Assembly (NCBI GenBank): GCA_013076295.1
Contig: RQOL01000772.1
Location: 1,364,001-1,428,000 of the forward strand
DNA from: Sanderia malayensis
Lineage: Eukaryota > Cnidaria > Scyphozoa > Semaeostomeae > Pelagiidae
Direction of reading: 5' to 3'
Length of the DNA: 64,000 nucleotides
The notes beneath the pieces are model-generated. The model had not been told where the DNA came from and ran no database searches. It worked only from the letters and a program-made list of their open reading frames with translations. Below are positions 1 through 64,000 of the stretch, piece after piece; the stretch's first letter is position 1; the number at the start of each line of letters is the position of its first letter. Both the position numbers and the translations under genes were made by a program.

Positions 1-1294
1 AAAAATGTGTTTTTGTGCTATGCGAAACAATGCGAAGTAATGTAGTACTAGGAGGTGAATTAATCGTAAATGTTTAAATATTCTTATTTATCTGTGTAAA
101 TGCGTTTGAAGTGAATGAATGAATGAAAAGAAATGCGATGCTAAACCTGTTATTACTCCCTGCTTATTCAAATTTAGCTGTGGCAAACATTACTTAGTGT
201 TTTGTTTCCAGGGGGTAAAGCATTGCCTTTCACAACTCGATGTACGGTTGAATGACGTAATCTCCTTCCACAAGCTTTTTCATTCAAAAAATGTCTTTCT
301 TTAGAGAACAGACTGAGAAAGCCACCATAACTGAGATCCAAGCAAACCACGTTGAATGAATAATGAATAATAACATATATTGAACTAATTTACTAAGAAA
401 AACATTCAGGAGACATTTGAAATAAGAGGAGCGTTGTCTCTCGCTATCTTGAGCATTCTCGTTTTGTTGACAAAATTGACATCGAGAAAGCTCGAGATGA
501 GACAATCGTAATTTGTGAGCTTCGAGTTCAATGCGGTATACACACTGGACAGCACTTGGAAATAACAGGTTTCTCGGCATGAACGCTGCTCGTAGCAATG
601 TTAAAACATTCACAAGAATCTACTCGTGGTAAATGGGCGTACTTTTACGATTTTGGCCCCCGGCGGCATGGTCTCTCGTTTCCAGAACGAGAAAAGCCAC
701 AACATGCCATTTTTTACATGAAATCACAAATGCTAAATGCGCGCAATAGCGGTAACATGCACGAGACAGCCTCCAACAACTTTGTCCCAACTCACCCCGT
801 ATTTCAAACGCAAGCCTCATATGCAACATATAAAATAACCTTGACTATGCAGTGGCGATCGGGTGATGTACTAGTAAGCCAATGCATCACCACAGTAAAA
901 GCCCGCATATAAAAACCTGCAAATTTAGCATCCGGGCTATGTTAAATAAACAATAGAATATCGTCTCTTCTATTGTTTTGGGCAGGTTTATCACCCCCGA
1001 GGTTCTTAATTGGTTCTTATGCGCGGTTTTTTTACTGTATCGCAAATGCAATGGGAATTAACGATCTAAAATGAAACTTTAAAACTCTTAACAGCTTTCC
1101 AACCAGAGTCAGAATCATACACTGGAACATCGACATAACTTTACATAAACGTAACGAACTCTTGACGTAATAAAATATTGATTGTCTCTTTTAACATCCC
1201 GTCAAATGGGGTTTTATTGCAGTTCGAGTGAACGATACTAAAAATTAGAACCCTAATATACGACTACGATAATCAATTTGTAAAATTCATCTAC
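1..1294. other. 3' flank of the OSBP gene, no supported gene
   Basis: No convincing gene is visible. Short open frames occur on both strands and overlap each other, with no homology I recognise. An AATAAA lies at 944-949 on the plus strand. On the minus strand AATAAAA (plus TTTTATT, 1212-1218) sits about 80 bp past the OSBP stop codon and is the likely polyadenylation signal of that gene. A short palindrome of the CAATAG/CTATTG type, which recurs in this window, lies near 950-977. Confidence 0.6.
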
Positions 1295-4200
1295 TCAACT
1301 GTCATATAATCTTGGACATGTGTTAAAGTCGTTTTTCTCCTTCGCCTCCCAATAGCCTCCTTTATAAACAAAAATGTCTAAATCACAATACTCGTCCTTT
1401 GTTTTCTCGAACCATGTCGGAGAGTAATCCTCGTACACGCGCCCCGCGCGACGCGCCTCCTCAGCCTCGGTCTCACGCTTCCTCCGCCGCGCCCGCTGGC
1501 ATTCCTCTAAGCGGAGCTTTATCTGGTTGGCCTTATCGAAATCGCCGTCCTCCATGGCTCGCTGATCTGGCCGGAGGCGAGAATCAGTTGGAGCCACGTC
1601 TGGTTCTATTTCATTCAATGAACACGTGAACTCCGAGAAATTGTACATCTGGGCGGCCTCGGGCCTGTAAGAAAACAGGGTCGCTACGTATAATTTCCAA
1701 AAACAATAAACCTGTCACTAATAAACGCCCACTCCAAGCAACCCGGGCGACTATTCAGGAAAATCCGGCGTGCCGGGGCTTCTTCGACACTTCACATATA
1801 ACACAAGCCCTTCTCCCACCTATATGGTATTATATCCACCCTTTCATCCATCATCTCTTTCAGCATCATTAAACTTAATTTGAAAATTTAACAAAAAAAA
1901 CTCACTTGAGAGGTTTCTTGGACCAAAGCAGCGTTGGGGGTAGCGTTTGAGGATTCCCACTCTTGCTAATCGGGGTACCTTGGGGCACTTTAGAGCCAGG
2001 CTTCAGCAACGGGTCTCTGTACACGACTTTGGCGCATTCTGCTTTCTGGTCCCAAATTCCAGATATGACGTAACGGGTCACTTTGTGGCTGTCTACCACG
2101 TAGCCAGTAACCTAAGGAAATAACATAACCACAAGTATTACCCCCTGAGCAATGCCAATGCGTATTGTTTATCAATACAAAATAGATATATTGACGGGTG
2201 CTTACCCTTTTGGGCTTCTCCTTTGAAAAGTAACTATATGCATGGTATTTAAGATGGCACTTCTCGCCAGTTGTATGATTAACAATATTCATTTCACCAG
2301 ACTAGAAGAGAACGTAGGAGAGCATGCTAAGACCAATCATAGGAAGGCATGATCAAAGCAAAAAGTAGTATAGTTAAACATTCGTATACAGAACAATTGT
2401 CGGATCCATGATTCGGTCCGTTGTAGAAAGGTCGCTACTGTGTAGAGGTCGCTTTAGCAAAGAGTGGACTAAACTTTAAACGTCTGGGTGTCCACTACAT
2501 AGAAATGGCCATCAGTAGGGGTGTCCACTACATAGAGGTGGCTGTTAGTAGAGGTGTCCACTGTATAGAGGTGGCTGTTAGTAGAGGTGTCCACTGTATA
2601 GAGGTGGCTGTGAGTAGAAGTGTCCACTGTATAGAGGTGGCTGTTAGTATAGGTGTCCACTGTATAGGTGGCTATAAGGTGTACACTACATAGAGGTGGC
2701 TGTTAGTAGATGCGTCCACTGTATAGAGGTGGTTCTTAGTAAAGGATAGAGGTGGCTCTTACTAGAGGTGTCCACTGAATAGTTTAGCTCTGAGCGATTC
2801 TAACACAAAATTCATGTTCATGCTCGAATCACAAAGAGTTCGAATAAAAGAAGCTTGTGTTATAAGTGCGGTTCTCTGGAAACCTTTGCTACATGACTTC
2901 GAATCATATAGAGTCGTGCAGTATTCTGCGCGTTAAGTGGTATAACAGTTGAGTATAATGTTGAATTATGCAATATTCAGCTACCTGATCGATCCATAGT
3001 TTTCCGACAATTATATTATTGACAGTTGTGCAGACTTTCTTCCACGTGTAGTGATTGCCAGAGCGCGTGAATTTACAATGCGCAGTGCCGATTGGATTGA
3101 CAAGAAGGTACTTGCCGCGGAATTTGCTGCTCATCGTGAAATTCTGCCACAGAGTCCAGCCTTTTCCCTCAGCGTGATGGGCAATTGACGGGGGGTGGTG
3201 ACTGACCTAGGATCAGAGGATCAATGATCAATGATAATACATCAATATATAACAATGATCAATGATAATACATCAATATATAACAATGATCAATGATAAT
3301 ACATCAATATATAACAATGATCAATGATAATACATCAATATATAACAATGATCAATGATACAAACTAGTAGATCTACATGCCAACACATGCCAACACAGT
3401 GGTAAAAACCGACGATGGTAAAAATGACACTTGGAAAAGTACGAAAAAAGGCTATCAACCCATGAACTTTTCCTTGTTCTCTCGATCAAACCGCTTTAAT
3501 TATCGTGCAAAAAGAATTTTATTGATATGGTATAAGATTTTCTCCAGAGAAATTATTTGGGTGGGGGTGGGTGGTGCGATACGTTGAAAACTTGCAAAAG
3601 TCGTTCCAGGACTGTTGCCCACTACTCAACATATAACAACCAATAGATTGGGAACCTCCAGATAACAAACTAACAAAAAAAACAGTTGGGTGCACAACTT
3701 ACAGGGTCTTATACGCGGTTACTAACTGCACATAGCATTGACTGGTAAATGAAGCCACAAAAAGGCACACAAGAAACTTTTAACACAGTATTCACCTGCT
3801 CTGCTAGAGATCTCCATCCCAAATCATCAGCTCTGTCCATTTCATACGTCTCTCCGAGTAGCGGGTTAAACGGCTTGCCAGTGCGCACAGCGGTGGACGC
3901 GTAGCATGATATTGAGAACGCTGCTATGTGGCAGATCTGTTCAACAGACGACTCGCAAGCTTCCGCGCGGTCTAAAATATCCGCGTACTCCAGCTCTTCC
4001 GTCAAGCGCTGCGTCATCGAAAGCGGCTCGTTGAAGTTCACCTGTAATCAATCCAATATCTGGTCAATTCACCTTATTCACAATACCATCCCAAACTTGC
4101 AGTATATATATGTATGACTAGCCGGGGGAGCTCGCTACGCTCGCTTTCAGCGCAAACAAAGCTAAAAATTTGATTCATCTCGAGCTTGCTTTGTTTATAT

Positions 4201-7200
4201 CCAAAATTTACTGTTCATCGTCAACCAGATCAGCTCTGATTAACGACATCACAATGCAAAAATGTTTTATAAAATCAAATATGAATTCTTCCCAATCGAT
4301 CCCCGAGCAACGGTAAATGACATTCTTTAATACCGAGCAGGTTAATGAAGTGTACGAAATGCAATACATACTTACCGGCATGGGTATTTTGGTAAGCTCC
4401 TTACCGATGCAATTCTTCATAATGCTCCATAGATTAATGCTAGCATTAGGCCGTACACCGATCTGCGTCCTATACTTCCTTTTAACCAGCTTCTTAACTT
4501 GATCAGGCTTCGCAATGGTTTGCTACAAAACAAAAAAAATCAGTGTGCACACAAATCAGTTAGCAAAGAGATACTTCAGGTAATAAAGACTACAGGCTTC
4601 TATGTGCGTCCATAGTAAAACCATTACCAAAAAAACCATAACTGAAATTCATTGTTAGCCGCGCTGTTTAGTTTTATATCGTGTATATATGTTGTTGGTT
4701 GTGTTAATTTGAAGCTGGCCATTGGCAGTAAGAGTTAGCTAAGAGTTCAAAGTCTTGGTCACATTCAAACAAACTAAACGTCACAAAACATATTCGATAA
4801 CTTTGAAATGTTTTGGTCATGTAATATCAAACTCGTGTGGAAAAACGTGCGAAGAAATTTTAAGCAATAAACAAAATATCAGGCGACAATTCAAAAAGCA
4901 AACATCTCCAAGATCAAGAATGATCGTAAAACAAACATCACAAACAAGTACCTTGTGTTCTGGGACCAAATTGTGGTTCATCCTATAAGCCATAGTCCCA
5001 TCAAGGCGAAGAGGACAGTACTCAGCTATATCCATGACTAACCAACAAGAATAGACAAGCGAAAAGGACCAACATGTATTTCTCACAACTCACTCGCCTC
5101 AACAAGACACGAATGAATGCACAACAACAACAACCAAATGTGTACTGTGAAGGTGGCCATGGGTATAATGCGGAATGCGGAATAGAATCACAAAACACAC
5201 ATCACGTCAAGCGACACACGTGTGATGAAAATCACGCAAATGTCTGCAACCGTATATATTTGATCTACTAAATAGCAACGCTATTTCCTCGCTGGTACCC
5301 ACACCAGCATGTTGATTCCAATTCATTCCTCATTCCATGTCACCACATCCCATTCCGCCTTTTACAGATAGCGTAGTATCAAGATTTCGAATCAACTCGA
5401 AACGAACTTCTTTCATTCCATTTCTGTACCACAGAAATATTTGTAAGCAAGAAATATCAAAAACATCTGCCCATGTATCATAACACATTCATTCACACTA
5501 TACTCACATGCAGTCGATATGTCAATGCAGCAATCAATTAATCAGAAATTCAATGTACACATCGTGATAAAAAGATCTCGTTAGCCAGCATCAATCTCTA
5601 TTGTTGCATCACATTGCATTAAATCAGATGTCCTCGCACAATGGCTTGCCAGTGAGAGCTCATCAACTCCAATTTAATCAACTCCGTATGACCAAAACTA
5701 GAGGCTGTACATAGAATGCTGTGGGCGATGTGTATAGCCCTATCACCTTAATAAGCAATTTCAAATCCAGCTCATATCTCTCACACAATAACGATCATCT
5801 TATTAAAAAGCTCACCTTATCAAGAAGCGCTGTCAACGCTAATGAAGCCTCGCGCATGACAATCATATACCTCCCTCCTTTATCACAAATTCGTACAAAT
5901 CTATCAGTGAACAACGATTGTATACAACTCACCGAGAATTGCCCTTGCAAATCGTAGGACACTGCTCTTCTGTGTCCCATCTCCGCTTGGTCCAACGTTC
6001 CCAGCTGTCTCTCAGACACCGATCGCTTAATCAACAATCCCTGCTCCTCCTCCGCACGACCCAAGTTCTCCGGCTCCGCAGCAAACGCCATAATTGACGA
6101 CGTGGACGATATGGCGTCACTGATCGATTCATCGTTGTCGGAATATTGGTCATTCCCGGACACGACAGAGGGGGACTTCATGCCGAACGCCTCGGGATGT
6201 TCGGACATTGCGTCGAAAAACTCGTCGTGATCCTCGTCTTCTTCATCTTCCTGTGAGATCGTCCCCCCGGGACTGCGACACATCTGTTGATTGTTGTTGG
6301 GATGTGCACCGCTGGGCAATGCGATTGTCGACATGCTTCTCATATCAACGGTCTTGCATTTCATCTCGAGTTTGTTGTGCTGTTTGGCCAGTGTCTCCAC
6401 TGTCTCTTCCAATCGCTGTCTGCGCTGTCGTTCGAAGAGCAGCAGTTTCTGGAACTTCTTCTCGTACGCATGCGCAAGGCTCAGGAAATCGTCGCACGCC
6501 TGCGGATTGAAACGAAGCATGTAAAAAATAAAAATACATTTCGCACCCACTCTCTTTCAACCGCTCCCTCCAATAAACGCCCACCCTAAAATCAAAAACT
6601 GTGAACTAATTCTTATACTTTCACTGTTTTGTTCAAATAATTTTGCAAAATATTTTTCTAATTTTGCAAATTATTTAATAAGCCCCCGGGCGCTTATTAG
6701 AGGAAATACGGTACGTAACGGGATATGCAGTACAGCAACTGCGTATAAGAGTCTGTAAGATGTATATCCAGCCTATTGTTCGAATACAATAACCTATTGT
6801 TTCTTTTATTGTTATAAGTATGAATATCATCCCAGAACATTTAAATCTCTTGGTTCTCATATGCGGCTGCTTACTGCATTTGTCAGAGAAAGGTGATTGA
6901 AAGGCAAATAAATTGACTCCGAATAACAAGACCTTTGACTGAGGTCCTTGAGTCCTCAATGCCACAATGAATCAACTTCACAAGCTATTCAAAAGCACAC
7001 AACGACACAAGCTATTCAAAAGCACACCACGACATTAAGAGTAGAAATAAGGTAATAGTGAATAGGGTGACTGCTAAATAAAACAGAGTTGCTTCAAGAC
7101 TCACATTGATCATTGCATTGGATGTGATTCTAAACAACTGCGTCTTCTCGTTGATGCTTTTCAGTTTGCTATTCATCTCCTGTGCATCTCTGCTGTTAAT

Positions 7201-10200
7201 CGAGCAATCAACAGCTTCATTCGACGCACGTGTCTGCTCTTTGTCGAGCAGGTCTCCGAGAGACCTTTGCAACGAGGCACCGTGATTGTTAACGAGGCTA
7301 TTGCACGTTGTCAGGTCCTCAAGCTTGCTTGACAACGACTTGGCAGTCAGGTCGTCCCCAGTCTCCTCTTCGCTGTCGCTGTCATCATTAGCTGTGAAGC
7401 GAATAAATGACGTCATAAGCAAATGAATGCGATAGACAAAAGACTATTCAAGGTGGGGTCCAATTATGACGAGGATTGAAGATCTTACTGCAATCATAGC
7501 CATGCAATGAAGATGACTATCTACGGCTAGGAAGATGACTGTCAGCTGCTAGCAAGATGGCTATCTACTGCTAGGAAGATGGCTATCTGCTGCTAGCAAG
7601 ATGACTATCAACTGCTAGCAAGATGACTATCTACGGCTAGCAAGATGACTATCTACTGCTAGCAAGATCATTATCTACTGCTAGCAAGATCACTATCTAG
7701 TGCTAGCAAGATGACTATCTAGTGCTAGCAAGATGATTGTCTGCGGCTCAACATGATTATCTGCGGCTAGAAAGATGACTATCTATGGCTAGAAAGATGA
7801 CTATCTGTCTTTAAACCTCGAGGTTTCCTTCCAGAACTTCTGCACACCAAGAAACATCACCCAGCTAAATCGATTTATAATTTTGCCTTCGATACAGCAA
7901 ACCTCTGTATACTTACTAACACTTTCTCGTTGTAAAACTTTCAACACAAGTCGCTGAAACACTTGGCTAGCCACAGACAGGCGTCGTTCCAGCTTCAATA
8001 ACGGCATAGCTTGATTACAAGACACTAAACCCTTTTGTACATGATTGCAATGGACGCAAGGCCAAAATTTGCTTTTGTAAACAAATTCATTATTGGCACG
8101 TCTCACCGTGTTGTATATCATTCATTATTATGCAAACATAGACAGGTTATTGGGAATAAGAAAGATCCGTGCAGGTCACCAAACTTTCGCTTGTTGAATT
8201 TACAGGTATGCATTCATGATTGCACGTGAACCAGATGGCAGGGAAAAGGAAGGGGTTGTGGGCAGAAAAACAGGTGGGAGAGCATCCCTGCGGTTGGGCG
8301 CATGTAGATTCAAGGGAAACAAACTAAACGGCTACGATGGTGGATCGGAAACGTTTGATAAGTCTTGTTCTAAGCTAAGGTGGGGGATTCCAGCTCCTAC
8401 GCAGTAGCGTAGGGGGTCAACTGCCGTTTTGTCGGAAAATTGCTGATCTTGTCGGAAAATAAATTTCTTCTGTTTACGTTCAGTTATAGTTTCCTTATCT
8501 TATATTAATAGCTTTAAAGAAACAAAAATGCTTATTAACTTTTGTCGGAAAATCTGAATTTCCTATCTACGCCATTGCTCCTACGTCATTACCTGCAAGT
8601 GTTCTATACTACAACTAGCAAAAGGCGGCGGACACGCGAAGTAATCGGTTCTGATTAAGATTGATTACGTTCCCGTAAGATCACCCTCCGTCGGAGACGC
8701 AAAATAATAAAATTTTATTTGGAATCATTCAAATCCTCGTACTTCCATCCATTCCCCGACCATATGGTCCATAGAATCCCAGAGCCGTCTATCAATGAAA
8801 ACAGAGGATCCCTAATAGATCAATAAATACAAACTGCAAGCTACCTGATTCAAGCATTTTGATGGCCTTGCTTTTAGCCAGCTCGAGTGCAGTTACCCAT
8901 CGCTGTCTCTCGATTTCTGATCCGGCCCTGAGATGATACACCTGACTGCCCGCATTGGATATGACAAAGCTACTTGCGTCTATCGTATCAATGAATGCAC
9001 CGGCCAGGTTTATCGTTCCTCTGCAAGTGTGATTCATCTCCACGGGATTCCTTGAATAAAGCAAGCAGCAATTTAACAATATCTGACAGTAGAATGTTGA
9101 CATAAAACAATCTATTATCATATGACATAAAACAATCTCTAATGGTTACATAAGACAATCCATAATCATGACATGTGATCAGAGCGGATGGGTCCATGGA
9201 AAAAGACATCCTTTTGGGGGATGTTCCAGGAGTAAGAAGACGAGGAAGACCTGGAACTAGATGGATTGATACCGTTGACAAGACGGTCAATTTGACAACA
9301 GGAAATATGGAAAAAGCATGTAGAGATCGAAGTAAATGGAGAGGAATTGTATACAGCGGTCACCAGGGGACGACATCGACCTGATGAACTGTTTGTTTTT
9401 TGTTAAGAATGTAGCGAAATGTCTTTATCAGCAAAGACTGTGCTGATACTATGGTGGACAGAGCAAATTTAATTAATACGAATAACGAGCAAAGGACGCT
9501 GATTGGCTCATATTCGAGGTTTTCTCGCTATTGGGATAATCAGAAAACAAAGTAATGATCACCATGGCGTAAAACTCCGTGATGTTCTTTGTGCGTTATT
9601 CTTATCACTACACCATCCTCATATGAAACTACCGGAATGCTTCGATTAAACGCCCCCTTCTTTTAAACCCCCTCCCCTCGAATAAAGCCCCCCTATTTCG
9701 AAGCATTATGGTATCTATAAATATGATATTTGAACTCCTTAAAAGTAGAATTTAATTTACCCTCTCAGATTTGACTCCCCATATGCAAAAAGCACTGGTT
9801 TACTTCTGTTCAAGTCATGTTGGACTCAAATTCGATAATCATGTATGCATTTCACAATAAGGTTAAAAACAGCGTTGTTTACTCCGCAAAAATAAATTCA
9901 AATACCAAAACATATCTGCTGCATTCACAAGCAGACTCAAGCTTACCCATCATCGGGTTTTTAACTCTATGGAAGTTCACTGGAAAAGGCAAGAATTGGT
10001 GGTGGACACTTGGAGGGTAAGGGAGTGTGGTTGCCCCCTTACTCTACAAGACAATGGTATTTCGCTCTGAAACAATGGACAAATGTGATGTCATCTTGTC
10101 AAAACAATAGGTTTGCCCCCTCCAAATATTAGTTTCATACACAGTGGATACAGAAAAATTATTGTCAGATGCATTGGATTAAGGTTAGGGTTATACATGC

Positions 10201-11545
10201 TCTGTAATATATAAACAACTTATTCACTTCTCCTTCAGGATAAATAACAAATAACAACAAAATAACAACAAGGACTTTAACAATATTAAAAACTAACATT
10301 CTTGACAAGTGTCTGCCACTGGCAAAAATATTATTTTTCCTAATACCTGAGACATCTTAATAAAAGAATACATTACTTCAATATTTTAATGTACCTCAAT
10401 AAGTGGAGACTAAATTACTATACTACATAATTTTTTACAAACAAGACTATAAAAACCAGATAGATTCAGGTTTCTCAGTTCTTTCTCTTTTCAATTTTAA
10501 CTTAGTTAATTGTATATTTTAGAATACTGTAATAGGGTGTGACCAGTTTTAAAACTTATTCTAAAAATTTATGTTGGATAATATATTTCAGCTGATATTT
10601 TTGCAATTCATTATTCTCACTCCATGCCCAACTGAATAGTATGGCACATTGCAACAAGATCCTGGGTGCACAAAGGGCCGTCTTCATTGTTCTATTGTTT
10701 ATCACAAGTGCACAAGTGCCACATATTTCAGACAAGATTCCATGCACTATGGCATAGTTTTATTTCATTTGATTTTACAAAGATTTTAAATCATTAATCA
10801 TTTAGGATGCAGATGCAATATTTATTTCCCTCCAGGAAATATGGCTTGAAGATTAAACCAAGCAAAAACAGCTTGATTTATATGGATTTGAGATAAAAGT
10901 GAATAATTCTCCAATCAAATTGATTGCTTCTGTAAGATTTCTTTTAGTCTCTATCAATCCATTTGTCTAAATATATTTACCAATCCTAATTCAATTCTAG
11001 ACAATTCCTATTATCTTCAAATGTTAATCACGCCTGTGCAAAAAAATGAGAAAACTGAGTTTTTGTTTCGAGAAACTTGTTTTTCTTGATATTTTCATAA
11101 TATAGCGCATTGATTATTCACTAAAAAAACCCTTGGTTTGTAATTTATATTTTCCTACCGAAGCTCTTGAAAATAGCACGAAGGTTAGGCTACCTGGAAA
11201 TAACACTTTGTTTTCTTTTTTATTTCACTGACAGGTTGGAATTCAAGTTCACTTATCTTCACAACAACGAAAATATTTGCGGTTATATGAAAACCAGAAG
11301 TAACAGTATAGCATGTTTTGCATAGTACAAACAGACTAAGTATTATACTAGAAGTATTTCGAGAAATGAAATGTCTTGAAGGCAAGATTTTATCAGCTAA
11401 TAATATTCGTTTTCATGACATACCTGTAATACGACAACAGGCCATTGGATAAAACGAACCATCTCTTCTGATATCCCTTTATGTAATTCGTCCATTTCCA
11501 CAAATAACCTCGAAACTGGTCGGGGCAAACTCTACCGTCGGGCAT
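1295..11545 (-). CDS. OSBP: Oxysterol-binding protein (OSBP1/2 type), ten coding exons
   Basis: Lipid-transfer protein that in animals exchanges sterol and PI4P at ER-Golgi contact sites. Coding exons, in transcript order: 11545-11424, 9050-8845, 7391-7105, 6499-5933, 4522-4376, 4041-3796, 3206-2985, 2301-2206, 2111-1906, 1664-1295. All phases agree and give about 822 residues, close to vertebrate OSBP. An N-terminal PH domain carries [19 protein letters not shown] (about residues 13-31). A coiled-coil region follows, containing [14 protein letters not shown] motif, EFFDA (about 298-302), lies in a run of acidic residues and should bind VAP on the ER. The C-terminal ORD contains [29 protein letters not shown] and the family signature VSHHPP (about 526-531), whose two histidines bind the PI4P phosphate. 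The linker after FFAT is longer than in humans. Start chosen at the ATG just before the PH domain; a longer N terminus is possible (see 11546-11969). Introns hold several minisatellites and a retroelement fragment. Confidence 0.93.
2470..2790. repeat. 33-bp minisatellite in an OSBP intron
   Basis: About nine imperfect tandem copies of a unit beginning GTGTCCACTGTATAGAGGTG. Because 33 is a multiple of three, both strands show short repetitive open frames here that are not genes. It lies in the intron between OSBP exons 3206-2985 and 2301-2206. Confidence 0.85.
3212..3358. repeat. About 31-bp AT-rich tandem repeat
   Basis: Four to five near-perfect copies of a unit starting GATCAATGATAATACATCAA. 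It sits in the OSBP intron immediately upstream (transcript sense) of the exon that encodes VSHHPP, starting only a few bases from its splice acceptor at 3207-3208. Confidence 0.85.
7497..7803. repeat. About 22-bp minisatellite (GCTAGCAAGATGACTATCTA)
   Basis: Roughly fourteen imperfect copies of a 22-bp unit built on GCTAGCAAGATGACTATCTA, with single-base variants and a few shortened units. It lies in the OSBP intron between exons 9050-8845 and 7391-7105. Confidence 0.85.
8400..8585. mobile_element. Dispersed MITE-like repeat, copy 1
   Basis: This stretch contains repeated GTCGGAAAAT words and ends in TATCTACGCCATTG. It matches, in inverted orientation, a segment at 23525-23785 in the dehydratase gene. 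Shared parts include the tract around AAATGCTTATTAA and the TTCTGTTTACGTTCAG block. Ends of the form TGGCGTA-ATAG resemble terminal inverted repeats. No coding capacity is visible, so it is a non-autonomous element or fragment within an OSBP intron. Confidence 0.6.
9150..9390 (+). pseudogene. Non-LTR retrotransposon reverse-transcriptase tail fragment
   Basis: The plus-strand frame at 9175-9384 encodes about 69 residues with [18 protein letters not shown] followed by DRSKWRGIV. This GRP-x-x-RW-x-D ... DR-x-x-WR pattern is typical of the C-terminal end of LINE-type endonuclease/reverse-transcriptase polyproteins. No upstream polymerase domain is present, so it is a 5'-truncated relic lying antisense in an OSBP intron. 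Confidence 0.7.
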
Positions 11546-11969
11546 TTTGCAATAAAACAGTGAAACTCCTAAAGTCAATCGAACCACTTCACAACAGCAA
11601 ATGGGCTGGCCTCCATTCTTGTCTGCTTCCTCCGCCAACGTCAAACTGCAATGCAATGCAACAACAATAACTGGTCACATGACAAGGAACGGGCCTGGGG
11701 AGGAGAGACAATAAAAGGGGGTCAAAGACCACATGCGAGGGATACAAGGGTCAGTACCCCTTACTCCGTCCCCTTCACTTATTTTGGTAACAATATACCA
11801 ATACTTACTTCCTCTGTTTTACTCGGCGTCTCTTCCTGTACGTCTCAAATTGCTGATCCTCCAACAAGGATATATCAACTAAACGTTCTTGAATTTCCTT
11901 GTCGATGTCAAGCCTTTTCGTGGAATAATGACTTCTCCGATTTGAACTGTATTGACAGAAGTTCCCCAT
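11546..11969 (-). other. Possible upstream exons or N-terminal extension of OSBP
   Basis: Upstream of the chosen OSBP ATG the frame stays open to a good acceptor (GCATTGCAG) at about 11646, so the exon may run 11645-11424. A further open stretch, 11969-11809, starts with ATG in a good context (ACAATGGGG) and ends at a strong donor GTAAGT. The two join in phase and would add about 87 residues beginning MGNFCQYSS and containing a basic KRRRVKQR segment. Vertebrate OSBP has no such sequence. It could equally be a spliced 5' leader with an upstream open frame. The splice sites are visible; coding status is inference. Confidence 0.4.
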
Positions 11970-12961
11970 TGTCTGCGCAAACCGAATCCAACGCAGCACA
12001 ATAAAATATTCTGGAACCAACCAATTGATGTTATTCTCTTCTGGTGCTAATCAAGATAACTTTATGTTGACCATATATATATTTTAATACCAACAAGTGT
12101 ATAACACGAGATGTAAAGATAGCAGGAATAAAAAATGCAAGCTCTGTTTCCAAAAAAAGCCAACTTTGTTGTCCTTCCTGAGCTCGAATAGCACCCCTGT
12201 ATTCATCAACTTATTGTTTTCTTTGTTTATGATCGCCAAACCACAGATATTTGATACAAAGTAAACACAAAAGACTTGAACAAAGAATGCAGTAAAGAGA
12301 TGGTCCAACCTGCCTGCCCTGGCACGTCAGCTACGTAAATCCGACCTGAGCATTGTATCGAGCTGCGTGCAACTGAACAGTGAAAATATTTGGCAAGATT
12401 TGTTTCTAAATCTCTATTGAATTTACCGACATCGCATTTAACAATGATTTCGTTTGCATGTGATGTGAGTCGGGTAAAAAATAATCTGTAATTCTTATTG
12501 TGACGAGAAGACAAACATGTGTTGGATATATTTCGTAAAAAGGCAAAATTTCAGTGCTGCAATTGTTCCGCAGGACACCTGCACAAAAATACATTGATTA
12601 GTTTGGATAGTTTGAAAAGTTCCGTCCTGTATGAAGAAGGGATGGTACCAGCAATATTTAGATATCCTTGCAAATATCTTTGTACAATTAAATACAACAG
12701 TTTCTCCTGCTAAGTGTATGTGAATAATTTGAAAATTGTTCAAAAAACAAAAAGCAAGCTGCTCTGCGACAGATGCAATTTATACAATTTCAGCTCGACC
12801 ATAAAACAAGCAGTTACACCGTAAAACAACTATCAATATTAAAGTTCTTTGTTTTCCAACCGCATAGTCCACCGAGCCAAAATATCAATTGCATTCGTTT
12901 ACAAACTTCTACCTGTCCATATATTGCGGTGTTGTCATTGAATGCAGTATTCAATAGCTAT
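11970..12961. other. Intergenic, OSBP upstream region
   Basis: AT-rich DNA between the OSBP 5' end and the 3' end of the Sel1-repeat gene, both on the minus strand. It should hold the OSBP promoter, but I see no clear TATA box, CpG-rich patch or conserved motif. Only short random open frames occur. Confidence 0.5.
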
Positions 12962-15900
12962 TTATTTGTCCTCATTCTTCGAGTTCATTTTCTTCATTTC
13001 TGTTTCGAGTTCTTCAAGTAGGATTCTTGCATTGTGATTGGTCGGTGCGGCTTTCTGATAGAACTCACGTGCCTTGTCCATGTTCTTCTCCACTCCAAGT
13101 CCATGGTAATACATGTTTCCCAGATTGACCTGGATGAAAACACACTTATATAAGACATCGGCAGTTTGTACCCATAACTTTAATCATACCCCTGACAGAT
13201 GCCTACTAACTATCATCAAAATGCAATGGATTAAAGTAGGTCACGGGGGTGTTGTGTCGCGGATAGCTAATAAATCGAAAAAATGCTGCGTAGAGTGTGG
13301 AGGAGCACTTTGTTTCGAATGTAAAAAAGCATTTTCTATGGAAACATATGACAAGGGCACTTTGTTTCGGACGTAAAAGAGCATGTTCTATAGAAACATA
13401 TGACAAGCTTTTTCATAGACATTCTTCTTTACAGCAGTGTGATATCTTTGTTGTCCAGGTGATGTCCAGCCTCTCTTAAACAGCTGTGATAATGAGTTTT
13501 TCAACTGGACGGTGATTCACTTCTACCATAGAAACCATGATCACAATTTAAGATAAAACAACAGTGGTCATTAGATTGCAATCATATATTGTAGATACCT
13601 GCGCATAGTCGAAGCCTTTGTCAGCTGCAATGCTGAAATATTCTGCTGCCTTTGTCATGTCCAAGTCGACACCACGGCCAGAGAAATAATGAGCACCAAT
13701 GTTGTAAATTGCTGGAACATAGCCTGCAATGAATTAGCAGAGCACGTGTGCATTGGCGCATCTAATAAAAAACTATTTAGCATGGCCAGCGAATAGGTAG
13801 AACAATATAATCAGTACAGCAAAATTATATAAAATATAAAGAGCATTGTAAAAGTTGAAATCGTGATCACAGCTCAAATAGCAGTCATAAAGGTAATATG
13901 AATCTCTTTCAACGGAATAAAAGAGACGCATAAGCTGGGAATCAGAAAAGTTGCTTGAAAAATGCATGCTATAAGTTCGATCAACCTTAGTCAGAAATGA
14001 TAGAGTTTAGACACAGAAGTAATTAGAATGACAAAATCAATGGCCTCTTCAGGGTCGTTACCGAAACAGTGGCATATTCTTTGGGACTTCTTTAGTTAAA
14101 AATCAATAAACGTTATGTTTCGGGCATAATTGTCTCAGAGACTTAGATATCCTTAACTTTAGTTGGCATTTGTGAGAGAAGCATTTGTGAGAGAAGCAAA
14201 GAAAATACCTTTATCTGCGGCCATTTGGTGGTATCGGAATGACTCCTTGTTGTCTGTTTCTATTCCTTTTCCGTTCGTGTAGCAATAGGCTAAGGACATG
14301 TATGCATTTACATCACCTTGAAAGAAAGACAAATAACGTGAAAATATCTCCTTAACGTCGCATGTGAATTAAAAAGTCGAACAGTAGCGTTATCGTGGAT
14401 TTGAAATGAGCGGAACGAGTTCAGGCAGACAAGAGGGATTTCAATCAGAGCAGAGGGATTTCAATAAAAGCAGAGGGATTTCGATCAGAACAGAGGAATT
14501 TCAATCAGAGGAGAGAGATTTCGATAAGAGCAGGGGGATTTAGATCAGAGCAAAGGGATTTCTATGAGAGGAGAGGGATTTCCATCATAGCATAAAGGGC
14601 AGGAATGCAAGTGAACAGTCAAAGGTTTTAAAGAAGTGCACAAGTGAACCTTCATTAACTCCTTTTTTGAAATATTCAACAGCTTTTATATGATTAGCAG
14701 CAACACTTTGGCCTTCCAAATACATCTTGCCTGCAAAATAATACAAACTTTGCTTAATAATATAAACTTTGCTTCTAAATAAATCAAAAATTTGCAAAAT
14801 TTATACGAAGCAGAGGTCTGTTTACCAATCATATTATAACTTTGAAATATCCCATTCTCGGCAGAAATCTATAATAAAATAAGAGAACAATAATATAAGA
14901 GATTTATTTGAAAATAAAGGACTTGGTACTTTGTTTCAATGTAACAAAATAAAATTAAACATCTGTTGTCATCTTCCTATTGCTGTCGTCTTTCTATAAG
15001 GTCTCCATTAACAATACAATAGCAAGCCAAGGTGTTGATAGACAACTTACTGATAGAGACCCACATAACTCTCCTACAGCTCTGTGGCCTCCAAAGAACC
15101 AAACAAAAGCTACACAAAATCTCACTCTGTAACTACAACAAATTGGTGACAGGATATTTAAAACCTAGTCCAGCTACGTATGTAAACAAATGATGTTGAA
15201 TTCTATTCAAATGATGTTGAATTCTATTCCCAAACAATTATCATGAACCCTCCTGCTATTGTTGAGCACAATAACTCCTGCCTTCTGGCATCATATCACA
15301 GATGATGTAGCAAAAATTCATTGCAAATGCATAGACAGAAAAGTATAGAAACAGAGGATGATACACAACACACACAAACAAACCTGATACAATGTGTAAG
15401 CAGTTTCAAAGTTCTGATTCACACCAATGCCAGAATAGTACATGGCAGCCAGAGCAAACTAGAAGTGGACAAGGCCGTCAATCCAAGCATGGATAATGCT
15501 GGAGCAATGGTAATTTCAGATGCACGAATTATAAAATAATAAATTTGAAATCGTGAAAGTGAGCTCGCAAAGTACCTGTGAGTATGGGTGCCCTTGCTTT
15601 GCAAGCTCTGAGAAGATTGCAGCTGCCTCCTTTGGGTCTGCATCAATACCTGCTTGACCTGTGAAGAGAAATATGCAGGCGAGTAAGTGATATTGGAAGT
15701 ATCCAGTAAACAAGCATCGGTTCTGAATCTTGGCATTGGCGATAGATCTGATAGTAAAAAGCTGATTCTCTTCACACCTGTTCTCAGAAGTTGTGCATAA
15801 GAGTATTTTGCATTGATGTCTCCCGCAATTGCTGCGTGTTTAAAAAGAGGACCAGATAGAATGGCTGCCTCTTCTCCAACTACAAATCAAAGAAAAGACA

Positions 15901-17167
15901 ATTTGAATACTGTGGAAAACTTGGCTAAAGACAGGACTGTCCGTGTAGATATAGATACAGACACTGAGATGGTAGCTGAGCATGGGCAGTCTGACCCAGG
16001 TGGCGAAGTGGCGATCGCCACCCGGGCCTTCTGATTTTTAACGTAAAATAAATCTACGGGCCCTTTTCCAAGACTTGGAACACCTTAACCTGGGCCCCTT
16101 CGGTTTGCCAGCCACCCTGCAATTGTGATGCCAGACCGCGCCTGTAGCTGAGCATGTTGATAAGTATTATAAGTATGTGTAGGAACTATAGTCAACTTAC
16201 CCTTATCTTGCAATGAAAATATATCACTTGCTAATATGTATAAATCAGCAGGTTTCACTATAATACAAACAAAGTCAATTTACATTTAGTTTAATTGTAG
16301 GAATTCCAAAAAATATTCCTGCTTTTTAAATTAACCTTAATAAATAATTTTTTAAAGTAGAGTCAAAAATACTAATGTACTTTTAAAAGGGGCTATTTCA
16401 ATCGATTTCAAGACAACAAATATTAGTAATAACACACAATGGTGTTGCTCCATGGAATAGAGAAGGGCTTGGCTATTTTACACTGTGACTTTGGCTATTT
16501 TATTTATCCAGTGTGCTTAAGGTTGGGTAGCAAATGAGCTATGAATGAGCCATACTTTCATCAGCTTTCAGCTTGAACACATCTGCATCCATATGATGCA
16601 ATCTGTGCTCAAATAGAACGTCAAGCAATGCCAACTGTTTGTCAATATCATTTGATGCAATCTTGTTTTCTTCTAATTTATGTCGCAGCATAAGCTTTAT
16701 ATCATCAAAATCTAAGAATTAATGCAAAAATGGAACCACATGCATGAAAAATCTAGATAACAGTATTACTATGCTTCTGGGGCAGAGCGGGGGTAGGGAA
16801 GGGTAGGGTGGGGTAATCTAAGGGTTACATTCAAGGGCTTGGACTTCAATAAATAATGAACAAAGTGTTACATATGGTAACTGTTAACGAAATGATTGTT
16901 TATAAAACCTGTCTGTTTGTCGCTCGAGCTACTAGAATATAGTTTTGTATAGTGTTGGTGAAAATATCTTAAATTCCTCTGCTGTGCCAAAGGTGATGGA
17001 CCAAAATTAAGGAGTTTGCTTGTTCTTGACTCAGGCAAGGCCAAGCTAAGACAGCGTATAGATTGGTTCTGAAAACAAGAGCAAGGCTTCTGAAGTGCTT
17101 GAATACCAAACATCCATCTCTGAGGCCGAAATAATGCTTTAAGTTTAGGAAATCCTGCACAAGCCAT
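12962..17167 (-). CDS. Sel1-repeat protein with mitochondrial-like N terminus, eleven exons
   Basis: Coding exons in transcript order: 17167-16909, 16711-16556, 16257-16201, 15879-15778, 15658-15576, 15458-15384, 14868-14826, 14730-14650, 14316-14209, 13723-13599, 13129-12962. All phases agree and give 418 residues. The N terminus is basic and aromatic with no acidic residue in its first 40 (for example LKALFRPQRW), like a mitochondrial presequence. A mixed helical region follows, then six ~36-residue Sel1 repeats (about 181-396) with the canonical pattern: MYYSGIGVNQN, YCYTNGKGIETD, HYFSGRGVDLD, MYYHGLGVEKN. Exon joins fall within repeats. The tail is charged. Sel1 repeats scaffold protein complexes. 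The combination of presequence and Sel1 repeats recalls the mitochondrial stress messenger DELE1, but I cannot show orthology, so no symbol is given. AATAAA on the minus strand overlaps the stop codon (plus TTTATT, 12961-12966). Confidence 0.85.
14410..14588. repeat. 20-bp minisatellite (GCAGAGGGATTTCAATCAGA)
   Basis: About eight degenerate tandem copies of a 20-bp unit with core GAGGGATTTCAATCAGAGCA. It sits in the intron between exons 14730-14650 and 14316-14209 of the Sel1-repeat gene. Confidence 0.8.
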
Positions 17168-17572
17168 CGTGCAAACTCATTAAGGTGAAATCAATAAAGG
17201 TGGGCGCCACTTCCAACACGCAGGATACAGGACGCAACGCAGCTCAGGACTGCGGGGGTGCAATAAAAAATTTCAGCAGCCTTTTTTCAAGAATTAAAAT
17301 TATTGCTGCTGTGTGTGATGTATAAAAGCAATAATCAGGACTAAAGCATCTAGCAATTGATTAAAAATATATGTTTTGAAATGAGTTAGATGTTAGCTTG
17401 CTTCCATCCTATGTCAAGCGCACATTTTAATTCGATAACCGAATGATTTGCTCTGCCGGCCAATTTCAATTGTGGCATGATGTATGTATGCAGAACGTAA
17501 TGGTATGGTAGATTACTAATATGAAGGATGACTGTATCTGGAGCGTTCATTCCTTTGACCTTATTCTCTTCT
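17168..17572. other. Upstream flank of the Sel1-repeat gene
   Basis: Short region before the SINE head; it should contain the promoter of the minus-strand Sel1-repeat gene. No TATA box or conserved motif stands out, and no gene is supported. Confidence 0.5.
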
Positions 17573-17696
17573 CTTCTGCTAGGAAGGGTTGCTGTGGAGT
17601 ACCGGTAACTTTCCTGCACGCTAACCTCGAGACCGGTGGTTCAAAACCTGGTGAGAACAGTTACTTTGTGTTTTGATCAATTTGTAATTCGATGTC
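17573..17696 (+). mobile_element. tRNA-like SINE head, copy 1
   Basis: A pol III-type internal promoter is visible. An A-box-like TGGAGTACCGG lies at about 17595-17605, and a B box GGTTCAAAACC at 17638-17648, spaced as in a tRNA. The downstream tract TTTGTGTTTTGATCAATTTG is shared with a second copy at 47975-48090, and both copies lead straight into the same satellite. It is a SINE-derived head rather than a functional tRNA, because the stems do not fold cleanly. Confidence 0.6.
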
Positions 17697-18689
17697 CCAA
17701 AGGTGGCCGTGTATGCGCACTGCCATATATAATACTACTGACAGTGGCTGGTATATCAGTTAGAGTTAGGGTTGGGGTTAGGGTTAGAGTTAGAGTGCCC
17801 TAAAGGTGGGTGTGTATGCGCAGTGCCATATATAGGCTGCTGCGCAGGAGTATACATGACGTAATACTACTGACAGTGGCTGGTGTATCAGTTAGAGTTA
17901 GGGTTAGGGCTAGGATTGGGGTTAGGGTTAGGGCTAGAGTCGCCTAAAGGTGGGCGTGTATGCGCACTGCCATATATAGGCTACTGCGCAGGAGTATACA
18001 TGACGTAATACTGCTGACAGTGGCTGATGTATCAGTTAAAGTTAGGGTTAGGGTTAAAGTTAGGGTAAGGGTAAGGGTAAGGGTTAGGGCTAGAGTGCCC
18101 TAAAGGTGGGTGTACATGCGCAGTGCCATATATAGGCTACTGCGCAGGAGTATACATGACGTATTACTACTGACACTGGCTGGTGTATCAGTTAGGGTTA
18201 GGATTGGGGTGAGGGTTAGGGCTAGAGTGCCCTAAAGGTGGGTGTACATGCGCAGTGCCATATATAGGCTACTGCGCAGGAGTATACATGACGTATCACT
18301 ACTGACACTGGCTGGTGTATCAGTTAGGGTTAGGATTGGGGTGAGGGTTAGGGCAGAGTGGCCTAAAGGTGGTTGTGTATGCGCAGTGCCATATATAGGC
18401 TACTGCGCAGGAGTATACATTACGTAATACTACTGACAGTGGCTGGTGTATCAGTTAGAGTTAGGGTTAGGGTTAGGGTTAGGGCTAGAGTGGCCTAAAG
18501 GTGGGTGTGTATGCGCAGTGCCATATATAGGCTACTGCGCAGGAGTATACAATACGTAATACTACTGACAGTGGCTGGTGTATCAGTTAGGGTTAGGGTT
18601 AGGGTTAGGGTTAGGGTTAGGGCTAGAGTGGCCTAAAGGTGGGCGTGTATGCGCAATGCCATGTATAGGCTACTGCGCAGGAACATGCA
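17697..18689. repeat. Satellite of ~130-bp units carrying TTAGGG runs, array 1
   Basis: About eight tandem units of variable length (roughly 100-160 bp). Each contains CCTAAAGGTGGG, ATGCGCAGTGCCATATATAG, a GGCTACTGCGCAGGAG stretch, CATGACGTAATACTACTGAC and GTATCAGTTAG, then a run of one to five TTAGGG-like hexamers. Length variation comes mainly from the hexamer run. The same array type recurs at 48090-48880. The array lies between the divergent Sel1-repeat and MRPL18 genes. Confidence 0.9.
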
Positions 18690-18692
18690 TGA

Positions 18693-19481
18693 TAGACAGG
18701 GTTTTTTTTCAAAAAAACTGGCAAAGTGGCTAACCTCAAATTTTATTTCACATTTATACTAAATCGACTACGGAGATTTCAAATCCAAGATAAAGCAAAA
18801 ATTGAAAAAAGGAGAGAGAAAATTACTTTCCAGGGTTCCAAGATAAAGACTTTCCAGGGTCCCAAGCACCTACCGTCCGACAACAGCGATATATTCAGCA
18901 CAGGGATAATGGAATTGAAGAGGAATTGTTAAGTGATGAAGGTCACATTGAATAAGATGAAGACAGTCAACTTGAAACGGATGAGCGCAACTACATTTTT
19001 TCGGCAGTACTGAGGAGAGTGATAAAGATTAATGGCTTCCATGACATCAACACCCCCCCCCCCTATTTGACCATATTGTGTTAATAAAAGTGTTTTATCG
19101 CTGTTTTGAACATGTTGAAGCTCATTTGTCCACGATATTTCCACTTATTCGTAAATGAGGATGACGTCATGGCGAATGATGACGTCATACCGCAAAGTCA
19201 AAAGTAAGTCAAAAATAATAAATCTATATATCATTCGAAAGCGCTTACTGTGTGCTATTCAAATATATAATTTGTTGGACTGTAGTGGTTACGAGAAAAA
19301 ATTTACGGCAGTACAAACCTCATTTTTTCGAGTTTATGACGTCACCAGAAAAGTAGACTTCCGGTCAAAATTTTTTTGGGCCCATCTTGGATTTGAAATC
19401 TCCGTAGTCGATTTAGTATAAATGTGAAATAAAATTTGAGGTTAGCCACTTTGCCAGCTTTTTGAAAAAAAACCCCGTCTA
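18693..19481. mobile_element. 789-bp inverted-repeat DNA element inserted in the satellite
   Basis: The ends are long inverted repeats of about 95 bp (18693-18790 versus 19386-19481). They contain AGACAGGG at the left end, CCCCGTCT at the right end, and the shared block GGCAAAGTGGCTAACCTC. The flanks match the uninterrupted satellite consensus CATGACGTAAT, with TGA repeated on both sides (18690-18692 and 19482-19484), consistent with a 3-bp target-site duplication. No transposase frame is present, so the element is non-autonomous. The interior carries three perfect TGACGTCA palindromes. Confidence 0.8.
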
Positions 19482-19785
19482 TGACGTGATACTACATGAT
19501 GTAATATTTCTGCAATAATAGATTTCAGCAAATCAATTTTAAATTTTATATAATCCATTTCAAGGGGTTGTAATAATCCCGTGGAACCATGGGTTGTTAT
19601 ACCAAAATGTTGTCAATGCGCTCAGGTCAATGATTGTTGTCTGTGACGTCCAGCACGATGACGTCATTTATGAAAGTGAGAATTGTAACAGTAGCCTCGT
19701 CTTGGTCCAGGTGGAGCGTGGGGGACGTGCTGTGCGTAATTGCAAAAAACAAGAATTTTAGAATACCACTGTTTATTCTTCAGTA
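19482..19785 (+). promoter_or_regulatory. Upstream region of MRPL18 with a CRE palindrome
   Basis: The proximal 300 bp before the MRPL18 start contain a perfect TGACGTCA at 19659-19666 and a variant TGACGTCC at about 19643. No TATA box is evident at the expected distance. Sites of the TGACGTCA type bind CREB/ATF factors in animals; regulation here is inferred from the motif only. Confidence 0.4.
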
Positions 19786-21398
19786 ATGTTCGGTGGTCCT
19801 AAGTCGTGGATTCGTAGTCTTGCTACTGGAGGAAAAGTGATTACTATTTTGCAAAACAGTTCCAACTCTTCTTGCTGCAGACGTATCGAAGTACGATTAT
19901 GCAGCTCTGATTTGAAGCAAAGAGGCCTAAGATCACTGATTTCTCGAGTTGATAGGAGAGTGGGCGAAAGCTTGAAGGAACAGCAATTTTCTGCAAACAG
20001 ATGGAAAATCAACAGAAATAAGGATAAGTATATGACTGCTCTTTCAAGCCCAAGCGTTGACCCAAATGACGAATTTGCAGAGACTCATATGAAAAGCTGG
20101 AATAGGAACCCGAGGAACATGGAACTTCTCGGCTACAACAAACCAAGGGGATACGGAACATTGTATAGAAGACGTGATTTTTGGAACAGGTAATAAATTG
20201 TTCAATGCAGTTAAATGAAACAATGCACAATAGAAGAATAGAATGATGAACAGAGGACAATAGAAGAACAGGGAAAAGAGATCTTTCACACAAGAAATTT
20301 TTTAAAACCTGTTAAACAATCTCTGTTACCAGATGATCTATGAAAGTATATAGTAAATGAGGGTCATTATTGTAGAATATGAAATGTAGGAATTAGACAT
20401 CAGAAAGATCACAAGCACATATCATTCAAATTTATCATTCTTTTCAAGGTTGAATCTGATCATAACAAACAGCCATACCACGGCTTACATTGACCATCAT
20501 ACAGGTGAGATATTGGCATCAGCATCAACACAAGAGTTTGGCATTGCCAGACACTTGTGGAGCAACACGGATGTGAATGCGCTTGTCAACATTGGCAGAG
20601 TGATTGCACAGAGGTGTAAAGAATGCGGCATTGACAGGGTATTCTGGCACATGAAGGCAGAGAAGAAGAAGGAAAAGGTGTAGTAAAATTGTAGCTTGCA
20701 TTGTAATAATTTCTAAAATGTAATTTATAAGTACTTTGATATGTCAGGATTTTGCTAAAAACTGAGGGAAAATGGAAAACAAATTCCAAAACTAGTGTTA
20801 AACTTCCTAATGAAAATTATATCTCGCAGAAGACCTAACTCAATGAGACTAAATGCCTTAATACTGACAACTTGAACTGTACTGTATTGTATGGATTGCA
20901 TTAATGTAAATTTATGTACAAGTCATAGTACATTTAATAGAAAACTATTAGAGGTACTATGAAGCCTTTCAAGGGAAAATGTGTAAATTGTGTAATTCTG
21001 TGCTATAGGTGCAAGCATTTGTGAAAGCACTGAAGGATGAGGGGATGAAATTGCACGAGCCAAAACGAATTGTTCTTCCTCACAGTGTCAAGTCAGATCC
21101 AAGTATGTTGAGTTTTGCTTTGAGCCATGCATGATGTCTTATTCCTAGAGCACTTGATTGAAACATTGTCTCGTCAAAGCTCATAACTTGCTATGCCTAT
21201 AGATCTGGTTGCTATTTTTGCCCTTGCATGTATCAATAGAACCTGTAATGCTTAGAAGGGCACAACATGGACACCTTGGTGTATTTTAGTTCCTAACTAA
21301 TTGTACTTTTCCTTTTTTTCACAGATGAGTTTAGGCCAAAGAAGAGGAAGATCAAGCATTTTTCAGCCAGGATAAAAAGCAAATACACTTACAAATAG
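19786..21398 (+). CDS. MRPL18: Mitochondrial large-subunit ribosomal protein L18 (uL18m)
   Basis: Coding exons 19786-20189, 20449-20677, 21009-21102 and 21325-21398 join in phase to about 266 residues. The protein has a basic N terminus suited to mitochondrial import. It then contains NRNPRNMELLGY (compare NKNPRNLELL in human MRPL18), followed by the L18p fold: RLNLIITNSHTTAYI, an ASAST block, and NIGRVIAQRCKECGIDRVFW. This fold binds 5S-type or central-protuberance RNA in ribosomes; in mitochondria it is part of the 39S central protuberance. The C terminus is lysine/arginine-rich (RPKKRKIKHFSARIK) and extends beyond the human protein (180 residues). A candidate ATTAAA signal follows at about 21418. 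Start chosen as the first ATG of the open frame. Confidence 0.9.
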
Positions 21399-22454
21399 TG
21401 CACTGACTGTGTTTAGAATTAAAAACCTTTGATGAGAATTATCTTAATTACCTTTAACGTGTTGCTATTCTGTTTATGAATGTGCCAGTTTTTAATTTTG
21501 TTTCTTGTGTTTCTTATCTTCTCTCTCTCGAATTTTGTGGTCCTGAAATTGATACAGATTTGTCAATTAGAAGCTGAAAAATCAAGAACAAACACCCAAA
21601 ACTACAAAACGGACAAGGTTGAAAACTTTTTATCCTTCGCGGAAAGTTCTCACGGCCCTTGTAAACTTCCATATGAATGCGATACACCCATTTTTTACAA
21701 GAAACTATGCAAAATCGCCGTACCATAGTTTCTTATCTTTCACCCTATTATTTATGGTACGAAAAGTTTCTTAGCAAGTTTCTTAACACCCAAACCTAAC
21801 TTTCCTTGATTCATCGTCCTTCTCTTTATCTTTTGTCACTGCCAAACATGAATTGCATAGAGAAACAAAAAGAAATGCAAATTCCATCGCAAACAACTAA
21901 ATATCCTTTAAAATGTAACTAGGAACAAAAAACAAAACTAAACACGCTAGACAACATAAAAAGTTTCTTAACTTTTTTTGATCACACGATACCTCCTACC
22001 AAAGTTTGTTAAGTTTTGAAAATATGGCCCTACAGTTTTTTATAAAAAATGGCTGTATACAAGTAAGCGGGTAAATCATGGTGCGGAGTTTCGAGTTCTT
22101 TTCCAACAGCAATATTCCATGGTCATCAACGGCAAAAATCGGTTTGTATTAATCAATAATAAATGTACAGTACCGAAGTGCCATTGAACACTTCGTTATT
22201 CAATAGGCGTGTAGCTAATTAATATTAAAAAGGATAATAGCGTTTAGAACGTCACTATGTTCGCATAGCATTGGGTGATTTGGATCTCGAGGAGCGGATG
22301 CGAAAAAGGCTGAGCTTGAATACCCTTTCACACGACAAAAACTGATGAGATACAAATAGATACACCTGGAGATTAGTGCGAATTTACTTGGAGTTAAATA
22401 CGCATTGCCAGTCTAGGTTGAATCTGTTAAACAGGGTGAAGCTCGGAGCCGAAA
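21399..22454. other. Intergenic between MRPL18 and the dehydratase gene
   Basis: About 1 kb between two plus-strand genes. An inverted match is visible between AGTTTCTTAGCAAG-like and GAAACTTTT-like tracts, but no gene, RNA or repeat array is supported. The right part should contain the promoter of the downstream gene. Confidence 0.5.
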
Positions 22455-25400
22455 ATGGTGCTCGTTACAGCGGAATCGTGCGTTGCAGATGCAACCGCGC
22501 AGCATGTCGCCAAGACCAAGCATCATCACCCCAATGTAAGTAGCAACAATGATGTGGCAATAGGAGAAACAACTGATCATAATGGCAATCGCAAAAAAGC
22601 GCACTGTGTGGGAAATTGTTCATCTGATTTGAAAGGCGAACAAGCGGTGATTGAGAACGCGAGTGACGTACTCAGCGATGCTAGGAAGCTTTACGTGAAA
22701 ACGCCGTTGATAGAGAGTTTGCAGATCTCGAAAAGGGTCGGCTATAATGTGTACATCAAAATGGAAAATCTGCAACCCTCTGGGTCGTTCAAACTCAGAG
22801 GATTGTCGTATCACTGTATGAAGGTAAAATTTTTCTTATTTCTTTTCTTATAATTTTTCATCCGAGTGAATTCTCAATTGAAAAACAATTCAAATGTTGG
22901 AAAACTTGTATTGTTTAACTCAAGATTATGGAAGATTTTGGTGCAATTGGAAACCCTGAAGTTAATTACTGCACTTGTTTCAGCCTCAAAACCGCCCAAA
23001 AGGACCCACCATGAATCAAACATCAACAATTTCAAATGAAAGTCCTGTATATTCATGACATATTAATGTTGTGTTTCACTGTTCTTATCAAGGCGGTTAT
23101 AATAGATGCCCTAAACAATCTCGAGTCCAAACATAGCGTCAACATAACATTAATAACATTTACATTAGTTGTACTTTCTTCCTCTTATTAAAGTCACGAG
23201 TGTAGAGTTAATTGTCTACATTTTTGTGCGTGGTGGTGACTATTTGAAAGGGGGTTGGAACGAGTAAAGCTCGGTGCTAATAAAATTTCAAAGATACTAA
23301 CAAATTGTTAGCATTCTAATTCAGGACGTGTTTTCAGGTATTGAATGAAGGATGCAAACATCTGGTGTCATCGTCAGGTAAGCTTGAAAAAACGCATTTG
23401 GTTGCAGTAGACGTTAATTCACTTCTATTTTAATTTAGCAGCTTTATCAACATTATGGGACATATAACTTTCTCAATTCCTAGCTACTCTAGCAGAAACT
23501 CGCGTTTAAGATCCTGATCATGTATAAGAAGCCAATGGCGTAAATAGGAAATTTTATAGGAGAGGCGAGAAATTCAGATTTTCCAACAAAAATTTAATAA
23601 GCATTTTTGTTTCTTCAAGACTATGAATATAAGATAAGGAAATTAGCTAGAGCTGAACGTAAACAGAAGATATTTATTTTCCGACAAGATCAGCAACTTT
23701 CCGACAAAATGGCAGTTTAGCTCTGCAGGGGGTTTTTTTTGCCCGCCCGCCCCTCCTTGACCCTATCTATCTACGCCACTGTAGAAGCTAACATTTTATC
23801 TCAAACAATAGAAAAACATATTGTCTTTGAACAATAAGCTGGATACAAAATTAACAGGCATAATATGTGTATTCTTATATTGCGCAATTGCTTGTTGCAT
23901 TCTCGTTGCTACTAATTTCAGGTGGCAATGCAGGCCTAGCAGTGTCTTACATTGGCCGAAAACTTGGTGTGCCCGTGACAGTGTTTGTCCCAGAAACAAC
24001 AGCCAAATCAATTATTCAACGCATGCGCGATGAAGGAGCAGAAATACGAATTGCAGGACTGGTAAGAAAGTTGAATTTACGCGTCACGTGTAATGCTAAT
24101 GCCTGTTCACACCTAAATACCACGAACATAAATGTTCACAGGTCTCTAGTTTCTTACTCGTGAGTTTATTGACTTCAGTTGACAGACCTCAGATTGGAGA
24201 CCCTGACACAAAATTTCCATGACACGGTTACAATATAAAAATCATTTTTGAATATTTTTCAACTTGCCTTGGCTTTCACGTGCTCTACGAGTGCCATACT
24301 TTTCACTCGATATTTCTTTCGGGAAGTTAATCAAATTTCCCACCCACTTGGGCGTTTGACTTTCGGTCATGATATTTTGTCACTGCTGAGAAAAGATGAG
24401 CAATATAGTTCATGGAAAAATGCGACAAGCAAACCAGAATGAATAATTTCTTTCACATAATGTTCAAACATAAAAATCTCAAATTTGGACCCCATCTTAT
24501 TTCTCTGATGTTCTCATGCAATCTAAGATCTTTGATCTGAACGAGCTTGTTGAACACATAACGCCTTGCCCCCAAACCACCTTTGTTATTGGTATGCTAA
24601 TTCAAATGTTCTTTCAGGCAGTTGACGATGCAGTGGACGAAGCAAGAAAAGTTTTGAAAGAAGGAGGAATTAAAGGTTAATAAAGATCTATATTATTTAT
24701 ATATAACTGTGATATATATCTATATTACTTATAGATGTATATTACAGTTTGCATCTGCTATCTCAAACTCCCCAGGGAAATTGAAAATCCTCCAGCGTGT
24801 TCGAAGATCGTTTGAGAAAGCGAATGTTCAAGATAGGGGCTAGGCCCTCTTAAAATTTCTTCAAGCGGGAATTAAAGTTTCAGAAATAATTATATGCTTT
24901 GCTTTTAGATGGTGCTTTAATTCACCCATTTGATCATGAAAATATCTGGTGAGTTTGTAAAAATAGCATCTTCTTATTCGATTGAAACAACTAACAGATT
25001 AATAGTTCGAACCAAAGTGTAATTGGTTCGAGCCTCATCACCAGCCTCGTTTCACTGGTCTAAGTTTTACAACGTATATCACGCCTCAGCCTGTTAGTGT
25101 TCTATGCACCCCGAAGGACTTGGTAATCACCAGTCAAGTTCAACACGATTTGATATCTATCAGACGGGGGTCAACAACATCCATTAAAACATAATAAAGA
25201 AGTAAGCAGTTTTAATGTCAAAACCCCCGAGTCGTGTGAAGGACTACCAGTAAAACGTATCATAATCAACGATTATGAAAGGGTGTTGAACAATATCCAC
25301 TATACATCGTATGCATTTCCTCGTTTATCAGGGAAGGTCACTCGCATATGGTGGAGGAAATTAAAGAGCAGCTTGTTGGCAAGAAGCCCGACCTCATTGT

Positions 25401-27094
25401 CTTGTCGGTTGGGGGCGGGGGGCTGTTGTGTGGGATACTGCTTGGCATGCATAGAGTTGGATGGCAAGATGTTCCTGTGTTGGCAATGGAAACAGAAGGG
25501 GCGCACAGCTTTGCTTCATCACTTTGCAACGGTGGTCCAGTTACTTTGGATAAAATTTCAAGGTAATTGTTGGTAATGTTAAGTTTTATACGCTTTCATG
25601 AGCGTCAGTTTCAACTTTGAGAACCTGAAATTCTGGAGCCAAAATATCACAGGACTAATTAAACGAACTCAGTGCTAGTCTCTAGGGATTAGTACAAGTG
25701 TGAATACAACTAAGAGCCAGCTTAAATGGATATTTTAAAAAATTGGAACATTTATAAAATTGTGGCCCTCAGCTCCAGAACTAAAGACTTGGTCGTCAAC
25801 TGACTGTAGTTTTATCTTTGGCTAATACTGGTCGCTAGATTCGAGGCTTGTGCTCCAAGTATTTATGCTTGAAGAACAAGAGAAAACATATGTTTTCTGT
25901 ACAGGAATCTATGATGAACAGGAATATTTAAAACAATTTGAACATTTTAAACATTTGTGGCCCTCGGTCCCAGAACTAGAACCTTTCACTTGACGGAAGC
26001 TTTTTGTTTGGTTAATGTTAAGTCGCTAGATTCAAGGTTTGTGCTCCCCAAGTGTTTATGCTAGAAAGACCAGATAATTTTTGCTTTGTGCAGGAACCTA
26101 TAATGAACAGGAATATTTAAAAACAATTGGAAAATTTTTAAAATTTGTGTCACTGAGTCCCAGAACTAGAACGTTAGTCGTCACTTGACTGTAGATTTTT
26201 TCTGCGGCTAATGTTAAAGTCGCTAGATTCAAGATTTGTGCTCCAAGTACTTATGCTAGAGAAACCGGATAACCTTTTTTCTGTGCAGGAACGTAATCTC
26301 GGGCTGTAAATTTGATTTGGAACAAAATTAGGGGCCCTAAACGACCACTACGTTGATTAAGGGTAGGGCCCCAAACTGCTCCGTTACGCCACTGCTAAAA
26401 GAGATGGTGTTATAGCTCCGTTATGGTTTCATTACATTAGGTTTTTATTATAAGAACCTGGCTATAAGAAACTAGAGGTAGGATGGCATTTTATCATAGG
26501 AACAAATATTTGGACCATAAAAAGCCAAAAGCCTGACATTTCTGTCATTTGCATTGCAGCATTGCTGTGTGTTTGGGGGTCCGCCGGGTGACAAATCGTG
26601 CATACGAATGGACAAAGAAACACAACGTCATCAGTGAGGTGATATCAGATCAAGAGGCAGTTCGAGCCACAGCCAAACTTCTTGGTAAAAACAAATTTTG
26701 AAAATAATTTACTATTGCTTTGTTCTTTTTAGGAGCGAAGGGAGGGGAGGGGGCGTGGCGTGCCTAATTAGGCCAGGCCCTAGGCCGTGAATATTAGCTT
26801 TTTAACGAAGCTTATTTATGTGCGAATTTAGTCTGAAATGCACTGAAAAGAACTAGAAGAAAGTTATGTTTTACAGTATTAATGACGCTCACCATTTCAT
26901 TTGTAGATGACCACATGGTGTTAGTTGAGCCTTCTTGCGGTGCAGCTATGGCAGCAGTTTACGGTGACACAATTGAGAAATTGCAGCGCGAAGGAAAACT
27001 TGGCACATTAAAAAATGTCGTCATAATAGCGTGCGGGGGCTGCACAATTTCCCTCAAGCAAATCAATGAAATGAAAGCGAAGTTTGACATTTAA
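22455..27094 (+). CDS. SDS: PLP-dependent L-serine dehydratase / L-threonine deaminase
   Basis: Converts L-serine to pyruvate (or L-threonine to 2-oxobutyrate) with release of ammonia, in the cytosol. Coding exons 22455-22823, 23338-23377, 23922-24061, 24618-24675, 24909-24948, 25332-25562, 26560-26684 and 26907-27094 are all in phase and give 396 residues. Fold-type II PLP features: KTPLIES, then PSGSFKLRG with the Schiff-base lysine at about K113; SSSGGNAGLA, the substrate loop; the glycine loop SVGGGGLLCG at about 241-250 for the PLP phosphate; and near the C terminus CGGCTISLKQI. Vertebrate SDS/SDSL have about 330 residues. This one has roughly 70 extra at the N terminus, hydrophilic and His-rich (AKTKHHHPN). 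Whether it is nearer SDS or SDSL cannot be settled here. ATTAAA at 27249-27254 is a likely poly(A) signal. Introns contain a MITE-like element and a tandem repeat. Confidence 0.92.
23525..23785. mobile_element. Dispersed MITE-like repeat, copy 2
   Basis: Inverted relative to the copy at 8400-8585. The ends TGGCGTAAATAGGAAA (left) and CTATCTACGCCACTG (right) are imperfect inverted repeats of one another. The interior shares TTTCCGACAA words and the CTGAACGTAAACAGAAGA block with copy 1. It lies in the intron between dehydratase exons 2 and 3 and has no coding capacity. Confidence 0.65.
25728..26295. repeat. Three tandem ~190-bp units in a dehydratase intron
   Basis: Three degenerate direct repeats. 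Each holds GGAATATTTAAAA, a TTGTGGCCCTC-like block, CCAGAACTA, GTCGCTAGATTC, TTTGTGCTCCAAGT and TTATGCT in the same order, spaced about 190 bp. Divergence between units is moderate. No coding potential. Confidence 0.75.
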
Positions 27095-27972
27095 ATGCCA
27101 GGGCAATTATGCTGCCTAATTTAGTATTATATCAAAGTGTGAACGTTTTGTTCTCCTTAGAAAGTTCACACATTAGGAATGGACAAATAATCACCTTAAG
27201 ACGAGTAAAGCTCGAAACGTTGTGTACTTAATTATTTCTTTTGCACATATTAAATTACTTAAAAATTATATTTATTGCTATAAATTCTCATTATGTGCTG
27301 AACGCAAACAATTTGGATTTTATTGGGAATGGACCGCCACCTTTTCATTACACATTTGGAAAGATTCAACACTGTTTTTCTGTTAATAAGTTTCTTGCAA
27401 TTCATTACTGATCATTAATTGATATTCACGAAAATAAAAATGAAAAGCAAATAAAAAACGAAGTTTTCATAATCAAAGCGTTAGAGATTAAATACACATT
27501 ATTTTATCCTGTATATTTACAACCAGCAAATGTTCACCAAACTGTTACTTGATTAAAGAACAAATAATAATACAGAACCATAATGTGCTTGAATATAATT
27601 AATAGCTGGTATAATGCTTTGAAGTAGAAAGTTTACAGTTTTCATCAAACACCAGACTATCTCATACAACCCAAGATTCAAAACAGTATACTAGTTGATA
27701 GAGAAAATACTACATGATTACAGTTATGTTGCCTTAAAAACAAGTCATTTTAACATTGCACTCTAAACTATAGTAACACATAAACATCAACGGGTAAGGT
27801 TGAAGCTTGTTGACAAGCATAAATGATGATAAAGTCAGAACATTACATACATGGAAAACCAAAGTTCATCATTCTGTTATGAACCATGGAGGCAGGGACA
27901 GGATAAAGTTATTAAGAGAAAAGTTTTCAAAAATGATGTTAAAGCAAGATTAATTGGTATTGAAGGAAAAAA
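27095..27972. other. 3' flanks of two convergent genes
   Basis: Convergent space between the dehydratase gene (plus) and UNC119 (minus). It holds the presumed 3' UTRs: ATTAAA at 27249 on the plus strand, and minus-strand AATAAA-type signals at plus positions 27271-27276 and about 27318-27324. No gene or repeat array is visible. Confidence 0.55.
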
Positions 27973-30395
27973 TTATGCATCATAGGCATAGTCTGCTTTA
28001 TTATGCATGATGAGTTTATCGTTGACAAAGTAAAAGCTATCAGAGCGTGTTTCATAGGGATGATCAACCATGTCTTGAACTAAAACACAAAAATATTCAA
28101 AATTATCAGCATCTGTGGAGAAAATATCTGAGAAATTATCAAACTTAACAGTGGAACCTTTCTCAGTGTAATGAACTAAACATCTGCCACCATGTTAGTA
28201 AGACTTATCCCTTGGCACAAAAGCTCGTATTACTACAAAAGATTTGGTGGTTCTCTTGGGAAATACAACTGCATTAAAACTGGTGATTGTATGATATGAA
28301 TTCTTACTTTCTCTGTTTGTTAGTTTCGGAAATTCGTAGATATGCTCACAGGTGTTCTTGCTGTTTGGCATGCAGAACCCAAAATTGAAATCAAAACCCT
28401 TAAGCACTTTGTCTCTGAAGAAATGCTTCTCAACCATTCTAAAATTTTCCACGGGCTTGTCACCAACTGAGAATTCGACTCTACAAAAATATAAAAGATA
28501 AAGATAATGATAGCAAAGATCATTGACAAACAGGAGGCATTTAATATAATGTCACATAACCCTCACACATTAGCTGCATGCAGTTCACACGTTAATGTAT
28601 AAATTATTCAAGCCTATAAGTTATGCATTGATCTGGTTTCTCTAAGCAGATTTTTGTTCTAATACTGTAGTTTAAGTCATGGCAGCTGCAACTATTGGCA
28701 TAGCACATTGTTATTAAGCATCTGTCATCACAGTTTTATGTTTGATAGTCTAAAAGTAGAACATGTTAGCATTTATTCTGCCCTTCAATTCCAAGCTTTG
28801 TAAATCAACAAGAAATAAAGGACTCAAATTTTTTAACCCTGGAGGCTCAGCCCAAGCCATGCACTCTTAATATCCCATTTTCATTATACTAAACGCTGGA
28901 GTAATGATAATAACGCATTTAAAAGAGATATTAAACTGATTGTGATATGTGTTATCAATGCATGAAACAATTTGGAGTCCAGGCTACACCGATACAGAAT
29001 CCATTTTAACAACCGAATAAATACGTTGCAAGATGTTATACAATTCCCAACAAAATGCTACTCAGATCTTTGTTTGATCAACACAATGTGAAAATTCATA
29101 CATATACTGTTCTTTTCAATGTGAAAAGATCTTCAACAGCTGTTGAAGTCATCAGAATAAATAAATTACAAGTTTTGGTAGTTGCAAAGTAGTAAACATC
29201 AAAACAGCAGGCTGAAATTCAAAATTGAATAACATGGACCATTGAAATTTGACCAAACCAAGAACAGAACACATACAGATTGAACTTTAAGCATCCAATC
29301 CAAAACAAGGATGAACTTGTTTATAAAGATTAATTTACTCCAAAAATTAAAACTTTGAAAATCAATTAAGTAGCAAGAATCGGAATCACTGTTTCCAGGA
29401 ATATTTAAAGAATTTATGGATTAATTCAGTTCTATTGGTGTTGCTGCATAAAGAATATTCGGCCAATGGCCGGCTGATATGTTGACTTAATCTTTAACCT
29501 GATTAATTCATCCAATATCTAATACTAGCGACCTCAAACAGATGCATATTAAAAAATAAATAAACTTACGTTGCACCAACTGCTGATAGACTGAGAAATT
29601 CTCTTCCAAAGTGATATCGAACAAACCTTCCAGAGTTAGGATCATCTTCGTCAAATTCTAAATTCTCATCTTCGCTGTCTGGTTTCATGATCTCAAACAG
29701 CACTGCTCCTGTTTCCATGTCTCGTATCCGAAATCTTGTGAAATCAATGTTGTAAGGGTTTGCACGTCCATCAATAAGATAATCTAAAAAAGAAAATTGA
29801 TTTATCACACCATGAAGATTCGTCAATTCTTGTATTCATTTACCCATTCTATTGCACACAGAGGAAATTACTTATTACACATTAACTTCATTTTAATGCA
29901 ACAGCACAAAGAAAAATTCTTTACACATTCTATTCTTTGCAATGCGAATTTTGGTAAACAGCAATTCGTGACTTTCTATCCATCTAATTACCTCGGTAAT
30001 TCTATACAGAAGATGAGTGTGAGGATAAAACCTGCGCGTTTTCAACAAAAATATCAATTAAATGATGCGGTAAGGTGGCACAGCAACCCCGCATTGTGAT
30101 TGCATTGCCTTCGCTTCGAGCGAATGTGATAAATACATCATTGTGATAACTTCCTGAGAGTTGTGCTAAAAAATGACAGAAACGATTCAAGATGACGCAC
30201 GCATGTTATTAACTTGAGCACCGACTTACTTTCAGTTGCTCGCTCAAGCTTTAAGACATCTTCGGGTGTAATAAAATCCTTTTTCAAAAGTTGCTCTTCC
30301 GTTACTTCTCCCCCTTTCTTCGATTTCGCGGCTCGCATCAGAAACCCTCCGCCTTTCTTCTTTTCTTTGCCCGACGAACTTTCTTGTGATGGCAT
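27973..30395 (-). CDS. UNC119: UNC119 lipid-binding chaperone
   Basis: Binds myristoylated N termini and moves such proteins (for example transducin alpha, NPHP3 and Src-family kinases) between membranes and into cilia. Coding exons in transcript order 30395-30230, 29783-29570, 28480-28308 and 28079-27973 are in phase and give 219 residues. The basic N-terminal segment (KEKKKGGG) is followed by the conserved [20 protein letters not shown] and the PDE6-delta-like beta-sandwich: [92 protein letters not shown]. The C terminus MHNKADY matches vertebrate UNC119. The exon 3 donor lies inside a longer open frame; homology and phase fix it after LTNRE. Confidence 0.95.
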
Positions 30396-30770
30396 AGTCC
30401 TTGCTGTAGCTATGATACTACCCGTGAAACAAAACTGAATGCATCTGAATTTTCAACTTCCCCTTCTCTCTATGGTATTCACACGAGTTTCTGCGTGGAG
30501 TTGAAGATCAAGCAAATAAGCTGTCTTATGAACCACACCGTCCAAATCTCCAGGCAAAGCAAAGCAAAGCAACAGGCCTTTGCTAAATATTGCTTGCTTT
30601 CTTTTCGTGGTGAATGTCAATAATGTAATAATCACGTGATCATTCAAATTCAATGTATCACGTGACCATGGAGTATCAATACGAGAACGAGACTAAATGG
30701 CCTAGGCAATTTTTGGGAAAAAGAAGATTTGTTGTGGAAAAAGAAGTTTTTAAAAGTTTCAAAAGTACTT
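30396..30770. promoter_or_regulatory. Divergent promoter between UNC119 and the SRR1-like gene
   Basis: The 375 bp separating two divergently transcribed genes contain two perfect TCACGTGA palindromes, at 30632-30639 and 30658-30665, 26 bp apart (about 2.5 helical turns). This E-box form is bound by USF, MITF/TFE and related bHLH-ZIP factors. There is no TATA box at a sensible distance from either start. Shared bidirectional control is inferred from geometry. Confidence 0.55.
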
Positions 30771-32444
30771 ATGGATGGTTTTACCTTAGTATCGAAAAAG
30801 TCGTCCAGAAAAAGGCAGAAGAATCGTTATAAAATGAATTTATTGGATTCTCAGAATCGTTTACTATCAGAAGAAATTGAGGATGAAAAATGTATCACTG
30901 AAAAACAAATTGAGATTGTTTCAAAGTCGATAGAATCAAGCAGGTTCGCTTGATAAAATTAATTTACATTCGAAATTGAGATTTGATTCGTTCTCAACAG
31001 TTATATCAATCTAGGTCTGTAAGACCTGCCCCTCTCAAATAGTTTGAAATTTCAAAAGCAGTAGTTATAGTTTTCTTTTTACCGAACACTGATGCCTGAT
31101 ATTTTAGAAATGAAATTCAACTCAGTAAGTTCTGGTCTGATATTAGAGGTAAGCTGTTATTACTTGTGCTACTGCATCGTAGGGCTGCAATTTCTTAAGT
31201 TTTCAGTACTCATCAAATTTTAAATGCATCTCAAATGTGGATCTAACTCTCTGCTTCACTTTTTCCAGGTCTCTTTTATTCTACTTCGAATGATCAACAT
31301 GATAGAGAAATTCAGACACCTGAACATTTCCATGAAATTATATCATATGGAATTGGAAACTTTTCCACAAATCCTATTGCACGATATCAGTTTGCCTTAC
31401 TCATCTTGTTAGCTGGTTTTTTGAGGGTTTGTTGGATTTGTATTAGATGCATCAATTACTTCTTTGTCTGTCTGATTTGGTGAGAATGCTGAGGAGTATC
31501 TTCTCTGATGTACCTTTAGCGAATTGCAGTTGAAACACATAGTTTGGTGTTCTAGGTTGAAGACAAAGTCCATCTCTATGATCCCGTGTTATCAATGACA
31601 GAAAGATGTATTATAGAAAACTATGGTTTTCACTTGATTAGACAAAATGAGGAATGCAAGCGGAGTGTAACGAGAAAGACGTTGATTTTTATGTTGCACT
31701 GTGGCAAAAAGATGTATGATAATCTCTTGAGTGCAAATTGGAATGCAGGGATCTGCAATCTTGTGATAATCGGAAATGCATTCTCTTCTTACCATGAAAG
31801 GTTAGGACCAGATGCAATTTAATACAGTTTAATCCTCATTAGAACAATCATTATAATCATTTTTTGAATTTTTTTCTTTGTAGAATACCGTCTACAACTT
31901 TGCAAAAAGAAGCACCACATATTTTCCACGTATCTCTTTTATTTATTCCTGTTCATCTATACAGCAGACTCTCGTTATCTCAAACTCGCAGGGGAAATGA
32001 AAATTTGTTCGACAAAGTGGGAGTTCGAGATATCCGAACTAAAGTCACCCACCAAAATGGAGAATGAGGGGAAATGGGAATCTGTTTGAGATATTGAGTT
32101 GTTCGAGATAACCAAGTTTGAGATAGCGAGATTCAACTGTATATGTATTTAGATTGGTCAAACGCTTGAGCAAATTTCATGATATCCTTGACAAATATAT
32201 TCAGATAGCCCCACACAGTTGTGAGCAACAAATACCAAACTCATTTGAGCACGAAGACATATTTAATGATTCGTGTTTGATAAAATTCCCTTGTGAACTT
32301 GTGTCAAAGCTGGAGGAGGAATTCTGGCTGAAAGAAAGGACTGTTGTTGATGCAGAAGACGACGTGGAGATAATACGGAACAAAAATGTCAAAGGCTTTC
32401 TAACAGATGTTGCCAATAAAGAAAGAGAAATCACTGATTCGTGA
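30771..32444 (+). CDS. SRRD: SRR1-like domain protein
   Basis: Coding exons 30771-30943, 31108-31148, 31269-31426, 31556-31800 and 32153-32444 join in phase to 302 residues. The N terminus is basic (KKSSRKRQKNRYK). The SRR1 domain follows: FWSDIRGLF, then ISYGIGNFSTNPIARYQFA, VHLYDPVLSMTE, IFMLHCGKKMYDNLL, LVIIGNAF, and the C-terminal DVEIIRNK. These correspond block for block to vertebrate SRRD (for example CYGIGNF, MLHCG, MVIIGNSF, EIIRNK). SRR1 of Arabidopsis affects the circadian clock, and yeast BER1 affects microtubules and stress; the biochemical role in animals is poorly defined. AATAAA lies at 32689-32694. A 175-bp MITE sits in the last intron. Confidence 0.9.
31962..32139. mobile_element. 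pogo-like MITE in the SRR1-like gene
   Basis: About 178 bp flanked by TA dinucleotides. Imperfect terminal inverted repeats are visible: left CAGACTCTCGTTATCTCAAA, right end reading on the other strand CAGTTGAATCTCGCTATCTC. TA target sites and CAG...CTG ends fit non-autonomous pogo/Tc1-type elements. A relative lies at 39925-40146. Confidence 0.65.
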
Positions 32445-34043
32445 TTAAAGAAAACTGCTGTAAAAAGACACCATTAAAGAGGTAAAGCCTTGTTCGAGGT
32501 TGCTTTTCAATCAAAATCTCCAGTTTTGATTAAAAAGCAACCTGTCAAAGATATGGCTTACAGCATAGGCATAGCAATAGCTGGAAACAATTGCAAAAGG
32601 TCTTGACCAAACAAAACATTTCTTGAAAACGTGTAGACAGTATTCTTGAAGGGGAACATGATTACACAGTGATTAATCTACAGTATTTAATAAACTTGAA
32701 AATGTTCATGAAAATAACAGAATCAACTGCAATGCAAAGAAATGTAACTAGACTAATAATTGTAATAAACAACAATGGTTGAAATTTCAGTAGTAATAAT
32801 ATGAATTTAAAATACATCTTATATTGTTTAAGTTTTGTGTGCAATTCAGTCCATCGTTCATAGTAAAAAGAACCAGTTCATAGTAGAAGTAAAAAAACTA
32901 CAGTGGAATCACCTAATGAGCCCTTTATACAACAAACTTCTCAATTGAACAAACAAAATTCAGCCCTCGAATGGTTTTCAAGTGCAACGTATCCTGGATT
33001 TAACAAACTCCCACTGCATTGAAGCAGTTGGCGAAGCCCTTCCAGTTTCATTGTACAGTGAAGACCCGCAAATAAGAACCCACTTTTATAAGGACTTTCA
33101 AGTTAAAGTTTCGTCTCATAACAATAGGAGAAACAATAGCCTATTGTGTCTGAGCAATTTCCCATTCCCAATTCATTCAGTGTGATTGTCAAGCAGAATT
33201 AAATTACCGAAGAAATCATAAATTTAACGACAGGAATACGAAGCATGTTAAATCTTCTTCTAAAACAATCGCCACAACACAAGCCTCCTATTTTGATTCG
33301 CATTTATCTGGTCACAGAATTTCTATTTACATATACCGCATTATAAACGCAAAAAATGAATAACTACAAAGTGGCTTGCGGCCGAACAAGTTTCGAGAGC
33401 AGGTGTCTGAAGATGCGAGCTGACAATGACCCACCATTATCATGACCGCAATTGTTGTCTACTCTAATTGTTGTCTACTCTAATTGTTGTCTACCCTGCT
33501 TTGCCTAAGCGTAATTCGCCCACCTCCATTAACCTCTACCAAAAACATACGTCATAGCGCCTGTGCAGCCTTGACAGTTTACTGCAACGGCTGACGTTGA
33601 ACGAGCAATACAATATCGTATATTAATACATTTATAAGAAGGAGTAGCAGAATCCCAATATTACGAACCTTGAAAAGAGCCAACAATTTTATTCGTTCTG
33701 TGAGGCTCGTTCAACAGGGTGAATTGTACTACACGGCGGTTCAAAGAACCAGATTTATGCTTCGTTATGCAGGGTATTCGGTTCATTGTACCGAGATAAA
33801 ATAATAGAACCAATATGACTATACTTCTATTATATTATCTTGATAATGCGGAATACTTGATTCGTTATACCGAGATTCTACTGAACAGATGAGATTCGAA
33901 ATTCACAGTAGTAGCTTGGGCCGACTTAATCTGAGCTCGCTGAACACCCTAAGAGTCATTGCTATTAGCCGCAGTTGCGTTACGCTGGTAAAAATAAGCG
34001 CATTTGTATAAGATAGACATCCTAAATGAAGATTGAGCTACGT
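32445..34043. other. Convergent intergenic space, repeats only
   Basis: Between the 3' ends of the SRR1-like (plus) and TAO kinase (minus) genes. It contains the SRR1-like 3' UTR with AATAAA at 32689-32694, a CAATAG/CTATTG palindrome near 33122-33152, and scattered GTACCGAGAT/ATACCGAGAT words near 33790-33880 that resemble degraded MITE ends. The minus-strand signal AATAAAA (plus 33687-33693) may terminate the kinase gene. No coding gene is supported. Confidence 0.5.
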
Positions 34044-37000
34044 TCAGATTCTCACCGGCCCGCTGCCACTGCGCGCCGCTTTGGGGTCGCGTTGTTCGTT
34101 TTTGTACGCGTCACCGTTGCGAGACGAGAAGCTGCCTGTGCTGCTGGACAGTGAGATGCTACTGCGGTTGCTCGGACCGCGTGTCTGTTCGTTGCCATTG
34201 CCGCGCGCCACGTTGGCCTGGGCGTCGAATTCCGCCAGTTCTTGCATATGTCGACCTTGGAGGTCTTTCAGTCGTTCCTGGCGGATGTCCTGAAGTCGTG
34301 TGCTCTCCTCGTACATCTGAATGAGAAAAAAATCTTCAAATATTCAGTTTTCAATGAAAACGCCTCTCTCAATAATAATATACGCCCTGACTGGGATAAA
34401 CGCCTTTATTACTCAACAATTTATTGAAATTAACCCCCGGACTCGCATGAGCACCTGCTAGCGGCTTTGTGAAATAGAAAATACCCCGAAAAACAATGCT
34501 GATTGCAAGCAAAATACAAACGCACAACTGTGGCACAACACAACAAGACTTACCCTCTCTTCCAACAATGCTCTTCTTCGTGTTACTCGAGCCTGCAAGT
34601 CTTCCAGTTCTTTCTCAATGTGCTTCTTAAGCAGTGCTGTCTGTCTCTCTTGGTACTTCGTCAAGAGGTCTTGTTCTTGTTGTAGCTTTGAAGGCAATGC
34701 TTCTTGCTCTTGTATCTGGGCCTCATCAAGTCGAACCTGAGACAAGAAACCACAAACATAAAAGAGGCCCTTCGAGCTATAACCAATACAAGCTATAAGC
34801 TGTGGAACCCAAGAGGCTGGGGCTGTGAGCTATGCTAACTACAAAAGCTACTGGCTATGGAGGAACTTCAAGCTAAGGGTATTACGACCATCACGTGATT
34901 AACAAGGATCAACCTTATCAAACGAACAAGCCACAATCCTCAAGCAATAAAGTTATAAGCAACAGGGCCTTCAAGCTGCACGATTTTGCCAATACGGCCA
35001 TTGAAGTATGGATCTAAATACAAGATATTCTAGACTAGAATAACTGGAGGATATTGGATCTAACAGCTGTAAGCTATAACCTCATGCTATATGTATCAGT
35101 AAGAAACACACCTTTTGCTTCCTGAGTAGCTCTGATACACTAGCATCGTATTGAGAAGCCAAATCGGCCATCTTTCTAATCCTGTCCTCTTTGAATTTCC
35201 TGATTATTTCCCGATGCTTCTCGCGTGGCGCCTGCAATAGCTTCTGCTTTTGCAGGATCTTGTACTGTTGGTTTTGGATCTTGAGCGTATCGTGGAATTG
35301 CTTTCGAACTTGAATTTCTTGCGCCTGAAAATCACGGCGTAGGAAGGCATAAACACAAGGACACAATAGATCAAAGAAATGAAGTACAACTGTCCCTCTC
35401 AGCATACAAAAATGCATTTAAGCTACAGTCTTGGATCTAAGGGCAAACAAACTATATGTTTTCGGAAGATTACGTTGATTCTAAACCCACCCTCGCCTAG
35501 TATATGATTTGAAACCAAAGTAATTCAAAAATATACTGCAAATACTTGGGTAAACGGTTCGATATTACATCTTAACCAGTGCATTACATTTTGATCTTCA
35601 CAAGAGAGGGGAAGGTCGTCATAAGGAAGTGCTTACCAAAATATTCGTAATAATACAATTATATAGAGTTTATGGGCCAACATGCTGTAGGATCGAACAA
35701 AATGATCTACACACTGTCGGCTAGACGGTGTAGGGCAAATGAACAACTGATACAAGAAAGATAAACCCTATATAGATGCTAACAGTGGTAACTGGGAGTG
35801 GGTTGAAAAGCAATGGCGCTTCACTGACCTTGAGTGTTTTTGGTCTTTGCCTTAGTTCCACCAAGTGTTTCTTTTGCAGTTCCATTTCTGCTTTTTTGTT
35901 GTATTCCATCTGATTGGCCCACTCCGTCTGGTGCTGATACTGTTGCTGGTCCCACCGTAGCTTCTGCATTCCACGTATCTGCTTGTACTCGAGATCCTGG
36001 GTGCACTCGTGATGACGCAACAGCATGGTGTGCGCCTGGTCCTTCTGTGCCTGCAGTGTGTTCATCTCCTGAAAGCAAAGGGCAATGCAATTCAATAAAC
36101 ACCTCTCCCACATGTGACAAGGGAATATAGTATGCAGCAAAGAAATAGAGTATACAGGATAGAAAAAGGTATGCAGCAAAGGCAGCAAAAGAATAGAGAA
36201 TACAGCAAAGGAAAAAAGTATGCAGCAAAGGCAGCGAAGGAATATAGAATGCAGCAAAGGCAGCAAAGGAATGCAGTATACAGCAAAGGCAGCAAAAAAA
36301 TACAGTATACAGCAAAGGCAGCAAAGGAATACAGTATACAGCAAAGACAGCAAAAAAATACAGTATACAGCAAAGGCAGCAAAGGAATACAGTATACAGC
36401 AAAGACAGCAAAAAAATACAGTATACAGCAAAGGCAGCAAAGGAATACAGTATACAGCAAAGACAGCAAAAAAATACAGTATACAGCAAAGGCAGCAAAG
36501 GAATACAGTATACAGCAAAGACAGCAAAAAAATACAGTATACAGCAAAGGCAGCAAAGGAATACAGTATACAGCAAAGACAGCAAAAAAATACAGTATAC
36601 AGCAAAGGCAGCAAAGGAATACAGTATACAGCAAAGACAGCAAAAAAATACAGTATACAGCAAAGGCAGCAAAGGAATACAGTATACAGCAAAGACAGCA
36701 AAAAAATACAGTATACAGCAAAGGCAGCAAAGGAATACAGTATACAGCAAAGGCAGCAAAGGAATACAGTATACAGCAAAGGCAGCAAAGGAATACAGTA
36801 TACAGCAAATGCAGCAAAGGAATACAGTATACAGCAAAGACAGCAAAAAAATACAGTATACAGCAAAGGCAGCAAAGGAATACAGTATACAGCAAAGGCA
36901 GCAAAAAATACAGTATACAGCAAAGGCAGCAAAGAAATACAGTATACAGCAAAGGCAGCAAAGGAATACAGTATACAGCAAATGCAGCAAAGGAATACAG

Positions 37001-40000
37001 TATACAGCAAATGCAGCAAAGGAATACAGTATACAGCAAAGGCAGCAAAGGAATACAGTATACAGCAAAGGCAGCAAAGAAATACAGTATACAGCAAAGG
37101 CAGCAAAGGAATACAGTATACAGCAAAGGCAGCAAAGGAATACAGTATACAGCAAATGCAGCAAAGGAATACAGTATACAGCAAAGGCAGCAAAAAATAC
37201 AGTATACAGCAAAGGCAGCAAAGGAATATAGAATACAGCAAAGGGATACAGCATACAGGAAATAAAATCAGCATGCAGCAAGATGAAAACAAAAATAATA
37301 CCTCTATCAATAATGATTTCTCTAGCGACTGCCTCTGGCTTAACTGATCTCGCCTGAATGTGCGCAGTTTTAATTCAAATGTCTCTCTTTGCCTCCTTGC
37401 TTTATCGTTCTCTTTCTGTTTCTGAAGACGACCAAACTGATCCTTCAAATCGCGTCGTCTTTCAGAAGAATCAGCTGAATCCTACAAAACATGATTTCAA
37501 AATGAATTGCGCAAAGCCCGCATATTATTCAATCATGTGTCAGACATAAATATTCCCATACATAATGATAATACTAATTTTGGCAGACACCGTTGGATAG
37601 TGCTCAATACATATATATGTAGAGCGGTGTATAGAATTAAGTGATACTCAGTAAAAAAGACGCATTATAACAGCGAATAATGCTTATTTTTTACTGAGTA
37701 TCACTTATTCCCATACATATGCATGTAGAAGTAAGTCCTTTGACTATTCAGTAATTACATTGCTCAGTGCACAACGGTAACAAGCAGATGCAGACATAAA
37801 ACAGACTGTTGTTTACCCTTTTCAGTTGTTGTTTTGCATTTTTATATTCATTTTTGAGAGCAACGCCAACTTGTTTCATCTCGGCCTCTTGTTCTTGTAT
37901 AACTGTTTTAGTTAATTTCTTCTCATCTGCGATACCTTGCTTTACCTTAAACGCAAACAAGTGTTGAATTATGAGCATCAGTGTGAAGTACTTTATTTAT
38001 TAGCCGCCCACTGGCTTTTATTGCAGATTCAACTATCCAGCTGCATGCTGGATGATGTCTCAAACTTACAGTTTAAGACACGGCTCTCAGATTTGATTCT
38101 TGTACAGCGACGCTTACCGCTAACATATCAAAACATATTATTAGAGCTCTTATCAGAGAAATAGTTCACACAAATCCATCTTGATTCTAATAAGAAAGCT
38201 AAACATTAAGCAGAGAACTAGATGTCTAAGGGCCAACTAATCACATGACTCGATCATTTGCCCCTCTTAGTTGGACAATCTAGTGTTTTCCCTCTTATAT
38301 GGATGGACAATTTAGTTGTCGCTAAATTGTTCGACAAAACATTGCTTTACTTGTTTCATCTCTCAGTGACATCTTTTTACAAGCAAATAACATCTGTAAG
38401 ACTCAACTGAAGAGAGTAATTAAGTTCAAAAATAGAGAAAGCACGTCATGATACCTTTTGCTCCAAGTCAGCTCGGTGTCTATTCTTAAGTTTCTCCATC
38501 TCTTTATCAAACGCGTGCATTTGCGTTTCAAATTCTCGTTCAAGCGATCGCCTGTGTTCGCCCATTTCCGTTTGCTGTTTCGACTCGAGGTTCAGTATCT
38601 GTTTCTGGTGTTGTTGACGCAATCGTTTGTATCCCTGTAGCTGTTCTCTGTACGCGTCCGTCTGCTGGTGTTCTTGCTGTTGCCTGACAACAACGTTGGC
38701 TGGTCGAATCGTGGCGAAACGGTCCTCGGGCAACTCGTTCGCGGTGGCTGCGGCCTGTGAAAGTGCAAAAAAGAGCCTTGGTCATGGGCTATACGTATAG
38801 CTGGATATCGTATCATAATCAACACTACAAAGCTGCAAACAAATACATTCACAGGTTACAAAGTACTACAAAACCCTAGCAAAAAACTGCAAACTTTATC
38901 AAGCCATGCAATGTTTCCATAAGCACATCCAAGCTTCACCAAACTCTATGAAGCTCCACCAAGCTCTATAAAACTCCACCAAGCTCTATGAAGCTCCACC
39001 AAACTCTATGAAGCTCCACCAAGCTCTATAAAACTCCACCAAGCTCTATGAAGCTCCACCAAGCTCTATGAAGCCCCACCAAGCTCTATAAAACTCCACC
39101 AAGCTCCATGAAGCTCCACCAAACTCTATGAAGCTCCACCAAGCTCTATAAAGCTCCACCAAACTCTATGAAGCTCCACCAAGCTCTATAAAACTCCACC
39201 AAGCTCTATGAAGCTCCACCAAGCTCTATAAAACTCCACCAAGCTCTATAAAACTCCACCAAACTCTATGAAACTCCACCAAGCTCTATAAAACTCCACC
39301 AAGCTCTATGAAGCTCCACCAAACTCTATAAAACTCCACCAAGCTCTATGAAACTCCACCAAGCTCTATAAAACTCCACCAAGCTCTATAAAACTCCACC
39401 AAGCTCTATAAAGCTCCACCAAGCTCTATGAAGCTCCACCAAGCTCTATGAAGCTCCACCAAGCTCTATGAAACTCCACCAAGTTCTACAAAGCTCCACC
39501 AAGCTCTATAAAACTCCACCAAGCTCTATAAAGCTCTACCAAGCTCTATAAAGCTCTACCGAGCTCTATCAAGCTCTACAAATGCTTTAATATCAAGCAA
39601 GCTCTCACAAGCTCAACCAAGCAAAATCCATGTCCTACCTTGGTTAACGAAAAGGAAATAGGACTTTCCGATCTGCGTTCACTATCTTGTACCGCACTGG
39701 GTATATCTTCGGTACTGCTGCTCGGACTGCTGGGTGTGCTGTCCTGTTCACTCATGCTGCTTGTCTTGCTATTCACGCTCAATTTCTTCATCTGATCGAC
39801 CTCCTAGAAGACAACGACGATATCCCAATGGTGGTGTAGAAAGATGGGTATGAGTAAAGAGGTGCATAGCTGTATAATGACATGAAATGGTAATGTTATG
39901 GTAACAATGGTGGAAATGGTAATAGAGTTGAACCTCGCTAAGTCAACTACCGCTTAAGTAGAACTCCCCCGATCTCGATCATTTTTGTATTTCCCTTGGT

Positions 40001-43000
40001 TCTGTATGCTTTATATGTGAACCTCAATAAGTCGAAACCTCAATAAGTCGAAACCTCGATAAGTCGAAACCTCAATAAGTCGAAACATCAATAAGTTGAA
40101 GAAATTTTTCTTGCCTTTGGGAGTTCGACTTATCGAGGTTCAACTGTAGTAATAATAATACAATGAACTCCGCGAGACTTGTAGCAACAGTAAGAGTAGC
40201 AGTGAGTCCTATAAAAATAGCCAAAGTTGAGATTCTACGTACCGACTCCCTGGGTCCGTTTGAACTGCCGGTATCGTAACTAGACGAATCTCCGGGCTCT
40301 GAGATGTCATCCGGTCCTTCTGAACCAACATCGGTGACAAGAATCTTCTTCATTCGCTTGTAATTCATGTTATCCAACGCTCTAACAGCCTGTTTAGTTC
40401 GGGCAATAAGTTCGAGGATAACCCTGGGTCGACGAGGCTTCATAATAAACGAAGACTGAAAAGAAATTTCATAAAACAGATTATTCATCTCCACAAAACA
40501 ACGCACACAGCGTTAAAGTTCTACAAAGCCCCCTTCTCTAATAAACATTAGATTAAACATTAACAAACAAACATTAAATAAGCTCCCCCAAGCTTACTAG
40601 AGCTGTTACAGTGATTGATTGGTTGATTGATAGATTTATAGGCAAATACGCCTACTATCTTCGTAAGGTATTGGTTAGTGCGCTAAGCACAACATAGTAA
40701 TTAACTGCACAAGATATCAAAAAACTCCCATCCCCGAAAGCGTCACTTTTATCCGGTGATACGCAATATCGTGTACCAAGTTTCACGGGTGTCAAAGAAG
40801 GTTTACTTACTGATAGTAGTTCTTGTGTTGTCGGTCTGTCACCTGGAGATTTCTTCAGACAAGCGCTGACAAAATCTTTGAATTCTGACGACCTAAAATA
40901 TCGGATAATTTACCCAAATCAATCTTCAAGTTCATGAGCAGCTATGTACTCAAACACTCTTTGCCAGCGGACGTCTCTAGAAGCATGAACGCATGCACTC
41001 CTGGACAGCAGGATAGCTAGACAGTGATATATCTCTTGGAAGGGATCAACCATACTCACTTCTAAATAACTACGAATCTTACTCAAAACAGAAATTTATA
41101 AATTGGTACGCTACAATGTTTAACAAGCGGAAGCATCTCCAGCAAAAAGACATCTCTAAAGGCGAGAGAGACTAAGTTATCCTCAAAGGGGGGAGATACC
41201 AATGCTAGTTCATACTATTCCTTCACAAATACGTTACTCTTACCATCCGTCTGTTGATAATGAAGGTGGGTCGTTCTGTGCTATGTGATACAAAGCACTC
41301 ATAGCATTAATGTTGAATAGAGGTGGCTTTCGTTCGGCTGCAAAATAAAAGATGTAAGAATCAGACATGCGCACAACGTGTCCTTTGATTGGGACATCAT
41401 CCAACATCCAGCTGGATAGTTGAATCTGCAATAAAAGCCCGTGGGCGGTTGATGAATAAAGTAATTCACGCTGATGCTCACCCAATTCGATGCAAGTAAT
41501 TCCCATAGACCAAACATCGACCTACAATTGCAGTTAAATAACCGTTTAGCATATGACATAGCAAATGCTCCTGCTTACCAAGTGCTATATAGCTACTGCT
41601 AGCTCTACAAAGCTCTCATAAGCTCCACTAAGCACTATACAGCTACTACAAGCTCTACCTGGCACTATACAGCTACTGCAAGCTCTACAAGACACTATAT
41701 AACTACTGCTAGCTCTACAAAGCTCCTATACGTTCTACAAAGCTCATCGAGTACCAAATAACGCCGTATTAGCACCATCAAACAAATTCAGCTCTGTTCC
41801 GCTTAGCAGATCTAAAAATATTCTTACCTTTCCATCATACTGGCCTTCGTCCATTGCGAGAATAACTTCTGGTGCCATCCTACAGAAAATCAACACATGC
41901 AATGCACACGAAATCAACACATTCAATGCACACAAACAAACAGCTGATTACAATGAACATTTATTTCGGTTACAAGACACTCATTGTTCTTGTCTGTTGA
42001 AGAGTCTCGTCTGGACCATGTTCAGATAATCTAAGCGAAATGATCACATTCTTACCAGTACGGTGTGCCAACAAAGGAATTAGCAGGTGCTTTGAATGAC
42101 GCAGACCCAAAATCAGCTAAAATTAAATCAGAATGTCTATCAGAATTAGTCGTAGAAGTGTGATAGTATAAAAACAACAGATATGAAAACAGTTGACATA
42201 TGCTAAGAATTCATTAGTAACCATCTTACCTAGCTTGACGAGTCCATTTTCAGATAGAAGAATATTGCCAGCTGTAATATGAAGCAAACGCAGGTTACAG
42301 TCAGTGAAAACAAAGCTATTAATTTTGTCTATTTGAGCAACTCGTGAATAGATACCAGAATACGAATCGTAAAAGGTTCATCCAGAGACACCTTGTACGC
42401 ATAACAATAGATAGCAAACCTTGAAGGATAGCAGATTTGGTGTCATCGCTATCAAAATTTCGTAATATAAAATGCAAGTTGGAAGATCAGGAACGCAGAT
42501 GTTAAGTTTGTTATACAAAAGGGGAGGGGTTAGTTTTACTATGAACGATTCCTATTGGATTGGAGTAATTACCAGAAGCCTGGGTTAATTCGGACATTCG
42601 TTAGGTCAGACCAATTCCTTATCGGGATTCAAGTGAATATCTCTGTCTTACCTTTGATATCCCTGTGGATTCTGTTATGAGAATGCAGGTAGACCAGACC
42701 GCGTAAAGCTCCTTCGCAGATGGCTGCTATTTCTCCTTCGTTCAACGCCTTCTTGTGAACTGCAAGCAGAAACAAAACGTAAATTCAAAATGCAAAATGT
42801 AACAAAACAACTGAGACATTGTTCGTTTATTAAACACAGTCACCGCTCTACAGAATCAAGCATGGTCCTTTAGAATGGGAAATTCGCCGGAAATGCTATT
42901 GTTCTTCTGATATAATCCATTGTTCAACGGCAAAGCTCATTGTTCTAAAACAAAGCTCATCTAACCTTCAATTATATCTGAAGCAGATCCAAGGCAGTAC

Positions 43001-44859
43001 TCCATGACAAGCTGAAAGAATAATTATTATTACATCAAGAAAGGACTCAGGAAATTAAAACAAAATTAAATTGAGACTTTAAATCAGGTAATTACTAGTA
43101 ACATTGGGAAATTGAGATGATTTGCATTCCAGAAATAAGCTTCCCTGTGTGAAAGACTAACAAGCACTCTCTTTCCATTGCATTTCATTGGTGAGATGGA
43201 TCAATCTTGTGACATTTGAATAGAATACAGTCTACGAGAAGGGTCTCAAAGACCACTTTAGTTGAACTGGACATCAAAACTTTAATCAGCTCTGGGAACT
43301 TTAATCAGCTATTTTAATCCTTTATTTCTTTGGAAAATTGTAAATCCAAAGATTTATTAGTTTTATTTTGATTTATTATTTTTAACAGGACACACGTTGA
43401 TAACAACGATTATTCGTTGAAGTGTTTTTAATCCTGTATAAATGTTCATATATTATTATTAGAGTAAAAGTTAAAGATATTATATGTGGCTTACCCAAGC
43501 AGTATGCTCCTTTATGTAGCAACCCTTGTAAGCAATGCAGTTGTCTTGCTTGAGGTTGTGTAGAAACTGTACTTCTCTTACGATGTCTTGCCATTTCTAA
43601 AGAAAGATCATCAATATCAATATTCCATGCCAGAGAATAACCACAAGCTCACATCAGACTATATTATACAGTAGTCAACAGTTGATCAGACACATCAATA
43701 ATGCTATAGAGTCCAAAGAATAAGGGGCATTTTAATGGATAAACTGAACCTCAATAGCACCCAATGAGAAATTTGCTCGATAATTTAATGAAAGTTTAAG
43801 CTATGGTGGGTCATCTCAAGCATAAGGTATACATATGGCAAGTCGAAATTATGAAATTATGAAGGATATAAAGATGTTTGACACATCAAATGTGAGTTAG
43901 GTGGTGGCCAACTTATCAACATTCAATTTCATGTTTGTTCACATGTTCATTGGATTTTTCATTGGTTTTGTGAGATTGTATTACACATTGCAAGCTCTTA
44001 GATGCAGTTATAGCAAATTAAACATAATTGCAAATCACAAGAAACTTACCTCTGAGGATTGTTTTCCAGTGAAAGACATTTTCTTGATGGCAACGACTTC
44101 TTGCGTTTGCACATGCCGTGCCTGAAAAAAGAAAAATAATCACTTACAATGAGCTCTAAGAAAATCTTTGCACACAAAAGCATCACGTCAAGTAAAGGGC
44201 TCTTCAAATCCTCCAATCTTGTCATTTCTAACAGAAAGGATTTACTCTCTGTAGGACCTCCACTTAAATCAAGGCAAAAACCATGACACTATTTATTAAA
44301 GTAAGGATTCTTTCAATGCTATTTCAAGGAACCAAAGACAAGAAGGGCTTGTAAGTGCCTATTGTCTTATTTTTCCATATCTATTGTTCCCATTTGCCCA
44401 TTTCTCGTGTAAATATGAGATATGGGCAAATGATACAATATACTAGAAATTGTCAAATAAACCCCCACTTCTGAACAAGCCCTCTCTTTAAATAAGCCCC
44501 CATCCTGAAAATCATTTGCAAAAATATTGAGCCCAAGGATAATGAATCAATAAAATGGAGTTTCATTGCGAATGTATTGCAAATAGAAGTAAATTTAAGC
44601 CAATAATTTATAAATTTAATGCACATGTTGTAGCATTTATGAAGCTCAGTATTGAATAAAAACCCAGCCAAAAGTTTGTGTTTGACAATAAACCTGTGGG
44701 TGTTTATTCAAAGATTTACAATATACTTACGTAGTATACAGCACCAAAGCTGCCATGCCCAATCTCTCTCAACTCGGAAAACTGCTTTTCAGGGTCAGCA
44801 TCACAAAACAAACCATCATATTCTGTATTCTTAAATACTCCCACTTTTCCAGATGGCAT
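34044..44859 (-). CDS. TAOK: TAO-family Ste20-like serine/threonine kinase, twenty coding exons
   Basis: MAP3K-type kinase that activates p38/JNK and Hippo signalling and regulates microtubules. Exons in transcript order: 44859-44731, 44121-44050, 43596-43495, 43011-42966, 42759-42652, 42271-42230, 42116-42056, 41879-41828, 41521-41482, 41337-41244, 40892-40811, 40455-40243, 39803-39639, 38754-38455, 37945-37817, 37481-37302, 36068-35829, 35324-35112, 34736-34554, 34316-34044. All phases agree; 907 residues. Kinase domain about 24-275: [10 protein letters not shown] glycine loop, VAIKKM (lysine about 56), HRDIKAGN (Asp about 150), DFGSAS, GTPYWMAPEVI, ending before [21 protein letters not shown] Ser/Thr-rich linker follows, then the long TAO coiled coil ([60 protein letters not shown]). 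The tail is low-complexity. One TAO gene is expected in a cnidarian, so no TAOK1/2/3 assignment is made. Exon 11 to 12 falls at the end of the kinase domain. Confidence 0.96.
36110..37290. repeat. 29-bp minisatellite filling TAO kinase intron 16
   Basis: About 35 tandem copies of a 29-bp unit, with variants AGCAAAGGCAGCAAAGGAAT and AGCAAAGACAGCAAAAAAAT each followed by ACAGTATAC. From about 36290 to 36730 the two variants alternate as a 58-bp higher-order unit. The left edge (36115-36290) is more degenerate. The array occupies nearly all of the intron between exons 37481-37302 and 36068-35829. It is stop-free in several frames on both strands, which explains the long repetitive open frames here. 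Confidence 0.95.
37636..37710. repeat. Long perfect-arm hairpin (foldback element)
   Basis: Arms of about 21 bp (core AAGTGATACTCAGTAAAAAA near 37638-37658, and its complement at about 37687-37707) enclose a second, inner palindrome GCATTAT/ATAATGC. The whole 70-75 bp folds into one extended hairpin. It lies in the TAO kinase intron between exons 37945-37817 and 37481-37302. Probably a tiny foldback or MITE remnant. Confidence 0.75.
37974..38062 (+). repeat. Dispersed repeat, copy A (inverted partner at 41398-41481)
   Basis: About 88 bp beginning GAGCATCAGTGTGAAGTACT and containing GGCTTTTATTGCAGATTCAA and CTATCCAGCTG. The same sequence, on the opposite strand and with few mismatches, lies at 41398-41481. 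Both copies are in introns of the TAO kinase gene. Confidence 0.8.
38930..39595. repeat. 20-bp minisatellite (AAGCTCTATGAAGCTCCACC)
   Basis: About 33 near-identical 20-bp units, alternating AAGCTCTATGAAGCTCCACC, AAGCTCTATAAAACTCCACC and AAACTCTATGAAGCTCCACC. It ends about 40 bp from exon 39803-39639 of the TAO kinase gene and degrades into CAAGCTC words at the edge. A diverged relative with AGCTCTACAAAGCTC words is at about 41585-41755. Confidence 0.92.
39925..40146. mobile_element. pogo-like MITE in a TAO kinase intron
   Basis: 222 bp flanked by TA on both sides (39923-39924 and 40147-40148). Terminal inverted repeats are visible: left GAGTTGAACCTCGCTAAGTC, right end on the other strand CAGTTGAACCTCGATAAGTC. 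The interior is filled with CAATAAGTCGAAACCT repeats. Same terminal family as the element at 31962-32139. Confidence 0.75.
41398..41481 (-). repeat. Dispersed repeat, copy B, abutting a splice donor
   Basis: Reverse-strand match to 37974-38062. On the kinase transcript strand it begins GTGAGCATCAGCGTGAATTA, so the 5' splice site of exon 41521-41482 (TTGG then GTGAGC) lies at the very edge of the repeat. It then contains GGCTTTTATTGCAGATTCAA and CTATCCAGCTGGATG. Confidence 0.8.
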
Positions 44860-44911
44860 AGTCAATCCGGAATCAAGACTACATCTATTCTCTGATGTAC
44901 ATTATTTGTCT
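44860..44911 (-). other. 5' UTR part of the first TAO kinase coding exon
   Basis: Upstream of the start codon the exon continues to a strong acceptor (CTCTTTTTCAG just beyond 44911), so at least one further 5' exon exists. Candidate upstream donors on the minus strand are GTGAGTATG at about 46113 and GTAAGTAAC at 47459-47463. Which is used cannot be read from sequence. Confidence 0.55.
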
Positions 44912-47900
44912 GAAAAAGAGAAAATGAAATGGTTTAGTTCAATGGGAAACTTAGAGAGTTCCGTAAAGTCTAACCAGACATGAAATGCTTGTAAGTCTGG
45001 CCTAGCCTTTTGGGACAACATGTGGCAGGATCCTGGACAAATAAATTACACGGAATTACTGTAGCAGATTGGATGATAAGTCCAGACAGATATTGATACA
45101 CATTGCAGGTAACAACTGAAATTAAAACATAATTGAATAGAAAATTGTGTGCAGAACACATGGCATACATTGATTCAATAGGGGTAAATGTTTTGGTTTC
45201 ATATTACAATGCTATTGTTCATACTCATTGTTTTTAAACAAAAGCTATTGTTTTTAAACAAAGAATTTCATACTGTTGAACAGTGTGGATTGACTTAGCA
45301 GAAAGTTTGGATTATGTATACAGCATGAGTCACTTCCTTGCTCAGATATTTTGCTTGTAATAATGACATACATACTCACTTATTTTTTAGTTTGTTTGGA
45401 GAAGCATTAGTTACATGAAGCATGAAATTTGAAACTTGAGAAACAAGGGACAAAACTTGGTGTAACAAGTGATAACTCCAAGAGATAGGGACAGAAAGCA
45501 AATCAAAATATTTGGATATTGATTCTATTTTATGGGACTCATATAGCGGTTTTCAGTTAAGCAGGGTTTGAATTCTATATTAAGCTGAAAAACTCAGTTC
45601 ACCCAATTAAAAAAAAGAGAATGGACTGAGGAATGTCAAGTATTCAGAAATGTCAGAAGAGTTTATGAGACTCAGAGGAAGCAATTTTGACGAATAAAAA
45701 ACCGAAAAGGGGGTGAATCAACTGAGCTGAAAGAGCGACGAGGAGAGAGAAAGAATAAAACTATTTTTACAAAATCCAGATATTGTTATTGGACGCATCT
45801 TAAAGAAAAGAACATGAAATAATTAATAAGGCTCAAGTTCTCATTTCTAACCACTGAATAACATTTACCGGAAATTTAAGAAGCTGGGATTTAACAGTAT
45901 CTCAGTGACAATGGGCTGAAAGAAAGGTCTACTTAGTTTTCAAACAGTTTATTAGTTTTGACTTCTGCATTCATAAAGCCCCGTTATATAAAACGAAATA
46001 TTTTTAGCATTTCATGGCGAACTACCAATCGGTGGTGCCAAATTAAAGCCCCGAGTGACTGTTTTGGGGCGAAATTAAATAAAACGGTGTCAAAATTTTG
46101 TAAACATACTCACAAATAAAGCTTCAAACTGCTTCTCAGTTTCTTCGGAAATGCGAGAAGTGCGAATAATTCTAATATCCGCTGGATTCGACTTGCCGAT
46201 TTTCTTGGACAAAACTCTACCACACAATTCCTTTCGATTGCAAATATTTTTCGATAATACGAACGTAATTCTAATAAATCAGCTATAATTTCAACTCCTC
46301 AAGCTGCCAACTTGTCCTGAAGCAAAATATTTATTAAGTTGTTCCTTTCCGGGTCTACGTGGCCTATGGTAATACTTCAAAACTTCGAAATATGTCGATT
46401 TCTCTAGTGTCATAGATGTTCAATAACTGCAGTTAAAAGCCAGATATATGTATGAAACTGTCCCCAAATACTTCAGCAGCAATAAATCGATTATTTCAAT
46501 TTGATTTGAAACTGAAATATAGCTATAAAGACTATTTGCACAAGTCTTGTTGACTGGCATTTAAAAACTGTGAAGAGATAAGATGGCGATGTCTAGGCGA
46601 ACTACGCATGCGTCAAATGCAAGAACCACGAGTTGTCTTGTTTCCCGTCCCAAGCCCAGCATGTTTGGAGGAAGCATTTTCACAATGAGGTCTTGTTGCC
46701 TGATATTAATTTAAAATTTAATGCATCATGCTTATTAAATGGCCTCTGGCTTTTAACAAATTAATAATGCATGAGAGCCATACGAGCCTTCATCACAATC
46801 TACAACAATGTAGACGAGCTGGGAAAGAGGGGGGGGAGAGAAACTATGAAGCTATTATCAAGATGACATTAACGACATTTTCGTAAGAGAGTTTTTCATA
46901 TGATTCCATCCCATCAATAAATTAAGCTTGCTCAAAACTAATTATAAAGATAGAAATAAAGATATTACTGCGCACAACACCCTGATAATAATAAAGAAAT
47001 AAATGCAAGTTATTGCTTATTACAAATTATAGATAAGTTAAGTTACTGCATAAAGTTCACCACATCACAATATTCTTCGAATGCTCTGACAATTTTTCTG
47101 CCTACTTGATGTCAGGGATCGTTGTATTAAGGATGTAAAGCAGAAGTTGTTTGAAGTACTATGTCATGAGTCCTATTTTCTTTTATTTTAAATTGTTTCA
47201 TTTTCCTCTTCGCATTCGTAAACACATTTTCTATTTCCTCTTAGGAGAGGAAATAGAGAAAGTGTTACAAATGGTCAGATAATTTTTCCCAAGTTCGAGA
47301 CAAGTTAAACTCAACTCGACATTCCAATCCGTGTTAAAATTTCAGCACGATTTCGTTCATGACCTTTGTACATTGTTCAGTAAACACAATACAGGAGAGA
47401 AGTAAAGAGGAATAAACACTTTTATTTCAAACAGAAAATAAAAACATGACGACTGTTACTTACCTTTCTTTGTTGGAGATCTTTGTCGAAAAAAGTGGGC
47501 TATGAACCTCAGATACATTTGAGCAGCGGTTATAGAGCCAACAAAACAAATATGCGCAGAGAGACAAGTGATACAAATTGACTCATATGTGCTCAGTTCC
47601 CATTATTCTAAAGATGACTTTCAAATTTCTGTAAAATATGACGCAACAGTGGCGATTGCGTTGTGAAACTGTTGTTGTTCCTTGTTAATTGAAATGCAAA
47701 CTTTTTGGGAAGAAGCAATGCTCAAGCATTCTGCTGCGTTTTATGTCTCTTGGGTTGGGTATTTATCACCACATCTTGCAACTCTCCGTTGTTTTATATT
47801 TTCCAAATTATTTTGTTAGCTGCAGATCACTGGATTTACTACATTTTTATGAAATAGCCTAGCTGTCAATATTGTTAAAATGAGTGCTGCTGTGATGTAA

Positions 47901-47974
47901 AACCAATAATCAAATCGTACTAGTGGTTTTCGCTTAAAAATGAGAAACAAAACCTTATATTCTCTTTCGCTATG
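44912..47974. other. TAO kinase 5' intron and upstream region
   Basis: No coding gene is supported. It includes a CTATTGTT-type palindrome cluster at 45207-45262, degraded AAAGCCCC repeats near 45975-46075, and two strong minus-strand splice donors (about 46113 and 47463) that probably belong to alternative 5' UTR exons of the kinase. The exon-like stretch before 47463 contains a short frame starting at 47518 (MYLRFIAHFFRQRS) of unknown meaning. Confidence 0.45.
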
Positions 47975-48089
47975 CAGCGCGGCTGTAGACTAATGGTAAC
48001 TTGCCTGCAAACTAACCTCAATACCACTGGTTCAAAACCTGATGAGGACGTTTAGTTTGTGTTTTGATCAATTTGTAATTTAAATTTCC
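47975..48089 (+). mobile_element. tRNA-like SINE head, copy 2
   Basis: A-box-like TAGACTAATGG lies at about 47986-47996 and B box GGTTCAAAACC at 48029-48039, followed by TTTGTGTTTTGATCAATTTG. Same layout as 17573-17696 but diverged, and again followed directly by the telomere-like satellite. Confidence 0.65.
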
Positions 48090-48868
48090 TAAAGGTACGC
48101 GTGTATACGCAGTGCCATACATAGGCTACTGCGCAGGAGTATGCATGACGTAATACTGCTGACAGTGTCTGGTGTATCAGGTCAGGGTTTGGATTAGGGT
48201 TAGGGTTAGGATTAGAGTGCCCTAAAGGTGGGCGTGTATGCGCAGTGCCATACATAGGTTACTGCGCAGGAGTATGCATGACGTAATACTAGTGACGGTG
48301 TCTGGTGTATCAGGTCAGGGATTGGATTAGGGTTAGGATTAGGGTTAGAGTGCCCTAAAGGTGGGCATGTATGCGCAGTGCCATGTATAGGCTACTGCGC
48401 AGGAGTATGCACGACGTAATACTACTCACAGTGTCTGGTGTGTCAGTTAGGGTTAGGGTTAGGGTTAGGATTAGGGTTAGAGTGCCCTAAAGGTGGGTGT
48501 GCATGCGCAGTGCCATATGTAGGCTACTGCGCAGGAGCATGCATGACGTAATGCTACTCACAGTGTCTGGTGTGTCAGTTAGGGTTAGGGTTAGGGTTAG
48601 GGCTAGAGTGCCCTAAAGGTGGGTGTATATGCGCAGTGCCATATATAGGCTACTGCGCAGGAGTATACATGACGTAATGCTACTGACAGTGTATGGTGTA
48701 TCAGGTCAGGGTTTGGATTAGGGTTAGGGGTTAGGATTAGGGTTAGAGTGCCCTAAAGGTGGGCGTGTATGCGCAGTGCCATTTATATGCTTCTGCGCAG
48801 GAGTATGTATGACGTAATACTACTGACAGTGTATGGTGTATCAGGTCAGGATTTGGATTAGGATTAGG
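48090..48868. repeat. Satellite of ~130-bp units carrying TTAGGG runs, array 2
   Basis: Six units of the same family as 17697-18689, with CCTAAAGGTGGG, ATGCGCAGTGCCAT, GGCTACTGCGCAGGAG, ATGACGTAATACTACT and GTATCAG followed by TTAGGG/TTTGGATTAGG hexamers. Units here resemble each other (for example CAGTGTCTGG) more than those of array 1 (CAGTGGCTGG), which suggests local homogenisation after a common origin. Confidence 0.9.
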
Positions 48869-49152
48869 AAAACTTTCTTTTTTATTTTCACTACCTTTTT
48901 AAGCATAATTTAAGTTGCCTTTACCCTTCATATCAGGTGCTTTGAACATCTGCGGAGGAGCTACAGTCCCTGCGTGGGTGTGTACTATGCGGGTAGGCCA
49001 CAACAAAATGTGAGTGATGTTGTCGCTTTATCTTGGCAACGAACTGGTCGTTTGCAAAGAAGACAAATAATATTTTATTCTCTTTATTTATACTAGAAAA
49101 TAACGAATTAAATAGGAATGAAGTCTATTTGAGGAAGACAGCAGAAAATAAA

Positions 49153-52100
49153 ATGGCAGCGAAAGGAAACAAGCATTTGTCAATCAGAACTTTCCACTCG
49201 AGAAGAAGGATGCTTGGACAACTTATGACGTTTGTGCTAAATATTTTAATCGTGATTTTATGTTTTCACGTTCTGTCAAACAGTTGCGCCGTAAGTGCAG
49301 ATTATTTTATTCTTACATACTTTTTACACAACTATTCATTTTTACATAATTGCAGAATAATACGATAATAAACAAATGCCAACAAACGTGACCACGTAAT
49401 TGATTTTACCATATCGATTTTTAATTTGAGTGTGAAATGGTTTATTTCGTGCGCGGTGTAATTCTACATTGGAGCTTCCCTTTTCAGATTGAAGAAGCTT
49501 TTAATGTCGGCACCGGCCATCACCACGTTATGAGGAGAGCAATTGGAGGTGGTGCTGTGACAAGTTCAAACAACGTAACATACCACTGCAATACCACAGG
49601 TAAAGTTTGAGCAAGCTTTCTTGGACAGAAGTTGAATGGGATATTTGTGATCTTTTCTGTGTGTGATAACTTCACCAAATTTTCTCATCACATACATCAT
49701 GGAGTCAAAAGATCACCTGTTACCATTACTTTCAGTGTGATATTTCTGCCCGAAACAATAGAAAGAACAATAGCCTATTGTTTTTTAACAATAAGCAGGA
49801 TGCTAAAGTTGAAGCTTCTTGAAGATGTGGGTTTTTACTGTATCTGTGCATGTTTCTGTTTGTTTCTTCTTATCTATGTGATTTACCTTTACTTCTAGCT
49901 CTTCCACAACCAACAAAGGAATACCCAGCAATTTTGTTCAAAGACGTCAACTACAATAACTGCACATCAAGTGGTGTTTACATCAAAATACGAAGTGGAC
50001 ATTATCACACATGGTGCAAGAATGACAACCTAAAAAGAAGACGCAACATGCGCTTCTCGTCCATGCTTGTCCTGCCTGGCTACAACATCACATTCAAAGC
50101 ATGCTGCCCCAGTGGGAATAAGTGGCACAGAATGGTAAGCGACGTCAGTAGCACCCCAGATTTGAACAACACTGTCTTCTATCACAACAAACTTGGTGGA
50201 AATGCCGGCATTTGGTACACAAGTGGGTAATTTTTTCTGTTTCGCATTATAATCAAGTGCATTTAAGATATTTGCGAGCCTGTACCATCAATCTAAGCCT
50301 GCTATATTAATCCATAAAGCAGTCCAATTATTGATAATGAATCAAAATTTTCTATAATCGATGTAGCATTCCTTAACCCATCTGTTAATTTGTTAAAATT
50401 TTGTGATTCATAAAAATGATTTTTTAGAGTTTTAATGATAGAGTAAAAACTGGTATATAAAATTCAATGTCTCAAGAACCTCCAAAGTGGAGTTTTTGTT
50501 CACAGCAATAGAAAAAACAATAAGCTATTGTTTAAAAGCAATAGAATGCATGCTGAATTTTCAGATTCCTATATGCAGGCTTTTACTGTGCATAAAACTA
50601 ATCCATTGTCAATTGGTGGAGAAATATATATACATATGACCTTACCTGTAATCCAATATAATCCTTATGACAACAATGCTCTTTCATGGAAGTTTAACCC
50701 ATAATCCATAGAATTAGGTTTAGGTTATATCACCATCCATAATTCATTAAAGCAACCCATAGTCAAGCGATCTAATCCATGATCCATTAGGGCATGATCT
50801 ATAAACCATGTAATGACAGTAATATCTTTTACGACAGGCTGGTTGCACTGGGATACTTCATTCTTTCTTATGATTGGTGGTAATAACCTGAACAGTTCAA
50901 GCGCGAGTGATTCTAACTGTGGTGCATGTTATTTTGGAATGTGCTCAGCAACTGGCAAATGCGAATGTGCTCCTGGATACAGCGGCTCAGACTGCTCCAC
51001 GCGTAAGTACATTAATTGACATGATCGGCGTTCCATTGATTCGTTATTGATTCTCGTGCCCAACCCCCGTGTTGCAGCTGCTTAGATTTACGTCATTGCG
51101 CATTTGGACGCTTTTGAACCAACAACAAAAACCTGGCGCAATGAATTAAGGCCGGAGCACACGCCATGGCATCATCTTATGACGTGTCATTATTGACGTC
51201 CTGTCACGCATGGATTATCATCACATCACGCAACATTTCATTGTTTTATTCCGTGACATGTTTCTTGGCAGTTGTTTTTCTTCCAAACTTTGCAAGAGGA
51301 AGTGAACACCACTTGGTCATCGGTAGAATGAACAAGTGGTGCTCCATATTTCTACCCAATCACAAGCAGCCAATCAATCAATCACTGAATCGATCAACCA
51401 ATCAGCAACGTTTTTTATATACCCATGGGCTGCATGTCTACAAATTGACATGGAGGTTTACAAATGAATGGGATATTTCATGCACAGCTACAATGGTTGA
51501 CAAACGTTTTCAGGGGTACTTATAAAATGCGATAAAAGGGCTAAAAGGGTCCCTTTCTTTGAGGGGTTCAATTCAGCCCCCCGAAACAATATTGTTTCTC
51601 AATCATTCGGATAACGACAGCCATTTGCCGATTGTAGTATAGCGATTGGTTGTTGTTGTTGTTGTTGTGAGCTATACTACGACTGTGTAGGAAGTCCAAT
51701 GAATACATATGTCAACGTCTTAAAATGCTACACGGCATAGAATGGCAATATGAAAAATATTTTAGGCAAAGCAAACAATTCTTTTTTACATTAAACGCTC
51801 GGATGTATTACATTATAACACAACTCAAGGGACTAGATGTTTTGTTTGCAATATCGTGAAGTTCGTTAAAGTTACATGTAGTTTTGTTAATTTGAGATTT
51901 CGTTGCATCCGTTTGATTATATTTATTTTATTTTTCAGGGCCCTCCACCCTCACGTACCCTTCGCAGGAGTACCCGCTTGTACTCTTTCCCGGGACGAAT
52001 TTCGCGGGCACACCCGTGCGAGCTAAGCCAGACGAATTCAAGACGTTCGCAGCAAACCGCAGGTATGCCCGCGAGATATACTACAAGTCCTTTCGTGTAC

Positions 52101-52381
52101 TCTACAATCGCACGATCACGTTCGCACGCAACATCGTGTATCCCGAGAACTTTTACAACGGACTGGACATTGAGGATGTGGTGGAATTCATGAGTGCAAA
52201 CTCTGAAACGGCAAATAAGATCTGGTATAGCTACGCGACGAGTATAGAAGCGGATTTCGGTGTAAAGGTGGGAGGAAATGCTGCTTGCGACAATTGCAGT
52301 ATATCGACTGGTGTTTGCTATACCGGTCAGTGCAAATGCATGCCGGGATTTACTGGCGCGAACTGTGATACATCTGTGTAA
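49153..52381 (+). CDS. Secreted protein with two crystallin-like + EGF-like modules
   Basis: Not a gene I recognise. Exons 49153-49290, 49488-49599, 49899-50222, 50838-51002 and 51939-52381 join in phase to 393 residues. A hydrophobic stretch near residues 20-46 (LMTFVLNILIVILCFHVL) acts as signal peptide or anchor. A short pro-like segment has a dibasic site (HHVMRRAIGGG). Then come two copies of one module. Module 1 is about 84-246, module 2 about 247-393. Each starts with EYP-x-x-LF, contains a motif resembling a beta/gamma-crystallin Greek key (LFKDVNYNN; LFPGTNFAG) and an IWY block, and ends in an EGF-like domain with six cysteines (219, 222, 227, 233, 235, 244; and 363, 366, 373, 378, 380, 389) of form CxxC...GxCxCxPG(Y/F)xGxxC. 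Several N-glycosylation sequons (NVT, NCT, NIT, NRT). Module 1 has additional cysteines, which module 2 lacks. Crystallin similarity is by eye only. Confidence 0.8.
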
Positions 52382-55300
52382 TGACGTGATCGATTTGGTT
52401 GTTTACATCCAAGTCTTAGTTTTTCGTAATCTTTTTTTAAATCGAATTGCTGGACGTTCGTGTAGTTTTAGTTTGACAGCGTTCACTAATTTAAGTTTTG
52501 ATAACACTATGCGTTTAGTTATAATTATAAAGCGACTTCAATACTTTGCAACTATTTTGGTTTGCTTTGCGGCATTGAACTGCGTGAACACTGGAATGGC
52601 GACTCTTATACATTGCAAAATGGTCCTGACTCAAATGTAAGCCATTGTATACTGTATACCGCTCAGCCTGTTCTCCCCAGCTCTTGCACGTTCAAAAAGT
52701 ACGGGATTTTAGCTCACCACAAAGCATTTACATTTATTTCATGTACACGTTGCATCACGGCTTGTTGCAAGTATACGTGTAAAGTTTAGAACACGCATTT
52801 TCAATGCCAGAAACAAACAGAACCACCACTCCTGTGTTTATTTATAGTCCAATGGGCTGCATGAACTCGTTTTAGAAATATGCTTTTCACAATACTGTAA
52901 ATCAACATACATTTTACTAACATCTTTCTGATACTTTGCTGCAATTCTTATGTAAGATAGCTACTATTTATATACGTGAATTTGTGCACCCTATGGTGAG
53001 TAAAGCGTTTTATATTGTTAATTGTCAGGCACCGATTTTAAGTGATGTTTTCTAAGATTGACCATGTTGTGTATATCTTTGTGTGTGTTATTTTTGTTCA
53101 ACACTGCATAGATTGTGGTGCATTCTCGCAGCAGTGACCAAACACAATTAGCATTGTACTAACAGCGATTATCAAAGACGATATTGTTATTAGCGATATT
53201 TGCCGGTCTGGATACAGGCGCTGCTCTCTCCGTCTCGTCGTCTACTTTCAAATCATCCTTTGTGCATCGCTGTTCTATTGGGGAATCGGTATTTTTATCG
53301 GAAAGGTGATCTTTTTGTCGGCGTTTAGATTTACTTGTCAAACGTCTACCGTTGCAGACGTTCAGAGCCGCATCATACCCCGCTGGATTGCTAATTTCAA
53401 CAAAAGGCCTGGGCACTAAGCTGTTGCATGACGTCATCTTGCTCTTGCTAAAATTATACAGTTGAATTTCGACACGAGTTCATCAAATCTTTACAGTTAT
53501 AAGACAATGTTCTATAGCAGTAGCAGGGTTGATTAAAGCTAGGAGGTTTAATTAAAATATGCAATGGAAAGGAATCAAATATTATACTTTCGTAGAATAC
53601 TTCGGAATTCTTACTGATTGGTAATCATCAGCTTCCAAACCATTTCTTTATTCATGTGGCTGGCCTCACGATATTTATTAAACGATGACACATAGAAATA
53701 TGTTTGCTGGCTTCATTAATTATTAACAACCTGACTGGTCTCGATTCAATTTCAACGCAAATTGTGATTCAATTTTCGTTTGATTTTGATGACCTGTTCG
53801 CTTCTATCACTGCTGCTGTGGTCGTCATTAGATATACGTAATGTTTTGATAGCTGGATACTCCATTTGCACAGATTTTACCGTTCATATACACGGTTTGG
53901 CGATGATGTAATTTTCTTCTTTTCCAACAATTCCTCACGCAAACAAAACGCAAACTAAGACATGCTATTACTTGCCGGATATTTGTGGAACTGACACATA
54001 TTGCTCTAATTTTATCTTTTACTTTTTCGAATTGTGAAATACTAGAATTAGAACTGATTAAATTTCAAATAATAATCATTCAAATAATAGCTCTTGGAAT
54101 AACTCAGAAATTCGATATTATTATTGCAATCCTGTGTTGTTTTTATTAAAAACCGTGTGGGTTAGAAAGTATGTGAACACATGAAATTGTCGCCAAAGCA
54201 ATGTATATTTCACCCTCAGAATGAGCTCTAAAAGATAAGCTGGTCAAACTCTGGACTGCGTAAAATGCTAATTCAGCTGGAGGCTGTCTTACATATTTGT
54301 GTAATTTTCAAAGAAGACGATGAGAGTATATAGCTAAGACTCTGTTAATTATACGCTTGTGTGGCGCTATTTTATTGCGTGCGAGCCATGAATTTTCGAA
54401 TTTGCGCTGCTCAGCTGTTAGGGTTTGAAAAATTTTGCAACAAAGCTGCAATTGACTGCCCAGAAAAGACAGATAAAATGTCTTTTGAATGCATTTTCTC
54501 CAGACGGTGAGAAATAAGCAGAACTTATAAATAAATTTATTGTATGCTCATTGGAAGGAGACGTTATAATTCCACCTCGCCGGTAGCCTTGTTTATTCAT
54601 GTCGTTTAGACTTAGGGCACTGCATGAATTGCCAACTGTCTCCGCTGAAAAACAAAAGAGGATTTGTCTTTGATTATCATGGCAGGCATGCTCGTGTATT
54701 TGAGCAAAGCTATGGGATGAGCCAATTATTAAAAACACAAGTCTAACAATTCTAACAACATTTTAATTTCTCAAGGCCTTGACTTTTGAGTTGCAAAAAA
54801 TGAAAACGAGACTGGTGGCGGGAAAAGTCTTTTGTGTTTTGCTTCGAGCTTGAGTTAATATTATTTTTAACAGCTTCTTAAAAGATTTCTTTCTTTCTTG
54901 AAATTAGAACTTTTTACAAAGAAAGGTTAATCATTATTTTGCATGTTCTGTGACCCTTTATCTGATTCAGAGTAATTATATCTCACCCTCAATAATAAGC
55001 AAAAATGTTTTTGGACAAAAAAGGTGTTTGGTTAGCAGTCGTGCTATCTAGATAGTGGAATTTCATTTTTCACCTTGAAGACGGTAAGTGAAATTTCTGC
55101 AAATTATTTTTCTTGTTAATTACTGCAAATAGCTTTTGAAATATCAATTAACTCCAGCAAATTTGTTTTTGTTTTTTGGGAAGGTTCTTTAAAAACTCAA
55201 GCTCTTGTCCAGACATGCCCTCTTTCGACAACGTTTTTCGTAAACAAGTGTTTCAAACTTTGAGTATATCATGGCATTTAAGTATGCAAGGTTATGCAAT

Positions 55301-57568
55301 AACTTCTTGTATTTTTCGTCCTTAGACTTATCCGAATTTAAATATCTTTAATTGTGATGAAAACGGGTCATTCATGAACATTATTTGCTATATTATTTAA
55401 TTTCTATGAGACACGAACGTGAGCGGGGTATCCCCAAGATCTTTGAAAAGTGTCTTTGTTTGAGATTCAATAAAAAGATCTCAAACAATGCAAGCCCATT
55501 TGTAACCATTAAGACACCAACCTCTCCAGAGGCATGCGTAATCACAGTTTTGTTTATCCAACAGTGTATTAATGCATCATTTTCGGGCGTGGCAAACTCA
55601 ATAATCTTGCTCCAAAGTAAACAAGATCAGGCTTAATAAAAATTAATGATATGTTTGACTTTATCTTCAACAATAGTATATTTTAAGCGACTTGTCAAAG
55701 TGTTCAGGAATGAGTTAATCAACTGCACTTTTTTATAAAGAACCTTTCTCATGGCCTGGTTCCTCAAGTGTCTTGTTTTTCGTTCTCCTTTGATTGAAAA
55801 AAAGTACCAAAAATTCCATCATATGTACAGTTCCTTTACTTAAGTGCACATTGATTGCCCTAAAATTAGCACAGGCGTTAGAAAAGCATTTTTTGTAGAC
55901 TAAGTATTTGATAGATGCATAACACACAATTTATGCGAGTTTTTAACTTCAATTGAATTGAACCGGTTTCATAATTTGCAATTATTTGCAGTGATAAGAA
56001 AGAAATAGTCAAAATTGAAAAATGTGCCTGTTAGCCATTGACAAGAATGATCCAATATGACTTCCCTATGCTATTTTTCGAGAGTTTTGATTAGCAAAAC
56101 AATATCAGAAAATTAAAGAGTTTGCAAGAAACATGCCATGACACGCATAAGTACTTAATTGTTTTACAAATGCGAACGGCCATTGTGTTTTCAATTTTAC
56201 AAGAATACAATGCAGGAATGGGCACTCCGCATACTGAACATGAAATATGTATTCATGGAAACATGACTAATCATTATCCCGATTCGAACATTGTTGTTTG
56301 TTTTGAATTTTCCACATCACATTCTTGCTCACTTCTCGTTCTCCTGGCTTAATTAGCTTTTGTGTTGTTTACGAAGCAAACGGGTTATTGAAGTAGTGAG
56401 CGATAATGTACGTTATTTTTTATAAAAACGTTTTTTTGTCAGAGCACTACTGAAACATTTTTTTAAATTCTCCAATTTCAGTCCCCAAAATTTTTCGAGG
56501 CATTCTCGGCAGCCATTGAAATGTTTCACGTTACTTACAACGCAATGTTATGATTTGAATAGCATTCTTGACACAATCTGTTGATGTACTATATTCTGTA
56601 TCATACATAGTCACAAAATCATTAAATATTTTGTTCTTGCACGGCACTTTCTCCTTGAAATTTGGAGTATATTTGAATTGTTTAACTTTCTAAGTTTCAA
56701 AAACTCGGTACTGAAAGGGTACTGAACTAACTTGCTTCACTCTTTGACGAGCCGAATATTAAGCGGTAATAAATCCTGAGAGAAACAATGGGACTTATTG
56801 TATCGACTTAAAATTGAATCTTCCCCTCTGCCGCCTTCAAGTAAATACGGCGCGAAGGGGCGAGCAGTTTTTGCTTTCCCGCCACACTACATCAGATAAG
56901 AAATATTGCCACAAAGGGTTGAACAATAGACTGTCTTCCTGAATCTATGATTGATAGCTTTGTAAATTTTAGTATTTTTCCATGAGCAGGAAAGGGGCGG
57001 AAAATTCGGCTGCTTTTCGCATCATTACATCACATACAATTTCATATTTGGTTCGCGTAGAGATTATAATTTCAGGCAACATATGCTGAAATGGGCCTGC
57101 AGCACATTAGTATCACAGAATATGTAAACAAGCGATAAAGAACTCTTTTCTGAATATATACGTACATTCAAGAAATCTTTCTTCCTGGGGATCTTTGAGT
57201 TATTGCTTTTTAAGGGTGGAGAAAGGGTACTAAATTCGCACTATCGCGTATGTTATGATAAACAAACTGTTTTCCAGAGAATCGCGTGATGGCAAATTAA
57301 TTTCCTTTGGCGTATTCTTTATATTGTTGTATGAGTAATATGATTAACAAACGAATACAGAAGAGGAAGACTATGGACTGACTTTTATTTTTGCATTGAA
57401 TATTTCATGCGGAGAAATGAGCGCATAACATTGCCATGGCGGTCATGCAATGTCCAGCCTTTACGTAATTCCCAACAACAATATCCTCCCCTTCTGCTGG
57501 AACTCAAACAAACACATACACCAAAGGAACCAACCAATCAGATCACGACACTCTTGTGTTCTCAAACG
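52382..57568. other. About 5 kb gene-poor stretch
   Basis: AT-rich DNA between the EGF-module gene and the BH3 gene promoter. It holds the 3' UTR of the former, one minus-strand open frame listed separately (53159-53437), and otherwise only short chance frames. No tandem array, RNA gene or recognisable transposon was seen. It may carry regulatory DNA, but I can point to no specific site. Confidence 0.5.
53159..53437 (-). CDS. Hypothetical 92-residue hydrophilic protein
   Basis: Single uninterrupted frame starting at an ATG and unusually rich in charged and polar residues for this AT-rich region: VPRPFVEISNPAGYDAALNV, a basic TSKSKRRQKDH patch, then an acidic KDDLKVDDETER patch. It lacks the Phe/Ile/Tyr bias of nearby chance frames, so it may be coding or the exon of a larger gene. 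No homology recognised. A minus-strand AATAAA-like signal is at about 52843. Could be noise. Confidence 0.3.
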   Translation of the reverse strand: MTSCNSLVPRPFVEISNPAGYDAALNVCNGRRLTSKSKRRQKDHLSDKNTDSPIEQRCTKDDLKVDDETERAAPVSRPANIANNNIVFDNRC

Positions 57569-57660
57569 TGATTGGCTTTTGACCAAAAGTAATTTAGCAC
57601 ACGATTTCACTCATGTGTTTTTGGCGGCATATAAATCCCAGTGTTTGAGCGATTTCAGTT
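57534..57660 (+). promoter_or_regulatory. TATA/Inr core promoter of the BH3 gene
   Basis: TATAAA at 57630-57635 is followed 27 bp later by an initiator-like TCAGTT (57656-57661; A at 57657). Upstream lie CCAATCA at 57534-57540 and an inverted CCAAT box TGATTGGC at 57569-57576. The spacing of TATA and Inr is textbook. This is the most complete core promoter visible in the window. Confidence 0.65.
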
Positions 57661-57735
57661 GTCATTCATCAGTTGCTGTAACAAGAACTGTATATCGCTA
57701 TCGTCAATTTCAATCTGCCACTTGAAAATACAGAA

Positions 57736-57936
57736 TTGATGATAATAGCAGTACTTTTTGGCTATAATAAAGACGTTAGTTGGCTTGTATTCTGGTTGAA
57801 GTTGATTATTCTTCGGTATTTCAAATCAATTTGTCATCTTGTGCGATCAGAGAGAGGAAATTGCGAAGTAACTGTTCCTTTGAAGAGAAGTTCCTGTGTA
57901 ATCACACCACAGAAAGCCAAACTAAACCAGAATTAA
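57736..57936 (+). other. Upstream open reading frame in the BH3 gene leader
   Basis: A 66-codon frame (begins MMIIAVLFGYNKD) lies wholly inside the predicted 5' leader and stops at 57934-57936, six nucleotides before the main ATG at 57943. If the leader is unspliced, ribosomes would have to leak past it or reinitiate. The peptide itself shows no recognisable domain. Confidence 0.45.
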
Positions 57937-57942
57937 TTAATC

Positions 57943-58221
57943 ATGGGACAAGAATATAATTCATCAAGTGTAGATGTCATTGGACAGCAAGCGGTAGCGA
58001 ATGATAACAAACAACATCGTTATGCCGCGACCTATGAGAGGAGAAATTTGGGGAAGATATTGGCTCGAGATTTGAGGAATATTGGAGACGAAATCAACAC
58101 GGAATACGGTGTTCAACATTTTGTAAACGAAGTGCTTGACAAAATCGAAGTTCGTAGAGTTTTGTGGTTTGTGATAACGGGTTTGCAAGGTGCTGCTTTG
58201 GCTAAAGGACTTCTGAATTGA
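57943..58221 (+). CDS. BH3-only Bcl-2-family protein (candidate)
   Basis: Intronless gene for 92 residues. Residues 40-51, LARDLRNIGDEI, fit the BH3 consensus at every key position: hydrophobics L40, L44, I47 and I51, small G48, invariant D49. The core IGDE is the same as in vertebrate Bim. The flanking sequence (EINTEYG against Bim EFNAYY) also fits. A hydrophobic C-terminal stretch (VLWFVITGLQGAALAKGLL, about 73-91) preceded by RR resembles a mitochondrial tail anchor, though it is weakly hydrophobic near the end. No BH1 or BH2 motif is present. Size and layout are like Harakiri/Bim-short. BH3-only proteins trigger apoptosis by binding Bcl-2-like or Bax/Bak proteins at mitochondria. They have been described in Hydra, so occurrence in a cnidarian is plausible. 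The N terminus MGQEYNSSS could be N-myristoylated (speculative). Confidence 0.75.
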   Translation: MGQEYNSSSVDVIGQQAVANDNKQHRYAATYERRNLGKILARDLRNIGDEINTEYGVQHFVNEVLDKIEVRRVLWFVITGLQGAALAKGLLN

Positions 58222-59454
58222 TTGAATTTCACCACTCAATCAGATCTGGATAAATGGATGCATGAATGTGAAAACGCTGGAAAAATGTAAACAAAACTTG
58301 TACTTTTTGAAGTATCTACTGATGCTGTGCATATCGCAATGTGTTTGTGTTTGAAGTGCGATTTTTAAAAGGTCGCCCTAAATATCATTAGTATAAATAT
58401 ATCAAAATATTATCTCAATTGTTTACTGGGTAATTCAATACAAGCCTTATCAAATATGACCGCTCAAAATTGCATGGATTTTCAAAATATAACCAGCATC
58501 AACAATCGTTCCGCGCGAGCTTGGAAATATAATGAAAGAATGACCGACAGATAGCGGTGAATTTTGAAGAGGGATTTTTATCATCAAAGTCTTTGCCTTC
58601 TTCAGTAAAATGCCGTAAGTTTAAGTTCTTCAATTCTTATGTCATTGCAGGCTTTGGTTTTCAATTTCTTATGATTATCACTGATAGGCCCACCACCAAT
58701 TTGCAAAAATAAAAATCCAAGGCTGTGATTCTTTGGCTTCTTAGCAGAAAATTACTCTCTGATATTTTGTTTTCATTTTCGTTTGTTATTCTTTGTTAGT
58801 AAAACCAAAAGCTAATTTATAAGGGTTTAGCAACAAAGCGTGATAATTGAAATACAAATATACAAAGCGTTATCAAATTACATTGAAATTAGTCAAACTT
58901 TTATATTTAAGTTTATTTAATTTATATTTTGTTGACAACTCGGTTAAAGTCGAAAATTTCAAGTAACTGTAAGCTATTTGATATTTAACTAATTACCATT
59001 GACAGGAAAATTTACCAAAGTAAACAGCTTTCTGGTTGATAAACGTATTATTTAAATGTTTTGTTTTGTATATTTGCAGTATATTGTTACTGCAAAGCAT
59101 GGTTTATGTAGAAAATTTATTGACTCATTTTCGAGGAAATATACACCATATATGTAAGTGGTTGTTCTAGACCAACGTTCACTTTATTGAAAAATCAATT
59201 TAAATTATTAAACATCTCGAAAAATTGATGCTTTATGAGAATATTGTGATAGATTTATGACGTGTGAAGAATTCTTAATTGTAATAAATAATAAATAATG
59301 TTATTGTAAATGAAAGTTTTTGTGTTTGAAATATGGTCGACTTTCTTGCTTGATTCTAAAGGAAAAGTCGTCAAATTGACATGGGTGCTTTGTTTACTGG
59401 TTTCAAAAGCATTTGCAAGATTATGTCTCAGATACCTAATTTCCAAATGAATAG

Positions 59455-59670
59455 ATGGCTACTGATAACAACGTGGACGTGGAGGGTTGCGAAGACGAAG
59501 GGAAAATCCCTCGTTTAACCCATTACATCATCCATCGGTCCCAGACGCGAGTGGATTGTTTAATGTGGCTCAACATTTTTTCTCTCCAAATAGGCTTTAA
59601 TCAAATCGGATTTCCGTCCGTTTTCCGCTTGTTAAAAGAAACGACAAATGATCCTTCTAAAAATCTTTAA
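59455..59670 (+). CDS. Hypothetical short frame, possibly an exon
   Basis: 71-codon frame from an ATG preceded by AATAG (a possible acceptor). The first half is acidic then basic (NNVDVEGCEDEGKIPRLTHY, then HRSQTRVDCLMWLN) with base composition richer in G and C than its surroundings, which suggests coding. No homology recognised and no partner exon found. Confidence 0.25.
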   Translation: MATDNNVDVEGCEDEGKIPRLTHYIIHRSQTRVDCLMWLNIFSLQIGFNQIGFPSVFRLLKETTNDPSKNL

Positions 59671-61347
59671 AGATCCCTAGGAGTTTGACAATCCAGGCAT
59701 GGGGTGGAATTAAAAGCCCATGCAGGAGTATTATTTATCAAAAACCCAGATACGTCATATGCAATTAAAATATTTCGTGACATGGAAATATTTGCCTTTG
59801 TTTTGAATTGACTTTTAGAGCAACTGCAGGACGGCTACAAGAAAAGTTTGCATGGAAATCTGATTGAAATGAAAATGTAAATAAAAAGAGTCTTGCGTGT
59901 TTTCGCCATATATGCAACCAGTTAGAAGTTCATTAATTATTCAGAATTGCGTCTTATCCTTTGTGTGATTTATTGTCCATTCAATATGACATCATACGTT
60001 AGCTACCAGTAAATATTTAATGCTTTAATGAGACAATGAATTCGCTGCACCTCTTTAGCAGTGATAGTTTGTCGATTTTCACTTCCCAATAATCCTGATG
60101 CTTACAATTATTAGGAACTGAAGTAAATAGATGGATTACAAACAGAAGTCCCCTAGAGAGAAGCCAACTTGCCCCCCCATGACCAGCGCAACTTGGGGGC
60201 AATTCACAAAATGTTTTCCCTGTGTATAATTAATGTTCATATTTTTTGCTCCAGCTTACGGCTTATAATTAACGAATTCTTTTCTAAAAAATAATCTTCA
60301 AGTCTGTATAAATGAAATTAAAATATTTGCTGTGAGTTTTCGGTTTTGTGTTGAGCTATAAATAAATTGTTTCTTGATTTTAGTGCGGTTGAACAATAAC
60401 CAATGATTCATTATGTATCTAACGTGGCGAAGGAAATATGGATTGCCGTTAAAACGAATATAGCGGGGAAACTGTATACAACTCAAGAGTGACGGAGACT
60501 CCTAAGTAAACATCAGCTCTGACTTGACCAACCCACCACATATATATTGAAGATTCGGTCTGTGAATCGATACGTGGACACAAGACGTAACGGACTACCG
60601 CACAATAAACAGGAATGGTGAAACAATGAAGAAATACTGGCAAAGGCGCTGTTAGAGCGTAATGCAAGAAAGATGTATTATAGTGGTGTGCTCTTATGTC
60701 ATAGGCCGTAACCAAGTGAACAGGTGAATATTGCGGAGTTTGGAAGTCACTTATTGACTCATGATCCAGTTAGACGTCACGGCATAGAATAATTTACACA
60801 GGATGTTTGCCGCTGCTAAAGGAGAAGGAAGTCGAGAAAGAAAAAGGAGAAAACGACAAAAGAAATAAAAGGAAAAAAGAAAGAGTTTCCTTGAAAGAAG
60901 TGAGTGAAAGAGAAGTAAGTTCTTTTCAACATTTGTATTGCAATTTCTTGTTTTGCTAATTAACACTACAGTCCTGTTTCTGCATGAACTAGCAGTCATG
61001 TAGTAAAAATGCGTGTTCAAGTGGCTTGATTTTTGCACAGCTGTTGGTTGAATTGGTGCATGAAATGTCGTGAAAAATGTGTGCCTGTGACATTGTGAGT
61101 CCCGCTTGGCACTGTACGTGGGACCTACCCTTGACAGGCTACTGAGACAAGTCTTCCCTAACCTTCGGAACAGAACTGTCCTCACGGAAGCAGAAATGGG
61201 CCAGAACTGGACAAAATTGTAGATGCACCATTTTCCGTGGTTTTCCGTCACAGATGTTTCAAAACGAGGCTATTCTGAAAATTATATTACATTAAATATT
61301 AATTACAACAGAAAAGATGTCTACTTTTTGAAAAGAAAGAAAAGCTT

Positions 61348-61409
61348 TGACCCGATGTGACCTTTTGACCTGACGATGTGAATGACCTTCTGGAGATAAT
61401 GCTTGACCT
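61348..61409 (-). promoter_or_regulatory. Cluster of AGGTCA-type nuclear-receptor half-sites
   Basis: On the minus strand four perfect AGGTCA half-sites occur in 62 bp (plus TGACCT at 61358, 61366, 61383 and 61404), plus a GGGTCA at 61348. Those at 61358 and 61366 form a direct repeat spaced by 2 (DR2), a layout bound by RXR partners and COUP-TF-like receptors. Function is inferred from motif density only. Confidence 0.35.
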
Positions 61410-62241
61410 TGTCATCTATTCACACGAGCCAGTTCATCCAAAATTCGTGCTTCAAGCAAATTCGAGTGTTGATCATTGTAAGTTCAATACTTGCATTATC
61501 GTCCGGCATCAATGTGTCGTTAATCTCGCTGTAACACAGGACACATCGTGCTAACACCCAGCGGGAAGATTGTGTGACCCTTAGAATTTAGCTACTTTTG
61601 TTCATCTTAGAATCATATGCACAGACGCCAAACACATCTGGTGGATATATCCACTGCATGCAATGCTTTTTAATACGCACAGCAATGAAGCCATTAGGAG
61701 ACATTACAATGGTTTAATTAAGTGGCTGTGTGCAGGATAACACATGAAAAAGTAACACGATCATAACAGAATAAGAAAGCGTAACTGCCTTCTTTTGTTA
61801 TTGGACTGGTTGCTTTTGGTCCGCATTTTATCTACGATGCGAGGGCCGACAATTCATTTCACTATAACACTACAATGACTTGTTATTGGACTGGTTGTTT
61901 TTGGTCCGTATTTTATCTACGGTGTGATCACTATCAATCCTTCCCACTGCAGCAGTATGACATGTGAAATATAAGAAATTCCTTGGGTTGCACACAGATA
62001 TATTTCTCAGCAGCGTGACTCCTCTATTAATACAGGCGTACCCTTTGGGGCCGCATGTATCAAAACAAACATTCCTCAAAGTAAATACTTCTGTGTGAAA
62101 ATGCAAACGTAAATAAACAGGGAGATGGCATCTGCTGTGCACTTGACCGGTCCTCCAAAGTAGGTGTTTCCATTTTCTACTGTTTGTTGTATAAATGATT
62201 GGGGTTCTTCCTTTGGGCTTGGGAAGTTTATATGATTCGCC

Positions 62242-62320
62242 ATGGCTGCGTGGAGAGACCGAGTAGATCTCACTGTTCACCATAAGCTCAATGTTGGGTA
62301 CTTTCGATATGCCTGGACAG
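62242..62320 (+). CDS. Possible first exon of an unidentified gene
   Basis: The ATG in a strong context (CGCCATGGCTG) opens a 26-codon stretch MAAWRDRVDLTVHHKLNVGY... ending at a donor-like ACAG/GTATTT. The frame continues beyond into AT-rich sequence that looks intronic. No following exon is found in the window, so this is a weak candidate. Confidence 0.2.
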
Positions 62321-64000
62321 GTATTTCGCATTTTCGTCATTGCATCTTAAGCAAAATGCTTGCCAAGTCATATAGTCCAATATTTTCTTTTTTTCCCAGC
62401 ACGCAACTGTCGGTGAAACATCACGAATGGGGACGAGATTTCCTCTCAAAAAAACAAGGGATTTCCAGAGATTTTGGAAGGATTTTCTGGGATTTTCAAG
62501 AAATTGTTCAACAAGACATCGAAATCTAAAGTAAATGTTCTTTAAAGACATGCGAGAGTCGGTTTCCTTTTGGGTTGGGCAAGGAGGCAAGCATATTTAC
62601 ATTTGAATGAAGGGTCCTCAGAATCGACTTATTGCAAATTACCATCTAATTACCATACCATTTGTTGATAAAATATTGCCCACTGACTGACATAATATTT
62701 TCGGTTCAAAGTTCAGCATCTTAAAGCTGACAATTCCCTGCGATGCTATAGCTGTTTACGTTAGCATTAGAGAGGATATAACAATAATGGGTGAAGGTGA
62801 CAAAGGCCTTATAAAATTGCGGTCAGATAAGGCGCTAAGACCATTGTGTTTCGAACATAGCGGTTTCCAAAACGAGCAAAATAGCTTGAATGTAAAGTAG
62901 GAGAGAACAGAGCGGTTGAAGACAAGGACTGCAATATTTTTAAGCGTCCGCAAAAGCCTTTTTGTTTTTCATCGATACGTTTTCCGATGCATTTTTGTTT
63001 TTTTGCCCAGGTAGATGTATTCATGTCGAAGTTTGAAACATTTATAGATGCAGCATTCTAACTGGGTTGGGTTAGTAAAGTAAACAAGAGGATCACAATA
63101 CACTTCTTTATGCCTGAAGTTCTGTTATATACGAGGGGCGGCTCAGTGTATTGAAAGCCCACTGCATAAACAAAGGGTAAGACAGAAATATCTGGGCCAT
63201 AGGATAATAGAAACTTCTTTATTTCTTTATTCCAATCTCTGTTGTCGAGTCTGATTAACCAAAACGAGACATGGCCTCTCTTCCAATGGTACAACATATT
63301 CTTAGAGTTAATAAAACTCAGATGATCTCTAATTCTGAGATTTGTCTTTTAAGGAAGCTTTCATGGGATTATAGCACAAAGACATAGGATTAAAGATGAC
63401 TTATGAGTATTGATTTAATGCTATATTTATATTAGGGTTATTGTACTTCTAATTTGATTATGCCGAGCTGTATTGGCTTCGAGCTGCACGTTTAACATGA
63501 AAATCAAAGCAGTTTTGCTGCAACATCTAGGATCTTGTTAGTGTCATTATCTTAAGGTTCCGCTGTATATATGACTCTGAACAATGGACAATGTTTTTAG
63601 AAGGCAAATGTTCGAGATAGCGGGCAGTCGAGATTACGGATGTTAATGAACGTACTTTTAGTGCAAGCTAAGTGTTAATTCTACTTTCTTATAACAAAAC
63701 GTGCATTTGAATTATCTACTGGAATGGTATTATTGTACTTGTCTCTTCTCCCCGTATACGCACTGTTTTTAATAAAAATAGGCTCAAATCACTTAGAAAC
63801 AATGGAAACTTAAGAATAACTATTGAATAGAGCGAGGCTCAACATAAGTTAAAGTGTTCTTATAAAAAATGATATCATTATCTGAATTTATTTTTACTGA
63901 TTGCGTACTCCTACAGGCTCATTTGTTGCAGAAATCAATAAAGCAAATCACCAAAGCAATCAACCAATCAACAAAGATTTAAGAATTCAAATTTTATATC

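What the first reader, a model, noticed from the sequence alone, without database searches (positions are those of the whole stretch)
57943..58221. Intronless 92-residue BH3-only protein with a near-ideal BH3 core
Seen: LARDLRNIGDEI places hydrophobic, Gly, Asp and hydrophobic residues exactly on the BH3 consensus, and the protein ends in a hydrophobic segment after RR. Known: the L-x3-L-x2-(I/M)-G-D-E pattern with a tail anchor defines Bim/Hrk-type initiators; cnidarian BH3-only proteins are known from Hydra but few are characterised. Inference: a pro-apoptotic initiator, perhaps undescribed in this species. A single-exon gene under a strong TATA/Inr promoter suggests stimulus-induced expression.
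Basis: partly seen in the sequence, partly recalled or inferred. Interest (0 to 1): 0.8.

Follow-up and report, generated by a model that had tools for sequence, protein, structure and literature searches.

The report
Likely unannotated jellyfish BH3-only death gene
A small intronless jellyfish reading frame carries an almost textbook copy of the short helix that animal cell-death initiator proteins use, so it is probably a real but so far unlisted member of a known kind; nothing has yet shown that it is expressed or kills cells.

Summary
Window 57943-58221 (+) is an ATG-to-TGA frame of 92 aa with LARDLRNIGDEI at residues 40-51, matching all five BH3 hotspots. It is the best BH3-like 12-mer of 66,913 in the window; 1 of 9.05 million shuffled 12-mers scores as high. 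Its one Pfam match is the Bim BH3 family, below cut-off. With the 31-aa core, 11 of 12 PDB hits are Bim BH3 and one a foldamer, none significant.

One contig's length equals the published scaffold N50 of Sanderia malayensis: a true jellyfish, not an anthozoan. The genome also encodes likely partners: Bcl-2-like, Bak-like and Bax-like proteins and caspases.

Best reading: an apparently unannotated, single-copy BH3-only protein that neutralises pro-survival Bcl-2 proteins by BH3-in-groove binding. Weak points: no homologue found, in a database that holds this species' Bcl-2; synonymous codon use gives no support; tail anchor borderline.

[quoted passage not shown] New member of a known kind. Side finding: many near-identical Bcl-2-like frames on repeated elements in this genome.

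The parts
57943..58221 (+). 92-aa single-exon open reading frame (P0001), candidate BH3-only protein
   Evidence: coding score +9.9 bits, 5th of 126 ATG frames of 50 aa or more (10th per codon), other five frames of the stretch -10.7 to -30.9; single copy in the genome
58060..58095 (+). BH3 core LARDLRNIGDEI, residues 40-51
58159..58203 (+). hydrophobic segment VLWFVITGLQGAALA (residues 73-87) after RR71-72, possible tail anchor
   Evidence: best 15-mer mean 1.77, 19-mer 1.57; helix 70-91 in the single-sequence model
57630..57636 (+). TATA-like TATAAAT
57655..57660 (+). initiator-like TCAGTT, A at 57657, 27 nt after the first T of the TATA
   Evidence: such pairs occur 5 times in the window, 1.36 by shuffling
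57534..57538 (+). CCAAT box-like
57571..57575 (+). ATTGG (CCAAT on the other strand)
57739..57936 (+). upstream ORF of 65 aa, in frame with the main ORF and ending 6 nt before its ATG; weak start context
   Evidence: weakness of the context judged by recalled Kozak rules
58708..58713 (+). first AATAAA after the stop codon, candidate poly(A) signal

Best explanation
A real, apparently unannotated, single-exon gene of the scyphozoan Sanderia malayensis that encodes a 92-aa BH3-only protein. Inferred mechanism: once made, the protein sits on the mitochondrial outer membrane by its C-terminal hydrophobic helix and puts its BH3 helix (residues about 36-55) into the groove of pro-survival Bcl-2-like proteins such as P0002. 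L40, L44, I47 and I51 fill the four pockets and D49 meets the BH1 arginine. This frees Bak- and Bax-like effectors to open the membrane. Shown here: the frame, the motif and its rarity, single copy, and the presence of the partner families in the genome. Inferred: expression, location, binding, killing.
For: BH3 core among the best by a matrix from 30 validated human BH3s: only 5 of their 30 leave-one-out scores are higher (BIM, PUMA, BIK, BAX, HRK). The one Pfam family reported up to E 10 is Bclx_interact, E 0.051. PDB: full protein, mouse Bim BH3 first, E 0.86; core, 12 hits, 11 named Bim and one a foldamer, E 0.19 to 1.4. No Bcl-2 fold match, hence BH3-only. Coding score 5th of 126 frames; the three best are training exons. 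Start context ATC-ATG-G and promoter-like letters. Partners: P0002 (147 of 147 residues identical to the L002 exon up to a splice donor, so taken as this species' own) is closest to 'Bcl-2-like 4' 6wgz, E 1.4e-56 (the Hydra protein, recalled); L003 is Bak-like (18 best hits all Bak); L004 is Bax-like (12 best all Bax); 20 caspase-domain matches. Core against P0002: shuffle p 0.0045.
Against: No candidate homologue in a search limited to close relatives, although the database holds this species' Bcl-2 and at least one other named cnidarian. The synonymous-codon part of the coding score is -3.1 bits, rank 71 of 126; per codon the frame ranks 10th; three frames score within 0.3 bits of it. No sequence match is significant alone, and the Bim-family search of the genome did not list this place. 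By chance about 21 twelve-mers this good are expected per genome in any frame, 0.04 to 0.3 in an ATG frame with such a tail (resting on one chance event). Tail hydropathy borderline. BLASTP pairs residues 44-51 with P0002 80-87, E 2.1, not with its BH3.
Confidence: 0.72

Rival explanations
1. A chance open reading frame: non-coding DNA in which a BH3-like word arose by luck.
For: No homologue and no protein of this species found in the database; neutral synonymous codon use; 94 ATG frames of 60 aa or more in the window, 9 of them, this one included, with a tail this hydrophobic; looser BH3 pattern 1 against 0.68 expected in all stop-free stretches.
Against: Motif score reached by 1 of 9.05 million shuffled 12-mers; frames with motif and tail expected at 1e-5 to 1e-4 per window; coding score far above the other five frames of the stretch, whose stops count -3 each.
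Confidence: 0.17
2. A real short protein with a BH3-like helix but another job, for example in autophagy, trafficking or mitochondrial shape, as for several BH3-bearing proteins outside the Bcl-2 family.
For: PMC9171138 lists validated BH3 motifs in proteins with other jobs and says alignments of validated BH3s have little to no predictive value.
Against: Only 92 aa, no other Pfam domain, and the core is of the high-scoring classical type.
Confidence: 0.08
3. A remnant or derivative of a multidomain Bcl-2 gene that kept BH3 and tail and lost the groove.
For: The core resembles the BH3 of P0002 (p 0.0045) and of two other cnidarian-like Bcl-2 proteins (P0005 p 0.048, P0017 p 0.001); the tail resembles P0002's last 26 residues (FVITGLQGAAL against FVISTLAGLGL, p 0.049).
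Against: Tail similarity is marginal and fades against the whole protein (p 0.16); BLASTP sees no significant match; single-exon locus with no second copy.
Confidence: 0.03

Closest known systems
Hydra HyBH3-only 1-4 and other cnidarian BH3-only candidates (Hydra, Clytia, Acropora, Nematostella)
   Same: BH3 as only Bcl-2 motif; genes without introns (PMC8998228: abstract, passages and Figure 5 legend; section 2.4; PMC10192318 table passage)
   Different: Another class, Scyphozoa; sequences could not be compared: figures are not held, and the Hydra structure paper asked for is not held
Bim (BCL2L11) BH3
   Same: Best match in Pfam and PDB; L/I-x3-L-x2-I-G-D-E-hydrophobic
   Different: No match outside about 25 residues; below the Pfam cut-off
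Hrk and Bik
   Same: Core of the same type (TAARLKALGDEL, LALRLACIGDEM; PMC9171138 Table 1); small size and a C-terminal anchor are recalled
   Different: No match to either reported in the Pfam or PDB searches

Membership tests
BH3-only proteins (functional class) | Four hydrophobic hotspots and an acidic residue in BH3 register | tested here: met
   L40, L44, I47, D49, I51; matrix score 19.84
BH3-only proteins (functional class) | No other BH motif, no Bcl-2 fold domain | tested here: met
   PF00452 not matched; only PF08945, weakly
BH3-only proteins (functional class) | BH3 binds the groove of Bcl-2 proteins | not testable with these tools
   Complex prediction and binding assays not available
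BH3-only proteins (functional class) | Promotes apoptosis when expressed | not testable with these tools
   Needs an experiment
BH3-only proteins (functional class) | C-terminal membrane anchor (many, not all members) | tested here: inconclusive
   RR + 15 hydrophobic residues, 19-mer mean 1.57
BH3-only proteins (functional class) | Largely disordered outside the BH3 | tested here: inconclusive
   Single-sequence model gives helices 10-51, 54-67, 70-91 at mean pLDDT 70.7, pTM 0.30; no disorder predictor run
Cnidarian BH3-only genes | No introns | tested here: inconclusive
   Coding frame is one exon; UTR structure not known
Bim family, PF08945 | Score over the curated cut-off of 25 bits | tested here: not met
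   13.9 bits; so not filed as a Bim orthologue
Hrk (Harakiri) | Homology outside the BH3 | tested here: inconclusive
   No Pfam family other than PF08945 reported; filters drop most weak matches, and no Hrk sequence was compared directly

The most novel reading that the evidence does not exclude
An unlisted scyphozoan BH3-only initiator, held down by an upstream ORF until stress, that works in a genome full of element-borne Bcl-2-like proteins. Those would act as decoys for its BH3, so that the gene is one side of an arms race over cell death between host and mobile elements.
Probability: 0.07. Interest if true: 0.7.

Novelty: new member of a known kind. Interest (0 to 1): 0.36.

Why it matters
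BH3-only proteins are hard to find because little beyond a dozen residues is conserved, and the coral study PMC4715348 calls characterising their repertoire of particular importance but challenging (passage). A jellyfish candidate of under 100 aa, apparently missing from the gene set, shows where such genes may hide and gives a direct test of whether Bim-like initiation is shared across Cnidaria. It does not change what is known of the mechanism.

Tried and rejected
Bim orthology: rejected, score under cut-off. Paralogues in the same genome: none found; second copies of the locus: none found. The one PF08945 match in the genome (C836, 16.2 bits, E 2.56) is a 65-aa frame that resembles only the first half of the Bim BH3 and lacks G-D-E (L032). 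Close relatives in viral contigs: 21 stretches matched a pattern, none confirmed. 'NIGDEIN' in papers: 0. Shared descent with P0002 by tail: marginal (tail tried against all 36 proteins, lowest p 0.04). p53 half-sites within 55001-59500: one exact, at 55211, 2.4 kb upstream of the TATA. Antisense frame 57964-58239: the three antisense frames score -23.1 to -30.9, so not taken as coding. The fold of the model was not searched: confidence too low. Other Pfam BH3-only families were not searched in the genome. 'Adintovirus' with 'Bcl' gave 0 papers, 'Bcl-2' with 'Polinton' 3.

Full report
What is there. Window 57943-58221 (+) is an ATG-TGA frame of 92 aa. In the own-genome search it lies in C726 of a 184,004,477-base assembly in 918 contigs. 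Contig C479 has 4,676,287 bases, which is exactly the scaffold N50 given for Sanderia malayensis in PMC7305137 (passages and table lines seen). That paper gives 184,371,355 bases in 970 scaffolds, so a little of it may not be held here. The window is therefore taken to be from that scyphozoan, not from an anthozoan. The locus is single copy: protein 1 match, 1,301 bases of DNA 1 match.

Is the motif more than chance. Residues 40-51, LARDLRNIGDEI, satisfy the four hydrophobic and one acidic hotspot described in PMC9171138 (passages; section 5 parts 1 and 2 of 3; section 8). A strict pattern: 1 in the window, 0 in 100 resampled windows. A looser one: 1 against 0.04 in ATG frames of 50 aa or more, but 1 against 0.68 in all stop-free stretches. 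A matrix from 30 of the 35 validated human motifs gives 19.84; of the 30 leave-one-out scores only 5 are higher (BIM, PUMA, BIK, BAX, HRK). The next 12-mer in the window, of 66,913, has 13.6; 1 of 9,052,532 shuffled 12-mers in 150 windows reaches 19.84. Adding an ATG frame of 60 aa or more and an equally hydrophobic tail, the chance expectation is 1e-5 to 1e-4 per window and 0.04 to 0.3 per genome; in any frame and without a tail it is about 21 per genome. These rest on one chance event and are rough. So the motif in this window does not look like chance, but a genome-wide hunt by motif alone would give false hits.

Is it a gene. For: coding score +9.9 bits from 1,365 training codons (nine Bcl-2 exons and five window exons, four of these with Pfam matches). 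It is 5th of 126 ATG frames; the three best are themselves training exons, so it is 2nd of those not trained on. The other frames of the same stretch score -10.7 to -30.9, stops counting -3 each. The main start reads ATC-ATG-G; TATA at 57630, initiator-like A at 57657, CCAAT and ATTGG at 57534 and 57571, AATAAA at 58708. Against: the synonymous part of the score is -3.1 bits, rank 71 of 126, so the signal comes from amino-acid composition; per codon it ranks 10th, and the next three frames score 9.85, 9.75 and 9.63. TATA-initiator pairs occur five times in the window, and another AATAAA lies at 57766 in the presumed 5' UTR. The protein database gave no candidate sharing three 5-residue words. 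It does hold a protein, P0002, identical to the L002 exon over 147 residues up to a splice donor, so this species is represented and the frame is apparently missing from the set held there. Whether that set keeps proteins under 100 aa is not known; gene finders often drop them (recalled). An upstream ORF of 65 aa (57739-57936) with a poor start context lies in frame and ends 6 bases before the ATG; it would have to be spliced out, scanned past, or used for control.

What it resembles. Pfam: one family reported up to E 10, Bclx_interact (Bim BH3), E 0.051, 13.9 bits, cut-off 25. PDB: whole protein, mouse Bim BH3 first with E 0.86, then two unrelated proteins; the 31-aa core, 12 matches at E 0.19 to 1.4, 11 named Bim and one an alpha-beta foldamer. 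None is significant alone; that searches of two libraries point to one motif is the evidence. The unaligned AlphaFold model has helices 10-51, 54-67 and 70-91, mean pLDDT 70.7, pTM 0.30: it allows a BH3 helix and a C-terminal helix, no more.

Partners. PF00452 gives 45 matches in the genome, 38 over the cut-off; nine are strong (59-100 bits, L002-L010; 0 of 14 control genomes). P0002 is closest to 'Bcl-2-like 4' 6wgz, E 1.4e-56 (Hydra, recalled); L003 to Bak; L004 to Bax. Caspase domain: 20 matches, counted by exon. The families that a BH3-only protein would act through are therefore encoded. The core resembles the BH3 of P0002 (p 0.0045), the tail its anchor only marginally (p 0.049); BLASTP does not support homology.

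Known or new. PMC8998228 (abstract, passages and Figure 5 legend; section 2.4; [quoted passage not shown] PMC4715348 (passages) leaves the coral BH3-only repertoire to be characterised. PMC10192318 (passages) lists HyBH3-only 1-4. Searches for BH3-only with jellyfish (9 papers, all listed) and for any two of BH3-only and scyphozoan names (555 papers, 10 listed, none of the ten holding 'BH3-only') showed no title or abstract start that describes a scyphozoan BH3-only protein; most of these papers were not opened. So: a probable new member of a known kind. Stimulus-induced expression is unsupported.

Noticed in passing
Own genome, loci L011-L031 (e.g. L015:1399-1842 +, L012:1405-1863 +): 36 weaker PF00452 matches (27-46 bits) besides nine strong ones. 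Of the 21 fetched, 20 lie in one open frame and one (L027) has stops inside; frames are 91-156 aa stop to stop, many with NWGR. They fall into five groups; in the comparisons printed for five of them the longest pieces shared within a group are 395-3,252 bases at 87.6-99.9% identity, often with neighbouring frames. L015's is a Bcl-2 family protein by Pfam, 42.2 bits, best PDB match BCL2-like 10, E 7.7e-8; no homologue in the protein database at E 0.001. It looks like a multi-gene mobile or virus-like element with a Bcl-2 homologue; no replication gene was found or searched with success. A BCL2-like motif in planarian Burro elements is in print (PMC6431247 passage).
   Followed up: partly
L015:3-311 (-): Helicase C-terminal fragment (UvrD_C_2, E 2.8e-6) beside the Bcl-2-bearing repeat; resembles Helitron helicases (recalled).
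   Followed up: no
L002 and L003 (C686:2.72-2.73 Mb): A Bcl-2-like-4-like and a Bak-like gene lie about 8 kb apart on the same strand.
   Followed up: no
window 35721-37448: Long repetitive stretch (repeated LLYTVFLCCLCC-type frames, open on both strands) in a region that recalls a TAO-kinase coiled coil (recalled); a neighbouring frame gave no Pfam match. The repeat tools were not run.
   Followed up: no
window 1295-9121 (-): Exons of an oxysterol-binding protein and a PH domain.
   Followed up: partly
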